Source: Gluconobacter thailandicus F149-1 = NBRC 100600 (GTDB lineage Bacteria > Pseudomonadota > Alphaproteobacteria > Acetobacterales > Acetobacteraceae). Taken from it: a stretch of DNA of 64,000 nt. Where the stretch lies: positions 1-64,000 of the forward strand of contig NZ_BANH01000013.1 of NCBI RefSeq assembly GCF_000964465.1, given 5' to 3'. The notes under the pieces were generated by a model, which saw only the letters and a program-made list of their open reading frames with translations, did not search any database and had not been told where the DNA came from. Below, piece by piece: positions 1 to 64,000 of this stretch. A program made the position numbers and the translations under genes. Positions within the stretch are counted from its first letter, which is position 1, and every line of letters starts with the position of its first letter.

Positions 1-44
1 TACGAATCTGGGGGTTAGAGGTTCAAGTCCTTTCGGGTGCACCA
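1..44 (+). tRNA. tRNA-Arg(ACG), 3' part
   Basis: This is the 3' part of a tRNA cut by the window edge. Reading back from the encoded CCA (42-44) gives discriminator A41, acceptor strand CGGGTGC (34-40), and a T arm AGAGG-TTCAAGT-CCTTT (17-33). It then gives a five-base variable loop (12-16), the 3' anticodon stem TCTGG (7-11), and T33-ACG-AA at 1-6. The anticodon is therefore ACG, an arginine tRNA whose A34 is normally deaminated to inosine by TadA. The 5' half lies outside the window, so the acceptor and D arms cannot be checked. Confidence 0.9.
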
Positions 45-63
45 CACAGCTTTTCCCTGAAAA

Positions 64-498
64 TCAGTGCGTAAGTTCTTCCAGAGCGCGATAGACGTCT
101 TCCCATTCGTAAGGCTTGGGAAGAAAGGCTGTCTTTTCCGGAAGTGTTCTCTGTTCTTTCAGGAATGCGCCTGACGTCAGAACAACCCCGATCTCCGGCC
201 AGCGTTGCACAACTGTCTCTGCCAGATCGAGCCCATTGATACGGCCCGGCATGTTCACATCAGAAAATACGAGATCCACGGTTTCGCCTTTCAGCAGAAT
301 ATCCATGGCTTCATCGGCAGTGGCAGCAAGAATCGGGTTGTATCCTGCGTCTTCAAGCATGTCTGCAGCAAGAAACCGCAGCAGAGCCTGATCTTCGACG
401 ACTAACACATTCTTCCGCGCCGCCAGATAAGCACCTCCAGCATGCATGCCGCGAGACCGCCCGACAGACGTCGTTCCTTTCCCTGACATGACATACAT
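64..498 (-). CDS. Single-domain response regulator (receiver only)
   Basis: This 144-residue protein has a 28-residue basic, glycine-rich N-terminal extension followed by one CheY-like receiver domain and no output domain. The acidic pair is E35-D36, the phosphoacceptor is D80 in FSDVNMPG, the switch threonine is T108 in LTSG, and the conserved lysine is K128 in LPKPY. All catalytic positions are present, so phosphorylation is expected. The start is supported by AGGAGGG eight bases upstream of the ATG. No histidine kinase lies nearby, so it is an orphan whose partner and output cannot be named from this window. It most resembles FixJ/CheY-type stand-alone receivers of Alphaproteobacteria. Confidence 0.85.
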   Translation of the reverse strand: MYVMSGKGTTSVGRSRGMHAGGAYLAARKNVLVVEDQALLRFLAADMLEDAGYNPILAATADEAMDILLKGETVDLVFSDVNMPGRINGLDLAETVVQRWPEIGVVLTSGAFLKEQRTLPEKTAFLPKPYEWEDVYRALEELTH

Positions 499-615
499 AA
501 AACGCGCCCTCCTGGACCAATATTGATTGGAAAAACCAAAATAAGGTGTTCCCGATCTTTCAAACGTCCGATCTGGAAGATGTTTGCAGAATTATGAAAA
601 TTCTTCTTCCTACCC

Positions 616-1329
616 CTATCGAATCAGGGGAGCAGCCAATCCGCCCGGCCCAACATCTGCCCCTACCGCAAGCGCCCCAACACCCCACGCCCCCTCGGGT
701 GCGCGCACCAGCAAAGGGGCGCCGCTGACACCTTTGGTGGCTTCGCAGTCGTGATGCACAAGCCCACTGACCGTGACGCCGTTGATGTGGCATTCCACAT
801 CCCCGAACGGAACTTCACTTCTGTCCTGCGGATACCCCACAAGCATGGCGCTCATCCCGTCCCTCACCTCCACGGCCGGAAGCAGGTCAGCCGCGACCGC
901 GACTGGATGATCCATGAGCAGCGTGGCACGGTCATTGCTTGCCGTTCCGGCCTCATTCGCCGGATCATATCCTGCCGGAATAACGAAACGGGCGACTTGT
1001 GCATGCTGTCGATACCCGCCGCGGGCATATCCCATGAGAACATGAATGTCTTTCGGCTGGATATAATGATGCGTTGCGGGCAGCCAGAGACAATGAGCTG
1101 CCGTCATCACAACCGTCGGGGCCACAGCGAAGCCCGTACACCTTACCCCCAGCTCTGTCTGCACACGCGCCAGAATCCGCCATGGCGCTTTGTTGACGTC
1201 TATCAGTTCCCGCCTTGCTCCGTCTCCCAGACCAGGCAGTACGGACTGTGGCCGGGCGAACGTATGTCCTGCCCCACCCAACCCCGCCAGCTCCAGGAAA
1301 CTGATCAGAAGGCAGGAACGAAATTTCAT
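616..1329 (-). CDS. Secreted trypsin-like (S1/V8-type) serine protease
   Basis: A 237-residue protein with a hydrophobic N-terminal signal segment (about residues 5-25) and a chymotrypsin-fold domain. The triad is readable: H79 in MTAAHC, D133 in SNDRATL, and S202 in GVSGAP. The serine motif differs from the usual GDSGGP: Asp is Val and the second Gly is Ala, as seen in some V8-like and bacterial S1 peptidases. Cys pairs C64/C80 and C180/C195 could form the usual disulfides. Its ATG overlaps the cdd stop (ATGA), so translation is probably coupled to the deaminase gene. The substrate is unknown; an exported or periplasmic location is inferred from the leader. Confidence 0.8.
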   Translation of the reverse strand: MKFRSCLLISFLELAGLGGAGHTFARPQSVLPGLGDGARRELIDVNKAPWRILARVQTELGVRCTGFAVAPTVVMTAAHCLWLPATHHYIQPKDIHVLMGYARGGYRQHAQVARFVIPAGYDPANEAGTASNDRATLLMDHPVAVAADLLPAVEVRDGMSAMLVGYPQDRSEVPFGDVECHINGVTVSGLVHHDCEATKGVSGAPLLVRAPEGAWGVGALAVGADVGPGGLAAPLIR

Positions 1330-1718
1330 CCCAGATTATCCGGACCGAAAGCGTCCGGCAGCAGGTCTGCAAGTGTTCGCGTCAGAAGAAGTTTACCCGT
1401 AGAAGAAATCATGTGAACTTTCAGATCTGGCTGCCCGAATTCCCGCAGCTTCTGCCGGCACCCTCCACAGGGTGTACAGGGTTGGTCGCCGCCACCAACA
1501 ATCACGATTTCTTCAATACGCTGACCGCCGCCAAGCACCATTGCGGAAACAGCCCCGCCTTCAGCACAGGTGCCGAGCGGATAGGCTGCATTTTCTACAT
1601 TGCAGCCGGAATAGATGACACCATCACAGCGCAGCGCCGCGCCCACCTGGTATCGGGAATATGGCGCGTAAGCACGGGAGCGGGCATCAAGGGCCCGGGA
1701 GATCAGTTCTTTCATCAT
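1326..1718 (-). CDS. cdd: Cytidine deaminase
   Basis: Hydrolytic deamination of cytidine and deoxycytidine to uridine and deoxyuridine (pyrimidine salvage, cytosolic). The zinc-site motifs are TCAEGGAV (C-A-E) and PCGGCRQ, and the substrate-binding NVENAAY is also present. The length of about 130 residues suits the homotetrameric Cdd family. A GTG start at 1769 would add a 17-residue non-conserved extension. The MMKEL start at 1718/1715, with GGA just upstream, fits the family better. It is followed by the serine protease with a 4-base overlap and is divergent from lysA. Confidence 0.92.
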   Translation of the reverse strand: MMKELISRALDARSRAYAPYSRYQVGAALRCDGVIYSGCNVENAAYPLGTCAEGGAVSAMVLGGGQRIEEIVIVGGGDQPCTPCGGCRQKLREFGQPDLKVHMISSTGKLLLTRTLADLLPDAFGPDNLG

Positions 1719-1786
1719 AATTCCGACACTAGTGCCTGTGTGAACGGCTTGGAACATCCAAGCGTCCACGATACGGTAGAACCATC

Positions 1787-3118
1787 ATGAACGCTCCCTT
1801 TTCCGCCCCCTCCCTTAATGACCTTCTGACAAGCCGCCCTCCTCTTGAGGTCAATGCCCGTGACGGTCTTCTTTTCGAAGGCGTGCCCCTGCACGTCATC
1901 GCTGCTGTTGCTGGTACGCCCTGCTGGATTACGGGGGCCGGTACGCTGCGCCGTCGCGCCAATGCGCTGAAAGCGGCTTTCGAAGCTCGCAACTTGCCAG
2001 TGCATTTCCATTTCGCCATGAAATCGCAGGATCATCAGGCGACCCTGACAATTCTCCGGGACTGCGGCTACGGCGTCGACATCGTCAGCGGCGGAGAAAT
2101 GAAGCGCGCACTGCATGCCGGGATCGGGCCAGATGGAATCGTCTTTTCCGGTGTCGGGAAATCAGATCTTGAACTCCGTGAAGCTGTGGAACGCGAGATC
2201 CGTCAGATCAACGTGGAGAGCGTGGAAGAGCTTCACCGCCTGAACGAGATCGCCCGTGCCTGCGGCAAGGTGGCCCGCGCGGCCCTGCGTGTGAACCCGG
2301 ATGTCGATGCACAGACGCACGACAAGATCAGTACCGGCCGTGCTGGCGACAAGTTCGGGATCGAACATCGGCGCGCCGTTGAACTTTATGCCGAAGCGGC
2401 TACCCTCGATCATGTGCAGCTTATCGGTCTGGCGGTACATCTTGGCAGCCAGATGCTGACGGCTGAGCCGTTCCGTCAGGGATACAGTCGCCTTGCCGAT
2501 ATGGTTCGGGAAATCCGGGCCGCCGGCCATCCGATCGAAACAATCGACTGTGGCGGCGGTCTGGGTATCCGGTACAAGGATGAAGTTGCCCCTCCCCCGG
2601 AAATGCTCGCAGGCGTTATTGCCGAAACACTGGGAGATCTCGACGTGGCGCTCAGCATTGAGCCCGGTCGCTGGCTGTCGGCCCCGACAGGCGTCCTTCT
2701 GTCCCGCGTGATCGAAACCAAGGCAGGCAATCCGGATTTCGTCGTGATTGATGCCGCCATGAACGATCTGGCCCGTCCGGCGCTGTATGATTCATGGCAT
2801 GGCATCCTTCCCGTCGCCCCGGCTGCGTTCAGTGACGCTCTCAAGCCATGGGATGTGGTAGGACCTGTCTGTGAAAGCAGTGATATCTTCGCGAAGGATC
2901 GCATCCTGCCTGCGTCCCTCAAACGTGGAGATCTCGTTGCCCTTCTGGATACGGGAGCTTACGGATCCGTCATGAGTTCGACCTATAATTCCCGGCCCTT
3001 CGCCGCTCAGGTTCTGGTCGATAATGGTCGCTGGGAGATCATCCGCCAGCGCCAGACCGTGGAAGACCTGATCGCAGCAGAAACCGTTCCGGACTGGCTG
3101 CTGCCCGCCCATGGCTGA
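1787..3118 (+). CDS. lysA: Diaminopimelate decarboxylase
   Basis: PLP-dependent decarboxylation of meso-diaminopimelate to L-lysine, the last step of lysine synthesis. The fold type III alanine-racemase-like barrel carries the PLP lysine K79 in HFAMKS (canonical YAxKAN is altered). HLGSQ (218-222), the glycine-rich phosphate loop CGGGLG (255-260), EPGR (292-295) and the catalytic C362 in CESSD follow. At 443 residues it is slightly longer than typical LysA (about 420). The stop overlaps the start of the next gene by 8 bases. The lysA-DUF4175 pairing is common in Alphaproteobacteria. Ornithine or arginine decarboxylase is a less likely reading because of the CESxD site and this neighbour. Confidence 0.93.
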   Translation: MNAPFSAPSLNDLLTSRPPLEVNARDGLLFEGVPLHVIAAVAGTPCWITGAGTLRRRANALKAAFEARNLPVHFHFAMKSQDHQATLTILRDCGYGVDIVSGGEMKRALHAGIGPDGIVFSGVGKSDLELREAVEREIRQINVESVEELHRLNEIARACGKVARAALRVNPDVDAQTHDKISTGRAGDKFGIEHRRAVELYAEAATLDHVQLIGLAVHLGSQMLTAEPFRQGYSRLADMVREIRAAGHPIETIDCGGGLGIRYKDEVAPPPEMLAGVIAETLGDLDVALSIEPGRWLSAPTGVLLSRVIETKAGNPDFVVIDAAMNDLARPALYDSWHGILPVAPAAFSDALKPWDVVGPVCESSDIFAKDRILPASLKRGDLVALLDTGAYGSVMSSTYNSRPFAAQVLVDNGRWEIIRQRQTVEDLIAAETVPDWLLPAHG

Positions 3119-5792
3119 TCCGATTGCCGCAACAGCTCGCCTCGTTTCCATTCGCCGTCGCGCCAGGCGCGTTCTGTGGTGGGAACGTGCCTGGCCAGCT
3201 CTGCGCTGGTCGCTGCTTCTTGCGGCATTCTATGGTCTGGCCAGTCTGGCCCGTGTGCCTCAATCCTTGCCCGACTGGCTTCATGCCCTTTTCGAACTGA
3301 TTGTTCTTGGAACGGCGCTCTGGCTCGGCATCAAGGGACTGCGCTCCATTCCGCAACTTACGGAAGCACAGGTTGACCGCCGGATTGAGCGTGCCTCGCA
3401 TCTCGCTTACCAGCCGCTTCTGACGCTTGCTGACCGTCCGGCTTATGCCGGCAATGGTGAGCAGGCAGCCATTTGGGCCCAGCACGTTCACCGCGTTGTC
3501 GCATCCCTTGGCCCTTTGAAGGTCGGATTTCCAAAGCCGGAAACAACAACGGGCGAAAAGCTGGGTCTTGCGTCTGTCACGGTTGCACTTGCCGCAGCTA
3601 TGGCTTTAATCGGCCCTCATTCCCTCTCTCGGTTGCATTCAGGTTTTGTGCCCGGCGTGGATGATGATAGTGTTCCCCTTCCATCGGTGCAGGCATGGAT
3701 TGATCGTCCGTCCTACGCACCCGGTGCGCCTGTTTTCCTCTCCCAAACGCAGCAGGCCAAACCTGTAACCGTTCCGCAAGGGGCCATCCTGAATGCGACG
3801 ATTACAGGTGCGAATGGTCGCCCTATCCTGCGCGGAGCCACATCTCTCAGTCATGACCGGCTCGATGAAAAAAGCTGGAGCGAGAAGGCAACCCTTCAGC
3901 AGAGCGGAACGGTAACGCTCTCCTCACGTGGCCGGATCCTTGGCTCATGGCGCGTCACTGTCGAGCCTGATCTTCCTCCCGTGGTTTCATGGGACGGGAA
4001 GCCGGCTCCGCAGAAGGATGACTGGCGGACCAGCCTTCCCTGGCATGTTCAGCAGTCTTACGGCGTCGCATCTCTGGACGCTGAAATCAGACTTCCGGGC
4101 ATTTCGAAAGGCCGCACGCTTCGTGTGCCCATTCCTCTGGACGGTCATCCCAAGGATGCCAAAGGCGAGGCCCGGCCGGACCTTTCTTCCGATCCCTTTG
4201 CGGGCATGGAGGTTGAGGGACGGCTACACGCCACCAGCGTTTCCGGCCATGAAAGCCGCAGCGACGCAATTCGTTTTCGTCTGGGTGCACGCAAGTTCTC
4301 GGACCCGCTGGCCCGCGCCATCGTGTCTCTGCGTCGTCGCCTGATGCTCGGGCAGGAACGCCCTCAGCAGGCCGCAGACGAACTGAAGCTCCTGACACAG
4401 ACGACAGATGTTCTCGCCCTGCTTGCTCCACTTGGTCTGGACATTGCTTCTCTCCAGCACAACGCACCGCAGAAGGCAGCCGAGCAGGTTCCAGACCAAC
4501 TCTGGGCATTGGCTCTGTATCTGGATGATCTGAGACGGGATGGTCCGGAAATCGCAGATGCAGCCGCTGCCGTTCGTGCTGCCCAACAGAGCGTGCAGCA
4601 GCAGCTCGATCATATGCAGGAACTGGGCGAAAAGGGTCATTCTCTTGCCGAACAGGAAGAGCTTCAGCGCCGGACGAAAGATCTCAAGGATGCGTTGAAC
4701 CGCCGGATGCAGCTTCTGTTCCAGAAAGCGGCGCAAAGCGGCATCATGATGCCTCAGTCCGGCACCAGTTCGGCTGATCCCTGGTCCGACCAGATGCAGC
4801 GTCTTCAGAACGATGCATCCCAGGGCCATGGTGATGAGGCTCTCCGCAAGCTTCAGCAAATGGAAGACATGGCCGAGCATATGCGTCAGGCCACGCCGGA
4901 AGATCTGAAAGCCCTTGCCGCCCAGATGAAAGCGCAGGAAGAAGCCGGGGCGCAACGGGCCGCCCTGCATGATCTGGTTCATCGGGAAACGACGCTTCTT
5001 GATCACGCACAGGCCCGACTGTCCGCCGCACGCAAGGCCGCCCTGCCCCCGGATCAGCAGGATGGACATGAAGATATCAGCCAGATGTCCACAGCCGATC
5101 TTCTGCGTCAGCTTGGTATGCAGCCTCCGCCCAATATGGAACAGGCCGCTCCCGGCAAACCAGCAGCGCCGACCGATCCGGCCACCGTTGCCGCACAGTC
5201 TCCCGAGCGCCGTGCGGACCATGCGTTCCAGCGCGCTCTGGAACGCATCGACGATATTCTTGGTCGCCGCGTCAAGGATCTCACTGGCAAACCTGCGACG
5301 GCTTTCGACAAGGCCAAAGCGGACATGCAGGACGCCCGAAAAGCTCTGGCAGACCGTCATGATGATGATGCTGCGACGGCGGAACAGAAAGTGCTAGCCG
5401 ACCTGTCCGAAGCCGGAAAACAAATGCGGCAGAACCAGAAATCTGGCGGATCGGGTCAGGGCAAAGGCGGAAGCCTGAGCTTCATTCCGTCCATGGGAAG
5501 TGGCGGATCTGGCCAGCAGCAGCATGGTGCAGCCGGTCAGCAGGGCGACGGCGGAGACCAGCCGGACGCGGGCGATGACGATGATGGGGATGAAGACCGC
5601 AAGGATCAGGATCCGCTGGGCCGGAAACTGGGCGAAGGCCAGAACGGCAAGGATTCCGACGCGCATATCCCGGATCGCAATGCTCGGGATCGGGCTCGGG
5701 ATATTGAACGCGAACTTCGCCGACGTGCTTCGGATCGCACACGCCCTCAGGGTGAACTGGACTATCTGGAACGGCTGCTGAAGTCGTTTTAG
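3111..5792 (+). CDS. DUF4175 / TIGR02302-type membrane protein
   Basis: An 893-residue protein of the family usually found next to lysA in Alphaproteobacteria; its function is not established. Two hydrophobic segments lie at about 29-50 and 58-76, and a third at about 150-168. A large domain follows, then a long Gln/Ala/Met-rich helical region (about 420-660) likely to form coiled coil. The C-terminal part is Gly/Gln/Asp-rich and low in complexity (about 770-850), ending in a basic Arg-rich segment. The layout suggests an inner-membrane anchored periplasmic protein. It overlaps the lysA stop and is closed by a strong hairpin terminator. Confidence 0.85.
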   Translation: MADPIAATARLVSIRRRARRVLWWERAWPALRWSLLLAAFYGLASLARVPQSLPDWLHALFELIVLGTALWLGIKGLRSIPQLTEAQVDRRIERASHLAYQPLLTLADRPAYAGNGEQAAIWAQHVHRVVASLGPLKVGFPKPETTTGEKLGLASVTVALAAAMALIGPHSLSRLHSGFVPGVDDDSVPLPSVQAWIDRPSYAPGAPVFLSQTQQAKPVTVPQGAILNATITGANGRPILRGATSLSHDRLDEKSWSEKATLQQSGTVTLSSRGRILGSWRVTVEPDLPPVVSWDGKPAPQKDDWRTSLPWHVQQSYGVASLDAEIRLPGISKGRTLRVPIPLDGHPKDAKGEARPDLSSDPFAGMEVEGRLHATSVSGHESRSDAIRFRLGARKFSDPLARAIVSLRRRLMLGQERPQQAADELKLLTQTTDVLALLAPLGLDIASLQHNAPQKAAEQVPDQLWALALYLDDLRRDGPEIADAAAAVRAAQQSVQQQLDHMQELGEKGHSLAEQEELQRRTKDLKDALNRRMQLLFQKAAQSGIMMPQSGTSSADPWSDQMQRLQNDASQGHGDEALRKLQQMEDMAEHMRQATPEDLKALAAQMKAQEEAGAQRAALHDLVHRETTLLDHAQARLSAARKAALPPDQQDGHEDISQMSTADLLRQLGMQPPPNMEQAAPGKPAAPTDPATVAAQSPERRADHAFQRALERIDDILGRRVKDLTGKPATAFDKAKADMQDARKALADRHDDDAATAEQKVLADLSEAGKQMRQNQKSGGSGQGKGGSLSFIPSMGSGGSGQQQHGAAGQQGDGGDQPDAGDDDDGDEDRKDQDPLGRKLGEGQNGKDSDAHIPDRNARDRARDIERELRRRASDRTRPQGELDYLERLLKSF

Positions 5793-5797
5793 GCCAG

Positions 5798-5836
5798 AAA
5801 AAAGGCGCTTAGGTGAATGACCTGAGCGCCTTTTTC
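5798..5836. terminator. Bidirectional hairpin terminator
   Basis: A 15-base stem: AAAAGGCGCTTAGGT pairs with ACCTGAGCGCC plus Ts around a GAATG loop, with one wobble. A-tracts and T-tracts on both sides allow it to end the lysA-DUF4175 transcript and the convergent acid phosphatase transcript. Confidence 0.85.
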
Positions 5837-5856
5837 ATATCAGAAACAAGCTTGCC

Positions 5857-6543
5857 TTACGGCACGCGATAGAACGGGTTCGGCAGCAGAAAGCCCTTCT
5901 CCGCATGACCATCAGCGAGATCGGAAGGCTGATCTCCGATACTGGCAATAATGGTGTAGCCCTTGGCTTCAATCGCTGCACGCGCCGGTGCCTTGTAATG
6001 CGCAGCATAGCCATGTGAGGTCATGGGACGCAGATCCAGCCCGTCCCAGTGCTTGATCCCGGCCAGATGAAGATTGCGAGCCGTTGCCTCACGCTCGTCT
6101 TCATGACGGCCCGTGATAAAGAAAACCGCAACGTGGTTCTTCTCGGTTTCGTTGATCAAAGCCAGCGTGGACGCAAAAGCAGGCGCACGGCCACTCTTCT
6201 CCCAGGCAATGGCGCCACATGGCCCTTTGGGTAGAGCATCGCATGGGCCGTTGGGGATATAGCCAAAATTATCTGCCCGGATTTCATCCCAGTTGGACAG
6301 GGTCGTTTCGTCAATATCGAGAACGATCGCAGGCTTGTGCACCTTGGGCGCACGCTCGAAGACCCAATGACGCGCCTGGCCTATCACCGTGTCGAAATCG
6401 TGCTGATAGTCGCCGCTGTCATGATAGGCGCTGGCCGCCATGACGGCATCACCGACATTGGCAGGCTGCTCGGCGTAAGCGGCAAATGGCGTCAGAGCCG
6501 CACTGAAAAGAAGCCCGGTGGCGAGCAGAAAGGAACGGGTCAT
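5857..6543 (-). CDS. Secreted HAD-family acid phosphatase (PF03767-like)
   Basis: A 228-residue protein with a signal peptide ending near AAYA-E (residue 25). The HAD motifs are DIDET (D76, D78; motif I), ITGRHEDER (motif II threonine), a lysine in the following segment (motif III) and IGDQPSDL (motif IV). This pattern matches class B / plant-vegetative-storage-type acid phosphatases, which hydrolyse phosphomonoesters in the periplasm with Mg. The physiological substrate is unknown. Its ATG overlaps the stop of the MFS gene by 4 bases, so the two are probably cotranscribed. Confidence 0.85.
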   Translation of the reverse strand: MTRSFLLATGLLFSAALTPFAAYAEQPANVGDAVMAASAYHDSGDYQHDFDTVIGQARHWVFERAPKVHKPAIVLDIDETTLSNWDEIRADNFGYIPNGPCDALPKGPCGAIAWEKSGRAPAFASTLALINETEKNHVAVFFITGRHEDEREATARNLHLAGIKHWDGLDLRPMTSHGYAAHYKAPARAAIEAKGYTIIASIGDQPSDLADGHAEKGFLLPNPFYRVP

Positions 6544-7682
6544 GGCGGGGCCACCTTTCGCGAGAAGAGAACAAGACCGACCCCAACGAGGGCCAGAGCC
6601 GTTCCGATAACGGAAACACCCGCATAACCCAACCCCATTGAGAGCGCGATCCCGCCAAAAGCGGCACCAATCGCGTTTCCAAGATTGAAGGCACCGATAT
6701 TCACCGAGGATGCCAAAGCAGGTGCATCATGGGCGGCCTGCATAACGCGCATCTGAAGAGCAGGCATCAATGCGAATGTCGCGGCTCCCCAGACAAGCGT
6801 AGCGATCAATGCGCCCGGCACCGTTTGAGCTGCCCACGGGAACAGCAGCATGACGGCCCCCAGAATGGGAAAGAACATCAGCAGGCTACCGTCCAGAGAG
6901 CGATCTGCACTTCTGCCACCAATCGCATTGCCGATCGAAAATCCCACGCCCGTCAGCATCAGGGCAATCGTAATAACCAGCGGGCTGGCATGGGTGATGT
7001 GCTGAAGGATCGGCGCGATATAAGTGTAGAGCACAAACATTGCCCCTGCCCCGATCGCGGTCGTCACCAAGGCCAGCAGAACATTCGCGCGCAAAAGGGC
7101 CTTGAGTTCACTGCCAACGTCTGGAACAGGTCCAGCCTCCCGCGCCGGAAGCGCCCACTGTACGGCAACCATTGTCAGAAGGCCGAGGACGGCGGTCACA
7201 CCAAAAGCCATGTGCCAGCCGAAGTTCATGCCAAGCCAGGTTGCCGCGGGAACACCAATGATGTTGGCGATCGTCAGGCCCATGAACATGGTCGCAACCG
7301 CACTGGCCCGGCGCTCGGGTGCAACAACAGCGGATGCTTCAACCGCTCCGAGGCCGAAGAAGGCACCATGAGCCAGGCTCGTTAGCACACGCGAGGCAAA
7401 AAGGAGTTCATAGCTTCCCGCGACTGCGGACAGCAAATTGCCAGCGACATAAATCCCCATGAGCAATGTCAGGGCGGATTTACGGCGCAGCCTTGCCAGA
7501 AGAAGCGTAATGAAAGGGGCACCAGCCATGACGCCCACGGCATAGGCCGTCACAAGGCCACCCGCCTTCGGTACCGTGACCTGAAGGCCCTGCGCGATAA
7601 CAGGCAGGAGGCCCATCGGGGTAAATTCGGTCGTACCGATGGCGAATGCGCCCACGGCCAGAGCCAGCAAAGGCCAGTTCAC
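6540..7682 (-). CDS. MFS transporter, DHA1 (AraJ/YdhP-like)
   Basis: About 380 residues with twelve hydrophobic helices and the usual two six-helix halves. It resembles the DHA1 drug/sugar efflux branch (AraJ, YdhP, NepI-like): GTTEFTPMGLLP in helix 1, a basic RLRRKS in the 2-3 loop, and GALVEA/GAVEASAVVAPERRASA-type loop residues. A TTG at 7688 opens the frame, but the GTG at 7682 has GGAG seven bases upstream and is preferred. The substrate cannot be predicted. It is followed without a gap by the acid phosphatase, which may point to uptake or export of something linked to phosphoester metabolism. Confidence 0.82.
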   Translation of the reverse strand: MNWPLLALAVGAFAIGTTEFTPMGLLPVIAQGLQVTVPKAGGLVTAYAVGVMAGAPFITLLLARLRRKSALTLLMGIYVAGNLLSAVAGSYELLFASRVLTSLAHGAFFGLGAVEASAVVAPERRASAVATMFMGLTIANIIGVPAATWLGMNFGWHMAFGVTAVLGLLTMVAVQWALPAREAGPVPDVGSELKALLRANVLLALVTTAIGAGAMFVLYTYIAPILQHITHASPLVITIALMLTGVGFSIGNAIGGRSADRSLDGSLLMFFPILGAVMLLFPWAAQTVPGALIATLVWGAATFALMPALQMRVMQAAHDAPALASSVNIGAFNLGNAIGAAFGGIALSMGLGYAGVSVIGTALALVGVGLVLFSRKVAPP

Positions 7683-7759
7683 GGGCAATCTCCGGAATAA
7701 CAGGTGTTCGAGGATGATCGAACCATGCCAGTCCCGGAGCTACAGAACAAGATGAAGGG

Positions 7760-8536
7760 TTACATCATCCCGTTCATGTGCATGCCCGGCTCCATGCCGT
7801 CCATATGCATGGCCTTGTGCTTCGGATCGTCGATCTTGCACTTGTGGTCCTGCACTTCCTCACCAGAAGCCCGGTCCAGAGCATGAGCAACGTCATCGAG
7901 GATGACGAAGCCGCCATGATGGCCCGGCGTAACCACAATCGTGTGATCCGCCATCTCCGTATCTCCTATGAGGCGGAACGGAGATGGATCAAGCGTCTGA
8001 ACAAGCCGGGCGCGGTATGGATGCCCATAGAGCGAAACAGGCGTCCAGGCCTCGCCAATCATGTACTTGTCGATCTCGGCGCGGACGTAAGGTGTCAGGC
8101 AATCAATATGAATATGAAGCTGGTCCTGCGTTCGGCCGTCACGGGAATTGATGGCAAGAGACAGGTGCTCGTCCGGCACAGGGAAGCCATACCCTGCCGG
8201 AACGCGCTGCCGCTCGGCCCAGGCTTCCGCGAAATAGTTCGGGGTTTCCGCCTGAAGCAGGGAGGCGTCCTCGATGCCGGAAACCTTCTTCGTCGGGATC
8301 AGCAGGTACTGACCATGACCATAAAGATCCTTCAGAAGCGCATAACCGTCCTGAGGATCGTAAACCGCACACGGCTGATGCTGCGCATCCTTCGCACAAC
8401 GGCTTCCCACCAGCTCCCAGAGCTTGTTCCGGTCGTGCCCGGGAAGCTTGCCGCAGGCCGCGAGGCCGCCACCAATCGTGACAGCAGCCATCAGCCCCAA
8501 AGCCACTCTGGCGCCGATCTTCATCCTCAAACTCAT
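7760..8536 (-). CDS. cdh: CDP-diacylglycerol diphosphatase, with Met/His-rich tail
   Basis: Hydrolyses CDP-diacylglycerol to CMP and phosphatidate. The HIT-like motif HIHIDC lies in the middle, and the family blocks LWELVGSRC and GQYLLIPTKKVSGIED are clear. The N terminus is a lipoprotein-like or signal segment (GLMAAVTIGGGLAAC), so it acts at the inner membrane facing the periplasm. The frame opens at 8554, but the ATG at 8536 has TAAGGGAAG in front and makes a 4-base ATGA overlap with the ppx stop. The last 20 residues (KHKAMHMDGMEPGMHMNGMM) are a His/Met-rich addition typical of metal-binding tails and not part of the catalytic domain. Confidence 0.88.
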   Translation of the reverse strand: MSLRMKIGARVALGLMAAVTIGGGLAACGKLPGHDRNKLWELVGSRCAKDAQHQPCAVYDPQDGYALLKDLYGHGQYLLIPTKKVSGIEDASLLQAETPNYFAEAWAERQRVPAGYGFPVPDEHLSLAINSRDGRTQDQLHIHIDCLTPYVRAEIDKYMIGEAWTPVSLYGHPYRARLVQTLDPSPFRLIGDTEMADHTIVVTPGHHGGFVILDDVAHALDRASGEEVQDHKCKIDDPKHKAMHMDGMEPGMHMNGMM

Positions 8537-10011
8537 TCTTCCCTTACCTGACACTCTAACTGCATGGCCGTAGCCAGTCTTTCAAAACGCCGACGAACTG
8601 CACTACCTGCAGCACGCACGCTGCGTGCGCCCAGAATCAGCACAAGCTGCTGGTCTTCCACCAAAAGACGACATTCTTCCAGCAACACAGTCGTCCCGGC
8701 GCAGAGTGTATAGGCCAGACGGAGAGCCAGACCCAACCTGACCGCCCGCTCGATTTCCGAACGGGACAGAAGCTGACGGGACGGCTCAATCAGGGACGCG
8801 TCCATTGCCACTTCATAACGGACTGCAAGGGTGAGCCCGATGAATGCCCGGGCTGCATGTTCGAACCCGACCCCATGGCAATGCATAACGCGCTGGTAAG
8901 TCTGCTCCGCGCGATATTCAGGATGATCGTAAGAACCAATATCCGACAATGTACAGGCCAGTTGACGCAGGCGTCGCTGCCACGGCGTCTCGTCGCGAAA
9001 TAACGGTGCCGTCCATCCTGTGAGGGCATTGGACAGCGTGACACTGCGGGCAAGGCGCCCGGCCATTTCCTCAGCCAGAGCACTCATCGGGTCATCACCA
9101 GCAACTGACGATGCCACATGCTTCATGTACCAGCCTTCCCGCAGGCCATCGACACTGAAGACGACCTTGGACGGACGCACGCGCTCCATCAGGCATTTCA
9201 GAACAACGGCCGCGAAAGGGGCATCTCCCAGGCGTTTGCGAGGCGCATTCGGAAGTTTTTCAAGCGTGCGCTTGGACGCCCCAATCACCCAATCCGACAT
9301 CTCCCGCGCTTCCCCTTCAGAGAGCGTGAAAAGATGCACCAGATTGAGCGGATACTGCGTGCGGGCAATCTGCAGGCGGGCCAGAGCCCGGAAAGCCCCA
9401 CCTACCAGATACAGAGGCCGACCCGTCATGCCGGGAAGCCAGTTGACCTCCTGTAGCAGCTCCGAGGCGATTTCGGCAGCACGTTCAATACTACCCTTGG
9501 CGCGGTCCTGAAGGCGGATAACGCCGAGCTTGGTCGTCAGAGCCTCGTAATACTGACTGTCAGCCACGTGGATCAGTTCGAGCGAGCCGCCGCCAATGTC
9601 AGCGACAAGACCGTTGGCGTCCGGCAGTCCGCACAGCACACCACGAGCCGCGTAATCCGCTTCTTCCGTACCCTCAAGAACACGGATGGGAACGCCCGGC
9701 ATCCTTGCCCGTATAGCGGATACAAAATCCGGACCATTCGACGCGTCCCGGACAGCCGCAGTCGCCAGAACTTCGAAGGGGTCCGCTCCCATGGCCCGGG
9801 CGACCGTATGAAAACGTCCCAGCACGTCCATTGCCAGCGCAACACCTTCGTCATTCAGGCGACCTGTTGCATCCAGACCGCGCCCCAGCTTGAGGGTGAC
9901 CTTCTCGTTGAAGATGGGCAGCGGATTACGCGCAACGCCTTCAAAAACCACAAGCCTGACTGAATTGGACCCGAGATCGACAATGGCGGAACGCTGTGCA
10001 GATGATGACAT
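8533..10011 (-). CDS. ppx: Exopolyphosphatase, Ppx/GppA family
   Basis: A 492-residue ASKHA-fold phosphatase that degrades polyphosphate from the ends (or pppGpp, in GppA members). It has the N-terminal nucleotide-binding signature DLGSNSVRLVVFEG and the second phosphate loop IGGGSLEL, followed by an HD-like helical C-terminal domain. It starts 5 bases after the ppk stop, so the polyphosphate-making and -degrading enzymes are cotranscribed. The choice between Ppx and GppA cannot be made from motifs alone; the ppk neighbour favours Ppx. Confidence 0.9.
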   Translation of the reverse strand: MSSSAQRSAIVDLGSNSVRLVVFEGVARNPLPIFNEKVTLKLGRGLDATGRLNDEGVALAMDVLGRFHTVARAMGADPFEVLATAAVRDASNGPDFVSAIRARMPGVPIRVLEGTEEADYAARGVLCGLPDANGLVADIGGGSLELIHVADSQYYEALTTKLGVIRLQDRAKGSIERAAEIASELLQEVNWLPGMTGRPLYLVGGAFRALARLQIARTQYPLNLVHLFTLSEGEAREMSDWVIGASKRTLEKLPNAPRKRLGDAPFAAVVLKCLMERVRPSKVVFSVDGLREGWYMKHVASSVAGDDPMSALAEEMAGRLARSVTLSNALTGWTAPLFRDETPWQRRLRQLACTLSDIGSYDHPEYRAEQTYQRVMHCHGVGFEHAARAFIGLTLAVRYEVAMDASLIEPSRQLLSRSEIERAVRLGLALRLAYTLCAGTTVLLEECRLLVEDQQLVLILGARSVRAAGSAVRRRFERLATAMQLECQVREE

Positions 10012-10016
10012 GAGGT

Positions 10017-12311
10017 TCAGTCTTCCAGAATCCGGTCAGGCCGCTCGCGTGGGCGATGGGCCTCCGGAAGAGCTTTCTCCCGTGCGGCCGAACCCCGGCC
10101 GGACAGGGATGGATTATTCATGAAGTATTCGTGGGCAGAAAACGGATGAGCGCCAGGGGCAACCCGATGCCAGCGGCCGTCTTTCAACAGCGTCCAGCTC
10201 TGAAGGGTGTCCTTGATGTTCATCGTCATGATCTGGCCGAGAATCTGGGCATGAACGGTTGGATTGGTAATGGGCACCATTGCTTCTACCCTCCAATCCA
10301 TGTTCCGCACCATCCAGTCCGCGGAAGAAATGAAAACTTTTGCCTTATGGGACGGCATTCGATGGCCATTTCCGAATGCAAAAACGCGCGCATGCTCCAG
10401 AAACCGCCCGACGATGGACTTGATGTCGATATTCTCCGAGAGCCCCGGAACACCGGGACGGAGACAGCAGATCCCACGGATGATGCCAACGATCTTCACG
10501 CCTGCCTGAGAGGCCTCATAAAGCAGATCAATGAGTTCTGCATCAACAAGGCTGTTCATTTTCAACCAGATGCGAGCCGGACGACCGGCCTTGGCGTGTG
10601 CGATTTCATCCCGGATCAGTTGCTCGATTGTCGGCCGGATCGTGATCGGAGAGAATGCGAGGGCATCCATTTTCTCCGGTGTGGCGTAGCCGGTCATATA
10701 ATTAAACAGCTTGGCTGAATCGGAAGCCAGCTTCGGATCGCACGTGAAGAAGGACAGATCCGTGTAAACCCGCGCCGTGATCGGATGGTAATTACCCGTT
10801 CCGAAGTGAGCGTAGGACCGCAGCGTCCCGCCCTCGCGACGGACCACAAGGCTGAGTTTCGCGTGTGTTTTCAGGTGCGCAAAACCGAAAACAACCTGCA
10901 CGCCAGCTGATTCAAGCGCCCGTGACAGACGAATATTGGCTTCCTCGTCAAACCGTGCCCGCAGTTCGACCATGGCTGTGACGGATTTGCCTGCTTCAGC
11001 CGCCTCGATCAGGGCCTGAACAATCGGGCTGTCACGTGATGTACGGTACAGTGTCTGCTTGATGGCCAGAACATTCGGGTCCAAGGCAGCCTGACGCAGG
11101 AACTGAACCACCACGTCGAAGCTTTCGAAGGGGTGGTGAACGACAATATCCTTCGCACGGATGGCCGCGAAGCAGTCCCCGTCATAATCCAGAATGCGCT
11201 CCGGAAAGCGCGGTGTATAAGGCGGGAACACGAGATCCGGACGATCGTCGACAATCAGCTGCTTGAGATCGACGACGCCGACGAAACTTGGAAGAACGAG
11301 CACATCTTCTTCGTTGACTCCTAGCTCCTCGCCCATTTCACGACCAAGCGTTTCTGGCAGTTTCTGATCGAGCGCAAGATGAATGCCCACGCCACGGCGA
11401 CGCTGTTTCAATGCGGTCTCGTAGGAGCGGACAAGATCTTCTGCTTCGTCTTCGAATTCCACGTCCGTATCGCGGATTATCCGCAGGACACCCGCTGCAC
11501 CGATGGAGAGTCCGGGGAACAGACGATCAGCGAAAAGCTGGACCAGATCTTCCAGCAGTACAAAACGGATCTCGCCGGACGCATCTCCGCCCGACCCGAC
11601 TTTGGACGGCAGACGCAGGAAGCGCGGAACCTGTGCCGGTAACAGGATCAGACCATCCATGACGTGCTTTGCGGTTGTCGGATCTTTCAGACGCATGACA
11701 AGCGCCAGACCCATATTCGGGATGAACGGCAACGGATGAGACGGATCAACAGCCAGCGGCGTCAGAACCGGGAAGACGCGCTCCTGGAACAGTGTTGCAA
11801 GCTGTGCGAGGTCAGCATCATCAAGACCATCCGTTGGCAGGATGGAAATCCCAGCATTTTTCAGTTCGGCTTCAAGCTGGCGCCAGACGCGCTGCTGCTC
11901 TTCCAGAAGAAAACGCGCTTTCTGACGGACTGCGGCAAGCTGCTGAACAGGCGTCGCGCCGTCAGGACTACGCACCACCATGCCTTCGCGAACCTGCCCG
12001 ACGAGGCCGGCCACGCGAACAGAATAGAATTCGTCCAGATTGCTCGCACTGATGGACAGGAAACGGACCCGTTCAAGAAGTGGATTACGTGGGCTTTCGG
12101 CCTCTTCAATGACGCGCTGGTTGAAATCGAGCCAAGACAGTTCGCGATTGATGAACCGCTCCGGCGAGGTCGGCATGTCCGCATAATCCTTGGCCGTCGG
12201 AACAACCATCCGCCGACGCCTCGCCCGGGTGACAGCCGGGGTCATGCTGCCTTCACGAGGCTGGCGGGAAGTGCGGCGGCGCGGAGTCGGTTTCTTATCT
12301 TCAGTCGTCAC
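10017..12311 (-). CDS. ppk: Polyphosphate kinase 1
   Basis: Reversible transfer of the ATP gamma phosphate to polyphosphate. The 764-residue protein has the N, head and two phospholipase-D-like catalytic domains of PPK1. It begins its conserved part with [16 protein letters not shown] (about residues 51-66). The autophosphorylated histidine lies in [20 protein letters not shown], and the second PLD-like site in [15 protein letters not shown]. The C-terminal tail is basic and divergent. An Arg-rich N-terminal extension of about 45 residues precedes the domain. It leads the ppk-ppx-cdh run. Confidence 0.96.
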
Positions 12312-12393
12312 GATGGTCTCTTCCGGGAAGCTCGAACCAAAATCCCGATCAGGATCGGGACTCGGAAGAAGCGTGTCAAACGTCGGTTTTGTG

Positions 12394-13119
12394 TCATTCG
12401 TCCGAATGCTCGGACATCAGGAGATCGGGAAGCATTTCCAGCGCCAGTGCGCGGGTGATGGCCGTGCCACGCGCAAGCGCCGCATCATCCAGGCGCTCAA
12501 CAGCAGAAACCAGCGCACTTCCGGTCCGGGGAAGATGACGCCACAACCAGTCCGTCACGGGTTGGGACACCACGAGTTGCCGATGCGCCAGAAGCGAAAG
12601 GAGCAGCGTTGCCCGCAGATCATCTTCCGGCTCGCCCGTCGCCGTGGTGGCGGTGGCCCGCAGACGACTGGCGAGATCTGCAAGAGCGAAATGACTACGC
12701 GATGGCGGCAGCCGCCCAACCATCAGAACGCGATCACCCTGCGCCAGAGCATCATTCAGAAGATGAAGCAGGGTGGCCTCATCCCCCGGCGAATCGGCGT
12801 TATCAATGGCGAGATTACCCTGTACGCGGATGCGCCCCCCTGAAGAGGAGCGGGAAAACAGGCGCGCATCTAGAACGGTTGCGTCATATTCCTGCGCCCA
12901 GACAGACAGAAGATGGGTTTTACCCGTGCCCGCAGGCCCCCAGAGCCACAGCCGTCCGTCCGGCCATCCCTTGCGGGACAACCACGCTCTCGCAGCCGCA
13001 TTGGACGGACTCGTAATGAAACGCTCGGCTGTAAATGCCGCCGGCCTCCTTAAGGGAAAAGCCATCTGCGGGCCGCTATCCCCTGCCGCGGGTACCGTCT
13101 GTCCGTCCGGTTTTGTCAT
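12394..13119 (-). CDS. hda: DnaA-related ATPase, Hda/HdaA type
   Basis: A DnaA-domain-III-like AAA+ protein of about 241 residues with Walker [10 protein letters not shown], a short sensor region and no DNA-binding domain IV. In Alphaproteobacteria this protein works with the beta clamp to promote ATP hydrolysis by DnaA. The N terminus [12 protein letters not shown] contains a hydrophobic patch of the kind that binds the clamp. The frame opens at 13152; the ATG at 13119 with AAGG upstream is preferred. The position between ppk and divergent purM is a conserved alphaproteobacterial arrangement. Confidence 0.86.
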
Positions 13120-13216
13120 GCCAGCCCTTTTTCCGTGTCGTTCCGCTCTCAAATAGCGTTCCGCCCGTGCGCAGGATGCTCTAGAACGGCGTCACGTCAA
13201 CCAGCGGGAAGCTTTC

Positions 13217-14281
13217 ATGATGACCAATCAGCCCGACACCCCTCAGGGCGCCAGCTATGCACAGGCTGGCGTGGACATTGCCGCAGGCGACGCTCTGGTC
13301 GATGCCATCAAGCCGGCAGCCAAAGCAACGAACCGTCCGGGAACAATGGGCGGCCTCGGTGGTTTCGGCGCTTTGTTTGATCTGAAAGCCGCTGGTTTCA
13401 CGGATCCTGTCCTCGTCAGTTGCACGGATGGCGTCGGCACCAAGCTCATGGTCGCCATCGAGGCCGGCAAGCATGATGAGGTCGGTGTGGATCTCGTAGC
13501 CATGTGCGTGAACGATCTGGTCGTACAGGGTGCGACGCCACTGTTTTTCCTCGATTATCTCGCAACCGGCAAGCTGTCCGTTGAAGATGCCGCCACCGTT
13601 GTGAAAGGCATTGCACGCGGCTGTGCGGAATCCGGCTGTGCCCTGGTTGGTGGAGAAACGGCAGAAATGCCCGGTATGTACGCACCGGGACATTATGATC
13701 TTGCGGGCTTCAGTGTTGGTGCGGCAGAGAGGGATAACCTGCTTCCCGCCGGTATCCGTGAAGGTGACGCGCTGATCGGTCTCCCTTCTTCTGGCGTGCA
13801 CTCCAACGGCTTTTCGCTGGTTCGCGAGATCGTTCGGCGGTCCGGTCTGGGCTGGAACGCGCCCGCACCTTTTGCAGAAGGGCATACGCTCGCAGAAGCC
13901 CTTCTGACACCCACGAAGCTTTATGTGCGTACGGTTCTGGACCTGCACGCCAAGGGTCTGCTGCGTGGATGCGCGCACATTACAGGCGGCGGCCTTCCCG
14001 GTAACCTTCCGCGCGTTCTGCCCGAAGGACTTGGCGTTCGCATTGATGGCTCGTCCTGGACCATCCCGTCAGTTTTCCGCTGGATGGCGAAGGTTGGTAA
14101 CGTAGCGCCTGATGAGATGCTTCGGGTCTTCAACTGCGGCATCGGCATGGTTCTGGTCACCCCTGAGCCAGAGCGAGTTCTGACGGAACTGGAAGCTCGC
14201 GGAGAAAGCGCCTTCCTGATTGGTGAAATTGTTCGTTCCGATGAAAATTATGCGCTGACAGCGCCGGTTTCCTTTTCATGA
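13217..14281 (+). CDS. purM: Phosphoribosylformylglycinamidine cyclo-ligase
   Basis: ATP-dependent closure of FGAM to AIR in purine synthesis. It is 354 residues, normal for PurM. Family blocks are [16 protein letters not shown], the glycine-rich [17 protein letters not shown], the active-site [22 protein letters not shown] and [11 protein letters not shown]. Two adjacent ATGs (13217, 13220) are possible, preceded by GGGAAG. It overlaps purN by 4 bases and is divergent from hda. Confidence 0.96.
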
Positions 14282-14859
14282 TTCAAAAGACGCCAATTGC
14301 CGTTCTGATCAGTGGTCGCGGAAGCAATATGCGCGCCCTGATCGAAGCCTGCGAACGGCCTGATTATCCCGCTCGTATCGCGCTAGTTCTGAGTAACCGG
14401 CCAGATGCGGTGGGTCTTGAAGTCGCCCGTGCTGCGGGCCTTCAGACCATAGCCATTGACCACAAGCCTTTTGGAAAAGATCGGGAAGCGCACGAACGGA
14501 AAGTCGATGCAGCCATTCGTGCTTCCGGCGCTCAGATTGTCTGCCTTGCAGGCTATATGCGTGTTTTGACACCATTTCTGGTCAACTCATGGGAAGGACG
14601 GATGCTGAACATTCATCCGAGCCTCCTCCCGGCGTTTCCCGGACTTCATACGCACGAGGCGGCCCTGACGGCGGGTGCCAAAGAACATGGATGCACCGTG
14701 CATCTGGTCACGGCCGGAGTGGACGAAGGGCCTATCCTTGGACAGGCTGCCGTACCGGTTCTTGCTGATGATACTCCAGACACGCTGGCGGCTCGCGTTC
14801 TGGAACAGGAACACGTGCTTTATCCTTCTATTCTCTCCAAATTTATCAGTGATCAGTAG
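14278..14859 (+). CDS. purN: Phosphoribosylglycinamide formyltransferase
   Basis: Transfers formyl from 10-formyl-tetrahydrofolate to GAR in purine synthesis. At 193 residues it fits PurN. The N-terminal phosphate loop is LISGRGSNM. The catalytic Asn-His-Asp set is visible in [14 protein letters not shown] and [14 protein letters not shown]. The ATG overlaps the purM stop (ATGATT), so the two are translated from one message. The AT-rich island begins just downstream of its stop. Confidence 0.95.
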
Positions 14860-15080
14860 TTACCATCTATGGGAAGATAAAATTATTATTTCTGCTCCAT
14901 TTCTCCCATAGTCTTAAAAATATCTTCCACCAAAAGAGATAAATTTACCTTATTTCTTGTTTAGTGAACGTTCCCGATTTTTTTCATGTCGGCTATATAG
15001 AATAAAATTGTAACACCCAGAGATATAAGCGTCGTAGTTCCCAAGCAATATCTTCCTGGCTTTCCTAAAGGACGGTTATC

Positions 15081-16010
15081 ATGAGTGATTTGAAAATTGC
15101 TGTTCTGATACCTTGTTATAATGAAGAAGTAGCGATCGCTCAGGTTGTTTCAGAATTTAAATCGTACCTACCTGAAGCCCAGATCTACGTTTACGACAAC
15201 AATTCTTCAGATGGCACTGTTGATTCCGCTCGTCGGGCAGGCGCAATTGTTCGTTCTGAAACAATGCAGGGAAAGGGACATGTTGTAAGGCGCATGTTCT
15301 CTGACATTGAAGCTGATTACTACGTATTGGTCGACGGAGATGCGACCTACGAAACTGCTGCAGCGCGACGTATGGTCGAGAGAGCGTCCAGCGAAGGCCT
15401 GGATATGGTGAATGGCGTTCGTGTGACGGATCGCACTGCTGCCTATCGTCCAGGCCACGTTCTAGGCAACAAAATGCTGACTGGCCTTGTGATGTCGATC
15501 TTTGGACGCCGTACAACAGATCTTTTATCCGGTTATCGGGTATTTTCCAGACGTTTCGTCAAATCATTTCCAGTTATGTCAGCAGGATTTGAGATCGAAA
15601 CAGAGTTCAGCGTTCATGCATTGGAACTCAATATGCCGATCGCCGAAGAGCCAACCCTCTATGTTGAGCGTCCTGTAGGATCGACGTCAAAATTAAATAC
15701 ATATCAGGATGGATTCCGTATCCTCTTAACCATTCTCATGCTTGTCCAACGAGAAAAGCCTGTTCTTTTTTACTTTTCCTCAGGTCTTGCTCTTTTCGTG
15801 GTCGGCCTTCTAGTCGGAGCACCGGTAGTCCTTGAGTATACCCGAACCGGCTTGGTCCCTCGATTACCTTCCGCAGTTCTTGCTACTGGCCTCGTCATCC
15901 TCTCAGCGCTTTGTATTCTCTGTGGAATTGTCATGAACGGCATCAAACACGGTCGCCAAGAAATGAAGAGACTATCCTATCTGTCTTATGCAATTAGAAT
16001 TGAGCAATAA
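15081..16010 (+). CDS. GT2 family glycosyltransferase with C-terminal membrane helices
   Basis: A 309-residue GT-A enzyme resembling polyprenyl-phosphate sugar synthases (DPM1/GtrB-like). The start of the fold is VLIPCYNEEVAIAQVV, with DNNSSDGT and the metal-binding DGDATYE following. The acceptor-side LLSGYRVFSRRFVKSFP is also conserved. Two hydrophobic segments near the C terminus (about 230-255 and 265-290) anchor it in the membrane. It probably charges undecaprenyl phosphate with a sugar for a later membrane-bound transferase; the DUF2142 protein next door may be that partner. AAAGGAC precedes the ATG. The gene is AT-richer than its neighbours. Confidence 0.85.
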   Translation: MSDLKIAVLIPCYNEEVAIAQVVSEFKSYLPEAQIYVYDNNSSDGTVDSARRAGAIVRSETMQGKGHVVRRMFSDIEADYYVLVDGDATYETAAARRMVERASSEGLDMVNGVRVTDRTAAYRPGHVLGNKMLTGLVMSIFGRRTTDLLSGYRVFSRRFVKSFPVMSAGFEIETEFSVHALELNMPIAEEPTLYVERPVGSTSKLNTYQDGFRILLTILMLVQREKPVLFYFSSGLALFVVGLLVGAPVVLEYTRTGLVPRLPSAVLATGLVILSALCILCGIVMNGIKHGRQEMKRLSYLSYAIRIEQ

Positions 16011-16067
16011 TTAATTCGTGCAGCAGACAGGTTTGTATCTTGAGAGAAATTCCAGGAAAATCACATT

Positions 16068-17480
16068 ATGAATTATATTAATAATTTTCTTATATTTCTA
16101 AAAAGAAATCTAAGGCCGATTGAGGTAATTTATCTTACCTCAATACTTATTATAGGAATTTTTCTTGTTTACAGAGTTACTCCTGTCAGTGGAATAGACG
16201 AAGAATTTCATTTTTATCGTGCTCAGCAAATTTCTCAGGGTGACCTGTTTGCGCAACGCTATCCCAATCATATGTTTGGTGGCGGCCTTGATGCGCACAT
16301 CCTCACTTGGGTTCATTATTTCAATTCAAATAGAGACCGTCATCAGCCCTCTGAAATGAATGTCGCGGCTCAGATTGCAGAAGATGTCCAAAACGCTCCG
16401 AAACATCAGGATGTTGTCGTTTTTCCTTCTACTGCTTCTTATTCTCCAATAATGTATATTCCGTCTGCTACAGGTCTACTCTTGGCAAAATTACTTCACA
16501 GTAAAGTAGATACAAAATATTACGCAGGAAGATTGGGAAATCTGATCGGGTATATATTACTACTATCTATTGTTGTAGCAATATTACCCGTAGGTCGACT
16601 TTATTTTCTTGCAATAATGTCAACACCAACCGCCCTTCATCTAGCAACGACCTATAGCGCCGATCCAGTAACCAACTTGGGGTCCCTTCTATTCCTTGCC
16701 TGCTGCCTGAAAATACGCACAGTTACACCTGAAGAACGAAAAATCTGGCTTCGGCTCATCATTGCACTCTCCGTTCCGCTTGGCCTTTTCAAATTAACAT
16801 GCAGCCTCCTAAGCTTTGGATGTCTATTAGTTCCAATCAGCTATTTCGAAACGCCTAAGAAATATGCGCGTTTCTGCTTCACAGTTGTAGGGTTAAGTAT
16901 TCTATCCGCCGTCGTCTGGAATGGAATATATCCTTTTAATCCTGCCCATTACTGGAACACAGGAGGAGACCCAAAGATCCAAATCCACACCATGCTCACT
17001 AACCCTTTGTCATTCCTACACGAAATTACTGAAACCTATCGTGTTGGACTACATTGGTGGGGAGAAGATGCATGGGGGCGCTTCGGCGGTGGACCCGCTC
17101 CTCTATTCTTTAAGATAGGTGAAAAAACCGGCGTCATCGCAGTTGCTCTGATCGTTTTACTGGCATTCTTTGACAAGAGAGGCGTTTCTGGCCGCTTCCC
17201 AGCTATGATTTTAATAGCGCTAGGATTATCTTACTCTCTATTCACGATTTTAGCATTTTATGTAGGCTTTACTCATTTCGGCGAGCCTACGGTCAGCGGT
17301 CTTCAGGGGCGTTATTTCTTCCTCAGTGCTGCCACCATTTTAGGAGGCATAACAATGCTGCTCCCTAAAACAAAAAACATTCCAGAAAAATTGAATACAA
17401 TTTTTCTAGGGCTTTATTTTTTATGTGTAATGCACGTCTGCATTGAGGCCACGGGGATCTACGCACACCTCTGGAACTAA
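16068..17480 (+). CDS. DUF2142-type polytopic membrane protein, probable GT-C glycosyltransferase
   Basis: A 470-residue protein with about ten to twelve hydrophobic helices. After the first helix it has GIDEEFHFYRAQQISQGDLFAQRY, whose acidic pair in the first outer loop is typical of GT-C enzymes that use polyprenyl-phosphate sugars. DUF2142 proteins are often encoded near polyprenol-phosphate GT2 genes, as here. The donor and acceptor are unknown. Base composition is clearly lower in GC than the flanking genes, with many ATA, TTA and AGA codons, suggesting horizontal acquisition together with the GT2 gene. Confidence 0.75.
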   Translation: MNYINNFLIFLKRNLRPIEVIYLTSILIIGIFLVYRVTPVSGIDEEFHFYRAQQISQGDLFAQRYPNHMFGGGLDAHILTWVHYFNSNRDRHQPSEMNVAAQIAEDVQNAPKHQDVVVFPSTASYSPIMYIPSATGLLLAKLLHSKVDTKYYAGRLGNLIGYILLLSIVVAILPVGRLYFLAIMSTPTALHLATTYSADPVTNLGSLLFLACCLKIRTVTPEERKIWLRLIIALSVPLGLFKLTCSLLSFGCLLVPISYFETPKKYARFCFTVVGLSILSAVVWNGIYPFNPAHYWNTGGDPKIQIHTMLTNPLSFLHEITETYRVGLHWWGEDAWGRFGGGPAPLFFKIGEKTGVIAVALIVLLAFFDKRGVSGRFPAMILIALGLSYSLFTILAFYVGFTHFGEPTVSGLQGRYFFLSAATILGGITMLLPKTKNIPEKLNTIFLGLYFLCVMHVCIEATGIYAHLWN

Positions 17481-17955
17481 TGAAAAATTGGATGGTTTAT
17501 AAGATTTTTCGCGTTAACGCTTGAGCTATGCTTCCATACTTTTCCGGCTTGGAGTTGGGAAAGTATGGAATGAAACAGCCTGCTTTTTTTGGCCCAGGAT
17601 TGCCTGCCCCCTGAACGAATATGGATGGTCAGCTTGAGATACTTTCCCAGACTGTGACGTTTTGGGGCTTCTCAGGCGAAGTTAAAGAAGTCTCTGGCGC
17701 ATTCGAAAGGCGTCAAAAACAGCCTTCCTCTTATCGGCCCTTGTTTCTGATGTACAAAATTTGAAAACAGCAGACAGCACATCGTGTCCCCAAGAGAGGT
17801 TCCCGCTGCCATTTGCATGCTTCTTAACTAAATCTCAGAGAAATTGAACACTCAGAACTTTCAAGAGGATTGAATAAGATCAGAAATAAAAATCTTGAGG
17901 AATATCCTGATTATTAATAATAACCAACCAGATATATTTTTCTTTAAATAACAAA
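17481..17955. other. AT-rich gap without a recognisable gene
   Basis: This 475-base stretch between the DUF2142 gene and the ndk terminator has no convincing coding frame. It holds a 14-base-pair inverted repeat at 17532-17570 (TTCCATACTTTTCC against GGGAAAGTATGGAA, loop of 11). A T-tract starts 13 bases further on, at 17583. Part of the arm motif (ATACTTTCCCA) recurs at about 17638-17650. It could be the terminator of the GT2-DUF2142 unit or the relic of a mobile element end; I do not recognise a transposase fragment. Confidence 0.4.
17532..17570 (+). repeat. Inverted repeat downstream of the GT2-DUF2142 unit
   Basis: The arms TTCCATACTTTTCC and GGGAAAGTATGGAA can form a 14-base-pair stem with one G-T wobble and an 11-base loop. 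The T-tract lies 13 bases away, which is far for an intrinsic terminator. A mobile-element end is the alternative. Confidence 0.5.
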
Positions 17956-17992
17956 AAATCAGGAAAGCACGATTAATGTGCTTTCCTGATTT
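17956..17992 (-). terminator. Terminator of ndk
   Basis: A perfect 15-base-pair stem (AAATCAGGAAAGCAC with GTGCTTTCCTGATTT) and a 7-base loop, followed on the minus strand by a T-tract. It lies just after the ndk stop. Confidence 0.9.
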
Positions 17993-18004
17993 GTAATATC
18001 TTCC

Positions 18005-18427
18005 TTACGGAAGAATTTCCGTCTCAGCGAAGAAGAATGCGATTTCGTTCTTTGCATTCTCAAGGCTGTCGGAGCCGTGTACGGAGTTGGCTTCGATGCT
18101 CTCTGCGTACAGCTTGCGAACAGTGCCTTCAGCAGCGTCAGCCGGGTTCGTAGCACCCATGACTTCACGATGCTTGGCAACAGCGTTCTCAGCCTGCAGA
18201 ACCTGCACGACAACCGGCTCGGCAATCATGGAGGACACGAGGCTGCCGTAGAACGGACGCTCCTTGTGAACAGCGTAGAAGGCACCAGCCTGCTTTTCGG
18301 TCAGCTGAATGCGCTTCTGGGCGACGATGCGCAGACCGGCTTCTTCGAACACGGCATTGATCTTGCCGGTCAGGTTACGCTTCGTAGCGTCGGGCTTGAT
18401 GATTGAAAGCGTGCGCTCGAGAGCCAT
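18005..18427 (-). CDS. ndk: Nucleoside diphosphate kinase
   Basis: Transfers the gamma phosphate between nucleoside di- and triphosphates through a phosphohistidine. It is 140 residues from [14 protein letters not shown], the usual Ndk start. AGGAGA stands seven bases before this ATG, which decides against the longer frame from 18448. The active-site histidine lies in ANSVHGSDS, and the KPDATKRN and RPFYGSLV blocks are intact. It is divergent from the ABC-F gene and has its own terminator. Confidence 0.96.
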
Positions 18428-18541
18428 CTTTCTTCTCCTGTTGGACAAAGGGGTAAATCCCGCCGTTCCACTAGAGCAAATTCATCGTTCCTGATAGGTC
18501 TGTCGCGGTTTTTTCACTCTTCCCGACTGATCGAGGCGCCT

Positions 18542-20458
18542 GTGAGCCTGCTCACCATCACTGACCTGACACTCCGCATCGCTGGCCGCACTCTGCTGGA
18601 CGGCGCATCGCTGACTGTCGACCCCGGTCGGAAAATCGGCCTTATCGGAAAGAACGGTGCCGGAAAATCAACGCTCCTCGGCGCTATTGCAGGTGATATT
18701 GCCCCCGATGGCGGTACGATCACACTCGCCAACCGCGCGACAATGGGGCGCGTGAAGCAGGAAACGCCATCTGGTGAGACATCCCTGATCGATACGGTTC
18801 TGGAAGGCGATATCGAGCGCGCAAAGCTCCTTGCCGAAGCAGAAACTGCCACAGATCCTGAGCGAATTGCGGACGTTCATGAACGCCTGATCGCCATTGA
18901 CGCCTACACAGCCCCTGCCCGTGCTGGCGCCATCCTGTCCGGCCTCGGGTTCGATCAGGACGCTCAGCTCCGCTCTGTTTCGGATTTCTCCGGTGGTTGG
19001 CGGATGCGCGTTTCCCTTGCTACAGCGCTATTCCTGAGCCCGGATCTGCTGCTGCTGGATGAACCGACCAACCATCTTGATATCGAAGCCACCCTCTGGC
19101 TCGAATCCTGGCTGGCCAAATTCCCTGGTGCAGCCATCATCGTCAGCCATGACCGCTCGCTGCTCGACAACACCGTCGATGCCATTGCTCACCTTGATCA
19201 CCAGAAGCTCAGCCTGACACCAGGCGGCTACGACAATTTTGTGCGTATCCGCACGGAGCAGGCCCTTCAGCAGAATCGCATGGCAGAGCGCATCGCGACC
19301 CAGCGCGCTCACATGCAATCCTTTGTAGATCGCTTTCGTGCCAAAGCCACCAAGGCCAAGCAGGCCCAGGCCCGACTGAAAGCGCTGGAACGCCTGCCCC
19401 AGATCGACAGTGTCGTGGAAGATACACCAACGCGCTTTTCCTTCCCGGAGCCGCAGCCCCTGCCGCCACCCATGATCACGCTCGACAATGTCAGCATCGG
19501 TTATGACGGCCGCGTGGTTCTCAAGGGGCTGAACCAGCGTCTGGATATGGAAGACCGAATCGCGCTTCTGGGTCAGAACGGGCGTGGCAAATCAACCTTC
19601 GCCAAACTCCTGGCGGGTCGGCTTGAGCCAATGGTCGGCTCTTACAACCATTCTTCCAAGCTCAGGATCGGATATTTCGCGCAGCATCAGGCGGATGAAC
19701 TCGTCCTTTCCGAAACTCCAATCGATCACATGGCACGTGCCATGCCTGATGCTACGCCTGTGGCTGTCCGGTCTCAGTTGGCGCGATTTGGTCTGGACGT
19801 GAACCGGGCGGAAACACGCGTTTCGGAACTGTCAGGCGGTGAAAAAGCGCGACTTCTTCTGGCGCTCTCCACTCGTGATGCCCCTCACCTCCTGATCCTC
19901 GATGAACCGACCAACCACCTGGATCTGGATGCCCGCGATGCCCTGATCCGTGCCCTCTCAGAATTTGAAGGAGCCGTGATCCTGATCAGTCATGACAGCC
20001 ATCTGGTTGAATCCGTGGCAGACCGGTTCTGGCTGGTAGAAGACGGTACGATCTCTCCCTTCGAAGGAGATATGGCTGAATATAAGGAGTGGCTGGTCGA
20101 GCGCGCCCGGAAGGCCCGTGCCGAAAATACCGAACGCACGAAAAGCGCGAGCCGCTCTTCTTCTCAGGATACTCCACAGCCTTCTGCCAGCCAGAAGAGA
20201 GTAGATCGTAAAGAACTGACGCGCGCGTTGGCTCCGCTCAGAAGGAAAATTCGTGATGCAGAGGCAAAACTCGCTCAAATCACGAAAGAAAAAGAAAAAA
20301 TCGAGGCTAAACTTGCAGATCCCACACTGTATCAGTCGGGGAACCCCGGGGAAATTGCGTCTCTGAACGCACATCTCTCTGCGCTCAACGCAACGCAGGA
20401 ACAGACCGAAGAGCTATGGCTGGAGGCTCAGGCCGAACTTGAAGACGCATCAGCCTGA
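18542..20458 (+). CDS. ABC-F family ATPase (Uup/YheS-like)
   Basis: A 638-residue protein with two ABC domains and no membrane domain, so a soluble ABC-F ribosome-associated factor. Domain 1 has Walker A GKNGAGKST, signature FSGGWRMRVSLA and Walker B LLLLDEPTNHLD. Domain 2 has GQNGRGKST, LSGGEKARLLLA and LLILDEPTNHLD. The linker between them (about 235-300) is charged and helical, like the P-site tRNA interaction motif. A C-terminal coiled coil (about 555-635) favours Uup or YheS over EttA. The start is a GTG with GAGG upstream. Confidence 0.88.
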   Translation: MSLLTITDLTLRIAGRTLLDGASLTVDPGRKIGLIGKNGAGKSTLLGAIAGDIAPDGGTITLANRATMGRVKQETPSGETSLIDTVLEGDIERAKLLAEAETATDPERIADVHERLIAIDAYTAPARAGAILSGLGFDQDAQLRSVSDFSGGWRMRVSLATALFLSPDLLLLDEPTNHLDIEATLWLESWLAKFPGAAIIVSHDRSLLDNTVDAIAHLDHQKLSLTPGGYDNFVRIRTEQALQQNRMAERIATQRAHMQSFVDRFRAKATKAKQAQARLKALERLPQIDSVVEDTPTRFSFPEPQPLPPPMITLDNVSIGYDGRVVLKGLNQRLDMEDRIALLGQNGRGKSTFAKLLAGRLEPMVGSYNHSSKLRIGYFAQHQADELVLSETPIDHMARAMPDATPVAVRSQLARFGLDVNRAETRVSELSGGEKARLLLALSTRDAPHLLILDEPTNHLDLDARDALIRALSEFEGAVILISHDSHLVESVADRFWLVEDGTISPFEGDMAEYKEWLVERARKARAENTERTKSASRSSSQDTPQPSASQKRVDRKELTRALAPLRRKIRDAEAKLAQITKEKEKIEAKLADPTLYQSGNPGEIASLNAHLSALNATQEQTEELWLEAQAELEDASA

Positions 20459-20594
20459 AAGCAAAATTTCACAAACAGCGACGTGAAAATTAAGGAGTTT
20501 GTTTACTTTTGATCCGTAGATTTCTGTCTGGATCTTAAAACAAGAGGCAACTGGCACTCCCAGGGCTGCCTTCAAGTACAGACAGGATGCCTGC

Positions 20595-21836
20595 GTGCCT
20601 CAGAAAACCTCACACGGCTCTAATGCATCTCGCGTCAGATCCTCAAGGCACTTTTCTTCTCACAGTTCATCCGGCAGTCCTCACACTTCGCCTTCTGCAC
20701 GCCATAATGGCTACAACCACCACCATACCGCCTCACAGCGCCACCATGACAAGCATCCAGCTGCGTGCTCCCCTTCCAGAAGAGCAAAAGAACCAACACA
20801 CCCCGCAGCCTCGGAGAATTTCACGGAGGCCTGCTTTCTTCCCGGAAGCCTGATTGCCACACCAGAGGGTGAGCGTCGTGTGGAGTCCCTGGCCATCAAT
20901 GACCTTGTCCTGACCTCTGAAGGGTTACCGGAGAAACTGGTATGGGTCGGGAAAAGTCAGTGTACCGTTCGACCTGATCTTGCCGACGATCTGGCAGGAT
21001 GGCCAATCCGTATCCGTACGGGCGCGATCGCCGACCATCTGCCTCATACCGATCTGCTTGTTACAGCTGAGCACTGCATTTTCCTGAATGGTGGACTCAT
21101 TCCAGCACGAATGCTGGTCAATGGAATTTCCATTATGTGGGATAGAAGCATTCGCTCATACGAGTACTTTCATATTGAAACTGAACCACATGCCCTTATC
21201 TCTGCCAACGGACTACTGACTGAAAGTTACTTCGATACGGGTGACAGGAAGGTTTTTCAGCAGGCAGGGCAGATTGCAGCGCTTCGTTCAATTCAGAAAG
21301 ACTGGGAAAAAGACGCCGCTGCCCCGCTTATGACATCCCGTTCCCAAACGGAGGAAGTTTGGAAAGCCATCGCCGCACGGGCTGGTGTCGAAGGGTTCGA
21401 GGCCTGCACGACGACAGATCCTTCGCTGCATCTGATTCTTCCTGACAGCACCCGTCTTTATCCAAGCCGTGAGAGCGGCGGATATGTCATTTTTACGTTG
21501 CCTCATGCGGTCAGGAGCCTTCGGCTTGTTTCCCGCGCAGCCCGTCCCTGTGATGTAACAGGGCCTTTCATTGATGACCGACGCACTCTTGGCGTCCTGA
21601 TCCGGGACATCATTCTTTTTGATGCCTCCAGAACCCGAAAAGTTACTGACCACCTTATGCCCCCGGAACCAACCTCTGGGTGGATGGCTGACGAGCCCCC
21701 AGGTCAGGGCTGGACTGATGGAGATGCGGCCCTGCATATCAATACAGAAGGTCCAAGCACCCTGGCGCTCGAAATTATCGGCGGTGGTCCCTACATTCTT
21801 TCTGAACCCCGCTCGCAGATCCGCCACACTGCATAA
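20595..21836 (+). CDS. Hint-domain (Hedgehog/intein-type) protein with His/Ser-rich leader
   Basis: A 413-residue protein. Residues 1-79 are a low-complexity Ser/His-rich leader with HHH and RHHDKH clusters. A Hint_2-type domain starts at C80 (ACFLPGSLIATPEGERRVESL). It continues with LVTAEHCIFLNG, the block carrying the conserved Thr-x-x-His, and with EPHALISANGLLTESY. The C-terminal 140 residues form an unassigned, beta-rich-looking domain. Hint domains can cleave or rearrange the peptide bond before the first Cys; whether this one does is unknown. The GTG start has AGGA seven bases upstream. Proteins of this type are frequent in acetic acid bacteria and mostly uncharacterised. Confidence 0.78.
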   Translation: MPQKTSHGSNASRVRSSRHFSSHSSSGSPHTSPSARHNGYNHHHTASQRHHDKHPAACSPSRRAKEPTHPAASENFTEACFLPGSLIATPEGERRVESLAINDLVLTSEGLPEKLVWVGKSQCTVRPDLADDLAGWPIRIRTGAIADHLPHTDLLVTAEHCIFLNGGLIPARMLVNGISIMWDRSIRSYEYFHIETEPHALISANGLLTESYFDTGDRKVFQQAGQIAALRSIQKDWEKDAAAPLMTSRSQTEEVWKAIAARAGVEGFEACTTTDPSLHLILPDSTRLYPSRESGGYVIFTLPHAVRSLRLVSRAARPCDVTGPFIDDRRTLGVLIRDIILFDASRTRKVTDHLMPPEPTSGWMADEPPGQGWTDGDAALHINTEGPSTLALEIIGGGPYILSEPRSQIRHTA

Positions 21837-21868
21837 CCTCTGGTTTCCCTCCAAAGTAAAACACCCGA

Positions 21869-23074
21869 TTGACCCGCCACCCCGAAGTCCATAAGCCGAT
21901 GCTGGCTTACAGATTCAGGATGGACCGGCTGATGCCTATTTCGTTTTCCGACACGAAGGACCACGACGAAAAGGAGCCGCGGGCGCGCGAGCTTTCCCGG
22001 ATCGCAGGGCTGATCCGCATAGCCTTAGCCGTTACGTTAATCCTGCTCGCTGTCTGGCTCATGAAAGACGTACTCGCTGTTGTCTTCGCCTCGGCCTTGA
22101 TGGCTGTGGTGTTGCACGGTCTGGCCCGGATAGTTCGGCGGCACGTCACATTTATCCCCTATCAGGCCGCTGTGGCACTTGTAACTGTTGTGATCCTCCT
22201 GGCCGTAGCCGGCCTGGTATGGAGCAGCGGTCCGGCTATCGGGGACCAGTTCATTCGCCTCAAACAGGCACTTGTCCAGCAGTCCGGAGACCTCAAGTCT
22301 CATCTTTCCGGATCCACATTGGGCCAGATGGTTCTTGACCATTTGCCAACTGCTGTAGGCGGCAATGATGCGACCTCCGGCAGCCTAGGCTCACTGGGAT
22401 CAGGCCTCGCCGGGTCTGTCACGGGCATTCTAAGCAGTGCCTTTGGTGTTCTCGGTACGCTGGCAGTGATCTTGATTGCAGGGCTCTATTTTGCCCTGTC
22501 CCCAGCCATTTACATTGATGGTTTTCTGCGCCTCTTCCCGACCCAGCATCGCGGTTCAGCCCGCACGCTACTGATGGCTGCCGGGACCACACTCTGGGCA
22601 TGGACTGCCGGACAGGCTCTGGACATGCTTGTTGTCGGCATTCTGTCAGGGATTGGTCTTTCGCTAATTGGCGTGCCACTCGCGCTGGCTCTTGGTGTCG
22701 TTGCGGGACTCTGCAACTTCATCCCTTATATCGGAGCAATCATGGGTGCCGTTCCGGCAATATTGCTAGGTCTCTCCATGGGGACCAAGGAAGCGCTTTT
22801 CGTGGCCATTCTCTATAGCGTTATCCAGTTCTTCGAAGGCAACGTTCTCGCCCCGCTGATTCAGCGTCGTGCTGTGCACATGCCGCCAGCAGTCGCCATC
22901 CTGTCCCAGACCGTTTTCAGCTCGATTCTTGGTATTCCAGGGCTGATCCTTGCCTCTCCGATCACGGCAGCCCTTCTCGCAATGGGCGACAAGGCCACGG
23001 CTCCTCTTGAAGACGAAGATCAGACCAAGCGGGATGTCGGAGAAATTTTTGAAGACCAGGCTCGCAAAGAGTAA
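21869..23074 (+). CDS. AI-2E family transporter (PF01594)
   Basis: A polytopic protein of up to 401 residues with about eight hydrophobic segments, a periplasmic-loop region (about 125-190) and the family block GLCNFIPYIGAIMGAVPAILLGL near residues 285-307. The ending EGNVLAPLIQRRAVHMPPAVAIL is also typical. Members export small molecules or act as Na/H antiporters; the AI-2 exporter role holds for few of them. The frame opens at a TTG without a ribosome site. ATGs at 21899, 21920 and 21932 are better starts and cannot be separated here. Confidence 0.85.
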   Translation: MTRHPEVHKPMLAYRFRMDRLMPISFSDTKDHDEKEPRARELSRIAGLIRIALAVTLILLAVWLMKDVLAVVFASALMAVVLHGLARIVRRHVTFIPYQAAVALVTVVILLAVAGLVWSSGPAIGDQFIRLKQALVQQSGDLKSHLSGSTLGQMVLDHLPTAVGGNDATSGSLGSLGSGLAGSVTGILSSAFGVLGTLAVILIAGLYFALSPAIYIDGFLRLFPTQHRGSARTLLMAAGTTLWAWTAGQALDMLVVGILSGIGLSLIGVPLALALGVVAGLCNFIPYIGAIMGAVPAILLGLSMGTKEALFVAILYSVIQFFEGNVLAPLIQRRAVHMPPAVAILSQTVFSSILGIPGLILASPITAALLAMGDKATAPLEDEDQTKRDVGEIFEDQARKE

Positions 23075-23090
23075 ATTTTCCTCTTGCTCC

Positions 23091-23103
23091 TGACGTAACG
23101 TCA
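23091..23103. promoter_or_regulatory. Perfect dyad TGACGTAACGTCA before merR-type gene
   Basis: A 13-base palindrome with a central A lies 32 bases before the preferred start of the MerR-type regulator. MerR proteins bind dyads in the spacer of their own or target promoters, so this is a candidate autoregulatory operator. No confident -35/-10 pair was assigned around it. Confidence 0.5.
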
Positions 23104-23135
23104 TCATGACAGATAGGGCGTCAGGAGGAAGACCC

Positions 23136-23927
23136 ATGAAACCGCAAACCCTGACCATTGGGGAACTGGCCAAGGCCAGCGCAACCACACCCCGGACGCT
23201 TCGACATTTCGAAGCCATGGGGCTTATCAAACCCATCCGCGCAGAAAACGGCAGAAGAGTTTACGATCTGTCTGCCATCAGTGCGCTCGCCCATGTCCTG
23301 CTTCTGAAACGCATGGGATTCAGTCTTTCAGAAATCAGAAACATGGAGCGCAGGCCAACGGCTCCAGACGCCATCATAGATGCCCAGTTGGCACTTCTCT
23401 CTGTCCGCAAGACCGCGCTGGAACGAACGATCAATCAGCTCAGCGCAACACGCCTACTGCTGAAAGGGAGCGAGGTCTGTAATGGTGCCGTGGATCTTGC
23501 TGCGTTCTGCCTACTGCTCCGTGAGGGAGAAGCTGCTCTTCAATGGGAAAACACCCAGCCGGTTTTTGAGCAATATTTCACACCGTCCGAGCAACACACA
23601 TGGCAGAAGCAGATGGACACTCATTTCGGCTGTGAAGACGAAAAAACGTTCTATCAGATCCGATGGGTAAAACTGATTGCCACTTGCGAAGAAGCCATCG
23701 GCCGCAACGTCGCACCTTCAAGCCAGGAGGCGCAACAACTCGTCAATGAGTGGCTGGAGTTGCAAAAACCCTTACAGGACGCCGTAGGGCCAGACCTGTG
23801 GCGCAAGGCTGCAACCATGTACGAACATCTTCAGGACTGGCAGACACCCGAACGGCAGGCGCCCTTCAGCCCTGAAGTTTTTAACTTCATCCGTGAGGCT
23901 GCAGCTCAGCGGGCTGTAGCGCCTTGA
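23136..23927 (+). CDS. MerR family transcriptional regulator, TipA-like
   Basis: From the ATG at 23136, which has AGGAGGA seven bases upstream, the protein has 263 residues; a frame open from 23106 adds ten. The winged-helix N-terminal domain reads LTIGELAKASATTPRTLRHFEAMGLIKP with RRVYDLSAISAL following, and a dimerisation helix follows at about 70-110. The C-terminal 120 residues are helical and lack the Cys ligands of metal-sensing MerR. They resemble the effector-binding part of TipA-type drug sensors in layout. Its 3' end overlaps the convergent hypothetical gene by about 40 bases. Confidence 0.83.
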   Translation: MKPQTLTIGELAKASATTPRTLRHFEAMGLIKPIRAENGRRVYDLSAISALAHVLLLKRMGFSLSEIRNMERRPTAPDAIIDAQLALLSVRKTALERTINQLSATRLLLKGSEVCNGAVDLAAFCLLLREGEAALQWENTQPVFEQYFTPSEQHTWQKQMDTHFGCEDEKTFYQIRWVKLIATCEEAIGRNVAPSSQEAQQLVNEWLELQKPLQDAVGPDLWRKAATMYEHLQDWQTPERQAPFSPEVFNFIREAAAQRAVAP

Positions 23928-24312
23928 GTGACGCATCTTCAAAGGCGTTCATGCGGTAAGGACCATCATCCTCGAGCTGAATGCCAACGATGTCGGCTTC
24001 GTGCTTGTGCTTCCAGATGGAGACGATAACCGGGTGATTTGCGGCGTTGCTCAGACGAAGAATGACCTGCCCTTTCGTCGGCGGCTTTTCGCCACTCGGT
24101 CCCCATCCCGTCGTATGGGACTGAAGCCAGAGATTGACGTCATTGACTTCCGCAGATGTCAGATCCCGGCTGACGGGCGCCACAATCTTTCCCTCTGTGA
24201 CGGGAGGGAATTTCCAGGCATGGATCAACGGCCATGCGACAAACCAGACGATGCCCACGGGAATGAAAACCAGTGCACAAAAGGCCAGAAGCAGCTTTTG
24301 TTCGCGCCTCAT
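23887..24312 (-). CDS. Membrane-anchored protein of unknown function
   Basis: A 141-residue protein with one N-terminal hydrophobic segment (LLLAFCALVFIPVGIVWFVAWPLI) and a soluble domain likely in the periplasm. I do not recognise the family. Its ATG overlaps the DegT aminotransferase stop by 4 bases, so it belongs to that minus-strand unit. The C-terminal codons run convergently into the merR-type gene. Confidence 0.65.
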   Translation of the reverse strand: MRREQKLLLAFCALVFIPVGIVWFVAWPLIHAWKFPPVTEGKIVAPVSRDLTSAEVNDVNLWLQSHTTGWGPSGEKPPTKGQVILRLSNAANHPVIVSIWKHKHEADIVGIQLEDDGPYRMNAFEDASLKALQPAELQPHG

Positions 24313-25451
24313 GCGTTCTCTCCTGCCCAGCTTTTCAGGGCATCAGTAATGCGGGTGACTTCATCATCAGTCAGCTCTGGATGAATGGGGAGTGCTAGCA
24401 CCCGTGCGCCAAGCCCTTCGGACACGGGCAGTAAAGCACCATCATGATGCTCGCTATAGGCAGGCTGATGATGCAGTGGCTTGGGGTAATAGATCGCCGT
24501 TGGGATGCCGGCGACCTTCAGATGCATCTGAAGCGAATCCCGCGCAGCAACGTTCGGCAGCAGAACTGTGTAAATGGCCCAGGCACTCTCACTATCCGCA
24601 ACACGAGCTGGGGCCTGAATACCCTCTGGCATGGCAGCATCATACGCATCGGCAATGGCATCCCGGCGCTTCAGCTCATCTTCAAAGGCATCCAGCTTTG
24701 CAATCAGAACGGCCGCCTGAATGGTGTCGAGACGACCATTGATCCCAATCCGCTCGACTTCATAACGGGTCTTGCCCTCTCCATGGGTGCGAAGTGAGCG
24801 GTAGAGAGCCGCCAGATCTGCATCATCCGTCAGGATCGCGCCGCCGTCCCCGTAGCCACCCAGCGGCTTGGATGGAAAGAACGAAAGCGTCGTGGCTCTG
24901 GCTTCATGACCGAGGCGACGCCCATGATACGAGGCGCCAAAAGACTGGGCGCAATCTGCAATCAACGTCAGATCTTCCTGGGCTGCTAAAGTTTTCAGCT
25001 CATCCCAAGGCGCAGGCTGACCAAACAGATCAACACCGATAACGGCTCGTGGCTCCAGTTCACCGGCTGCTCGGACAGCTGCCAGACGCTCCGCCAGAGA
25101 CGCCATGCTGATCTGGAACGTATCCGGCTCCACGTCCACAAAGACGGGGGTCGCGCCGAGAAGAAGAACAACTTCCGCCGTCGCCGTATAGGTGAAGGCC
25201 GGGAGGAAGACGGCATCTCCTGGCCCGATTTCCTCACCCATCAACACCATCAGAAGCGCGTCCGTCCCGGAAGAGACGCCAATCGCATACTTTGCGCCCC
25301 CGAACTCCGCGAGGCGCTGCTCCAGTTCCTCGACTTCCGGCCCCATGACAAAGCGGCAATGCTCGAAAACCGTCTTTACCCGACGGTCGATTGCATCCTT
25401 GAGACGGGCCTGCTGTTTCGGAAGATCCAGAAAGGCAATCGGATCAGTCAT
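24309..25451 (-). CDS. DegT/DnrJ/EryC1/StrS aminotransferase
   Basis: A 380-residue PLP enzyme of the sugar aminotransferase family, which aminates nucleotide-linked keto-sugars. It has GVSSGTDALLMVLM near residue 60, DCAQSFGASYHGRRLG with the PLP-contacting aspartate, and the Schiff-base lysine in FFPSKPLGGYGDGGA. GINGRLDTIQAAVL also matches. The 4-base overlap with the CapD-like dehydratase upstream suggests the two act in sequence: 4,6-dehydration followed by C4 amination of UDP-GlcNAc, as in bacillosamine-type pathways. The exact sugar is an inference. Confidence 0.92.
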   Translation of the reverse strand: MTDPIAFLDLPKQQARLKDAIDRRVKTVFEHCRFVMGPEVEELEQRLAEFGGAKYAIGVSSGTDALLMVLMGEEIGPGDAVFLPAFTYTATAEVVLLLGATPVFVDVEPDTFQISMASLAERLAAVRAAGELEPRAVIGVDLFGQPAPWDELKTLAAQEDLTLIADCAQSFGASYHGRRLGHEARATTLSFFPSKPLGGYGDGGAILTDDADLAALYRSLRTHGEGKTRYEVERIGINGRLDTIQAAVLIAKLDAFEDELKRRDAIADAYDAAMPEGIQAPARVADSESAWAIYTVLLPNVAARDSLQMHLKVAGIPTAIYYPKPLHHQPAYSEHHDGALLPVSEGLGARVLALPIHPELTDDEVTRITDALKSWAGENA

Positions 25452-27475
25452 GCAATCGTCTCCACATCGGGCTGGGAATGGTCTGTCCGGGACGGTGTCT
25501 TTCCATCCCGGTTATGATTGAATTCCGGCACAAGCCGTTGAAAAATCGCCATGATGGCAGGAAGGTCTTCGCGCAGGCAGGCTGCTTCAAGCGCATCCAT
25601 GGCTTCTGCTGCCACATCGAAATCGACCGTGCGAGGAGAGGCCATGCGCAAGCCTGGCGCATCCGTAGGAACAGGCGCTTCACGACCGTGGAACAGCTCT
25701 TCAAACAGCTTTTCACCTGGCCTGAGACCCGTAATCTGGATCTCCACATCCGTCTCTGGTTTCAGCCCCGCCAGACGAATCATCTGACAGGCCAGATCCA
25801 TGATACGAACGGGGTCCCCCATATCGAGTACAAAGATACCACCCTGACGCAGCTTCTGGTCCGTGGTGTCTTCGCCTGACGCTTCCTGTGTTCCACGGAC
25901 TGCCGCCTGAAGAACAAGACCAACGGCTTCAGGAATGGTCATGAAATACCGGGTCATGTCCGGATGAGTGACCGTAAGAGGGCCACCCTGCTCCAGCTGC
26001 CTGCGGAACAGTGGCACAACAGATCCGGTAGAACCCAGCACGTTACCAAACCGCACGGTCACGCAACGCAAACCGCCGTTTCCCGCTCGGGCACGCATAT
26101 CCAGGGCCTGACCGTAGACCTCGGCACACCGCTTGCTCGCGCCCATCAGGCTGGACGGATTGACGGCCTTGTCTGTTGAAATCATGACCATGGCCTGAGC
26201 ACCGGAGCGCTCTGCTTCATCCAATACGATACGCGTCCCGATCACGTTGGTCAGAACCCCTTCAATCGGATTGGACTCAACGATAGGGACATGCTTCAGC
26301 GCCGCGGCATGGAAGACCAGCGCTGGTCGATACTGATTGAAGACTTCCGCAATCCGGCGTCGATCACGCACATCAGCGACGATCTGATAGCGGGGCACAT
26401 CGGGATACCGGTCTGACAAATCGAGATTGATCTGCCAGAGGGCATATTCGCTGTTTTCGATCAGCAAAATGGCCTGAGGCGAAAACGAGGCGATCTGACG
26501 GGCGAGTTCCGAACCAATACTGCCCCCGGCCCCCGTCACCGCAACCACCTGCCCGGCAATCAGGCGACTCATGCCTTGGGAATTCAAAGCAACCTGAGGA
26601 CGGTTCAGCAGATCTTCGATCGCAACAGGACGAAGTTCAACGCTTTCCGCGGGCTTCAGGTCTGTCAGGGAAGGTGTTCTCTGTACGTCGAGATGATGCA
26701 GACGCGCGACTTCAAGCACACGGGAGAGCGGAGCACCGCGCAATTCTGACGTGGTGATCACCAGCGTATCGGGCAGACGACCGGCTGCGGCCATCTGGTT
26801 CAGGATTTCCGGTGTCTCGTCAATGGTTCCCAGAATGGGGCAGCTGTGAATACGCCGTCCCGCCTGCTGGGTGCCGCCTGTCAGCAACCCGACAACCCGA
26901 CGTCCTGCCTCCTGATCGCGCTCCATCGCACGAATGAAGAGATCTGCCTCATGGTCCGCCCCGAGCAGAAGAACGCGTTCCCGCCCAGCCACCATCAGGC
27001 GACGACGTGCGCTCAGCCGCCAGACCATGCGGATGGAGCCGAGGAATGTCAGCAGAACCAGCGCATGGATAAAGGGAAACGTCGGACTAGGGAGCGGATA
27101 ACCCGCCAGATGCAGCAATGTTGAAAACAGGACGGCACTCAGCGCAGAGGCACAGGCGATATTGAAAAGGTCCGAGAGCCCGGAAAACCGCCAGTACTGC
27201 TGGGCCATCCGAAACGGCAACCCGCTGACCAGCAGCGTAATGCCGCCACCTGCGAGAAACCACAGCGGATGAAGCCATCCACCATGCGGGTCTGCCAGCC
27301 AGCGGGCCACAGGTGCGGCCAGAGCTGAAACGACTCCGTCCAGCACAACATTGAGAGCAATACGCCTTGCCTGCACGGTGGTACGACCAGTGCGGCTGAC
27401 GGAAGAAGACTGGGCCGGAAAATGAGGGCCGGAAGGTGGTGTGACTGTCACGCCTCCCTTATAGCGCCAAAACAC
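25448..27475 (-). CDS. CapD/WbpM-like nucleotide-sugar 4,6-dehydratase, membrane-anchored
   Basis: A 675-residue protein. An N-terminal membrane region with about four helices (40-150) is followed by a CoA-binding-like segment. The SDR dehydratase domain then has NAD loop TGAGGSIGSEL (about residue 316) and MISTDKAVNPSSLMGASKRCAE. The usual Tyr of the SDR YxxxK is Met here, as in the large WbpM/PglF group. The likely reaction is UDP-GlcNAc to its 4-keto-6-deoxy form. The GTG start leaves only 21 bases to the divergent sugar-phosphate transferase start; later GTGs (27451, 27376) are possible. It is cotranscribed with the DegT gene. Confidence 0.9.
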   Translation of the reverse strand: MFWRYKGGVTVTPPSGPHFPAQSSSVSRTGRTTVQARRIALNVVLDGVVSALAAPVARWLADPHGGWLHPLWFLAGGGITLLVSGLPFRMAQQYWRFSGLSDLFNIACASALSAVLFSTLLHLAGYPLPSPTFPFIHALVLLTFLGSIRMVWRLSARRRLMVAGRERVLLLGADHEADLFIRAMERDQEAGRRVVGLLTGGTQQAGRRIHSCPILGTIDETPEILNQMAAAGRLPDTLVITTSELRGAPLSRVLEVARLHHLDVQRTPSLTDLKPAESVELRPVAIEDLLNRPQVALNSQGMSRLIAGQVVAVTGAGGSIGSELARQIASFSPQAILLIENSEYALWQINLDLSDRYPDVPRYQIVADVRDRRRIAEVFNQYRPALVFHAAALKHVPIVESNPIEGVLTNVIGTRIVLDEAERSGAQAMVMISTDKAVNPSSLMGASKRCAEVYGQALDMRARAGNGGLRCVTVRFGNVLGSTGSVVPLFRRQLEQGGPLTVTHPDMTRYFMTIPEAVGLVLQAAVRGTQEASGEDTTDQKLRQGGIFVLDMGDPVRIMDLACQMIRLAGLKPETDVEIQITGLRPGEKLFEELFHGREAPVPTDAPGLRMASPRTVDFDVAAEAMDALEAACLREDLPAIMAIFQRLVPEFNHNRDGKTPSRTDHSQPDVETIA

Positions 27476-27496
27476 CTGTTCCCATAAAGTCGATCC

Positions 27497-28462
27497 ATGC
27501 CCTTTTCTTTACAATCTCTTCTCTCGGGCTTCACGCTGCCTGACCTTCCCGCTGCACTTCTGTGCATGGTGCTTGTTGCACTCATGATCCGTGCAGGCGT
27601 CATGGATCATCCGGTTCATCGAAGCTCCCATACACGACCGATTCCAAAAGGAGGCGGCATCGGCATTATCGGGGCTTTCCTGCTCTGCCTTCCCCCTGCT
27701 CTTTACCTGACGCATCAGTCGTTTTTCACGGGGCCTATTCTTGGATTGATAGGTGGCGTCGTCCTTCTGGCAACGGTTTCATGGCTGGATGATCTCTATT
27801 CCTTCCCTGCGCGCTACAAGCTGGCAGCACAGTTTGTAGCAGCAGCATTGGCAGCGTTCGGGAGTGGAGCATCGCTTCCCCTGACCGTCCTGTTCGTCCT
27901 GGGTGCCGTTTTCATTACAAATGCACTGAACTTCATTGATGGAATCAACGGCCTGGCGTCTGGCGTCATGGCCCTGTCAGCGCTGTTTCTGGCCGCATCT
28001 GGAATTCAGCCTGTCGTCTTCGTTTTATTCGCGATCTGCCTGTTAGTGTTCCTTCCATGGAACTTCCCGAAAGCACGCATTTTCATGGGAGACGTCGGCA
28101 GCCAGTCGGGTGCCCTGATCATAGCCTGGGGTGCCATGCAGCCTCATCCTCTCGCAGGAACGCTGACGCTGGCACTTCTGTCAGGCGTTTTGTGGGACGT
28201 GCTGTTTACTCTGGCGCGCCGTGCACGGGCGGGAGACCATCTGGCGCAGGCGCATCGCGGGCATCTCTATCAACTGGCCGTCCGCTCCGGGATGCCAATG
28301 CCGCTGGTCACAGTCATTTATTGGGGATTTGTGCTCTGGGGAGCCATAGCCTGCATCGCAGGACAGCCATGGGAAACAGGGCTGCTTGTTCTTCTGCCTC
28401 AGCTCTGCTGGACAGGATATGTCTGCACGCGAGCCAAAGCCCGCGTGCAGGATCACTGGTGA
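27497..28462 (+). CDS. MraY/WecA-like polyprenyl-phosphate sugar-1-phosphate transferase (GT4)
   Basis: A 321-residue integral membrane enzyme with about ten helices. It has the family's catalytic motifs in order: HSSHTRPIPKGGGIGI, SWLDDLYSF (paired Asp), NFIDGINGLASG and IFMGDVGSQSGA. It moves a HexNAc-1-phosphate from UDP-sugar to undecaprenyl phosphate to begin a surface glycan, as WbpL/WecA do. The partner genes for the amino-sugar lie divergently next door. Its stop abuts the marR stop with no gap. Confidence 0.9.
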   Translation: MPFSLQSLLSGFTLPDLPAALLCMVLVALMIRAGVMDHPVHRSSHTRPIPKGGGIGIIGAFLLCLPPALYLTHQSFFTGPILGLIGGVVLLATVSWLDDLYSFPARYKLAAQFVAAALAAFGSGASLPLTVLFVLGAVFITNALNFIDGINGLASGVMALSALFLAASGIQPVVFVLFAICLLVFLPWNFPKARIFMGDVGSQSGALIIAWGAMQPHPLAGTLTLALLSGVLWDVLFTLARRARAGDHLAQAHRGHLYQLAVRSGMPMPLVTVIYWGFVLWGAIACIAGQPWETGLLVLLPQLCWTGYVCTRAKARVQDHW

Positions 28463-28864
28463 TTAGCCAGCACGACGTGTAGTGATACGCTCGACAGAAG
28501 CGGAAGCGCGCTCAGCACGTGCAGGACGCGTGCCGGAAGCTTCAGCCATGACAGCGCGCATTTCACGAAGGAAGGAAGACCCCTTCAGCGTGCGCTGAAC
28601 CAGCACGGAACGACGATCCAGCGGATCGACCTTGCGGCGGGCCAGATCGAGTTCGCCGAGACGGTCCAGAGCGCGCGTGATGGCAGGCTTGGAAACCTTC
28701 AGTTCCGATGCCAGACCACGAACGGTGTGCGCACCGTCCCGCAGGTAGCAGGTCAGGAACACGGCAAGCTGGCGGGCAGACAGATCCGGACCGTCACGGC
28801 GCACCATGGAAACGACGGTGTCGCACAGAAGGTGAAGCATCTGGTCGTTGTTAGCCTGAGGCAT
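28463..28864 (-). CDS. MarR family transcriptional regulator
   Basis: A 133-residue winged-helix protein. The recognition helix region is VRGLASELKVSKPAITRALDRL and the wing is DLARRKVDPLDRRSVLVQRTLKG. The tail after residue 108 is Arg/Ala-rich and not conserved. A 26-base perfect palindrome lies 24-49 bases upstream of its ATG, so it very likely represses itself. The ligand and other targets are unknown; neighbours do not make it specific. Confidence 0.9.
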   Translation of the reverse strand: MPQANNDQMLHLLCDTVVSMVRRDGPDLSARQLAVFLTCYLRDGAHTVRGLASELKVSKPAITRALDRLGELDLARRKVDPLDRRSVLVQRTLKGSSFLREMRAVMAEASGTRPARAERASASVERITTRRAG

Positions 28865-28887
28865 TTCTCTCTCCTTACGGTCTGCCC

Positions 28888-28913
28888 CCCTGTTACCTGA
28901 TCAGGTAACAGGG
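28888..28913. promoter_or_regulatory. 26-base perfect palindrome, probable MarR operator
   Basis: The core is TTACCTGATCAGGTAA, extended by five matching bases on each side, with no mismatch. It lies 24-49 bases upstream of the marR ATG, where promoter or leader sequence is expected. MarR dimers bind palindromes of this kind. Confidence 0.85.
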
Positions 28914-29173
28914 AAAAGAACAATCGAGCCATTCAGACCCGACGGGGTTATGTATGTCGCTCAGCCCGGCATGGGTCTGAACCTTGGTCTTCTACATCTG
29001 GTGTTTTGAAACGCATCCGCAAGTATGCGGGTTTCAAAACGATTTATGCTGCGGGTGGCAGCTTTCGAACATGGAAGGCCGTATGCCCTATCAGACGCAG
29101 ATTTACACCCCATAGTTTTAAGACAATCATATTACGGTTCGTTAAGGATCGTCCCGCAGTCTGGTTGTTCACT
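28914..29173. other. Gap between marR operator and pepA 3' end
   Basis: No gene is seen. It holds a spaced inverted repeat TTCAGACCC / GGGTCTGAA (28932-28940 and 28973-28981) and the longer hairpin at 29003-29040 described separately. Confidence 0.5.
29003..29040 (-). terminator. Hairpin downstream of the aminopeptidase gene
   Basis: Arms GTTTTGAAA-CGCAT and ATGCG-GG-TTTCAAAAC form a 14-base-pair stem with a two-base bulge. It lies about 130 bases past the pepA stop. The T-content at the end of the arm is weak for a classical terminator, so it may also be a regulatory dyad. Confidence 0.4.
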
Positions 29174-30565
29174 TCACGAAGACCTGCCCAGTCTTGCAAT
29201 CATTTTAAGAAGCGCACGAAGCGCGAGGGTCTCTCCCCCTTCCGGACGACCTGGTGAATTCGCGTCATTCCAGGCGTAAGTGTCTATATGGAGCCATTTT
29301 TGTCCGTCCGGAACGAACCGCTGAAGGTAGAGAGCAGCCGTAATCGCCCCTGCCATCGGTTTTGACGTTATATTTCCGAGATCCGCTATTTTACTATCAA
29401 GCCATGCGTCATAGCCATGCCAGAGCGGCAATCTCCACAAAGCATCCGCAGTATCCAGACCCGATTCGAGCAGTAATTGAGCAAATTCATCACTGTTGCT
29501 GAACACGGCTGGAAGGTCGGGACCAAGAGCTACGCGCGCAGCGCCGGTCAGGGTTGCGGCATCCACAATGTAATCTGGAACACTTTCAGCAGCTTCCGTT
29601 ATCAGATCACACAACACCAGACGCCCTTCCGCATCCGTATTCCCGATCTCCACGAACTTGCCACTGCGCGTCTTCAGAACATCTCCCGGGCGCATGGCGT
29701 GACCCGACACACTGTTCTCGACACAACCCAGTCGAAGCTCCAGATCAATATCGAGCTTCAGATCAATCGCCGCGCACATGACAGCAAGCATCAGGGCCGC
29801 CCCGCCCATGTCCTTTTTCATGCGCAGCATTCCGGCCGCAGGCTTCAGGTCATACCCGCCCGTATCAAAGCAGACCCCTTTCCCGACCAGTGACAGGCGC
29901 GGCGCACCCTCCCGCGCCGTCCAACGAGCAACGACAACAGCCGGTTTGCGCTCAGATCCCTCGCCGACTTCAGCCAGACAGGGGTAAGCTGCTTTCAGAT
30001 CATCTCCTTCAACAATCCGAACTTCAGCGCCTCGCCCATCCAGAGCCCGGTAAGCAGACTGCGCGAGATCCTGTGGGCCAAGAAGATTGGCTGGCGTATT
30101 GATGAGGTCACGACCGAACCAGTTCGCCTTTGCAATGGCACTTGCCGCTTCAACGGTATCAGGAACCACCATGCGGGTCGCAGCGTCCTGATCCTGACCC
30201 ACACGATAGCAATAGGCTCCCATCGCGAACCCAAGGAGCGCGGTCTCCTGAACGCCATCTTCAACCCCGTGCAGGACAGCCAGCCAGTCACCGGCGGGAA
30301 GAGCGGTTCCCAACAGACCGAAGGCCGTCGGATCATTCAGTCGCGCCGCATCGACACACAGCAACGCCGCACCAGCTCCGTTTTCACCCGGAAGCAGCGT
30401 GAAAGCGCCGTTTCGGGACGAAAAGCCCTGCGTCTTCAGAAAAGCACCATGTTCCCCCAGCAGACGATCAATCGTCTCCGTGTCCTGAGAGCGCACCAGA
30501 TGGACAGTCCGGGGTGCAGGCGCATCAGAAACAGACACAAAAGGGAGTTGAATATGAAAACTCAT
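29174..30565 (-). CDS. M17 leucyl aminopeptidase (PepA/PepB type)
   Basis: A 463-residue metallo-aminopeptidase that removes N-terminal residues from peptides in the cytosol. The C-terminal catalytic domain has GKGVCFDTGGYDLKPAAGM, MKKDMGGAA and the NTDAEGRLVL signature with its metal ligands and catalytic Arg. The N-terminal 150 residues are the variable substrate-gating domain. It is divergent from the Suv3-like helicase gene, with only about 20 bases between the start codons. Confidence 0.93.
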   Translation of the reverse strand: MSFHIQLPFVSVSDAPAPRTVHLVRSQDTETIDRLLGEHGAFLKTQGFSSRNGAFTLLPGENGAGAALLCVDAARLNDPTAFGLLGTALPAGDWLAVLHGVEDGVQETALLGFAMGAYCYRVGQDQDAATRMVVPDTVEAASAIAKANWFGRDLINTPANLLGPQDLAQSAYRALDGRGAEVRIVEGDDLKAAYPCLAEVGEGSERKPAVVVARWTAREGAPRLSLVGKGVCFDTGGYDLKPAAGMLRMKKDMGGAALMLAVMCAAIDLKLDIDLELRLGCVENSVSGHAMRPGDVLKTRSGKFVEIGNTDAEGRLVLCDLITEAAESVPDYIVDAATLTGAARVALGPDLPAVFSNSDEFAQLLLESGLDTADALWRLPLWHGYDAWLDSKIADLGNITSKPMAGAITAALYLQRFVPDGQKWLHIDTYAWNDANSPGRPEGGETLALRALLKMIARLGRSS

Positions 30566-30583
30566 GAACCTCTTTCCTGAAAA

Positions 30584-33199
30584 GTGTCGAACCTAGAGGC
30601 CCGAACGCTTGCTTTTGTTCCGCAGGCACCCGACCATTCAGGCATGAAGGGTGCACACCGCGGTAACCATTCCGCTCATCATATCATGCCGGCAAGCGTC
30701 CGTGCGGCGCTGGGTCCAACCAATACCGGCAAGACGCATTATGCCCTCACGCGCATGATGGCTCATTCCTCCGGCATCATCGGCTTTCCGCTGCGGCTGC
30801 TGGCGCGGGAGAACTATGAGCGGCTGGTGAAAGCCAAGGGAGAGCGGTCCGTCGCGCTCATCACCGGTGAGGAAAAAATCGTTCCTCCCGGTGCCCGCTG
30901 GTTTGCCTGCACGGTGGAAGCCATGCCGCTGGACCGGAAAGCCGAGTTCGTCGCCGTCGATGAAATCCAGCTCGCATCCGACCCGGACCGTGGACATATC
31001 TTCACGGACCGACTCCTGCATGCCCGCGGCACGGTGGAAACGCTCTTTCTTGGCGCTGAAACCATCCGACCGCTTCTTCAGAAGCTGGTTCCCGGCATCG
31101 AAATCGACACCCGGACGCGCCTGTCCAGCCTGGTCAGCACCGGCCCAACCAAACTGTCACGCCTGCCACCCCGCTCCGCGATCGTCGCGTTCTCCATGGC
31201 TGAGGTTTACGCGCTAGCTGAGGTCATCCGCCGCCGCAGGGGCGGCTGTGCCGTCATCATGGGGCAGTTAAGCCCCCGCACCCGAAACGCACAGGTTGAA
31301 CTCTACCAAAACCGGGAAGTCGATTATCTCGTCGCCACGGATGCGATCGGCATGGGTCTGAACATGGATGTGGACCATGTTGCCCTTGCCCAGCTCTCGA
31401 AGTTTGACGGCACCTCTCCGCGTCCGCTGTTTCCGCAGGAGATTGCGCAGATCGCCGGACGTGCTGGCCGTGGCATGAAGGATGGAACCTTCGGCACCAC
31501 GGCGGACTGCCCGCCCATGTCTGCTTCCACCATAGAAGCCGTAGAGCAGCATCGCTTCGATCCGATCCAAAGACTCTACTGGCGAAACCACGAGCTGGAT
31601 TTCACCAACCCGCGCGCCCTCCTTGCCAGCCTGACAGTCGCGCCCCCCTTCCGTGGCCTGACCGCAGGCCGGATGGCATCAGACGTTACAACCCTCGAAT
31701 CCCTCGTCCTCGATCCGGAGATCCGGGAGGTCGCAAAAGGACGTCGCGCCACATCCCTGCTCTGGGAAGTGTGCCAGATCCCGGATTTCCGGAAACTCGG
31801 GGACGACAGCCACACCAGACTCTGCGCGCGCCTTTTCCTTCATATTCTCAAGGAAGGCGCTGTCCCGGCCAACTGGATGGAAGGTCACATCAAGGGCTTT
31901 GCACGCGTTGACGGGGACATCGACACCCTGATGCACCGCCTGACCGGTGTGCGCGTGTGCTCCTACGTCGCCGCCAGAACGGAATGGAGCCGTCATTCCG
32001 CCACCTGGCAACAACGGGCCCGCGAAGTGGAAGACCTTCTTTCGGACGCCCTTCACGAGCGTCTGACAGCACGATTCGTGGACAGGCGGGCGACCTCCCT
32101 GCTTCGCCGCCTTGATGCAGAGACAGATCGGAACATTCTTTCTGCCGTCACAGCGGATGGAGATGTGATCGTTGAAGGCCACAGCATCGGAAAAATCCGG
32201 GGCTTTGCGTTACAGACCGATACGACAAGCGGCCCCGATCACCAGATTATCATGCGCGCGGGGCGGAAGGCCCTCCTTCAGGAAATCCCCCGCCGCGTTC
32301 GCCTGTTTCAGGATGCTCCCGACAGTGCACTATCTCTGGATAGTGACACAGGCACCCTCTTCTGGGAGGGAGTTGCGCTTGGAAAGCTGATTGCAGGGAA
32401 GACATTCCTTCAACCTGCCGTCCGTCTGTTTTCCGGGGAATTCGCGGATATCAATCAGCGCACTCAGGTTGAAAACAGGCTGCTGCGTTATATCCGAACG
32501 ATGATCGAACGGGACATGGCCGTTCTCTTCAAGGCAGAACAGACTGTTACGAACCAGCCTGAACTCAGAGGTATCGTTCATCGTCTCCATGAAGATGGCG
32601 GGATCACAAGCCTTCTCCCCACTGACAGGACGCTGCCACAGCAAGTCAGACGATCTCTGCGCAAGGTTGGCGTGGAAGTCGGGCGCTTTGCCATTTTCTT
32701 CCCTGCGCTTCTGCGTCCTCGCCCTCTTGGACTGATGACACTCCTGACGCAGCTTCGCCTGGGCGAGTCCCTCACCATACCTGCTCCCGGCCGGGTCTCG
32801 CTTCCCTGGGATCTTGTGGCAGGTGTGCCAGGCTGGCTGCAGGCTGGGCAGACCGGGATCAGACTTGATATTGCGGAACGCTGTGTCGCTGAACTGGCGC
32901 ATCTGACCCGCAAACAGGATCATCCTGCGCCGTTGAGTCTCGCCTCCCGGTTTGGTGTGAAGACAGACATGCTCTCGGAAATTCTCACCGCTCTCGGGAT
33001 TGCTCATCGGCCGCCCTCCGCTGTCAGCCCATCTCATGCAGGGCCGCCTGCCCCACTCATGATCCTCTCGGATCGGCGTACCCGTGCGGGCCGCAGGAGG
33101 CCCAAGGCTTCTGGTCAGCGCACCAGCCGACCTACGGCTGTACGGCAGGATAGCCCTTTTGCAGCGCTTGCTATTTTAAGAGAACGGTCTACCCCATGA
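30584..33199 (+). CDS. Suv3-like superfamily 2 helicase
   Basis: An 871-residue RNA/DNA helicase of the mitochondrial-Suv3 type common in Alphaproteobacteria. Walker A is GPTNTGKTHYAL, Walker B is VDEIQLASD, and domain 2 contains DAIGMGLNMDVDHVA and QIAGRAGRGMKDG. A long C-terminal region of unknown fold ends in a basic tail (RRTRAGRRRPK). Suv3 works with RNases on structured RNA; the bacterial members' substrates are not settled. The ATGA overlap couples it to the S4 protein. The GTG start has weak support; a later ATG is possible. Confidence 0.88.
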   Translation: MSNLEARTLAFVPQAPDHSGMKGAHRGNHSAHHIMPASVRAALGPTNTGKTHYALTRMMAHSSGIIGFPLRLLARENYERLVKAKGERSVALITGEEKIVPPGARWFACTVEAMPLDRKAEFVAVDEIQLASDPDRGHIFTDRLLHARGTVETLFLGAETIRPLLQKLVPGIEIDTRTRLSSLVSTGPTKLSRLPPRSAIVAFSMAEVYALAEVIRRRRGGCAVIMGQLSPRTRNAQVELYQNREVDYLVATDAIGMGLNMDVDHVALAQLSKFDGTSPRPLFPQEIAQIAGRAGRGMKDGTFGTTADCPPMSASTIEAVEQHRFDPIQRLYWRNHELDFTNPRALLASLTVAPPFRGLTAGRMASDVTTLESLVLDPEIREVAKGRRATSLLWEVCQIPDFRKLGDDSHTRLCARLFLHILKEGAVPANWMEGHIKGFARVDGDIDTLMHRLTGVRVCSYVAARTEWSRHSATWQQRAREVEDLLSDALHERLTARFVDRRATSLLRRLDAETDRNILSAVTADGDVIVEGHSIGKIRGFALQTDTTSGPDHQIIMRAGRKALLQEIPRRVRLFQDAPDSALSLDSDTGTLFWEGVALGKLIAGKTFLQPAVRLFSGEFADINQRTQVENRLLRYIRTMIERDMAVLFKAEQTVTNQPELRGIVHRLHEDGGITSLLPTDRTLPQQVRRSLRKVGVEVGRFAIFFPALLRPRPLGLMTLLTQLRLGESLTIPAPGRVSLPWDLVAGVPGWLQAGQTGIRLDIAERCVAELAHLTRKQDHPAPLSLASRFGVKTDMLSEILTALGIAHRPPSAVSPSHAGPPAPLMILSDRRTRAGRRRPKASGQRTSRPTAVRQDSPFAALAILRERSTP

Positions 33200-33492
33200 G
33201 TGATGACTACCAACGCCTGGATCAATGGCTGTATTACGCACGGGTCGCTAAAACACGCCCTCTCTGTGCAACGATCGTCAGTAAGGGGCGTATTCGCGTG
33301 AACCGGCAGCCGACCAGCAAGCCTCATGCCAAACTTCGTGTGGGAGATGTGCTGACTCTTCCGCCTGCGAACCCCACTGAAGACGTGCGTGTCTGGCGTA
33401 TTCTGGACCTCGGGGAGCGTCGCGGTCCCGCGAAAGAAGCATCCCTGCTATACGAGATCGTTAAAGAAGAGCCTAAGAAGCTTGCTTCCTAG
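33196..33492 (+). CDS. S4-domain RNA-binding protein (Hsp15-like)
   Basis: A 98-residue protein almost entirely made of an S4 RNA-binding fold: RLDQWLYYARVAKTRPLCAT, then KGRIRVNRQP and LRVGDVLTLP. Hsp15 (HslR) binds stalled 50S subunits with nascent tRNA in Enterobacteria. Its start overlaps the helicase stop by 4 bases, so the pair may act on the same RNA. Function in this lineage is inferred from the fold only. Confidence 0.87.
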   Translation: MSDDYQRLDQWLYYARVAKTRPLCATIVSKGRIRVNRQPTSKPHAKLRVGDVLTLPPANPTEDVRVWRILDLGERRGPAKEASLLYEIVKEEPKKLAS

Positions 33493-33570
33493 GCCAATCC
33501 TTCGCATATCATCCCGCACAATTGAAAAATGGGCCGCACAGCCGGGCCCGAATGAGGATCGGAGACACCA

Positions 33571-33903
33571 ATGAGCTATGTGGTCACGGAAAACTGCATC
33601 AAGTGCAAGTTCATGGACTGCGTGGAAGTTTGCCCCGTAGACTGCTTCTATGCCGGGGAAAATTTCCTCGTCATCAATCCGGACGAATGCATTGACTGCG
33701 GCGTGTGCGAACCTGAATGCCCGGCTGAAGCCATCTTCCCGGATAGCGACAACCGTGCAACTCCGTGGATCGAGATCAACTCCAAGTTTTCTGCCCAGTG
33801 GCCGAACATCACCCGCAAGGGCGAGCAGCCAGCTGATGCGGAAGAATGGAAAGATAAGCCAGGCAAGGCTGCCATGCTCTCCGAAGCTCCTCACAAGGAC
33901 TGA
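33571..33903 (+). CDS. fdxA: 7Fe-8S ferredoxin, FdxA type
   Basis: A 110-residue ferredoxin with the two cluster motifs of the FdxA family: the N-terminal [18 protein letters not shown] and the second [17 protein letters not shown]. The tail is family-typical ([19 protein letters not shown]). It carries electrons in the cytosol; partners are unknown. The order helicase, S4 protein, fdxA is conserved in Alphaproteobacteria. A terminator follows directly. Confidence 0.95.
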
Positions 33904-33928
33904 ACCTTCTCCTCATTTGAAGGCTCGA

Positions 33929-33957
33929 AGCCCGGCACACTGTGTCGGGCTTTTTTT
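33929..33957 (+). terminator. Terminator of fdxA unit
   Basis: AGCCCGGCAC pairs with GTGTCGGGCT around ACT, with one G-T pair, followed by seven Ts. Confidence 0.92.
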
Positions 33958-34735
33958 ATGCCGTTGCGGCTGGATTGGTGGATCGAGACGAGGACTGTCT
34001 ATCTTTCATAGTGTGGTGGCTCAAAGCCGATCACCTTCAAAAGTGATACCCTACCTACTTCACACCCGAACGCATTCGCTGGCTGCATCACTGCTCTCCA
34101 AAATTTTTGGCGATTGAATGTCAGGAAGTCTGGGGAGGAGATTATTTCTCCCGAACGGACTGGAGTTACGCACACTCCCCAAGATGCTTCCCCTCTCTCT
34201 CTGGATTGGAGAGAATTTTCGGAAAGCCATTCAGTCCAGCGAGTATTTTACCAAGCTTACAGAAGACCCTCCTGCAGACCCTATAAATTCGCAGGGAAAT
34301 GGAAGAAGCATCCAACAAACTTCGAATAGCGTTCTGGAACGAGGTTGCCGCCACCTACGGCTACAAAAACCGTGAACAGGTGGATCATGCTGCAACATGG
34401 TTTTTGTCGGCTGGCACTATCTTGTCGATGATTTTGTCATTCTTGAACCCAGCCAGCGCAGCACCACTTTGCCTGGCTGGCGAATACCAAGCAGAACGAA
34501 GAAGAAATCATGAACGTGCCGTTATCAATCTCAGATGAGGAACTCGGTCTGGCTGTTCATGGAAGCATTCTCTGGATGTGAAATTTCGAAGCGGCAAACG
34601 GTTAATATGCACAGGGCCTAAGTGTCCTCGTTATTACACGACTGGATCATAAAACATCCTTCGCTCTGCGCTTCAGGCATCCGAAAGGACGCCGGAAGTC
34701 GCCGTATCTTCAAACCTACCAGAAGACAACCGGAC
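33958..34735. other. Long gap without a supported gene
   Basis: About 780 bases between fdxA and the cyo operon. Several short open frames exist (34118-34375, 34299-34538), but none has a good ribosome site, family match or codon bias like the neighbours. Stops break up all longer frames. The base composition is lower in GC than the flanks. It may be a decayed gene or element; I cannot name one. Confidence 0.4.
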
Positions 34736-34773
34736 ACAAAAAAACCGGCAGGATTTCTCCTGCCGGTTTCTTC
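34736..34773 (-). terminator. Terminator of the cyo operon
   Basis: AAACCGGCAGGA / TCCTGCCGGTTT stem with a four-base loop. On the minus strand it is followed by a T-tract, directly after the cyoD stop. Confidence 0.92.
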
Positions 34774-34794
34774 AACCTTGATCCGGAAAGGATC

Positions 34795-35124
34795 TTAGCG
34801 GGACATCATGTTGATGGCCGTGTCATGCATGATGAACAGCGTGCCGCCGACAATAATGATCACTGATGCTGCTGCGAAGATGAAGCACATCAGGTTCCAG
34901 CTCTGCTCGTTGCTGGTGTTCAGATGAAGGAAGAACACCAGATGCACGACGATCTGAACGACCGCCAGAACACCAAGAGCTGCAAGTGCCATCCCGGGAG
35001 CCAGTGCGTGGGTCATGACTGCTGCGAAAGACGCAACAGTCAGGACGACCGCAAGAACGAACCCGATGATGTAGGACTGATAGGAGCCGTGGCTACCATC
35101 GTGGGTTGTATGTGCCTGGGCCAT
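34795..35124 (-). CDS. cyoD: Cytochrome bo3 ubiquinol oxidase subunit IV
   Basis: A 109-residue protein with three membrane helices, the small subunit that helps CuB binding and assembly of the oxidase. It starts GSYQSYIIGFVLAVVLTVASF and contains VQIVVHLVFFLHLN, both typical of CyoD. Its start codon shares one base with the cyoC stop codon. It is last in the operon before the terminator. Confidence 0.95.
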   Translation of the reverse strand: MAQAHTTHDGSHGSYQSYIIGFVLAVVLTVASFAAVMTHALAPGMALAALGVLAVVQIVVHLVFFLHLNTSNEQSWNLMCFIFAAASVIIIVGGTLFIMHDTAINMMSR

Positions 35125-35744
35125 TACATCACACCTGCGAGATAGACGAAGGAGAAAACACAGATCCAGACGATGTCCAGAAAGTGCCAGAACAGGCTGA
35201 GGCAGGTCAGCTTGTCCATCATCCGCTGGGACAGATCCTGCGGGCCCATCATCTGGACCATCAGAACCGCCATCCAGATCAGACCACAGGTCACGTGCAG
35301 ACCGTGCGTTCCAACCAGCGTGAAGAACGCGGAAAGGAATGCAGAGCGGTCAGGACCGTTACCTTCGGCGATCATGTGTGAGAACTCGCTCACTTCAAGA
35401 CCAACGAAGGACAGACCCAGCACGAAGGTGATGGCCAGCCAGACCAGCACCATGGTCTTGTTCTTTGCCAGCGCGCTAAGCGAGGCAAAGCCATAGGTAA
35501 TGGACGAGAACAGCAGGATTGCCGTTTCGATCCCTACATTCGTCAGGTCGAACAGTTCCTTGCCCGAAGGGCCCCCGGCAAACTGGTTCCGGAGGACTGC
35601 GAACGCAGCAAAGATCGAACCGAACAGAATGCAGTCCGTCATCAGGTAGAGCCAGAAACCGAAAACATTCGGCGTCTCGTGATGATGATCGTGACCGTGG
35701 TCGTCAGCGTGTGCCAGAGGCGACATGGTTGCTTCGTGAGCCAT
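35124..35744 (-). CDS. cyoC: Cytochrome bo3 ubiquinol oxidase subunit III
   Basis: A 206-residue heme-copper oxidase subunit III with five membrane helices. The N terminus is His/Asp-rich (HADDHGHDHHHE). The conserved GFWLYLMTDCILFGSIFAAFAV and GTHGLHVTCGLIWM are present. It stabilises subunit I and does not bind redox centres. It starts 14 bases after the cyoB stop. Confidence 0.96.
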   Translation of the reverse strand: MAHEATMSPLAHADDHGHDHHHETPNVFGFWLYLMTDCILFGSIFAAFAVLRNQFAGGPSGKELFDLTNVGIETAILLFSSITYGFASLSALAKNKTMVLVWLAITFVLGLSFVGLEVSEFSHMIAEGNGPDRSAFLSAFFTLVGTHGLHVTCGLIWMAVLMVQMMGPQDLSQRMMDKLTCLSLFWHFLDIVWICVFSFVYLAGVM

Positions 35745-35758
35745 TGACTATGCCCCCC

Positions 35759-37747
35759 TTACTCTGCTGCCTGCGCAGCGGCGATACGACGGGAATAGAC
35801 TTCCTCGTTGTGCTCGATTTCGCTGACAGGGACGTAGTAGTCGACGTCACGGTTTGCACTGCGCATGATCATCGTAACGGCGATACCGATCAGGCCAAGA
35901 CCTGCCATCCACCAGATATACCAGACGGCACCAAAGCCGAGGATGAACGAGAACGCACCGATGATGGCACCCGCAGCCGTGTTCTTCGGCATGTGGATCG
36001 GAGCCAGCGGCTTGTTGTGTGCACGACGGCCAAGCTGCTTCTCGGTGTGGAACGTGTCCAGACCGTGGATGTCCGGGATAACTGCGAAGTTATAAGCCGG
36101 CGGCGGAGAGGAAATGGACCACTCCAGCGTACGGCCACCCCACGGATCGCCCGTCAGGTCCAGGTTTTCCGGCAGGTTACGGTCACGGATGGAGACGTAA
36201 AGCTGCGTGAGCTGGCAGACGATACCCAGAGCGATAACAATCGCACCAGCTTCTGCAATCAGCAGCCACGGACGCCAGTCCGGATTGTCGTAGTGGTTCA
36301 TACGACGCGTCATGCCTTCGAGACCGAGGACATAGAGCGGAACGAAGGCAAGATAGAAGCCAACGAACCAGCACCAGAACGCGCGCTTGCCCCAGGCTTC
36401 GTTCAACTTGAAGCCGAAAGCCTTCGGGAACCAGAAACCCATACCTGCAATGTAACCGAAGTACACACCACCAATGATGACGTTGTGGAAGTGGGCAATG
36501 AGGAACAGGGAGTTGTGAAGGATCCAGTCAGCAGCCGGCATGGCCATCATGACGCCCGTCATGCCACCGATGGAGAAGGTAATCATGAAGCCGATCGTCC
36601 AGTACATCGGAGCCGTGAATTCAACACGTCCCTTATACATGGTGAACAGCCAGTTGAAGATCTTCACGCCAGTCGGAACTGCAATGACCATCGTCATGAT
36701 ACCGAAGAAGGTATTGACGTTGGCGCCTGCGCCCATGGTGAAGAAGTGATGCACCCACACGACGAACGACAGCACCATGATGGAGCACGTAGCGTAAACC
36801 ATCGTGTTGTAGCCGAAGAGCGGCTTGCGGGAAAATGTTGAAGTGACTTCAGAGAACACGCCGAAAGCCGGGATAACCAGAATGTAAACTTCCGGATGGC
36901 CCCAGGTCCAGATCATGCTCAGATACAGCATGACGTTGCCGCCGGCATCATTCGTAAAGAAGTGCATGCCGAGGTAACGGTCGAGGCTGAGCAGAGCCAG
37001 CGTCACGGTCAGAACCGGGAACGAAGCCATGATCAGAACGGTCGTGCAGAAAGCAGTCCAGGTGAAGACCGGCATCTGCATCCAGCCCATGCCAGGAGCG
37101 CGCATCTTCACGATGGTGGTGAAGAAGTTCACACCCGTCAGAAGCGTACCGACACCGGAGATCTGAACGGCCCAGATGTAGTAGTCAACGCCAACGCCCG
37201 GGCTGAACTGCATCTCGGACAGAGGCGGGTAAACCAGCCAGCCGCACTGAGCAAACTCACCGATGAACAGCGAGATGTTGATCAGAAGGGCACCGACCAG
37301 CGTCATGTAGAAGCTGAGCGAGTTCAGGAACGGGAACGCAACGTCGCGCGCACCGATCTGAAGAGGCACCACCAGGTTGAGCAGACCCGTCATGAACGCC
37401 ATGGCCATGAAGAAAATCATGATCGTGCCGTGAGCGGAGAAGACCTGGTCGTAATGGTGCGGCGGAAGGTAACCGGGATTACCGGCATAGGCCAGCGCAA
37501 GCTGGGTACGCATCATGATGGCATCCGCGAAACCACGGAACAGCATGACAATTGCCAGGATGATGTACATCACGGCAAGGCGTTTATGGTCGACTGTCGT
37601 CAGCCATTCACGCCACAGGTAACCCCACTTACCGAAGTAAGTAACGGCACCCAGCACGGCAAGGCCGATAACAACCACACCCAGGAATGTGCCGACAAGG
37701 ATCGGCACATCAAAGGGTATGGCTGAAAGGGAGAGTTTTCCGAGCAT
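35759..37747 (-). CDS. cyoB: Cytochrome bo3 ubiquinol oxidase subunit I
   Basis: The 662-residue catalytic subunit, which oxidises ubiquinol, reduces oxygen at the heme o3-CuB centre and pumps protons. CuB and heme ligands are visible: [14 protein letters not shown] (low-spin heme His), [17 protein letters not shown] (the HPEVY His and the cross-linked Tyr), WVHHFFTMG (the CuB His pair) and [20 protein letters not shown] near the start marks the CyoB type. About fifteen helices, as in E. coli CyoB. Encoded between cyoA and cyoC. Confidence 0.97.
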
Positions 37748-37754
37748 CTGTCGG

Positions 37755-38675
37755 TTATTCCTTCATGCCAGTGTCGGACGGTGCAGCGCTGGAAGCGGAC
37801 TGCATATGCATGACCTTGCCCGTCGTCTTCTCAACCATCATGCCATTGTTGTACTTGGCGACGATGCCGTCGAAGAGATCCGGCTGGACATGCGCGAAAT
37901 ACTGAACCGGCGCAGCTTCCTGCGGGGCGGCGTACTTCGGATAAGTCGTGTCATCGAGGTTTTCGCTGCCGTTCTTCACCTTCTCGACCCAGGCGCTGAA
38001 TTCTTCAGGTGCCATGGCGAGGGTGCGGAACTTCATGTCAGAGAAACCGCGACCACTGAACTGGGAAGCTTCACCCAGATAGTCACCCGACTCAGTTGCA
38101 AGAAGATGCAGCTGTGTCTGCTGACCCGGCATGGAGTAGATCATTGATCCCAGACGCGGGATGAAGAACGACGTCATGACAGTGTCAGAGGTGATCTGGA
38201 AGTTCAGCGGCGTGTTCGTGGGCACATCCAGCTGGTTGATCGTGGCGATCCCCAGATCCGGATAGATGAACAGCCATTTCCAGTCGAGAGAGACCACCTG
38301 AACGTTCAGCGGCTTGACGTTGTCAGCCGTCTGGATCGGGCGGTACGGGTCATAAGCATGGGTGCTGTACCAGCTGATCGCGCCGAGAGCGACGATGATC
38401 AGGGAAGGAATGCCCCAGATGACATATTCGATCTTCGTTGAGTGATCCCAGGTCGGCAGATATTCGGCCTGGGTATTGGAAGCGCGATACTTCCAAGCAA
38501 AATAAAGCGTTGCGATACAGGTCGGAACCACAATCGCCATCATGATGGCAAATTCTGCCACCATAACGTCGCGGTTCATTTCTGCGATCGGACCGCGCGG
38601 CTGAAGCAGATCAACCGTGCAACCCGATAGCATCAGCGCCGGCAACGCTGGGAGATATCGCCAGAGTTTTTTCAT
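37755..38675 (-). CDS. cyoA: Cytochrome bo3 ubiquinol oxidase subunit II
   Basis: The ubiquinol oxidase subunit II: a lipoprotein signal ([12 protein letters not shown]), two membrane helices (about 35-60 and 80-105), and a periplasmic cupredoxin-like domain that has lost the CuA ligands, as expected for a quinol oxidase. [21 protein letters not shown] is a family block. The frame opens at 38705, but MKKLWRYL at 38675, with AGGA just upstream, makes a proper signal peptide. First gene of the operon; the upstream region carries several dyads. Gluconobacter-type bacteria rely on this oxidase at high oxygen flux. Confidence 0.95.
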
Positions 38676-39083
38676 CGGTCCTGCTTTCATCATCCGTTCC
38701 GGCATGGAGTATTCGCCGGGAAACGGTTTGACACGATAAGGGTCGCATCAGAGCTGCCGAACGCTGCCATAGTCTGCTGCCTTTCTCGTTCGTATCCTGA
38801 CGTCAGGAACCGGATCAAAGATCCGACCCTGAAATTCATTCAGCATGGGACACGACTGTCCCGGTTCCTCAGGTTTTTTCTGCCTGAATCGCCCGGAAGA
38901 CAAGGCTTATCACGGATTTCGTGAGGAACAGGGCATATCCCCCACACCCCCATAAATGGCTGTTTTTCGCCATATTTGATTTAATTACGGCTTTCATTAA
39001 GTACGAAAATTACATTTTTTTAATGTAAACCAATTCGAATAAGCGGAAAATAATTCCAGACCTTTTTAGTCCAAAAACAAGAA
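38676..39083. promoter_or_regulatory. Upstream region of cyoABCD with clustered dyads
   Basis: A 400-base gene-free stretch. It holds three perfect or near-perfect inverted repeats within 70 bases: TCCTGACGTCAGGA (38795-38808), CGGATC-AAA-GATCCG (38811-38825) and GGGACA-CGAC-TGTCCC (38847-38862). Further upstream, 38960-39060 is strongly AT-rich and may contain the promoter. The exact -35/-10 could not be assigned. The dyads are candidates for regulators of oxidase expression or for leader structure. Confidence 0.5.
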
Positions 39084-39110
39084 AGGGAGCGACATTAACT
39101 GTCGCTCCCT
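39084..39110 (-). terminator. Terminator of the BI-1 family gene
   Basis: AGGGAGCGACA / TGTCGCTCCCT stem with a five-base loop, followed on the minus strand by a T-rich tract. It lies about 30 bases after the stop codon. Confidence 0.88.
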
Positions 39111-39141
39111 CAGAAACATCAACAATACTTGATAGGTAATA

Positions 39142-39912
39142 TCAGTCGCTATTACTGGAGCGAACACCAGTGAACTGAATAAGAAACTGAAACAGGTTCA
39201 CGAAATTGAGATACATGGTCAGCGCATCGTAGATGCTGAGCTTCCCAATATCGTCCTGTGAAGCAAAAGACATATATTGCTGGTAGTTAATCTTGATGCG
39301 CTGCGTGTCATAGGCTGCAAGACCTGTGAAAAGAGCGACACCGATTAGAGAAACAAGCATTGCCAATGGTGCGCTGTGGAGAAAAATGTTCACAACCATC
39401 GCAATCATGATGCCGATCAGCCCCATGAACAGGAAGGAACCGAGTCGAAGGAGGTTCGCTCCCGTGGTGTATCCCCACAGAGCCATTCCACCGAACATCA
39501 CAGCACTGATGAAGAACGTTCTGGCGACAGAAACGCCAGTGTAGCTTAGCAGCAGACTGGACATGCTTGCGCCCATTGCTGCGCTGAACAGCAGAAAAAT
39601 CGCCTGAACTGCAGAACGTGAAAGACGATTGATCCCGAAGGACAGTACCATCACGAAAGCCAGCGGGGCAAAAATCGCTACCCCACCCAGAAAGGTGGGG
39701 CGCAGAACAAACGCGCCGTTCGGCGTTTCTGCCAGATGAAAGAAGAGCGCGCGCAGAGAGGTCTCTGCCACGCCATACGCAACAAGCCCCGTCACGACGA
39801 GGCCGATCGCCATCCAGTTGAAGACACGGCACATATAGGAGCGAAGACCAGCGTCAAGACTGCCGACCCCTGCCTGTGTACCGGCCCTGCCGAAATTGGA
39901 ATTGAAAGCCAT
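39142..39912 (-). CDS. Bax inhibitor-1/YccA family membrane protein
   Basis: About 256 residues with seven membrane helices, the BI-1 fold. The N-terminal segment (RAGTQAGVGSLDAGLRSYMCRVFNWMAIGL) and the last helices with YDTQRIKINYQ and ALTMYLNFVNLFQFLI are typical. Members modulate FtsH or act as ion leak channels; the bacterial role is not settled. The frame opens at 39942; ATG at 39912 with GGAAAAGG upstream is the better start. It has its own terminator. Confidence 0.9.
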   Translation of the reverse strand: MAFNSNFGRAGTQAGVGSLDAGLRSYMCRVFNWMAIGLVVTGLVAYGVAETSLRALFFHLAETPNGAFVLRPTFLGGVAIFAPLAFVMVLSFGINRLSRSAVQAIFLLFSAAMGASMSSLLLSYTGVSVARTFFISAVMFGGMALWGYTTGANLLRLGSFLFMGLIGIMIAMVVNIFLHSAPLAMLVSLIGVALFTGLAAYDTQRIKINYQQYMSFASQDDIGKLSIYDALTMYLNFVNLFQFLIQFTGVRSSNSD

Positions 39913-40061
39913 GATACCTTTTCCAGTAAAAGGCCCTTTCAAAAAGGGCGCTTGACGAACCTTGCAAGCTCGCCCGTACTTTCCCTGAATGTGGGGCTTT
40001 TCACTGCACGGTCAAGAAGACCCTTCATATCTGTGTTCCATTTACCCGGGAAACGAGCCTC

Positions 40062-40625
40062 TTGAGACTTTTTGTCGCACTCGACCTCTCCCCCGCCCAG
40101 CGCGAAGCGCTTGCTCTTCTCAGAGGTTCACTGCCGGGCGTGCAGTGGGTTCCTTCCGAGAACTATCATCTGACCCTCCGTTTTATCGGTGAGATTACCG
40201 ATCGCTACGTGATGGAAGAGATTGATCTTGCTCTTTCGCGGCTGGCCTGGAAGCCATTCGATGTCTCTTTCCACGGCGCAGACCTCCGCGAAGGCATGAC
40301 TGCTGACAGCCTCATGATCGGCACTGAACGATCCGAAGCACTCACTACACTTCAGACGCAGGTTGAAAGCGTTCTACGCAAAGCCGGATGCGCACCTGCA
40401 AAACGCCGTTTTCAGCCCAGCGTAACTCTTGGGCACCTTGCAACGACCCAACGTGCCGATGCAGCCCGCTGGGTTCAGAGGCATAATCTTTTCAGAAGTG
40501 AGCCAATGCCCGTTCACCACGTTACGCTCTTTGAGAGCCTGCGTGGGTACGATCAGCATGTCTATGTTGCCCGCGCAGAATATGCCTGGCACCCGGACAT
40601 GCCACTTCTTCCTGAGGATGAATGA
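40062..40625 (+). CDS. thpR: RNA 2',3'-cyclic phosphodiesterase, ThpR (LigT) family
   Basis: A 187-residue 2H phosphoesterase. The first motif, H36-L-T, is in ENYHLTLRFIGE. At the second motif, where the family has His-x-Thr, the protein has PSVTLGHL, so Ser stands at the catalytic His position (residue 120; codon AGC). The overall fold is intact, so activity may be altered or lost while RNA binding stays. A TTG start is used. The stop overlaps the UDG gene start by 4 bases. Confidence 0.88.
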   Translation: MRLFVALDLSPAQREALALLRGSLPGVQWVPSENYHLTLRFIGEITDRYVMEEIDLALSRLAWKPFDVSFHGADLREGMTADSLMIGTERSEALTTLQTQVESVLRKAGCAPAKRRFQPSVTLGHLATTQRADAARWVQRHNLFRSEPMPVHHVTLFESLRGYDQHVYVARAEYAWHPDMPLLPEDE

Positions 40626-41293
40626 TTTCCAATCCCACTACGCAGGATCGACTGAATGCTCTGGTTCAGGAGGTCCGCTCCTGCCGTGTCTGTGAAGACC
40701 ACCTTCCTCTTGGCGCGAGGCCGCTGATCCATGTTTCAGCAACGTCCCGGCTACTGATTGCCAGTCAGGCGCCGGGAACCAAAGCCCATTTCAAAAATAC
40801 ATCTTTCAAAGATCCATCAGGCGTTCGGCTGAGGCAATGGCTCGGCCTGACAGAAGACGTGTTCTATGACACCCGTCACGTCGCCATTTTGCCAATGGGC
40901 CTCTGCTACCCCGGTCGCTTACCCAAGGGCGGAGATTGCCCTCCCCGACCCGAATGCGCGCCCATCTGGCGAAAACGGGTTCTCTCGCTGATGCCAGCCC
41001 TCCGGCTCACCCTGCTGGTCGGCAGCTATTCACAACATCACGTATTAGGAAAAGGCTCGGTCACGGAACGGGTCAGGAATTTCCGGGACTACCTGCCTGA
41101 CAACTATTTCCCCCTGCCCCACCCGTCATGGAGAACAGGGGTATGGGAGAAGAAAGCGCCCTGGTTTCAGGAAGAAGTCATTCCTGCCCTTCGCGAAAAG
41201 GTGCAGGCCATTCTGGCTCTCAGTGATGAGCAAGCCTCAGGGTCTCAACCAGAAAACCCTGAACACCGGAAATCAGGATCTGGATTCCGATAG
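40622..41293 (+). CDS. Uracil-DNA glycosylase family protein
   Basis: A 223-residue protein of the UDG superfamily, nearest in layout to family 4/5-like enzymes. It has CRVCEDHLPLG near the N terminus, the motif 1 region IASQAPGTKAH, FKDPSGVRLRQWLG, and motif 2 PLPHPSWRTG. Two further cysteines near residues 99-117 (CYPGRL, CPPRPEC) could join CRVC as cluster ligands, but the spacing differs from classical family 4. It probably excises uracil or a related damaged base. Its 3' end overlaps the convergent marC gene by about 70 bases. Confidence 0.82.
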   Translation: MISNPTTQDRLNALVQEVRSCRVCEDHLPLGARPLIHVSATSRLLIASQAPGTKAHFKNTSFKDPSGVRLRQWLGLTEDVFYDTRHVAILPMGLCYPGRLPKGGDCPPRPECAPIWRKRVLSLMPALRLTLLVGSYSQHHVLGKGSVTERVRNFRDYLPDNYFPLPHPSWRTGVWEKKAPWFQEEVIPALREKVQAILALSDEQASGSQPENPEHRKSGSGFR

Positions 41294-41918
41294 CCAGAAG
41301 GATAAGTGCAGCCAAACGGCTGACAATCCGCGCACCGGTAACACCCAGCATGGAAACGATGCGTTCCGCATAAGCATAGGCAACCGCCACAACAATCCCC
41401 ATAGCCGTTGCCGCCGCAGATACCCCCATGAAATAATCCGGTGCCGGCATATGCGGAGGGCAGGATGAACTCAGGGCAATCGCGACTGAAATACTGCCCG
41501 GCCCCACCGTAAAAGGCATGGCCAGCGGGAAAAACGCACGCTCTTTCAAATCCGGCGCCGCAACAGTACGGCCGCCCTGCAAAGCCTGCTTTTCCTTGCG
41601 GGCCTCACTTGTTTCCGGCTGCTGAAGCATGACCCAGGCACGGGATGCCACAACCAGCCCACCCGTAATGCGCAGGGCATTCATACTGATGCCAAAAAAG
41701 CTGAGAATCCAGCTTCCGAACCATATGGAAACAAGAAGGATGGCGAGCGAATTCAGGGCGACCAGTCGCGCCAGCTCGATCACCTCTTTGCGCGTCCGCC
41801 CCTGTGTTGCCTGAGCGAAAATAAGGGATGCACCAAGAGGATTGATGATCGAGAACAGTGCCGGGAATGCAATCAGCGAGCTATTGATCGCATTTCCCAG
41901 GCTGGGCGGCAAACTCAT
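41220..41918 (-). CDS. MarC family integral membrane protein
   Basis: A 232-residue protein with six membrane helices in two inverted three-helix halves. FPALFSIINPLGASLIF and LAMPFTVGPGSISVAIAL are the paired conserved blocks of the MarC/SnatA family. Some members export amino acids, but the function of most is unknown. It overlaps the mprF-type gene by 4 bases on the same strand and converges on the UDG gene. Confidence 0.9.
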   Translation of the reverse strand: MSLPPSLGNAINSSLIAFPALFSIINPLGASLIFAQATQGRTRKEVIELARLVALNSLAILLVSIWFGSWILSFFGISMNALRITGGLVVASRAWVMLQQPETSEARKEKQALQGGRTVAAPDLKERAFFPLAMPFTVGPGSISVAIALSSSCPPHMPAPDYFMGVSAAATAMGIVVAVAYAYAERIVSMLGVTGARIVSRLAALILLAIGIQILISGVQGFLVETLRLAHH

Positions 41919-44014
41919 GAACCTGTGGCACCTGAAACGGTTTCGGAACGCCCCGCCGCACGCTTCTTGCGAGCCTGCCGTTCTTCTCCACTCAGGAAAG
42001 CCCGGATCATACGATAATCCTCAGAAAAACAGCAGATGGTCCCAGCCTTTCCGTCCGGACAGACCGTCAATCCAAGATCATTATAGACTGCCATAAGGGA
42101 CTGACCAACACGGACAAACGCAAGTTTGCGTCCTTCCTGAAGGGCAAGGTCCCTCAACCGCCATATCGCGGCAATGCAGTTCCGCTCCGAACCAGCCGGA
42201 TCGCCCAGACCAATGATAAACTGACCCGTACGAAGGAATGGAATGGCCGCGCGACCAGCTTCATCATGCAGCAGGCCGCTGGGCCGACGACGCCCAAGCT
42301 CCTGCAAGGCATGTGGGAGGCTACGATACAGCTGTTCATTTTCTGAATTCCACGCTTCGAAGCGGATACGTGTCCGGCGCATTCCAAACCAAAGCGCAAA
42401 AAGTCCACAAAGCGCAGAAATAGCCAAGAACCAGCGCCCGATCGCCGTGTGTGCATCGTAGATCATCGAACGCCACCAGATGGGTCCAAGATGACGTTGC
42501 AGCGCCACCCACCCCACACCGAGCAAGCCCAATGCCCAAAGTGACACCGGAGCGAGCATGGCAGGCGTCAGAGGCGCGACGAGGATCTGCGCGCGACGAT
42601 AATAGCAGTTCCGGAACGGCGCGATCAGCAGCATCACCAGCGCGAGTGCAACCGGAGCCTCCCAGGGTGCATGACGCAGGACCAGCAGAACAACCGAAGC
42701 CCCCAGAACACCCAGCGAAACTTTCCAGGCCAGAGCCACGCGCTGCGATAGCCCTAGAGCCAGACCAACCAGCGCAACACCACTAACTGTCAGGAAAAGA
42801 TCAGCGATCTGCGACACAGCCGCGCCCAGTGACGTCCGCAGCGGCGGCAGTTCAGCAGCCAGCGCATAAAGCACCAGAAGAATGCCCGCGACAGCCTGTA
42901 CGCTCGTTGCAACCGTGACGGAGAAATCGGCTTCCGATTCCCGCACCACCTGGCTCGGCCGGATGCGACGCGGTGCCTGCCCTGCTGACATGAGCGCCTG
43001 TTCACCCCGCAGAAACAGCTCATGTCCTGCAAACATCAAACCAGCCAGTACGAGTGGAATGATGTAGTAAAAGAGGCGAAAGACCAGAATGGCGCTCATG
43101 ATTTCCGGAACCGGAAGATATGGGCGCAAAGCCAGCAACATGGCACTGTCAAACACACCGAGACCACCAGGCACGCTGGCAACCAGACCCGCCGTATATG
43201 ACGCGATGTAGATGGCCAGAAACGTGCCGAAGCCGAAATGCGCTTCTGGCGGCAGGGGCGGAAGAACACCGTATGCGATCAGAGCCGTTGCAGCCATATC
43301 CGCAGCGCTGACGGCAATCTGGGAAATGGCAATGCCTGTCCGGGGAATTTCGATGGTGTAGCGCCAGATCCTGACATGACGGCGGACACGGGACAAAACG
43401 ATATAAGCCGCCAGAACACCCCAACATCCTAACCCTGCCAGCCTCAGAAGGATGGAAGGGAGATGAGACAATATGGGAATGGCGTGCGGCTCAAGGGTCA
43501 GTATTCCTCCCACAAGCGCCGTGGTTCCAAGCAGATAAGTTGCCGAACAGAAAGCAATAATCTGGGCTATATCGCCCGGTGCGACCCCCCAGCTCCGATA
43601 AAGCCTGAACCTGACGGCGGCCCCTGAAATCGCGGCACACCCGAGATTATGAGACAGAACGTAGGAGCAAAAAGCCGCAAAGGCCGAGCGCTGAAAGGAC
43701 ACCTTCGCACGGACATGCAGGCAGGCCAGTCGGTCGTAAAACGACAGGATGAAATACGACAGGAACGTCGCACCTGCCCCCGCCAGCAGTGCGCCTGAGG
43801 GAATAGCCCCAAGACTTTTGATAATGTCGTGTAAGGACAAATGGCGCAGTTCGCGCCAGATCACGACAACAGCAGCCACCAGAAGCACGAGCCCGACAAC
43901 AGCGGGCGCACGCGTCAGCAGAAGCTGCCAGCGATTCTTGACGCACTCGCCCTCGTCTTCAAGATCGAGAGCGAGACTGTCATCGTGCCAGTCGTCTTCC
44001 CTGTGAGGGCACAT
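41915..44014 (-). CDS. MprF-type lipid flippase with shortened synthase domain
   Basis: A 699-residue protein. About fourteen membrane helices (residues 30-540) match the lysyl-phosphatidylglycerol flippase half of MprF. The soluble C-terminal DUF2156 part begins normally (RIRFEAWNSENEQLYRSL) and includes FLRTGQFIIGLGDPAG and FVRVGQSLMAVYNDLGL, but stops after about 150 residues. Full MprF has about 300 there, including the second acyltransferase-like half that holds the aminoacyl acceptor site. The stop overlaps marC cleanly, so this is an established truncation. It is encoded 5 bases after lysK, whose product makes the Lys-tRNA used by complete MprF. Confidence 0.85.
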   Translation of the reverse strand: MCPHREDDWHDDSLALDLEDEGECVKNRWQLLLTRAPAVVGLVLLVAAVVVIWRELRHLSLHDIIKSLGAIPSGALLAGAGATFLSYFILSFYDRLACLHVRAKVSFQRSAFAAFCSYVLSHNLGCAAISGAAVRFRLYRSWGVAPGDIAQIIAFCSATYLLGTTALVGGILTLEPHAIPILSHLPSILLRLAGLGCWGVLAAYIVLSRVRRHVRIWRYTIEIPRTGIAISQIAVSAADMAATALIAYGVLPPLPPEAHFGFGTFLAIYIASYTAGLVASVPGGLGVFDSAMLLALRPYLPVPEIMSAILVFRLFYYIIPLVLAGLMFAGHELFLRGEQALMSAGQAPRRIRPSQVVRESEADFSVTVATSVQAVAGILLVLYALAAELPPLRTSLGAAVSQIADLFLTVSGVALVGLALGLSQRVALAWKVSLGVLGASVVLLVLRHAPWEAPVALALVMLLIAPFRNCYYRRAQILVAPLTPAMLAPVSLWALGLLGVGWVALQRHLGPIWWRSMIYDAHTAIGRWFLAISALCGLFALWFGMRRTRIRFEAWNSENEQLYRSLPHALQELGRRRPSGLLHDEAGRAAIPFLRTGQFIIGLGDPAGSERNCIAAIWRLRDLALQEGRKLAFVRVGQSLMAVYNDLGLTVCPDGKAGTICCFSEDYRMIRAFLSGEERQARKKRAAGRSETVSGATGS

Positions 44015-44019
44015 CGGCG

Positions 44020-45639
44020 TCAGGCCTGAACTGTCCCGGATGCCGGGCGGGCCAGTGCGCCCCGAATAAGGGCAACCGTTTCCGGCAAACCGAAGAGCGA
44101 AGCAAAAATTCCGAACCGCGGTCCTTCGCTCTGCCCAAGCAGAACCTCATAGAGGCAGCCGAACCAAGACCGAAGCTCGGATTTTTCAAAGTAGCGCTTG
44201 CCCACTTCGAACACGACATCCTGAACTTCAACCGGCGGCGTATGAACCGGAAGTTTTGCCAGTTCCGTCGCCAGATCCTCAAGGCCCTTACGCTCTGTTT
44301 CAGACGGATCACGGTAAGTCTTGTTGGGGTAAACCTGCTCCTGGAAATAGGTCAGAGCGCAGCGGACGAGTTTGTCCACATACGGATGCGTTTCCGGCGA
44401 CAGCGTCTCGTCATAACGACGCAGGAACTTCCAGAGTGTTTCCGGATTGTCCGCATTCGCGACGTTCGCAAGGTTAAGAAGCGCCGTATAGGATACTGGG
44501 CTAGTCTCTTCCGAACGCACCGTTCCGCCATGAATGAACCAGACCGGATTGGCCATCAGGTCCATCGGCTCCTGCGTTTCAGCCTTCTGAACCAGCGTCA
44601 GATAATCATCCGTTGCACGGGGAATGACATCAAAGAACAAACGCTTGGCGCGCGTAGGCTGCTGGTACATGTACTGCCCGAGGCTTTCCGGCGTGCCGTA
44701 ACGCAGCCATTCCTCGACAGACAGACCATTGCCCTTGGATTTGCTGATCTTCTGCCCCTGTGCATCAAGAAACAGCTCATAGGTCAGTCCAGCAGGCGGT
44801 TGCTTGCCCAGAATGCGGCAGATCTTTGAGGACAGCTTCACACTGTCAATCAGATCCTTGCCAGACATTTCATAGTCGACACCAAGAGCATACCAGCGCA
44901 TGGCCCAGTCGGCCTTCCACTGCATCTTGGCATGCCCACCCAGAACGGACGTTTCGAACGTCTTTCCGGCTTCATCCTTCCAGACAACCGTTCCGGCGTC
45001 CGGATCAACCTTGATGATCGGAACCTGCATCACCTGCCCTGTTTCAGGGTGGATCGGCAGAACCGGGGAATATGTTGCACGACGCTCAGGGCCAAGCGTC
45101 GGAATAATGGTCGCAACAACTTCGTCATGCACTTCAAGCATGCGACGAAGAGCGGCATCGAATGTCCCGCCGGTATAATAATCCGTCGCGGAAGCAAATT
45201 CGTAGTCAAAACCAAAGCTGTCCAGAAACTGGCGCAGACGGGCATTATTATGGGCGGCGAAGCTTTCATACTCGCCAAAAGGATCCGGAATACGCGTCAG
45301 CGGCAGGCCAAGATACTTCGCAAGCATCTCTTGCTGCGGCACATTCGTCGGAACCTTGCGCAGGGCATCCATATCATCCGAAAACGCCAGCAGGCGTGTC
45401 GGGCGGCCAGTCAGTGCCTCAAAGGCCTGACGAACCCATGTCGTCCGTGCGACTTCGCCAAACGTGCCGATATGCGGCAGCCCGGACGGCCCGTACCCTG
45501 TTTCAAGCAGGGCCGGGATTTTCGGATCGCGCTCACCCACATGCGCGGCGATTTTTTTCGCTTCTTCGAATGGCCATGCTTTTGGCAACGGCGCATCAGG
45601 TGCGAGGGACGGAAAGGTTTGTGTTCTGGAATTGTGCAT
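44020..45639 (-). CDS. lysK: Class I lysyl-tRNA synthetase
   Basis: A 539-residue Rossmann-fold synthetase that charges tRNA-Lys. The HIGH motif is in GPSGLPHIGTFGE and the KMSKS motif is KISKSKGNG. The C-terminal anticodon domain is helical and of the archaeal/alphaproteobacterial type. This is the class I form, unrelated to the class II LysS of most bacteria and typical of Alphaproteobacteria. The next gene, 5 bases downstream, is the MprF-like protein. Confidence 0.95.
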   Translation of the reverse strand: MHNSRTQTFPSLAPDAPLPKAWPFEEAKKIAAHVGERDPKIPALLETGYGPSGLPHIGTFGEVARTTWVRQAFEALTGRPTRLLAFSDDMDALRKVPTNVPQQEMLAKYLGLPLTRIPDPFGEYESFAAHNNARLRQFLDSFGFDYEFASATDYYTGGTFDAALRRMLEVHDEVVATIIPTLGPERRATYSPVLPIHPETGQVMQVPIIKVDPDAGTVVWKDEAGKTFETSVLGGHAKMQWKADWAMRWYALGVDYEMSGKDLIDSVKLSSKICRILGKQPPAGLTYELFLDAQGQKISKSKGNGLSVEEWLRYGTPESLGQYMYQQPTRAKRLFFDVIPRATDDYLTLVQKAETQEPMDLMANPVWFIHGGTVRSEETSPVSYTALLNLANVANADNPETLWKFLRRYDETLSPETHPYVDKLVRCALTYFQEQVYPNKTYRDPSETERKGLEDLATELAKLPVHTPPVEVQDVVFEVGKRYFEKSELRSWFGCLYEVLLGQSEGPRFGIFASLFGLPETVALIRGALARPASGTVQA

Positions 45640-45840
45640 GATTGCTGGAAAACGTAGGCAGACACGTATCCCGGGTCAAGCAATACGAGAGTGTACGAAG
45701 TTTCTCCGAACGCCCTAAATAATTACGAAATATGTCAAATACCTGTTGCCAGAAACACGAACACCGCAGCAGACCTGCCTTTTCACGATCTGTTCCAAAA
45801 GCTCTCGCCCCTTTCCCCCCTTCCCGCTAGACTGAACAGA

Positions 45841-48744
45841 ATGCCACCAGCTCCCTCTTTTCCGTCGCCATTTGATGCTCCCGCCCTGATTGCGCGGCGC
45901 GGCCTGTCGTCTCTTCTGACGCCAGACGGAGAACTTCTGGATCTGTCAGCCGAAGAGGCACGGGAAAAATTATCGCAGCTTCCCCCACCCCTTCTGGTGC
46001 ACGGGCCGGCGGCTCTCCGGGCACTGGACCTGACACCCCTTTCACAGCCTGTTCCTTGGTTCGATCTTCTGGACCTGTTCCTGTTTGTCCTTCCAGCGAC
46101 AACCGTGGCCCCAACTCCGCGGGGACTGGCCATCGCGCTCGGGCTAACGCCCCCCGAAGACATTACTGCCGATCTTCTGCCCCTGCTGTGCGAAAATCTT
46201 CTTGGCCGATTGCGCGCCAAAGCGGACACGCCAGAAGGCACGCGCCTTCGTGCGCTCCTGCTTCCCCTTACTCGCGCAGGCTGGATCTGGAGTGGCGAAG
46301 TCGCAGATGCCATTGGCTCCGCCTCAGACCCGGGAAGTGCACATCCTTTCGATGCCGTGCGCATCTGGAGACGCTTGCCTCGCTGGGAGGAAACAGCTCC
46401 CCGCCCGGCTCCCAGCAGCCAGCCCGTTTCGTCACGTGCCGCACGCGAAAGACTGCGCCAAATTCTTGGTGAAGGTGCAGAAGAACGACCGGGACAGGCC
46501 GACTTTGCATCTGTCGCAACGGCCGCTTTTGAGCCGCGAGAAACGCTCGGTTCACCCAATGTCGTTTTAGCGGAAGCCGGAACCGGGACTGGCAAGACAC
46601 TGGGTTACATCGCCCCATCCAGCCTCTGGGCCGAACAGAATGACGGTGCCGTCTGGGTCAGCACCTATACGCGCCATCTTCAGCGGCAGATCGAACAGGA
46701 ACTCCACCGCCTTTATCCGGACGAAGCCACTCTTCGACAGAAGGTGGTCGTCCGCAAAGGCCGGGAAAACTATCTGTGCCTCCTGAACATGGAGGATCTT
46801 CTCAATACCGCCACCTCCCGTGGAAATGACAGTGCAGCAGCACTGCTGCCTCTGGCCCTCCTGGCACGTTGGGCAGAGGCGAGCCGGGATGGCGACCTGA
46901 TGGGTGGCGATCTGCCAGGCTGGTTTGGAGAACTTTTCGGGCATGGCACGCTCTATGGCGTGGCCGATCGACGCGGCGAGTGCATCCATGCCGCCTGCCC
47001 ACATTATCAGGCCTGCTTTGTAGAACACGGCATCCGCCGGGCGCGACAGGCCGATCTTGTTGTGGCCAATCATGCTCTCGTCATGTCCCAGGCAGCCTGG
47101 GCCTCCCTCGCCCCCCCGGGTCTACCGGACGAAGACGCAGCCCCCACTCGCTATGTGTTTGACGAAGGCCACCACGTCCCCGAAGCCGCCGATAGTGCCT
47201 TCGCAACAGTTCTATCCGGACTTGAAGCCGCTGAACTGAGACGATGGCTTCTAGGCGCAGAAGGCAGCCGGTCACGTGCGAGAGGCCTCTTGCGGCGTCT
47301 CGATGACCTAGTCGAACGCATTCCTTCCATTGATGCACCACTTCATGCCGTCTTACAGGCCGCACGCGCTCTTCCAGCCCCCGGCTGGAGCACGCGTCTC
47401 AAAGGATCAGACGCACCTGCTGCTGAAGAAGACACTTCATCCCTTCTTCCGCTAGAGGAACCAGAACTCGACAATCCCTCAGAGCTGTTCCTTCAAGCCC
47501 TGGATCAACAGTTAAAGGCGCGTCGATCTCAGAACCCACAGCATGAGACTGGATATATTTCCACGGAGTGCGATCTTCATCCGACGACTGATACCGTCAG
47601 GAAAACTGCCGAGGATCTTTCACGCGCCCTCCGCCGCCTGCAGGATCCACTGCTTCTTCTGACCAAGCGCCTTGAAGCCCAGGTCGAAGATGATCCCGAA
47701 ATGGAAGCCCCAACGCGCCAGCGTATCGAAGCCTTCATCCGCACGCTCCATCGGCGCGCCATCAGCCGTGTTACGGGATGGGTTGGAATGCTGGATGCGC
47801 TGCAAACACCGCCAGAACCCGGCATCACACCGGTCCATATCGACTTTATCCGCACCGAACGACTACCCAGAACACGCGGCACGCAGGGAGATCATGACGT
47901 CGGCCTGTATCGGCACTGGCTCGACCCGACCATCCCATTCGCATCCACTATCCAGACGCCCGCTCACGGCCTTCTGCTGACCTCCGCCACCCTCCGCGAT
48001 CAAACAGGTCCTGAGGACGGGGAAGAAAGCTGGCACGCCGCCGAACTTCGCTTGGGCGCTACCCATTTCATGAAGCCGCCGATCCGGGCGTCTCTCATGA
48101 GTCCGTTCAACTACGCAAAACAGACACGCGCTTACGTGGTCACGGATGTCTCTGTAGAAATCGCTTCTCTGGCCCATGCATTCCGTGCGCTGTTTGAAGC
48201 CGCTGGCGGGGGCGCACTTGGACTATTTACAGCCATCCGCAGGTTGCGCGAAGTGCATCGGCGCATTAACGAGCCACTGGAAGCACAGGGTTTCCCCGTA
48301 TACGCCCAGCATGTGGATGCGATGGACAATGCAACACTGGTGGACGTATTCCGTACCGAGACCCATAGCTGCCTGCTTGGAACAGACGCCATGCGCGATG
48401 GCGTGGACGTTCCCGGAGAGGCCCTCCGAATGGTCGTGTTTGAAAAGACGCCCTGGCCTCGCCCCGACATTCTCCACCGGGAACGCCGACGTCTGCTCTC
48501 GGAAGGTCGCCCTGGCGACTATGACGACCGCATTACCCGAATGCGTCTTAGACAGGCTTTCGGGCGCCTCATCCGAAGGGGCGATGACAGAGGCGTTTTC
48601 GTCATGCTGGATCGCCGCATGCCCTCCCGCCTCCTTTCGGCTTTCCCCGAAGGAGTCGAAGTCCGACGCCTCAGCCTTGCCGAGACATTGAAGGATATTG
48701 AGGAATTTCTGGCCCCCTCTTCTCCGGTTTCCTCGGAAAACTGA
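45841..48744 (+). CDS. DinG/XPD-like ATP-dependent DNA helicase
   Basis: A protein of about 967 residues from ATG 45841; a longer frame from 45691 adds 50 non-conserved residues. The SF2 motifs are AEAGTGTGKTLGYI (Walker A) and FDEGHHVPEAAD (DEAH variant), with C-terminal RQAFGRLIRRGDDRG. A four-cysteine Fe-S insert is likely, with cysteines in NYLCLLN and CIHAACPHYQAC. XPD/DinG enzymes unwind 5' to 3' on R-loops and repair substrates. The N-terminal 200 residues are Pro/Leu-rich and specific to this group. Confidence 0.88.
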   Translation: MPPAPSFPSPFDAPALIARRGLSSLLTPDGELLDLSAEEAREKLSQLPPPLLVHGPAALRALDLTPLSQPVPWFDLLDLFLFVLPATTVAPTPRGLAIALGLTPPEDITADLLPLLCENLLGRLRAKADTPEGTRLRALLLPLTRAGWIWSGEVADAIGSASDPGSAHPFDAVRIWRRLPRWEETAPRPAPSSQPVSSRAARERLRQILGEGAEERPGQADFASVATAAFEPRETLGSPNVVLAEAGTGTGKTLGYIAPSSLWAEQNDGAVWVSTYTRHLQRQIEQELHRLYPDEATLRQKVVVRKGRENYLCLLNMEDLLNTATSRGNDSAAALLPLALLARWAEASRDGDLMGGDLPGWFGELFGHGTLYGVADRRGECIHAACPHYQACFVEHGIRRARQADLVVANHALVMSQAAWASLAPPGLPDEDAAPTRYVFDEGHHVPEAADSAFATVLSGLEAAELRRWLLGAEGSRSRARGLLRRLDDLVERIPSIDAPLHAVLQAARALPAPGWSTRLKGSDAPAAEEDTSSLLPLEEPELDNPSELFLQALDQQLKARRSQNPQHETGYISTECDLHPTTDTVRKTAEDLSRALRRLQDPLLLLTKRLEAQVEDDPEMEAPTRQRIEAFIRTLHRRAISRVTGWVGMLDALQTPPEPGITPVHIDFIRTERLPRTRGTQGDHDVGLYRHWLDPTIPFASTIQTPAHGLLLTSATLRDQTGPEDGEESWHAAELRLGATHFMKPPIRASLMSPFNYAKQTRAYVVTDVSVEIASLAHAFRALFEAAGGGALGLFTAIRRLREVHRRINEPLEAQGFPVYAQHVDAMDNATLVDVFRTETHSCLLGTDAMRDGVDVPGEALRMVVFEKTPWPRPDILHRERRRLLSEGRPGDYDDRITRMRLRQAFGRLIRRGDDRGVFVMLDRRMPSRLLSAFPEGVEVRRLSLAETLKDIEEFLAPSSPVSSEN

Positions 48745-48759
48745 AATCAATCAGAGCAC

Positions 48760-48792
48760 AAAAAAAGGCGGTGGAATTTCCACCGCCTTTTC
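48760..48792. terminator. Bidirectional terminator
   Basis: AAAAGGCGGTGG / CCACCGCCTTTT stem with a short AATTT loop and A- and T-tracts outside. It serves the DinG-like gene and the convergent TonB receptor gene. Confidence 0.92.
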
Positions 48793-48816
48793 CGTCTCCT
48801 CTGGCAAAGCCAAAGA

Positions 48817-51756
48817 TCAGAAGTTCACGCCTGCCTGCAGGAAGACGTTACGTCCCATGTAAAGGTTGCCATAAAGGGCAGCCGCGCTGTTGTCTGTCCC
48901 ACCAGAAACAAAGGGAGGCTTCTTGTCGAGCAGGTTGTTCACACCAGCTTCGAAGTTCCACTTTTTCCAACGATAAGTCACCGTAACATCATGAGAGAAG
49001 ATGCCAGGCGTCTTGATGCGGCCCGAAGCTGAACGGGTCACATCAGTTTCCGAGTCGTTCCAACGCATACCACCCATATAGCTCATCATATATGTGACGC
49101 CAATTGCACCATGCTGCCAGCCAACGGTCGCATAATCACGAACGCGGGGGTTGCCAGTACCGTTTTGGTAGAACATGCGACCTGCATAATTGTACCACTT
49201 TCCGCCGAGCTCGTTCTGCTGAAGATAGCTCACAAGTTGCTGAAAGTTGTTGGACAATGTCAGAACGTCGCGAGATGTAACGCGGATACGGTAGTCAAGG
49301 TCAAAGTCGATGCCGCTCGTCTTCAGTCCACCGATGTTGCCATACAGAGCTGTCACGGAGTTTAGCTGGTTCGTGCTGCCAACGCGGGTAATGTCATTGC
49401 AATATGACGTGTTTGCACCCGTGTAGCACTGGTTCATGATGTACTGACTGCTCAGGTACGAAATCATGTTCTTGAGCGTGTAATGCCAGTATTCCACGGA
49501 AGCCGAGAGGCCTGGAATCCAACGCGGCGTGACCGTTGTACCAAACGTGTAGGTACGGCCAGTTTCAGGCTTCAGCTTGGGATTGCCACCAAACAGGGTC
49601 GGAACCTGACTGGAGGAAGCAGACACGAAATTACTGCTGTTAATCCCCTGCTTGGCGCAATTGGCCGCCACAATTGGCGTCAGACTGCCATATGTGCCGA
49701 CCTGCCCGCTGTCGCATGGGTCAGTTGCTGATGCATAGCCGAGAGACTGACCGCCATACAGCTCATAGACGTTAGGCTGACGGTAGGACGTGCCAAGCGT
49801 TGCACGGAAGCGGATGTCCTGAACCGGTGCCCAGTTGATGGACGCCTTCCAGTTCTTCGTGCTGCCGAACGTGTTGTAAGACGAGTAACGGCCCTGACCG
49901 TCAATCGTCAGATCCTTGGCAAGGAATGCATTGTGCAGCAGCGTGGCTTTACCTTCGAGGTAGCCTTCCGTGACGTTGAATCCACCACCCGTGTAGGAAG
50001 CAGAGTTCGTCAGCGTCTGGCCAGATTCAACGAGGGCATCCGGATGATAGGCAAGCTGCTCACCACGATGCTCCATACCCAGCGCGATACCTAGATCGCC
50101 ACCGTTCTTCCACGGCATGTGAACAACATGGTTATTGTTAATACGCAGGTTCAGATCACGCAGCTGATAGTAGTAGTGATCGTGCGACGTGTAGTTCGAG
50201 TAATCAGCCGCTTGCGGCGAAAGCTTGTTGAAAGGGTTGGACAGTGTGCAGCCAGCCGCTGCAGTGCAGATCGACGGGTTGTAAACCAGCGCACTGTCAG
50301 GATTGCCCGGCTCTTCAGCGGATAGACCGTAGCTCTGAAGCAGCTTGGAATAATTACCAACGCCAGAAGTCTGGGACATGACCTGGTTCCACCCGTAGGT
50401 ATAGGACAGGTCATATTTCCAACCGTGGGTGATATCACCCGAAGCGCCAATCTTTGCCGTGTATGTGTCGGTAGCAGTCTGACTGACGCGATCACCCCAT
50501 TCACCCATACGCTTGTACATCGTGGCATCTTCGCCAAGCGAATTGTACGGCGCACTTCCTGGAATGGTGATGGCTACCGGCAGAGTGGATGGATAGATGC
50601 TACCAGACACCGGAATCGGCGCCATCTGCGTATTAGAGTTACGATGCGAATACAGGAAGTTGCCATACGGCGTGAAATGACGGTTCACATCGTAATGTGC
50701 ATCGAACGACAGCGTGGCATCCTGCAAGGAGTTCGTCAGGCTCTGATCATTACCGTAGTTGTAGCGATCTTTCTTGCTGAAATTGTGGAACGATCCATCA
50801 CCATTGGGAACATTATCCGCAGTATCAGTGATGAAACGACCCGCCGTCGGGATGGACGATCCGTAAGTCGGCGAACCACCCGGTGCAATCAGACCAGACA
50901 CAACCGGGTTGGCCCAGTCACGGCTGTTCTGACGGATCCCGCTCTGGGTCATGTAAGATCCGGAGACCGTCACGTTGCCGCGGCCATGATCAAAATTCCA
51001 GCCCTTGTAGCCAGAAATCATGCCGGACTGGCCATCTCCACGGTCAGTGATGCCTCCACGAACCGTCAGGTTCGCGTCATCCAGATTGTGTTTGAGCTTG
51101 ATGTTGATGACACCGGAAACGGCATCAGCACCATACAGCTCAGAACCACCATCCTTGAGGATTTCGACACTCGCCACCTGGTGAATATTGATCGTGTTCA
51201 GATCAAAGCAGCTTGACGAGCCGTCAATTGCTGCACGCTTGCCATCAATCAGAACCAGAACACGGCTTTTGCCAAGGTTACGGATATCCGTGCAAGAAAC
51301 ACCCGCCGTATTGTTGGTTTGGCTGTTCGTCGTACCCGAAGAACCGACAGACGGCAGGCGCTGCAGGTAATCACCCAGAGTGTTGATGCCAGTCTGCTCG
51401 ATCTGCTTGCTGGTCACGATTTGGACCGGGTTCGCGTTCTGATTGTTAGACGTGCTCAGAGCAGACCCCGTGACCACAACGCTTTCCTGCGTTCCGGAAT
51501 CAATGGAACGAACGGCATGGGACCGGTTGACCGCTACAGGTGCAGAAAACTGCGGAGCTGCCACCGGACGAGCCACCGAGACCGGAGCTGTTATTGCAGG
51601 CGTCGCAGCAGAACGCACCGGACCATGAGTCACAGTCTTGTGGCGCACATGTGAGGACGTGTGAGTGCTTTCGGTTGCCGCATGAGCAACACTCGAAAGC
51701 GCCCCCATCCCCAGCACCGATGCGCAAAGTAACGTATTGCGACGCGATACGATCAT
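48817..51756 (-). CDS. TonB-dependent outer-membrane receptor
   Basis: A 979-residue outer-membrane protein: signal peptide (LLCASVLGMGALSSVAHA), a His/Ala/Pro-rich linker (25-90), and the TonB box region near ESVVVTGS. The plug domain (about 100-215) contains LGDYLQRLPSV, VLVLIDGKRA and VEILKDGGSELYGADAVSGVINI. A 22-strand barrel ends in the aromatic AGVNF. The TonB-dependent uptake ligand is unknown; the plug resembles the general receptor group rather than a specific siderophore receptor. The upstream region carries three phased GTTAC repeats. Confidence 0.92.
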   Translation of the reverse strand: MIVSRRNTLLCASVLGMGALSSVAHAATESTHTSSHVRHKTVTHGPVRSAATPAITAPVSVARPVAAPQFSAPVAVNRSHAVRSIDSGTQESVVVTGSALSTSNNQNANPVQIVTSKQIEQTGINTLGDYLQRLPSVGSSGTTNSQTNNTAGVSCTDIRNLGKSRVLVLIDGKRAAIDGSSSCFDLNTINIHQVASVEILKDGGSELYGADAVSGVINIKLKHNLDDANLTVRGGITDRGDGQSGMISGYKGWNFDHGRGNVTVSGSYMTQSGIRQNSRDWANPVVSGLIAPGGSPTYGSSIPTAGRFITDTADNVPNGDGSFHNFSKKDRYNYGNDQSLTNSLQDATLSFDAHYDVNRHFTPYGNFLYSHRNSNTQMAPIPVSGSIYPSTLPVAITIPGSAPYNSLGEDATMYKRMGEWGDRVSQTATDTYTAKIGASGDITHGWKYDLSYTYGWNQVMSQTSGVGNYSKLLQSYGLSAEEPGNPDSALVYNPSICTAAAGCTLSNPFNKLSPQAADYSNYTSHDHYYYQLRDLNLRINNNHVVHMPWKNGGDLGIALGMEHRGEQLAYHPDALVESGQTLTNSASYTGGGFNVTEGYLEGKATLLHNAFLAKDLTIDGQGRYSSYNTFGSTKNWKASINWAPVQDIRFRATLGTSYRQPNVYELYGGQSLGYASATDPCDSGQVGTYGSLTPIVAANCAKQGINSSNFVSASSSQVPTLFGGNPKLKPETGRTYTFGTTVTPRWIPGLSASVEYWHYTLKNMISYLSSQYIMNQCYTGANTSYCNDITRVGSTNQLNSVTALYGNIGGLKTSGIDFDLDYRIRVTSRDVLTLSNNFQQLVSYLQQNELGGKWYNYAGRMFYQNGTGNPRVRDYATVGWQHGAIGVTYMMSYMGGMRWNDSETDVTRSASGRIKTPGIFSHDVTVTYRWKKWNFEAGVNNLLDKKPPFVSGGTDNSAAALYGNLYMGRNVFLQAGVNF

Positions 51757-51824
51757 AGTGAAACGAAATCCTTCTAAAGGCGGTGAAGTCCTTTAGACGG
51801 GTCGTTACGCGCATGTCACCCCAA

Positions 51825-51847
51825 GTTACCGTGGTTACGGTGGTTAC
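51825..51847. repeat. Three phased GTTAC repeats upstream of the TonB receptor gene
   Basis: GTTAC occurs at 51825, 51834 and 51843, a strict nine-base period, about 70-90 bases before the receptor ATG. A fourth copy lies at 51804. Such phased direct repeats suit a head-to-tail bound regulator. Confidence 0.6.
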
Positions 51848-51902
51848 ATGATAGTTCTGCGACAGGCGTTGCATAAGGGTCACATATGCATCCTGCACAT
51901 AC

Positions 51903-51942
51903 CAAAAAAAAGGCCGTTCCACCTGCGTGAAACGGCCTTTTT
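51903..51942 (-). terminator. Terminator of groESL
   Basis: AAAAAGGCCGTT / AACGGCCTTTTT stem downstream of the groEL stop, with T-tracts on both strands. A second strong inverted repeat (ATTTCCGGCT / AGCCGGAAAT) lies between it and groEL at 51959-51986. Confidence 0.85.
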
Positions 51943-52000
51943 GCAATCTTTCGACGCAATTTCCGGCTCTGAAACGAGCCGGAAATCAGGTGCAACCGGA

Positions 52001-53662
<1,662 letters not shown>

Positions 53663-53689
53663 TTAATGAGAGGAAACGGGGACGGCTGT

Positions 53690-53980
53690 TCAGCCGATCA
53701 CACCCATGATGTCGCTCTCTTTCATGATCAGCAGCTCTTCGCCGTCGATCTTCACCTCGGTGCCGGACCACTTGCCGAACAGCACCTTGTCACCAGCCTT
53801 GACGTCGAGAGCCACGATCAGGCCCTGCTCGTTCCGGGCGCCTGGGCCTACGGAAACGACTTCGCCTTCGGTCGGCTTGTCCTTGGCGGTGTCAGGGATG
53901 ATGATGCCGCCAGCGGTCTTCTCTTCACCGGTCAGGCGACGGACCACAACGCGGTCATGCAGGGGACGAAAAGTCGTCAT
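53690..53980 (-). CDS. groES: Co-chaperonin GroES
   Basis: The 96-residue lid of the chaperonin. From ATG 53980, with GGAG seven bases upstream, it reads [16 protein letters not shown] and contains the mobile loop [18 protein letters not shown] and the roof segment. A longer frame from 54013 adds eleven residues absent from the family. First gene of groESL, under a CIRCE element. Confidence 0.97.
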
Positions 53981-54055
53981 GGATCGCTCCATTTTAGGCC
54001 GTGCCCTTCTCAAAAGCGACGCGGCCGGGTTACGCGCTCAATGACTGCAGCGCAG

Positions 54056-54082
54056 TTAGCACTCCCGTATCGAGAGTGCCAA
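54056..54082. promoter_or_regulatory. CIRCE element (HrcA operator) of groESL
   Basis: TTAGCACTC, nine-base spacer, GAGTGCCAA: the CIRCE consensus with one substitution in the right arm (C for T). It lies 76 bases upstream of groES. A TTGACG hexamer is present further upstream on the minus strand (54108-54113). HrcA repression of groESL is the established role of this element. Confidence 0.92.
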
Positions 54083-54109
54083 GAGAGGTAGTCCCAACGA
54101 CCGGTTTCG

Positions 54110-54304
54110 TCAAGAACCATCGTCCTTCAGGGAAAAAATATTCTTGCCGTCCAGAAGGGTTTTGAGACGCTGTTTCTCAAGAGAATCTGCCATTTTTTGC
54201 CCTTTAGTCCGACCAAAGAGACGACGATTGGTTTCAGCGTCCTTCGCATCCTCAACAGACTTGCGGCGTTTGCGTTCCCGACGGAGATTGATGACGTCGC
54301 TCAT
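54110..54304 (-). CDS. DUF4169 family small protein
   Basis: A 64-residue charged, helical protein beginning SDVINLRRERKRRKSVEDAK with NRRLFGRTKGQK following. This matches the small DUF4169 family of Alphaproteobacteria, whose function is unknown. It is divergent from the dienelactone hydrolase gene; the CIRCE element lies just beyond its stop. Confidence 0.75.
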   Translation of the reverse strand: MSDVINLRRERKRRKSVEDAKDAETNRRLFGRTKGQKMADSLEKQRLKTLLDGKNIFSLKDDGS

Positions 54305-54385
54305 GGCACCTGCCTTTCCGGCGTTACAGAGACTGGACAGAAATCAATGGACCACAAGCATTCCCAAGAGAAGACCAAGGGTCAC

Positions 54386-55060
54386 ATGATCCGCCTCAGG
54401 GCGACTGACGGGCATGAATTTGAAGCATGGGAAACCGGCTCCCCCGAGTCCCCACGGTCAATCGTTGTTGTGCAGGAAATCTTCGGCCTGACCGGGCATA
54501 TCCGGGAAGTCTGTTCGGAACTGGCGCAACAAGGCTTTCATGTTCTCGCCCCCGCCCTTTTCGATCGGGTCAAACCCCATACGGTTCTTGCCTATAATGA
54601 AGCGGGCCTGAAGGAAGGTCTGGAGTTCCGCAGCGGAATTTCGCCGGACCTGATCCAGCAGGACCTCGCAGCCTGCGCTGAAAAACTTCGCGAAAATGAC
54701 GACCAGCGCCCTGTGGGGGTCCTTGGCTTCTGCTGGGGCGGATTGATCGCCTGGCTGGCAGCAACACGAACGCATCATTTCAATGCAGCGGTCGGCTGGT
54801 ATGGCGGCGGCATTGCCAATCATTGCGATACGGCTCCCCATTGCCCGACACAGCTTCACTTTGGCGGTGAAGACGCATCAATCCCACCAGGTGACGTCCA
54901 GAAGATCCGGGCCGAACGCCCAGAAGTTGAGGTCTTCCTCTACGATCAGGCAGGTCATGGTTTCGGCTGCCCTGAACGGTCCAGTTTCAATCAGGATGCA
55001 CGTGACCTCGCCTGGAGCCGCAGCACGGCATTCCTGAAACACCACCTCAAAAGAACATGA
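54386..55060 (+). CDS. Dienelactone hydrolase family protein
   Basis: An alpha/beta hydrolase of about 224 residues. The nucleophile is the Cys in GFCWGG, with Asp in GGEDASIP and His in AGHGFGC, the Cys-Asp-His triad of dienelactone hydrolases. The in-frame opening extends to 54197, but ATG 54386 with AAGG upstream fits the family start; 54347 is the alternative. The substrate is unknown. It is followed ten bases later by an SDR gene. Confidence 0.87.
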   Translation: MIRLRATDGHEFEAWETGSPESPRSIVVVQEIFGLTGHIREVCSELAQQGFHVLAPALFDRVKPHTVLAYNEAGLKEGLEFRSGISPDLIQQDLAACAEKLRENDDQRPVGVLGFCWGGLIAWLAATRTHHFNAAVGWYGGGIANHCDTAPHCPTQLHFGGEDASIPPGDVQKIRAERPEVEVFLYDQAGHGFGCPERSSFNQDARDLAWSRSTAFLKHHLKRT

Positions 55061-55069
55061 GGCCTCATC

Positions 55070-55810
55070 ATGGAAGGCATTGCAGGAAAAATCGTCCTCA
55101 TCACCGGCGGTAGCAGTGGTCTTGGTGAGGCAACTGCGCGCTACCTCGCGGCCCGTGGCGCCTATGTCGCCATCGCCGCCCGACGCCGGGATCGGTTGGA
55201 CGAAATCGTCTCCGAGCTTGAAGCGCTGGGTCAGACTGCTCGTGCCTATACGCTGGACGTCACAAACCGGCTGCAGGTGTCTCAGGTTGTCGAAGCCGTC
55301 GAGCGCGAATTCGGTCGCCTGGACGTCATCATCAACAATGCAGGCCTGATGGCAATCGCCCCCATAAAACGACTGATGGTCGATGAATGGGACCGGATGA
55401 TCGACATCAACATCAAAGGCGTTCTCTACGGTATCGCTGCGGCTCTCCCAATCTTTGAACGCCAGCGTTCGGGGCACATCATCAACCTGTCCTCGGTTGC
55501 TGGAATCAAGGTTTTTGCCCCCGGTGGAAGTGTATATTCAGGAACAAAATTCGCGATCCGTGCCATCAGCGACGGCCTGCGCCAGGAAGCAGGTAATACT
55601 CTCCGCGTGACGTGCATTGAACCCGGTGCCGTTGAAAGCGAACTCAAGGCCGGAAGTGGCGACAAAGAAAGCCGCAAGGCAGTGGAACAGTTCTACAACA
55701 TCGCTATTCCGGCAGAGTCCGTAGCCCGTGCCATCGCCTTCGCTATCTCCCAACCTGACGACGTGGACATTAACGAGATTGTCCTGCGCCCAACCCTTCA
55801 GGAGTTTTAA
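55070..55810 (+). CDS. Short-chain dehydrogenase/reductase
   Basis: A 246-residue classical SDR oxidoreductase. The cofactor loop is GGSSGLGEATA, with an Arg-rich stretch (AARRRDRL) after the second strand that favours NADP. NNAG and the catalytic set Ser (NLSSVAG) and YSGTK are intact. The substrate is unknown; members often reduce serine- or sugar-related keto groups. Between dienelactone hydrolase and the DUF2934-like protein in one run. Confidence 0.9.
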   Translation: MEGIAGKIVLITGGSSGLGEATARYLAARGAYVAIAARRRDRLDEIVSELEALGQTARAYTLDVTNRLQVSQVVEAVEREFGRLDVIINNAGLMAIAPIKRLMVDEWDRMIDINIKGVLYGIAAALPIFERQRSGHIINLSSVAGIKVFAPGGSVYSGTKFAIRAISDGLRQEAGNTLRVTCIEPGAVESELKAGSGDKESRKAVEQFYNIAIPAESVARAIAFAISQPDDVDINEIVLRPTLQEF

Positions 55811-55812
55811 TC

Positions 55813-56199
55813 ATGAGTAGCAATCCACTCGAAACCGCCCCCAAACGTGATGCAGCCATCCGCCATGAAGCCCGGCTTCTCTGGGAAGCAGATGGCAAGC
55901 CTGACGGAGGACCGGAAGCCTATCTTGAAAAGGCGACGGACCTGATCTCCATCAAAGGCGTCCCTGAAGGCACCCCCGTTGAGGATCTCCCTCCGCCGGA
56001 ACTGGCAGATGTTCAGATCGAAGATCCGCGCCTTCAGGAAAATCTTGGAGAGTTTCCCGAGCGCAGCACGGATCAGGGTGATCAGCGTCACTTCCCCGTA
56101 GCTGACCGCAAGGAAGAGCGCGAACTGATGAACGATCCCAGCACCGATGCCGGTCAGCCGGGTTACGCCCAGATCGATGAGAAACAGGAAGGGCCCTGA
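55813..56199 (+). CDS. DUF2934-like small acidic protein
   Basis: A 128-residue protein. The N-terminal helix RDAAIRHEARLLWEADGKPDGGPEA resembles DUF2934 proteins; the remainder is Pro/Glu/Asp-rich and likely unstructured. The function is unknown. It starts three bases after the SDR stop, so it is translated in the same unit. Confidence 0.7.
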   Translation: MSSNPLETAPKRDAAIRHEARLLWEADGKPDGGPEAYLEKATDLISIKGVPEGTPVEDLPPPELADVQIEDPRLQENLGEFPERSTDQGDQRHFPVADRKEERELMNDPSTDAGQPGYAQIDEKQEGP

Positions 56200-56212
56200 T
56201 AGCCCTTCCCTA

Positions 56213-56240
56213 TTGCCGCCCGCGTTTACACGGGCGGCAA
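56213..56240. terminator. Hairpin between the DUF2934-like gene and mtnP
   Basis: TTGCCGCCCG / CGGGCGGCAA stem with an eight-base loop between convergent genes. No T-tract follows on either strand, so its terminator strength is uncertain. A second small hairpin (GGAAGGGC / GCCCTTCC) overlaps the stop codon just before it. Confidence 0.55.
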
Positions 56241-56245
56241 GTGCA

Positions 56246-57136
56246 TCAGGCCTTGTTCAGAACACGACCTGCAACGGCATCAAGCTTGGCAACAAGTGCC
56301 GGATCGCGCTTCTCAGGTGCGGTGATGATCGCAAAGTCGAGCGCACGCTCCGCAGACAGATCCGGTGGACGCTTCTGCCCCAGAACCGGGATCACAGCTT
56401 TCACGAGACGGCGGGCGTTATCCGCATTCCCCTTCATAACCTTCACGACGGCCTCAACCGTGACGCTGTCATGTTCGGTGTGCCAGCAGTCATAATCCGT
56501 GACCATGGCGACCGTCGCATAGGTCATCTCGGCTTCACGGGCGAGTTTGGCTTCCGGCATATTGGTCATGCCAACGACCGAGCAACCCCATGACCGATAG
56601 AGCTCACTCTCGGCACGCGTTGAAAACTGCGGGCCTTCCATGACGATATAGGTTCCGCCACGCGTCACCGGAATATCAAGCTTGCGGGACTCCGCTTCCA
56701 GCACATCCAGCAGACGGCCGGATACCGGATCGGCCATACCGACATGCGCCACACATCCCGTTTCGAAGAAGCTCTTTTCGCGTGCAAAGCTGCGATCAAT
56801 AAACTGGTCAACGAGCACGAAACGACCCGGTGGCAGCTCTTCCTTCAAAGAGCCCACGGCTGAGAGCGACAGAATATCCGTCACCCCCGAGCGCTTGAGA
56901 GCATCAATGTTTGCACGAAAATTGAGGCGTGACGGCGGGATCGGATGCCCACGGCCATGACGCGGCAGGAAGACGCACTTTACGCCCTCGAACGTCCCAA
57001 AAAGGAGTTCGTCAGACGTCTCACCCCAAGGCGTTTCAACCCGACGCCATTCCTTGTTTTCCAGACCGTCAATGTCATACAGGCCGGAGCCGCCGATAAC
57101 GCCGATAACCGGCTGAATTTCTGTTTCCGAAGACAT
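56246..57136 (-). CDS. mtnP: S-methyl-5'-thioadenosine phosphorylase
   Basis: Cleaves methylthioadenosine with phosphate in methionine salvage. From ATG 57136 it has 296 residues, starting with GVIGGSGLYDI; the upstream 32 codons of the open frame are not family-like. The phosphate-site FLPRHGRGHPIPPS, GPQFSTRAESELYRSWG and the substrate-site NMPEAKLAREAEM are all intact. A purine nucleoside phosphorylase role is less likely given these blocks. Confidence 0.93.
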   Translation of the reverse strand: MSSETEIQPVIGVIGGSGLYDIDGLENKEWRRVETPWGETSDELLFGTFEGVKCVFLPRHGRGHPIPPSRLNFRANIDALKRSGVTDILSLSAVGSLKEELPPGRFVLVDQFIDRSFAREKSFFETGCVAHVGMADPVSGRLLDVLEAESRKLDIPVTRGGTYIVMEGPQFSTRAESELYRSWGCSVVGMTNMPEAKLAREAEMTYATVAMVTDYDCWHTEHDSVTVEAVVKVMKGNADNARRLVKAVIPVLGQKRPPDLSAERALDFAIITAPEKRDPALVAKLDAVAGRVLNKA

Positions 57137-57393
57137 GGGTGTTCCATCCGCCCCTGATGAACATGTTTGAGGATCGTTCAGGAACACGAGACAGAAGCCA
57201 GGCGCAAGCCTCTGCTTGTCAGCCCGCTGCAAAAAACGGTTTCATCTTTACAAAGCAGAAAGGCACTCTCTGCCATCATCGCGCCACAGAGCGGCAGCAG
57301 ACATGCAACCAACCAACTGTTCGTATCAAGTGCGATTTGCTAGGACATTCCGCGTAACGCGATTTTGTTCCTAGGATGGTAGGGGAGAGAAAA

Positions 57394-58311
57394 ATGGACC
57401 AGATCAGCCCCGATTTTGCTGAACTCGTTCGCCCGGATGTGCCTCATGATACGCTGAAGCGTGAGGCGAAGGCCTGGTTTGCATCTCTCCGGGACCGGAT
57501 CTGCGCGTCCTACGAGCAGCTTGAAGATGAAGCTGTCGAGGGAGGCTCGCAGGTTCTGCGAGACCGCACTGAAGCCGGCCGCTTTACCCGTACCGCATGG
57601 AGCAGGCCGGAAGGCGGCGGTGGCGTCATGTCGGTCATGCGCGGACGCGTATTCGAGAAGGTTGGCGTCAACGTCTCCACGGTCTGGGGCGAGTTCTCTC
57701 CCGAATTTCGCAAGAACATTCCCGGCGCATCCGAAGACCCACGCTTCTTTGCGACAGGCGTCTCCCTCGTTGCTCATCCCTGCAATCCGCATGTCAGCGC
57801 CGCGCATTTCAATACGCGCATGATCATCACGACCAAGGGCTGGTTTGGCGGCGGTGGCGATATCACCCCAATGTTCCCCGACAGCGCTGAAGCCCGCAGT
57901 GACGCGGACTACTTCCACAAGATGTTCGAAGCAGCCTGCAACAAGCATGATCCGGAACACTATCCGCGCTTCAAGGAATGGTGTGACCGTTACTTCCATC
58001 TGCATCATCGCGACGAACCCCGCGGTCTGGGCGGCATCTTTTACGACCAGTTCACAACCGGCAGCCTGGAAGGCGATTTTGCCTTCACGAAAGACGTCGG
58101 CATGGCCTTCCATGATGCCTATCCTGCCGTGGTTCGCCGCCGGATGTTCAATCCCTGGACCGAAGCCGACCGTGACGCCCAGCTCATTCGCCGTGGCCGC
58201 TATGTCGAATTCAATCTGCTCCATGACCGCGGAACACTGTTTGGTCTGAAAACAGGCGGCAATACCGAGGCGATCCTGATGAGCATGCCACCGGAAGTCC
58301 GCTGGCCGTGA
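57394..58311 (+). CDS. hemF: Oxygen-dependent coproporphyrinogen III oxidase
   Basis: Aerobic heme synthesis, two oxidative decarboxylations giving protoporphyrinogen IX. From ATG 57394, with GGGGAG upstream, it has 305 residues. Signature blocks are [46 protein letters not shown] and [18 protein letters not shown]. The stop overlaps the GTG start of the TctC-like gene (GTGA). Confidence 0.96.
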
Positions 58312-59399
58312 CGGTCCCGTCCCCGACCCGCCGCGACTGCCTGAAAGGGCTGGCCCTGCTCGGCGCCGGCAGCGCCCTGCCGTCACTGTCCGCGCATGCA
58401 GCTGACATTCCTGATGCCCGCCTCCTTCTTGGCGGCACCATGGCATCCATTCAGGGGCAGTTTGGGGAACTGGCTGCGGGGGTTATTTCCCGCACACTCG
58501 GTCTTGATGCACCGCTCGAAATCACACCCGATATCGGTCAGGATGGCGTACGCGCCGCAAACCTTTTCGACGCCAATAGCGCGCCGGACGGGAGTACAGC
58601 CCTTATTGCTCCCGGCAGCGCACTGCTGGCTTCCCTGACCGGAGACCCACGCGTTCATTATGACTTCACCAGATGGACGCCCCTGCTGACAGCCCACACC
58701 ACAACCGTGGTCATCGCCAGAGCAGAACTGCACAAGACCCTCCGAAGCCGCCTCAAGGGCTTTTTCCACGATCATCCCGTGCGCCTCGCCGTCTCGCGTC
58801 CGACGGGGACAGAGCTGGATGCATTGCTGGGACTGACGCTTCTGGGACTTCGCCCCATTCCCGTTTCCGGCTTTGCCCGAACGGAAGAGGCCCTGGACGC
58901 ACTGGCTAATAACCAGGTCGATGCCGTTCAGCTTCTACCCTATACGCTGGGTGTTCCAGTTGAGGATGTCCTTGCCAGACTGCCCCCCGATACGGTTCCG
59001 ATCTATCATACGGGTGATCTCTCAGACACCAGCGCCGACAACATTCCAAATTTTCTGGAAGCCTACCAGCAGGCCCGTCACAGGCCGCCTGAAGGTGCGC
59101 TTTACAGGGCATGGCAGGCTGTTTCCGCCAGCACCTACACGGCCCTGACCGTTGCACTTCCGATGCTGACGCCGCCAGATCTGGTCAAAAGCTGGCAGAA
59201 AGCATGCTGGGATGCTGCCGTTGATCCAACAGTGCGGCACTGGGCAGAAAAACACCATTTCATGCTGGCAGCAGGCGCCAACGCCGCGCCGTTCCTGTCC
59301 CGAGCAACACCAGACATCGGAGCAATCCTTGCCCTGAGGCGCTGGATTGCCATGAACACTCCCCGCTGGCGGATCGGACAGGAAACACGCCCGATCTGA
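58308..59399 (+). CDS. TctC/Bug-type periplasmic binding protein with Tat signal
   Basis: A 363-residue exported protein. The N terminus has twin arginines ([19 protein letters not shown]) and AHAA, so Tat export is likely. The rest follows the Bug/TctC substrate-binding pattern (GGxxDxxxR-like start replaced by [20 protein letters not shown]), with a long binding-lobe sequence. TctA/TctB partners are not in view. The usual ligands are carboxylates; the substrate is unknown. It overlaps hemF by 4 bases, an unusual operon partner. Confidence 0.72.
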
Positions 59400-59402
59400 A
59401 AA

Positions 59403-59981
59403 TTAGCGGCGTTTCGTCCGCAACAGGATCCGGACAGACCCATGATTGGCCGAGTGTGGATGAACGACGGCCAGAACCATGGGTCGAATATCTGATCTCT
59501 GAAGCCAGAGCGGCAGTTCGCGGCGGATCAAACCGCTCGTGGCTCCGCTCCCGAGCCCCGTGACCACCTCGACACATCGCCAGTTTCGAGCCTTGGCGCG
59601 GTGCATGAACTCAATCAGGCGCTCGAACGCGTCCTGAACAATATATCCGTGCAGATCCAGCTTGGCATCAACCTTCAGATCCCCACGAGACAGGCGCTTC
59701 CAACTGGTATCATCCAGTCCAGGAGACCGGACACCCACCCGAAGATCCTGAGGTCTTGTCCGCCGTACAGTCGGGCGCGCAAGCATGGCCCTGAAGGACA
59801 GATCCCGTTCAGGCGGCACAACCGCTGCAGGCGTTGATCTCTTTAAGCCGAGATCTTCCTTGGCCTTTTTAGGAACTGGAGGTAGCTGTGGCTTGGCCTG
59901 AGCGGGATGTATGGGAGCGATGTCACGCACGACCATGCGCCACAAAGCCACCTCCTCCTCCTTCAGAACCCGTTTTGCCAC
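59403..59981 (-). CDS. Smr domain protein
   Basis: About 192 residues from a GTG at 59981 (VAKRVLKEEEVALWRMVV) preceded by GGAG. An unstructured Pro/Lys-rich middle leads to a C-terminal Smr domain: KLDLHGYIVQDAFERL, VVTGLGSGATSGLIRRELP, and AVVHPHSANHGSVRILLRTKR. Smr domains bind or cut DNA/RNA junctions. The frame stays open to 60275, but the extra N-terminal codons lack conservation and would run over the cas3 promoter region. Confidence 0.85.
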   Translation of the reverse strand: MAKRVLKEEEVALWRMVVRDIAPIHPAQAKPQLPPVPKKAKEDLGLKRSTPAAVVPPERDLSFRAMLARPTVRRTRPQDLRVGVRSPGLDDTSWKRLSRGDLKVDAKLDLHGYIVQDAFERLIEFMHRAKARNWRCVEVVTGLGSGATSGLIRRELPLWLQRSDIRPMVLAVVHPHSANHGSVRILLRTKRR

Positions 59982-60144
59982 ACACACTCCATCGGAAACC
60001 GACCCCGGTCGCGCAAACCGCAACAAACCTGCGAAACGTGTAACTGCTTCCACGGCTCTCGAACAATGGGAAAAGACTGAATTTCCCGATCTTGCCTCGC
60101 AAGAAACAATCCCGTCTGATGAGCTCGGACGGGAGCATAACGGA

Positions 60145-62820
60145 ATGGATTTGACGGATCTGGCCCAGTTCTGGGCCAAGACGGACACGCAGGCAGCAGC
60201 GGAATGCCCCATGCATCCTGTCGTAGCGCATTCGCTGGATGTGGCAGCCGTCGCCATGAACCTGCCAGAAACCATGCTCCCTCAAATAGACAATCACCCT
60301 ATCGACCGCAGGCTCCTGGGATTTCTCGCCAGCCTGCACGACATCGGCAAACTGGGAGCAACCTTCCAGTTTCTTAGACCGGACCTTTGGCCGACCGCTC
60401 TTGAAGCAACGCCCGCAGCCATTCCTCCCGGCCCGCGCCATGACGCCGCAGGCTTGCAGATTCTGGGGCAGCTAAGCACACACCCTGTTCTGAAAATCCT
60501 CTTCCCTGACTGGTCCCTCTCGGAAAAGCTCCGGGTCCTTGCGGGTGTTGCGGGCCATCACGGCAAACCGCTCAACCGCGCCTATCAGCGCCCCGCAAAC
60601 CTGACCCCGCTTGACGAAAATACTCTGAATGCCGCCAGAATTTTCCTGGATGTCATGGCCTCTCTTTTCCAGCCTCCATCTTTTCCTGGAGACTTTTCAG
60701 AAGACGCCATGGATGCGTTGGCCTGGAGACTGGCGGAATGCCTTCCCGTGGCAGACTGGATAGGCTCAAACCGCACATGGTTTCCCTATGCCACTCCCCA
60801 CACCCTAACAGACCCAGCCGACTATTTCTGGAACAAAGCCCTCCCTCAGGCCCAGAAAGCCATTTTTAAGGCCGGACTTGGACCCGTTCGCACCCGCCCG
60901 TTCCAGAGCGCGAAAGACCTTCTCCCCCATCTTGAAAATCACGCCCTTTCTCCGTTGCAGCGCTGGGCAGAAACCACATCCCTTCCTGACGGCCCCGCAT
61001 TAATCGTCATCGAAGACATGACCGGAAGCGGCAAAACGGAAGCAGCGCTCATCCTGTCCCATCGGCTGATTGCGCGGGGACACACCAACGGAGTGTTTCT
61101 TGCTCTGCCGACCATGGCGACAGCCAATGCAATGTTCGACCGCGTCGCCGCTGCCTACGGGAAGATGTTTCACCCTGCGGATCGTCCCTCCCTTGCGCTG
61201 GCGCATGGCAAAGCCCGCCTTTCCGAGCGATTTACGCAGACGATCCTTTCGGAAAAATCACTTTCCTCCTCCGCAGGCATCCGCAAACAGCCCGGAGAGT
61301 CCGCGTGCATGGAATGGCTGGCGTCCGAAAACCGTCGCGCCCTGCTGGCGCAGGTAGGCGTCGGCACCATTGATCAGGCCCTCATGGCGGTCCTGCCGGT
61401 CCGTTACACAACCATCCGGCGACAGGGTCTGACCGGCAAGATCCTGTGCATTGATGAAGCCCATACTTTCGACGCTTACATGAACGAGGAAATGAAGGAA
61501 CTCCTCACCCTTCATGCCTCCAGAGGCGGATCAGCCATTCTCCTGTCTGCCACCCTCTCCCACGCACTCAGAACCACGCTGGTCAATGCGTTCCGCAAAG
61601 GGCTGAACCTCCCGGCCACAACCCTGCAAGACACGCATTACCCACTGACTACACTGGTGTCTGGAACAGCCGCTCCCGTAGAAACACCCTGTGAACCCCG
61701 CCCCGGACTGGGAAGAACCGTTACGCTCAACCGGCTGTCAGATGTCGGGGAAGCCGAAACCCGCGTCATAGAACTTGCAGAAACCGGAAGTGCCATCGCC
61801 TGGATCCGGAACACCGTTGATGAGGCCATCGCAAGTGCCGAATCTCTTCGGGCAAAAGGACTGAAAGTCCAGCTTTTCCATGCGCGCCTCGCCATGGTGG
61901 ATCGGTTCGAAATCGAGCAGGATATTCTCCGAAAATTTGGAAAGAATTCGTCACCCGATCAACGCGCTGGCGTTCTGGTGTCCTCACAGATCTTGGAGCA
62001 GTCTCTTGATCTCGATTTTGATGCGCTCATCACAGACCTTGCCCCCGCAGATCTCCTGATCCAGAGAGCCGGGCGGCTGTGGCGCCATCACCGCGAAGAC
62101 CGACCTGTCGATTATCCGCAACTGGACATTCTTTCCCCATCCCCCGTTTCAGATCCGGATGCAAACTGGATCCGCCGTGTTCTGCCCGGAACAGCAGCCG
62201 TTTATCGAGACCCGTCCCTGCTCTGGCGCACGGCTCGCGCGCTATTTGCACGCAACGTTCTCCAAACCCCGAAAGACGTTCGCCCCATCATTGAAGAAGT
62301 TGCCGACACCGCATCGCCCGGCAGCGTTCCTGCCGCACTTGAAAAAGAGATGCTCACAACACAAGGCAAAAACCTCAGCGCGCAGGGACTAGGCCGGCAG
62401 ACGGTTCTGAAAACGGGAGAACCCTACGACCCCGGAACGGGCCAGTGGGACACCGATCTGCAAGCCCGCACACGACTGGAAACAGACCCGACAGTCATCG
62501 TCCGTCTCGCCCTTCTAAGAGACGGTGTCATCCACCCTTATGCAGAGGACGCTGATCCTTCACAGGCATGGGCACTCTCGGAAATCCGTGTGGCCCGCAG
62601 ACGCCTGAAATCCTGCCCTCCCCCGGAAGGCTTACAGACTGCCATCGAAACTATCCGCGCCTCCTGGTCCCGCTGGGAGCGGGATGCGGTGGAGGATATT
62701 CTTGTACTTGTTTTGTTTGAGAGTGTGGATGGTGGCTTTGAGGGGAGAGGCTTGGACAAGGATGACAATGCTCTGATGCTTCAGTATCATAAAGCTACTG
62801 GGTTGATGTTCCCCGCATAA
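60145..62820 (+). CDS. cas3: Cas3 HD nuclease-helicase, type I-E
   Basis: An 891-residue effector nuclease that degrades DNA after Cascade recognition. The HD nuclease part has HPVVAHSLDVAA and SLHDIGKLG (H65, D66). The helicase has DMTGSGKTEAALI, IDEAHTFDAYM, LLSATL and IQRAGRLWRHHRE. ATG 60145 with GGGAG upstream gives the usual length; an open frame from 59911 adds 78 non-conserved residues. The last 40 codons are AT-richer than the rest. The stop TAA is inside the first CRISPR-like repeat, and a promoter is embedded in the 3' end. Confidence 0.95.
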   Translation: MDLTDLAQFWAKTDTQAAAECPMHPVVAHSLDVAAVAMNLPETMLPQIDNHPIDRRLLGFLASLHDIGKLGATFQFLRPDLWPTALEATPAAIPPGPRHDAAGLQILGQLSTHPVLKILFPDWSLSEKLRVLAGVAGHHGKPLNRAYQRPANLTPLDENTLNAARIFLDVMASLFQPPSFPGDFSEDAMDALAWRLAECLPVADWIGSNRTWFPYATPHTLTDPADYFWNKALPQAQKAIFKAGLGPVRTRPFQSAKDLLPHLENHALSPLQRWAETTSLPDGPALIVIEDMTGSGKTEAALILSHRLIARGHTNGVFLALPTMATANAMFDRVAAAYGKMFHPADRPSLALAHGKARLSERFTQTILSEKSLSSSAGIRKQPGESACMEWLASENRRALLAQVGVGTIDQALMAVLPVRYTTIRRQGLTGKILCIDEAHTFDAYMNEEMKELLTLHASRGGSAILLSATLSHALRTTLVNAFRKGLNLPATTLQDTHYPLTTLVSGTAAPVETPCEPRPGLGRTVTLNRLSDVGEAETRVIELAETGSAIAWIRNTVDEAIASAESLRAKGLKVQLFHARLAMVDRFEIEQDILRKFGKNSSPDQRAGVLVSSQILEQSLDLDFDALITDLAPADLLIQRAGRLWRHHREDRPVDYPQLDILSPSPVSDPDANWIRRVLPGTAAVYRDPSLLWRTARALFARNVLQTPKDVRPIIEEVADTASPGSVPAALEKEMLTTQGKNLSAQGLGRQTVLKTGEPYDPGTGQWDTDLQARTRLETDPTVIVRLALLRDGVIHPYAEDADPSQAWALSEIRVARRRLKSCPPPEGLQTAIETIRASWSRWERDAVEDILVLVLFESVDGGFEGRGLDKDDNALMLQYHKATGLMFPA
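62762..62790 (+). promoter_or_regulatory. Sigma70-type promoter inside the cas3 3' end
   Basis: ATGACA (62762-62767), 17-base spacer, TATCAT (62785-62790): each box matches the consensus at five of six positions, with ideal spacing. Transcription would start near 62796-62798, about nine bases before the first CRISPR-like repeat. The boxes lie in cas3 coding sequence with AT-rich codons. Confidence 0.65.
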
Positions 62821-62897
62821 GCGGGGATGAACCGTTCTATTCCTGATCTAAGGCAGGTTCTTCAAACTCTGTTCCCCGCGAAAGCGGGGATAAAATC
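62797..62897 (+). ncRNA. Candidate crRNA-like regulatory RNA (CreR type)
   Basis: Predicted RNA from the embedded promoter through two repeat-like units. The first unit keeps the stem CCCCGC-ATAA-GCGGGG and an intact 5' handle ATGAACCG (E. coli type I-E handle is ATAAACCG). The second keeps the stem CCCCGC-GAAA-GCGGGG, needed for Cas6e cutting, but has lost the handle, which a last repeat does not need. The spacer-like part starts at 62835. No terminator follows, so the transcript may continue towards cas8e. It could also be released from the cas3 mRNA. Confidence 0.7.
62806..62897 (+). CRISPR. Two-repeat degenerate type I-E mini-array between cas3 and cas8e
   Basis: Repeat-like units at 62806-62834 and 62869-62897, matching the type I-E pattern TGTTCCCCGC-n4-GCGGGGAT. 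They differ from each other in the loop and at the 3' end (GAACCG against AAAATC). The repeat-to-repeat distance is 63, not the usual 61, a two-base offset. With one spacer and non-identical repeats it is not an adapting array. The first unit overlaps the cas3 stop codon. Confidence 0.75.
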
Positions 62898-62898
62898 T

Positions 62899-62933
62899 AA
62901 GTTCTAATCTTATTCTAAACGCAGATTCAAGAA
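62899..62933 (+). promoter_or_regulatory. AAG PAM and partial protospacer matched by the crRNA-like spacer
   Basis: AAG at 62899-62901 is followed by TTCTAATCTTATTCTAA. The spacer begins TTCTATTCCTGATCTAA. Thirteen of 17 positions agree. The mismatches are at 6, 9, 11 and 12; positions 6 and 12 are flipped out in type I-E R-loops. Similarity ends after position 17. The site is upstream of cas8e, where a cas operon promoter is expected. Confidence 0.65.
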
Positions 62934-63281
62934 AATCATTGATTTGTTAATCTTTTCATTCATTCTCCCATGAGGTGGTTCAGCCCCGATTCGAGTCTCA
63001 ACGCTGAACCACCTTCGCAAACACAAAGAGAATTTATGCCCCTCATATCCGGAGCGACTTCCCATCACCCCTCCCGGGAGGAAAGAGTAAGAAGCAGGTC
63101 GCTATCCAGTTTAACGCCTTTGCGCCCTACTCCGCAAAAATATTTTCTCTTTCATTTTCCTCAAATCCTGATTTCAACCAGTATTATCTTTCTGACCTTC
63201 CATGTTTTGGAATCATGTGTTCCTACTATCAAAATAAGCGCGAATATCTCCGTAATTTTCCATACCCACGGAATTTCATAA
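62934..63281 (+). other. AT-rich leader region of cas8e
   Basis: About 350 bases before the cas8e ATG. It holds a TTGATT hexamer at 62939-62944 without a good -10 partner. It also has a 12-base perfect inverted repeat AGGTGGTTCAGC / GCTGAACCACCT (62973-62984 and 63003-63014). One open frame (62970-63281, 103 codons; inner ATG at 63036) ends TAA directly against the cas8e ATG. That frame has no recognisable family and poor codon bias, so I do not call it a gene, though it could act as a leader peptide. Confidence 0.45.
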
Positions 63282-64000
63282 ATGTTTGATTTGATAAAAA
63301 CATCTTGGATTCCAATCCGACGAAGATCCGGCAAGAAGGAGATTATCCGTCCTTCCCAGATTGTCGAAAACATTGAAACCGATCCAGTTGTTGACTTCGA
63401 TTGGCCCCGCGTTGACTTTCAGATTGCCAGTATCGAGTTCATGATCGGTCTACTGGCAACGGCCTTCCCGCCCGCCACTGAACGGAAATGGCGTACTCTC
63501 TGGCACACACCTCCCACACCGGAGAATTTGGAAGCCGCGTTTACCCCCATGCAGAAAGCGTTCGATCTGGATGGCCCCGGTCCACGCTTCCTTCAGGATT
63601 TCGAGCCTCTTTCAAGCGGAATGGAGCCAATCGAGCGCCTTCTGTTCGAAGCGCCCGGCGATCAGACGGTCAAGAAGAACATGGATCTTCTCAACCATAG
63701 AAACCGGGTACAGCGCATGGGGCGTCCGGCAGCCGCCATGGCGCTCTACACAATGCAGTCCTGGGCGCCATCAGGCGGCAAAGGAAATCGGACCGGCCTT
63801 CGCGGAGGAGGCCCCCTTATCACCTTTGTAACCCCTGCCGATCGTGACACGCTCTGGCATCGGTGTTGGGCAAACGTGCCGTTGGGCACTCCGCCCACCG
63901 AAGCAGAACTGCCCAAAGTGTTTCCATGGCTGGCCCCAACGCTGACTTCGGAGAAGAACCTTGAGATCCAGCCGGAACTGAATGCTCATCCCTTGCAGGC
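63282..64000 (+). CDS. casA: Cas8e (CasA/Cse1), Cascade large subunit, 5' part
   Basis: The first 239 codons of the type I-E large subunit, which reads the PAM and recruits Cas3; the frame is open at the window end. It starts MFDLIKTSWIPIRRRSG, has FQIASIEFMIGLLATAF and GPRFLQDF, and the characteristic LLNHRNRVQRMGRPAAAMALYTMQ. SWAPSGGKGNRTGLRGGGPL covers the loop before the PAM-reading region. The ribosome site is weak (GGA 10 bases upstream); TAAATG joins the upstream open frame. The remaining cas genes (cas11, cas7, cas5, cas6e, cas1-2) are expected downstream. Confidence 0.93.
   Translation, partial: MFDLIKTSWIPIRRRSGKKEIIRPSQIVENIETDPVVDFDWPRVDFQIASIEFMIGLLATAFPPATERKWRTLWHTPPTPENLEAAFTPMQKAFDLDGPGPRFLQDFEPLSSGMEPIERLLFEAPGDQTVKKNMDLLNHRNRVQRMGRPAAAMALYTMQSWAPSGGKGNRTGLRGGGPLITFVTPADRDTLWHRCWANVPLGTPPTEAELPKVFPWLAPTLTSEKNLEIQPELNAHPLQ

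Follow-up and report, generated by a model that had tools for sequence, protein, structure and literature searches.

Gene content of the locus

The window analysed is a 64,000-nucleotide stretch of Gluconobacter thailandicus F149-1 = NBRC 100600 (contig NZ_BANH01000013.1, positions 1 to 64,000). The gene studied here, referred to as the window gene, encodes a His/Ser-rich leader, a Hint domain that begins at Cys80 and a C-terminal domain (Table 1). The GTG start, the Shine-Dalgarno-like sequence, its spacing from the start and the first codons (VPQ) are shared by the window gene and its orthologues in G. japonicus (L015) and G. frateurii (L016). The MerR-type gene two places downstream of the window gene has a TipAS-like domain according to Pfam, and therefore provides no metal link. 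No known metal gene was present among the neighbours scanned (NDK, ABC-F, AI-2E transporter, MerR/TipAS), and no constant partner gene was seen when the surroundings of the paralogues in the same genome were read by eye.

Table 1. Features of the window gene and its immediate neighbours
Feature	Coordinates	Strand	Basis
ABC ATPase with ABC_tran_Xtn (ABC-F/uup type), upstream neighbour	18542..20458	+	Pfam; synteny
AGGA, Shine-Dalgarno-like	20584..20587	+	7 bases 5' of GTG; sequence
GTG open reading frame, 413 aa	20595..21836	+	Reading frame open throughout
His/Ser-rich leader, 79 residues, predicted disordered	20595..20831	+	Composition; block pLDDT mostly 31-37; dN/dS
Hint_2 domain, residues 80-215	20832..21239	+	Pfam PF13403; predicted fold
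Cys80, predicted N-S acyl shift nucleophile	20832..20834	+	62/62; 136 Cys and 3 gaps of 139
Thr157-Ala-Glu-His160, block B TxxH	21063..21074	+	Thr 139/139, His 138/139
His193-x-Glu195-x3-His199, block-F-like	21171..21191	+	62/62 each; His193 and His199 138/139 each, Glu195 132/139
Glu210-Ser211, in place of intein penultimate His and terminal Asn	21222..21227	+	Glu 138/139; Ser 130 and Thr 9 of 139
C-terminal domain, residues 250-413, beta-rich, DDRR and GW...WT motifs	21342..21833	+	Family alignment; model
AI-2E family transporter, downstream neighbour	21869..23074	+	Pfam PF01594, E 9e-49; synteny

Conservation and predicted fold of the Hint domain

Hint_2 (PF13403) was the sole Pfam match in the window protein at E-values up to 1 (E 1.5e-34; 119.9 bits against a curated cut-off of 28.4). 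No NCBIfam family was matched, and a PDB sequence search with the single protein gave a best E-value of 1.2. The first-pass annotation had placed the start of a Hint core with a Thr-x-x-His block at Cys80, and this was borne out by the position of the Hint_2 match and by an intact Cys80 and Thr157-x-x-His160, all three of which are invariant across the 62 family members aligned, window gene counted. Conservation was also counted in 139 proteins with both Hint and C-terminal domain, which were distinct by sequence key, included the window gene, excluded alignments shorter than 280 residues, and comprised 18 proteins cut by the locus end. Another choice of rows gave 137 Cys and two gaps at position 80, and Ser or Thr in 138 proteins with one gap at position 211.

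The three gaps at Cys80 had different origins. In L039 the frame was cut at the end of the fetched locus, and in L081 the alignment had slipped beside an insertion, with the Cys visible in the sequence. The loss was real in L084, in which His160, His193, His199 and Glu210 were changed too; this joint loss is expected if the residues work together. The Cys-less genes L084:2100-3329 (+) and L088:2096-3352 (+), the latter similar to the former by eye, encode Hint plus C-terminal-domain proteins, have intact copies downstream of them, and are on contigs classified as viral. L085, a copy of L084, was omitted from the structure alignments.

An AlphaFold2 model made from 14 input sequences returned a confident Hint fold over residues 81-210 (block pLDDT 88-95) and a disordered leader. 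The predicted fold is that of the Hint superfamily: among the matches listed, the Hint part of the model aligned with inteins, BIL, Vint and Hog structures at Z 9.5-13.4, including the BIL domain 2lwy (Z 13.4, rmsd 2.1 over 116 residues), a Tetrahymena BIL (Z 12.7) and Hedgehog 1at0 (Z 10.6, rmsd 2.6 over 114 residues). Many of the intein alignments stopped at model residue 211 (for example 78..211 against -1..125 of gp41-1), and Ser211 was taken, from these alignment ends, as the equivalent of the terminal Asn of inteins. Asp131/132 is a tentative candidate for the counterpart of Hedgehog Asp303, but position 132 is Asp in only 114 of the 139 family proteins. The conserved active-site residues and the predicted Hint fold support the earlier suggestion that peptide-bond rearrangement before Cys80 is possible.

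The C-terminal domain

The C-terminal domain was modelled with moderate confidence, and its DDRR, GW and WT motifs were conserved over the family. It had no match in Pfam or NCBIfam, the best E-value in a PDB profile search was 0.85, and a fold search gave no match at E 0.001 or better, with the same outcome for a viral library. The best fold matches were to Hikeshi (Z 6.4), CBM35 (Z up to 5.0) and CBM6 (Z 4.4), all of which lie within the noise of the tool. As the first-pass annotation had stated, the domain is thus of no recognised family, with neither a Pfam or NCBIfam match nor a confident fold match; it is, nevertheless, the constant part of a large family, and a search with this domain by itself gave matches in 38 of 60 Acetobacteraceae genomes. 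At L056:8610-9098 (+), and also at L014, the domain stands free, with no Hint before it and no DDRR loop.

The last residue was Ala in 53 of 62 members, and in 106 of 139 when frames cut by the locus end were included, compared with 26 of 146 in the background. The tail preceding this Ala was not conserved. The terminal Ala could be a signal for export or turnover.

Distribution of the family and variability of its N-terminal part

The genome from which the window was taken had 14 matches. Besides the window gene, these are 10 further proteins with Hint and C-terminal domain, a free C-terminal domain and two Hint proteins from another subgroup. Each of the 26 Gluconobacter genomes searched had matches (2 to 20 per genome), and a family profile built from 41 aligned members matched in 118 of 150 Acetobacteraceae genomes, some of the weak matches perhaps being to the Hint part only. 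These counts agree with the earlier remark that such proteins recur in acetic acid bacteria. When the Hint plus C-terminal part was used by itself to search viral contigs, no relative was found.

A Pfam scan of 49 members found Hint_2 in all of them, AIDA repeats in 16, Hyphal_reg_CWP in three and G8 in two. On the basis of this content, the N-terminal part is variable, and the Hint and C-terminal domains are constant. The large passenger domains of the relatives are probably surface-exposed. Tandem genes with Hint and C-terminal modules that are identical (L061) or nearly so (L062) were found in genome G015; the three L061 frames, of 1039, 1447 and 1638 aa, hint at recombination or recent duplication. 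A protein of 1749 aa at L055:8294-13540 (-) combines Hint_2 with an endonuclease/exonuclease/phosphatase-like domain and a group 1 glycosyltransferase.

Loss of the passenger

The syntenic locus was examined in 11 of 26 Gluconobacter genomes. The same two genes, for the ABC-F-type ATPase and the AI-2E transporter, flank the orthologue in eight of eight further Gluconobacter loci (L019-L026), and all eight proteins start with a short stretch with a His+Ser fraction of 0.21-0.33, followed by a beta-repeat passenger and then by Hint. Among the 11 orthologues, the passenger was missing only in the window gene, L015 and L016, and the leader of the window protein occupies its position. A tree of 73 rows joined this short trio and the eight passenger-bearing orthologues at 100/94, each group being supported at 100/97 or better, and the branch to the short trio was long (0.91). 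The simplest reading is that the common ancestor of the short trio had already lost its passenger.

Among the three short orthologues, dN/dS was 0.03-0.09 for Hint, 0.07-0.11 for the C-terminal domain and 0.29-0.53 for the leader; these values are rough, because synonymous sites are near saturation (pS 0.58-0.82) and one linker comparison was not computable. By these estimates, the Hint and C-terminal domains are under purifying selection, and the leader is less so.

The His-rich leader and its occurrence in other genera

The leaders of the three short orthologues had His+Ser fractions of 0.37, 0.31 and 0.40. In 2379 overlapping windows of 79 aa, taken from mechanically called open reading frames around paralogues in the same genome, the fraction averaged 0.092 and never exceeded 0.291. 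The leader had been described as rich in His and Ser, and its composition in all three orthologues was above the background maximum. Each leader of the trio has 11-12 His despite poor alignment of the leader sequences.

In the 60 residues before Cys80, six of the 139 proteins had 7-13 His and the other 133 had at most four, with none at five or six. The six proteins are the window protein, L015, L016, L118 (the L163 gene, genome G050), L164 (G073) and L202 (G103), and they span four genera, three besides Gluconobacter. This proportion is not a population frequency, because short-frame regions were picked on purpose: 17 of the 139 proteins, including L164 and L202, came from 19 regions chosen nearly all for short frames. 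Leader length was at most 140 aa in all six. His richness was found in 6 of 16 short leaders not at a locus edge and in 0 of 123 other proteins (p 9e-7, with short frames chosen on purpose and sequences that are related). The remaining 10 short leaders were not His-rich, and passenger loss alone therefore does not bring His.

The position of the His residues varied. In L163/L118 the His run stops two residues before the Cys, unlike in the window protein, and in L164 and L202 the His clusters are accompanied by Cys and Asp. The neighbours of the window gene were absent from the fetched flanks (about 0.7 to 2.5 kb per side) of L163, L164 and L202, the flanks of L164 giving weak matches of general ABC ATPases to these neighbours. 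In a tree of 44 hand-picked rows (44 of 47 chosen), in which bootstrap support was unsettled, the His-rich state needed four changes, two of them forced by well-supported branches. In a tree of 82 rows, from which near-copies were omitted and in which L118, as the copy of the L163 gene, was unlabelled, three changes were needed and three were forced. Most simply, the 44-row tree suggests four origins of His-rich junctions, of which two are forced.

Comparison with known Hint systems

The features of B-type BIL domains were taken from the available text of a review (PMC7765530). Compared with that description, the window family has in common the Hint fold, the N-terminal Cys, the TxxH block, the lack of a C-terminal His-Asn (here Glu210-Ser211), an expected N-terminal cleavage and variable host proteins. 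It differs from the BIL domains described there in that variable N-terminal passengers are combined with a constant domain after Hint. A His-rich junction was not found in the descriptions of B-type BIL domains in that text. The cyclising C-terminal Asn of splicing inteins is absent from the window protein, which has Ser211, and the position was Ser or Thr in 139 of 139 proteins.

The layout of Hedgehog Hog is similar, with the Hint fold (1at0), an N-terminal cargo and an extra domain that follows Hint, but the C-terminal domain of the window protein had no match to the sterol recognition region, which excludes nothing. AIDA autotransporter adhesins share their repeats with the 16 family members noted above; the family differs from them in a C-terminus made of Hint and an unassigned domain, and the window protein, which has no AIDA match in Pfam at E up to 1, has lost the repeats. 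The scan of 49 members matched nine Pfam families, none of them an autotransporter barrel. Pretoxin HINT (PF07591) belongs to the same superfamily, and 3 of the 49 members match it weakly (best E 0.00059). Polymorphic toxins with pretoxin HINT vary in the C-terminus that follows HINT. The window family is arranged the other way round, with a variable N-terminal part and a C-terminal domain conserved over the family, and does not match this type.

Buerglin 2008 (PMC2362128) describes an unnamed bacterial group whose C-terminal Hint-like domain is set apart from those of the intein, Hog and BIL types. It resembles the window family in consisting of bacterial proteins with a C-terminal Hint-like domain, and differs, by its description there, in coming from Myxococcus, Reinekea, Serratia and others, with no acetic acid bacterium named. 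Neisseria MafB toxins carry an A-type BIL domain, and their layout, as far as it is given in the text available (PMC4287609), differs from that of the window family. Literature searches found no paper joining 'Hint domain' with Gluconobacter, or 'intein-like' with 'acetic acid bacteria'. For Hint/BIL, 'histidine-rich' was absent among the matches listed, and the search for Hint_2/PF13403 was swamped by unrelated HINT2.

Proposed mechanism and alternative explanations

On balance, we lean towards reading the window protein as an autoprocessing protein of the Hint_2 family, similar to B-type BIL domains, that has lost its passenger and frees a His-rich disordered leader, with gating by metal or pH as a hypothesis. 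The protein probably cuts itself. Cys80, aided by Thr157 and His160, would convert the preceding peptide bond into a thioester. The N-terminal part would then be freed through attack by water or by an external nucleophile that the C-terminal domain perhaps holds. With Ser211 (Ser/Thr in the family) in place of the terminal Asn, neither splicing out of the Hint and C-terminal domains nor C-terminal cleavage driven by Asn is expected. The cleavage that we infer would most likely release the 79-residue leader; transfer of the leader to an acceptor is a possible alternative outcome.

The His cluster near the scissile bond might, as a guess, make the reaction depend on metal ions or on pH. Acetic acid bacteria live at low pH. 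According to the available text of two reviews (PMC9163320, PMC8529194), zinc inhibits the autoprocessing of Hedgehog and inteins, and its ligands in Hedgehog are the catalytic Cys, His and Asp. The His cluster could strengthen or buffer such a zinc effect, or respond to low pH. This gating idea is weakened because the cluster of the window protein ends before the cut site, with one His only in the last 13 residues before Cys80.

It is unlikely that the window gene is a decayed remnant, in which the passenger was deleted, the leader is functionless low-complexity filler, and the Hint and C-terminal domains linger. The fast evolution of the leader (dN/dS 0.29-0.53, with indels) and the long branch to the short trio (0.91) are in keeping with decay, but purifying selection on the Hint and C-terminal domains in three species, the conserved start and reading frame, the 11-12 His kept while the leader sequence diverged, and the recurrence of His-rich junctions in other genera all argue against it. 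A ligation like that of Hedgehog, in which the C-terminal domain holds a lipid or glycan that attacks the thioester and anchors the N-terminal part to a surface molecule, so that water is not the usual acceptor, seems improbable. It would suit the Hog-like layout of Hint and a following domain and the constant, conserved C-terminal domain, as well as the nearness of a Hint gene of another subgroup to hpnN, the gene for a hopanoid transporter, with a spacing of 4.1-4.5 kb in 13 of the 26 Gluconobacter genomes (counted by eye). Against this stands a C-terminal domain with no confident lipid- or sugar-binding match, which excludes nothing. In addition, Hint-family and HpnN matches co-occurred no more than by chance (106/118 compared with 25/32, p 0.13, cells counted by eye), and among the matches listed no pair of Hint gene and hpnN was closer than 5 kb outside Gluconobacter, the nearest being about 25 kb apart (G085, G159). 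Equally improbable, in our estimate, is an exported leader that is set free to act as a metal-binding peptide, with Hint merely releasing it: the leader occupies the place of the cargo, and Cys and Asp accompany the His clusters in L164 and L202, but the scanned neighbours (NDK, ABC-F, AI-2E transporter, MerR/TipAS) include no known metal gene.

A broader version of the favoured autoprocessing reading is doubtful. It holds that, more than once in acetic acid bacteria, an autoprocessing module of surface proteins became a peptide-releasing switch gated by metal or acid, through replacement of the passenger by a His-rich segment adjacent to the Hint cysteine; Ser or Thr at the Asn position, with the conserved Glu before it and perhaps acting as an internal acyl acceptor or relay, would give a chemistry unlike that of splicing and of Hog. 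The protein is a variant new within the known Hint superfamily, with a clear evolutionary story and an idea on its regulation that is unproven. If true, control by metal or pH would be built into a cellular Hint protein through the His cluster at its junction, and a first function would be assigned to the family, which was matched in 118 of the 150 Acetobacteraceae genomes sampled.

Candidate export and acceptor genes

Since Hint-family and HpnN matches co-occur only as by chance, a hopanoid acceptor was not supported. In the complete genome G150, which has 13 family matches, no HlyD was present among the ten candidates scored. With type I secretion considered as a possible export route, 143 of the 150 genomes had an HlyD-type adaptor at an E-value of 1e-40; these comprise 115 of the 118 genomes in which the family was matched and 28 of the other 32 (p 0.038, cells counted by eye). 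At L054:8172-16832, an other-subgroup Hint gene lies about 4.5 kb from hpnN, which encodes a hopanoid RND transporter.
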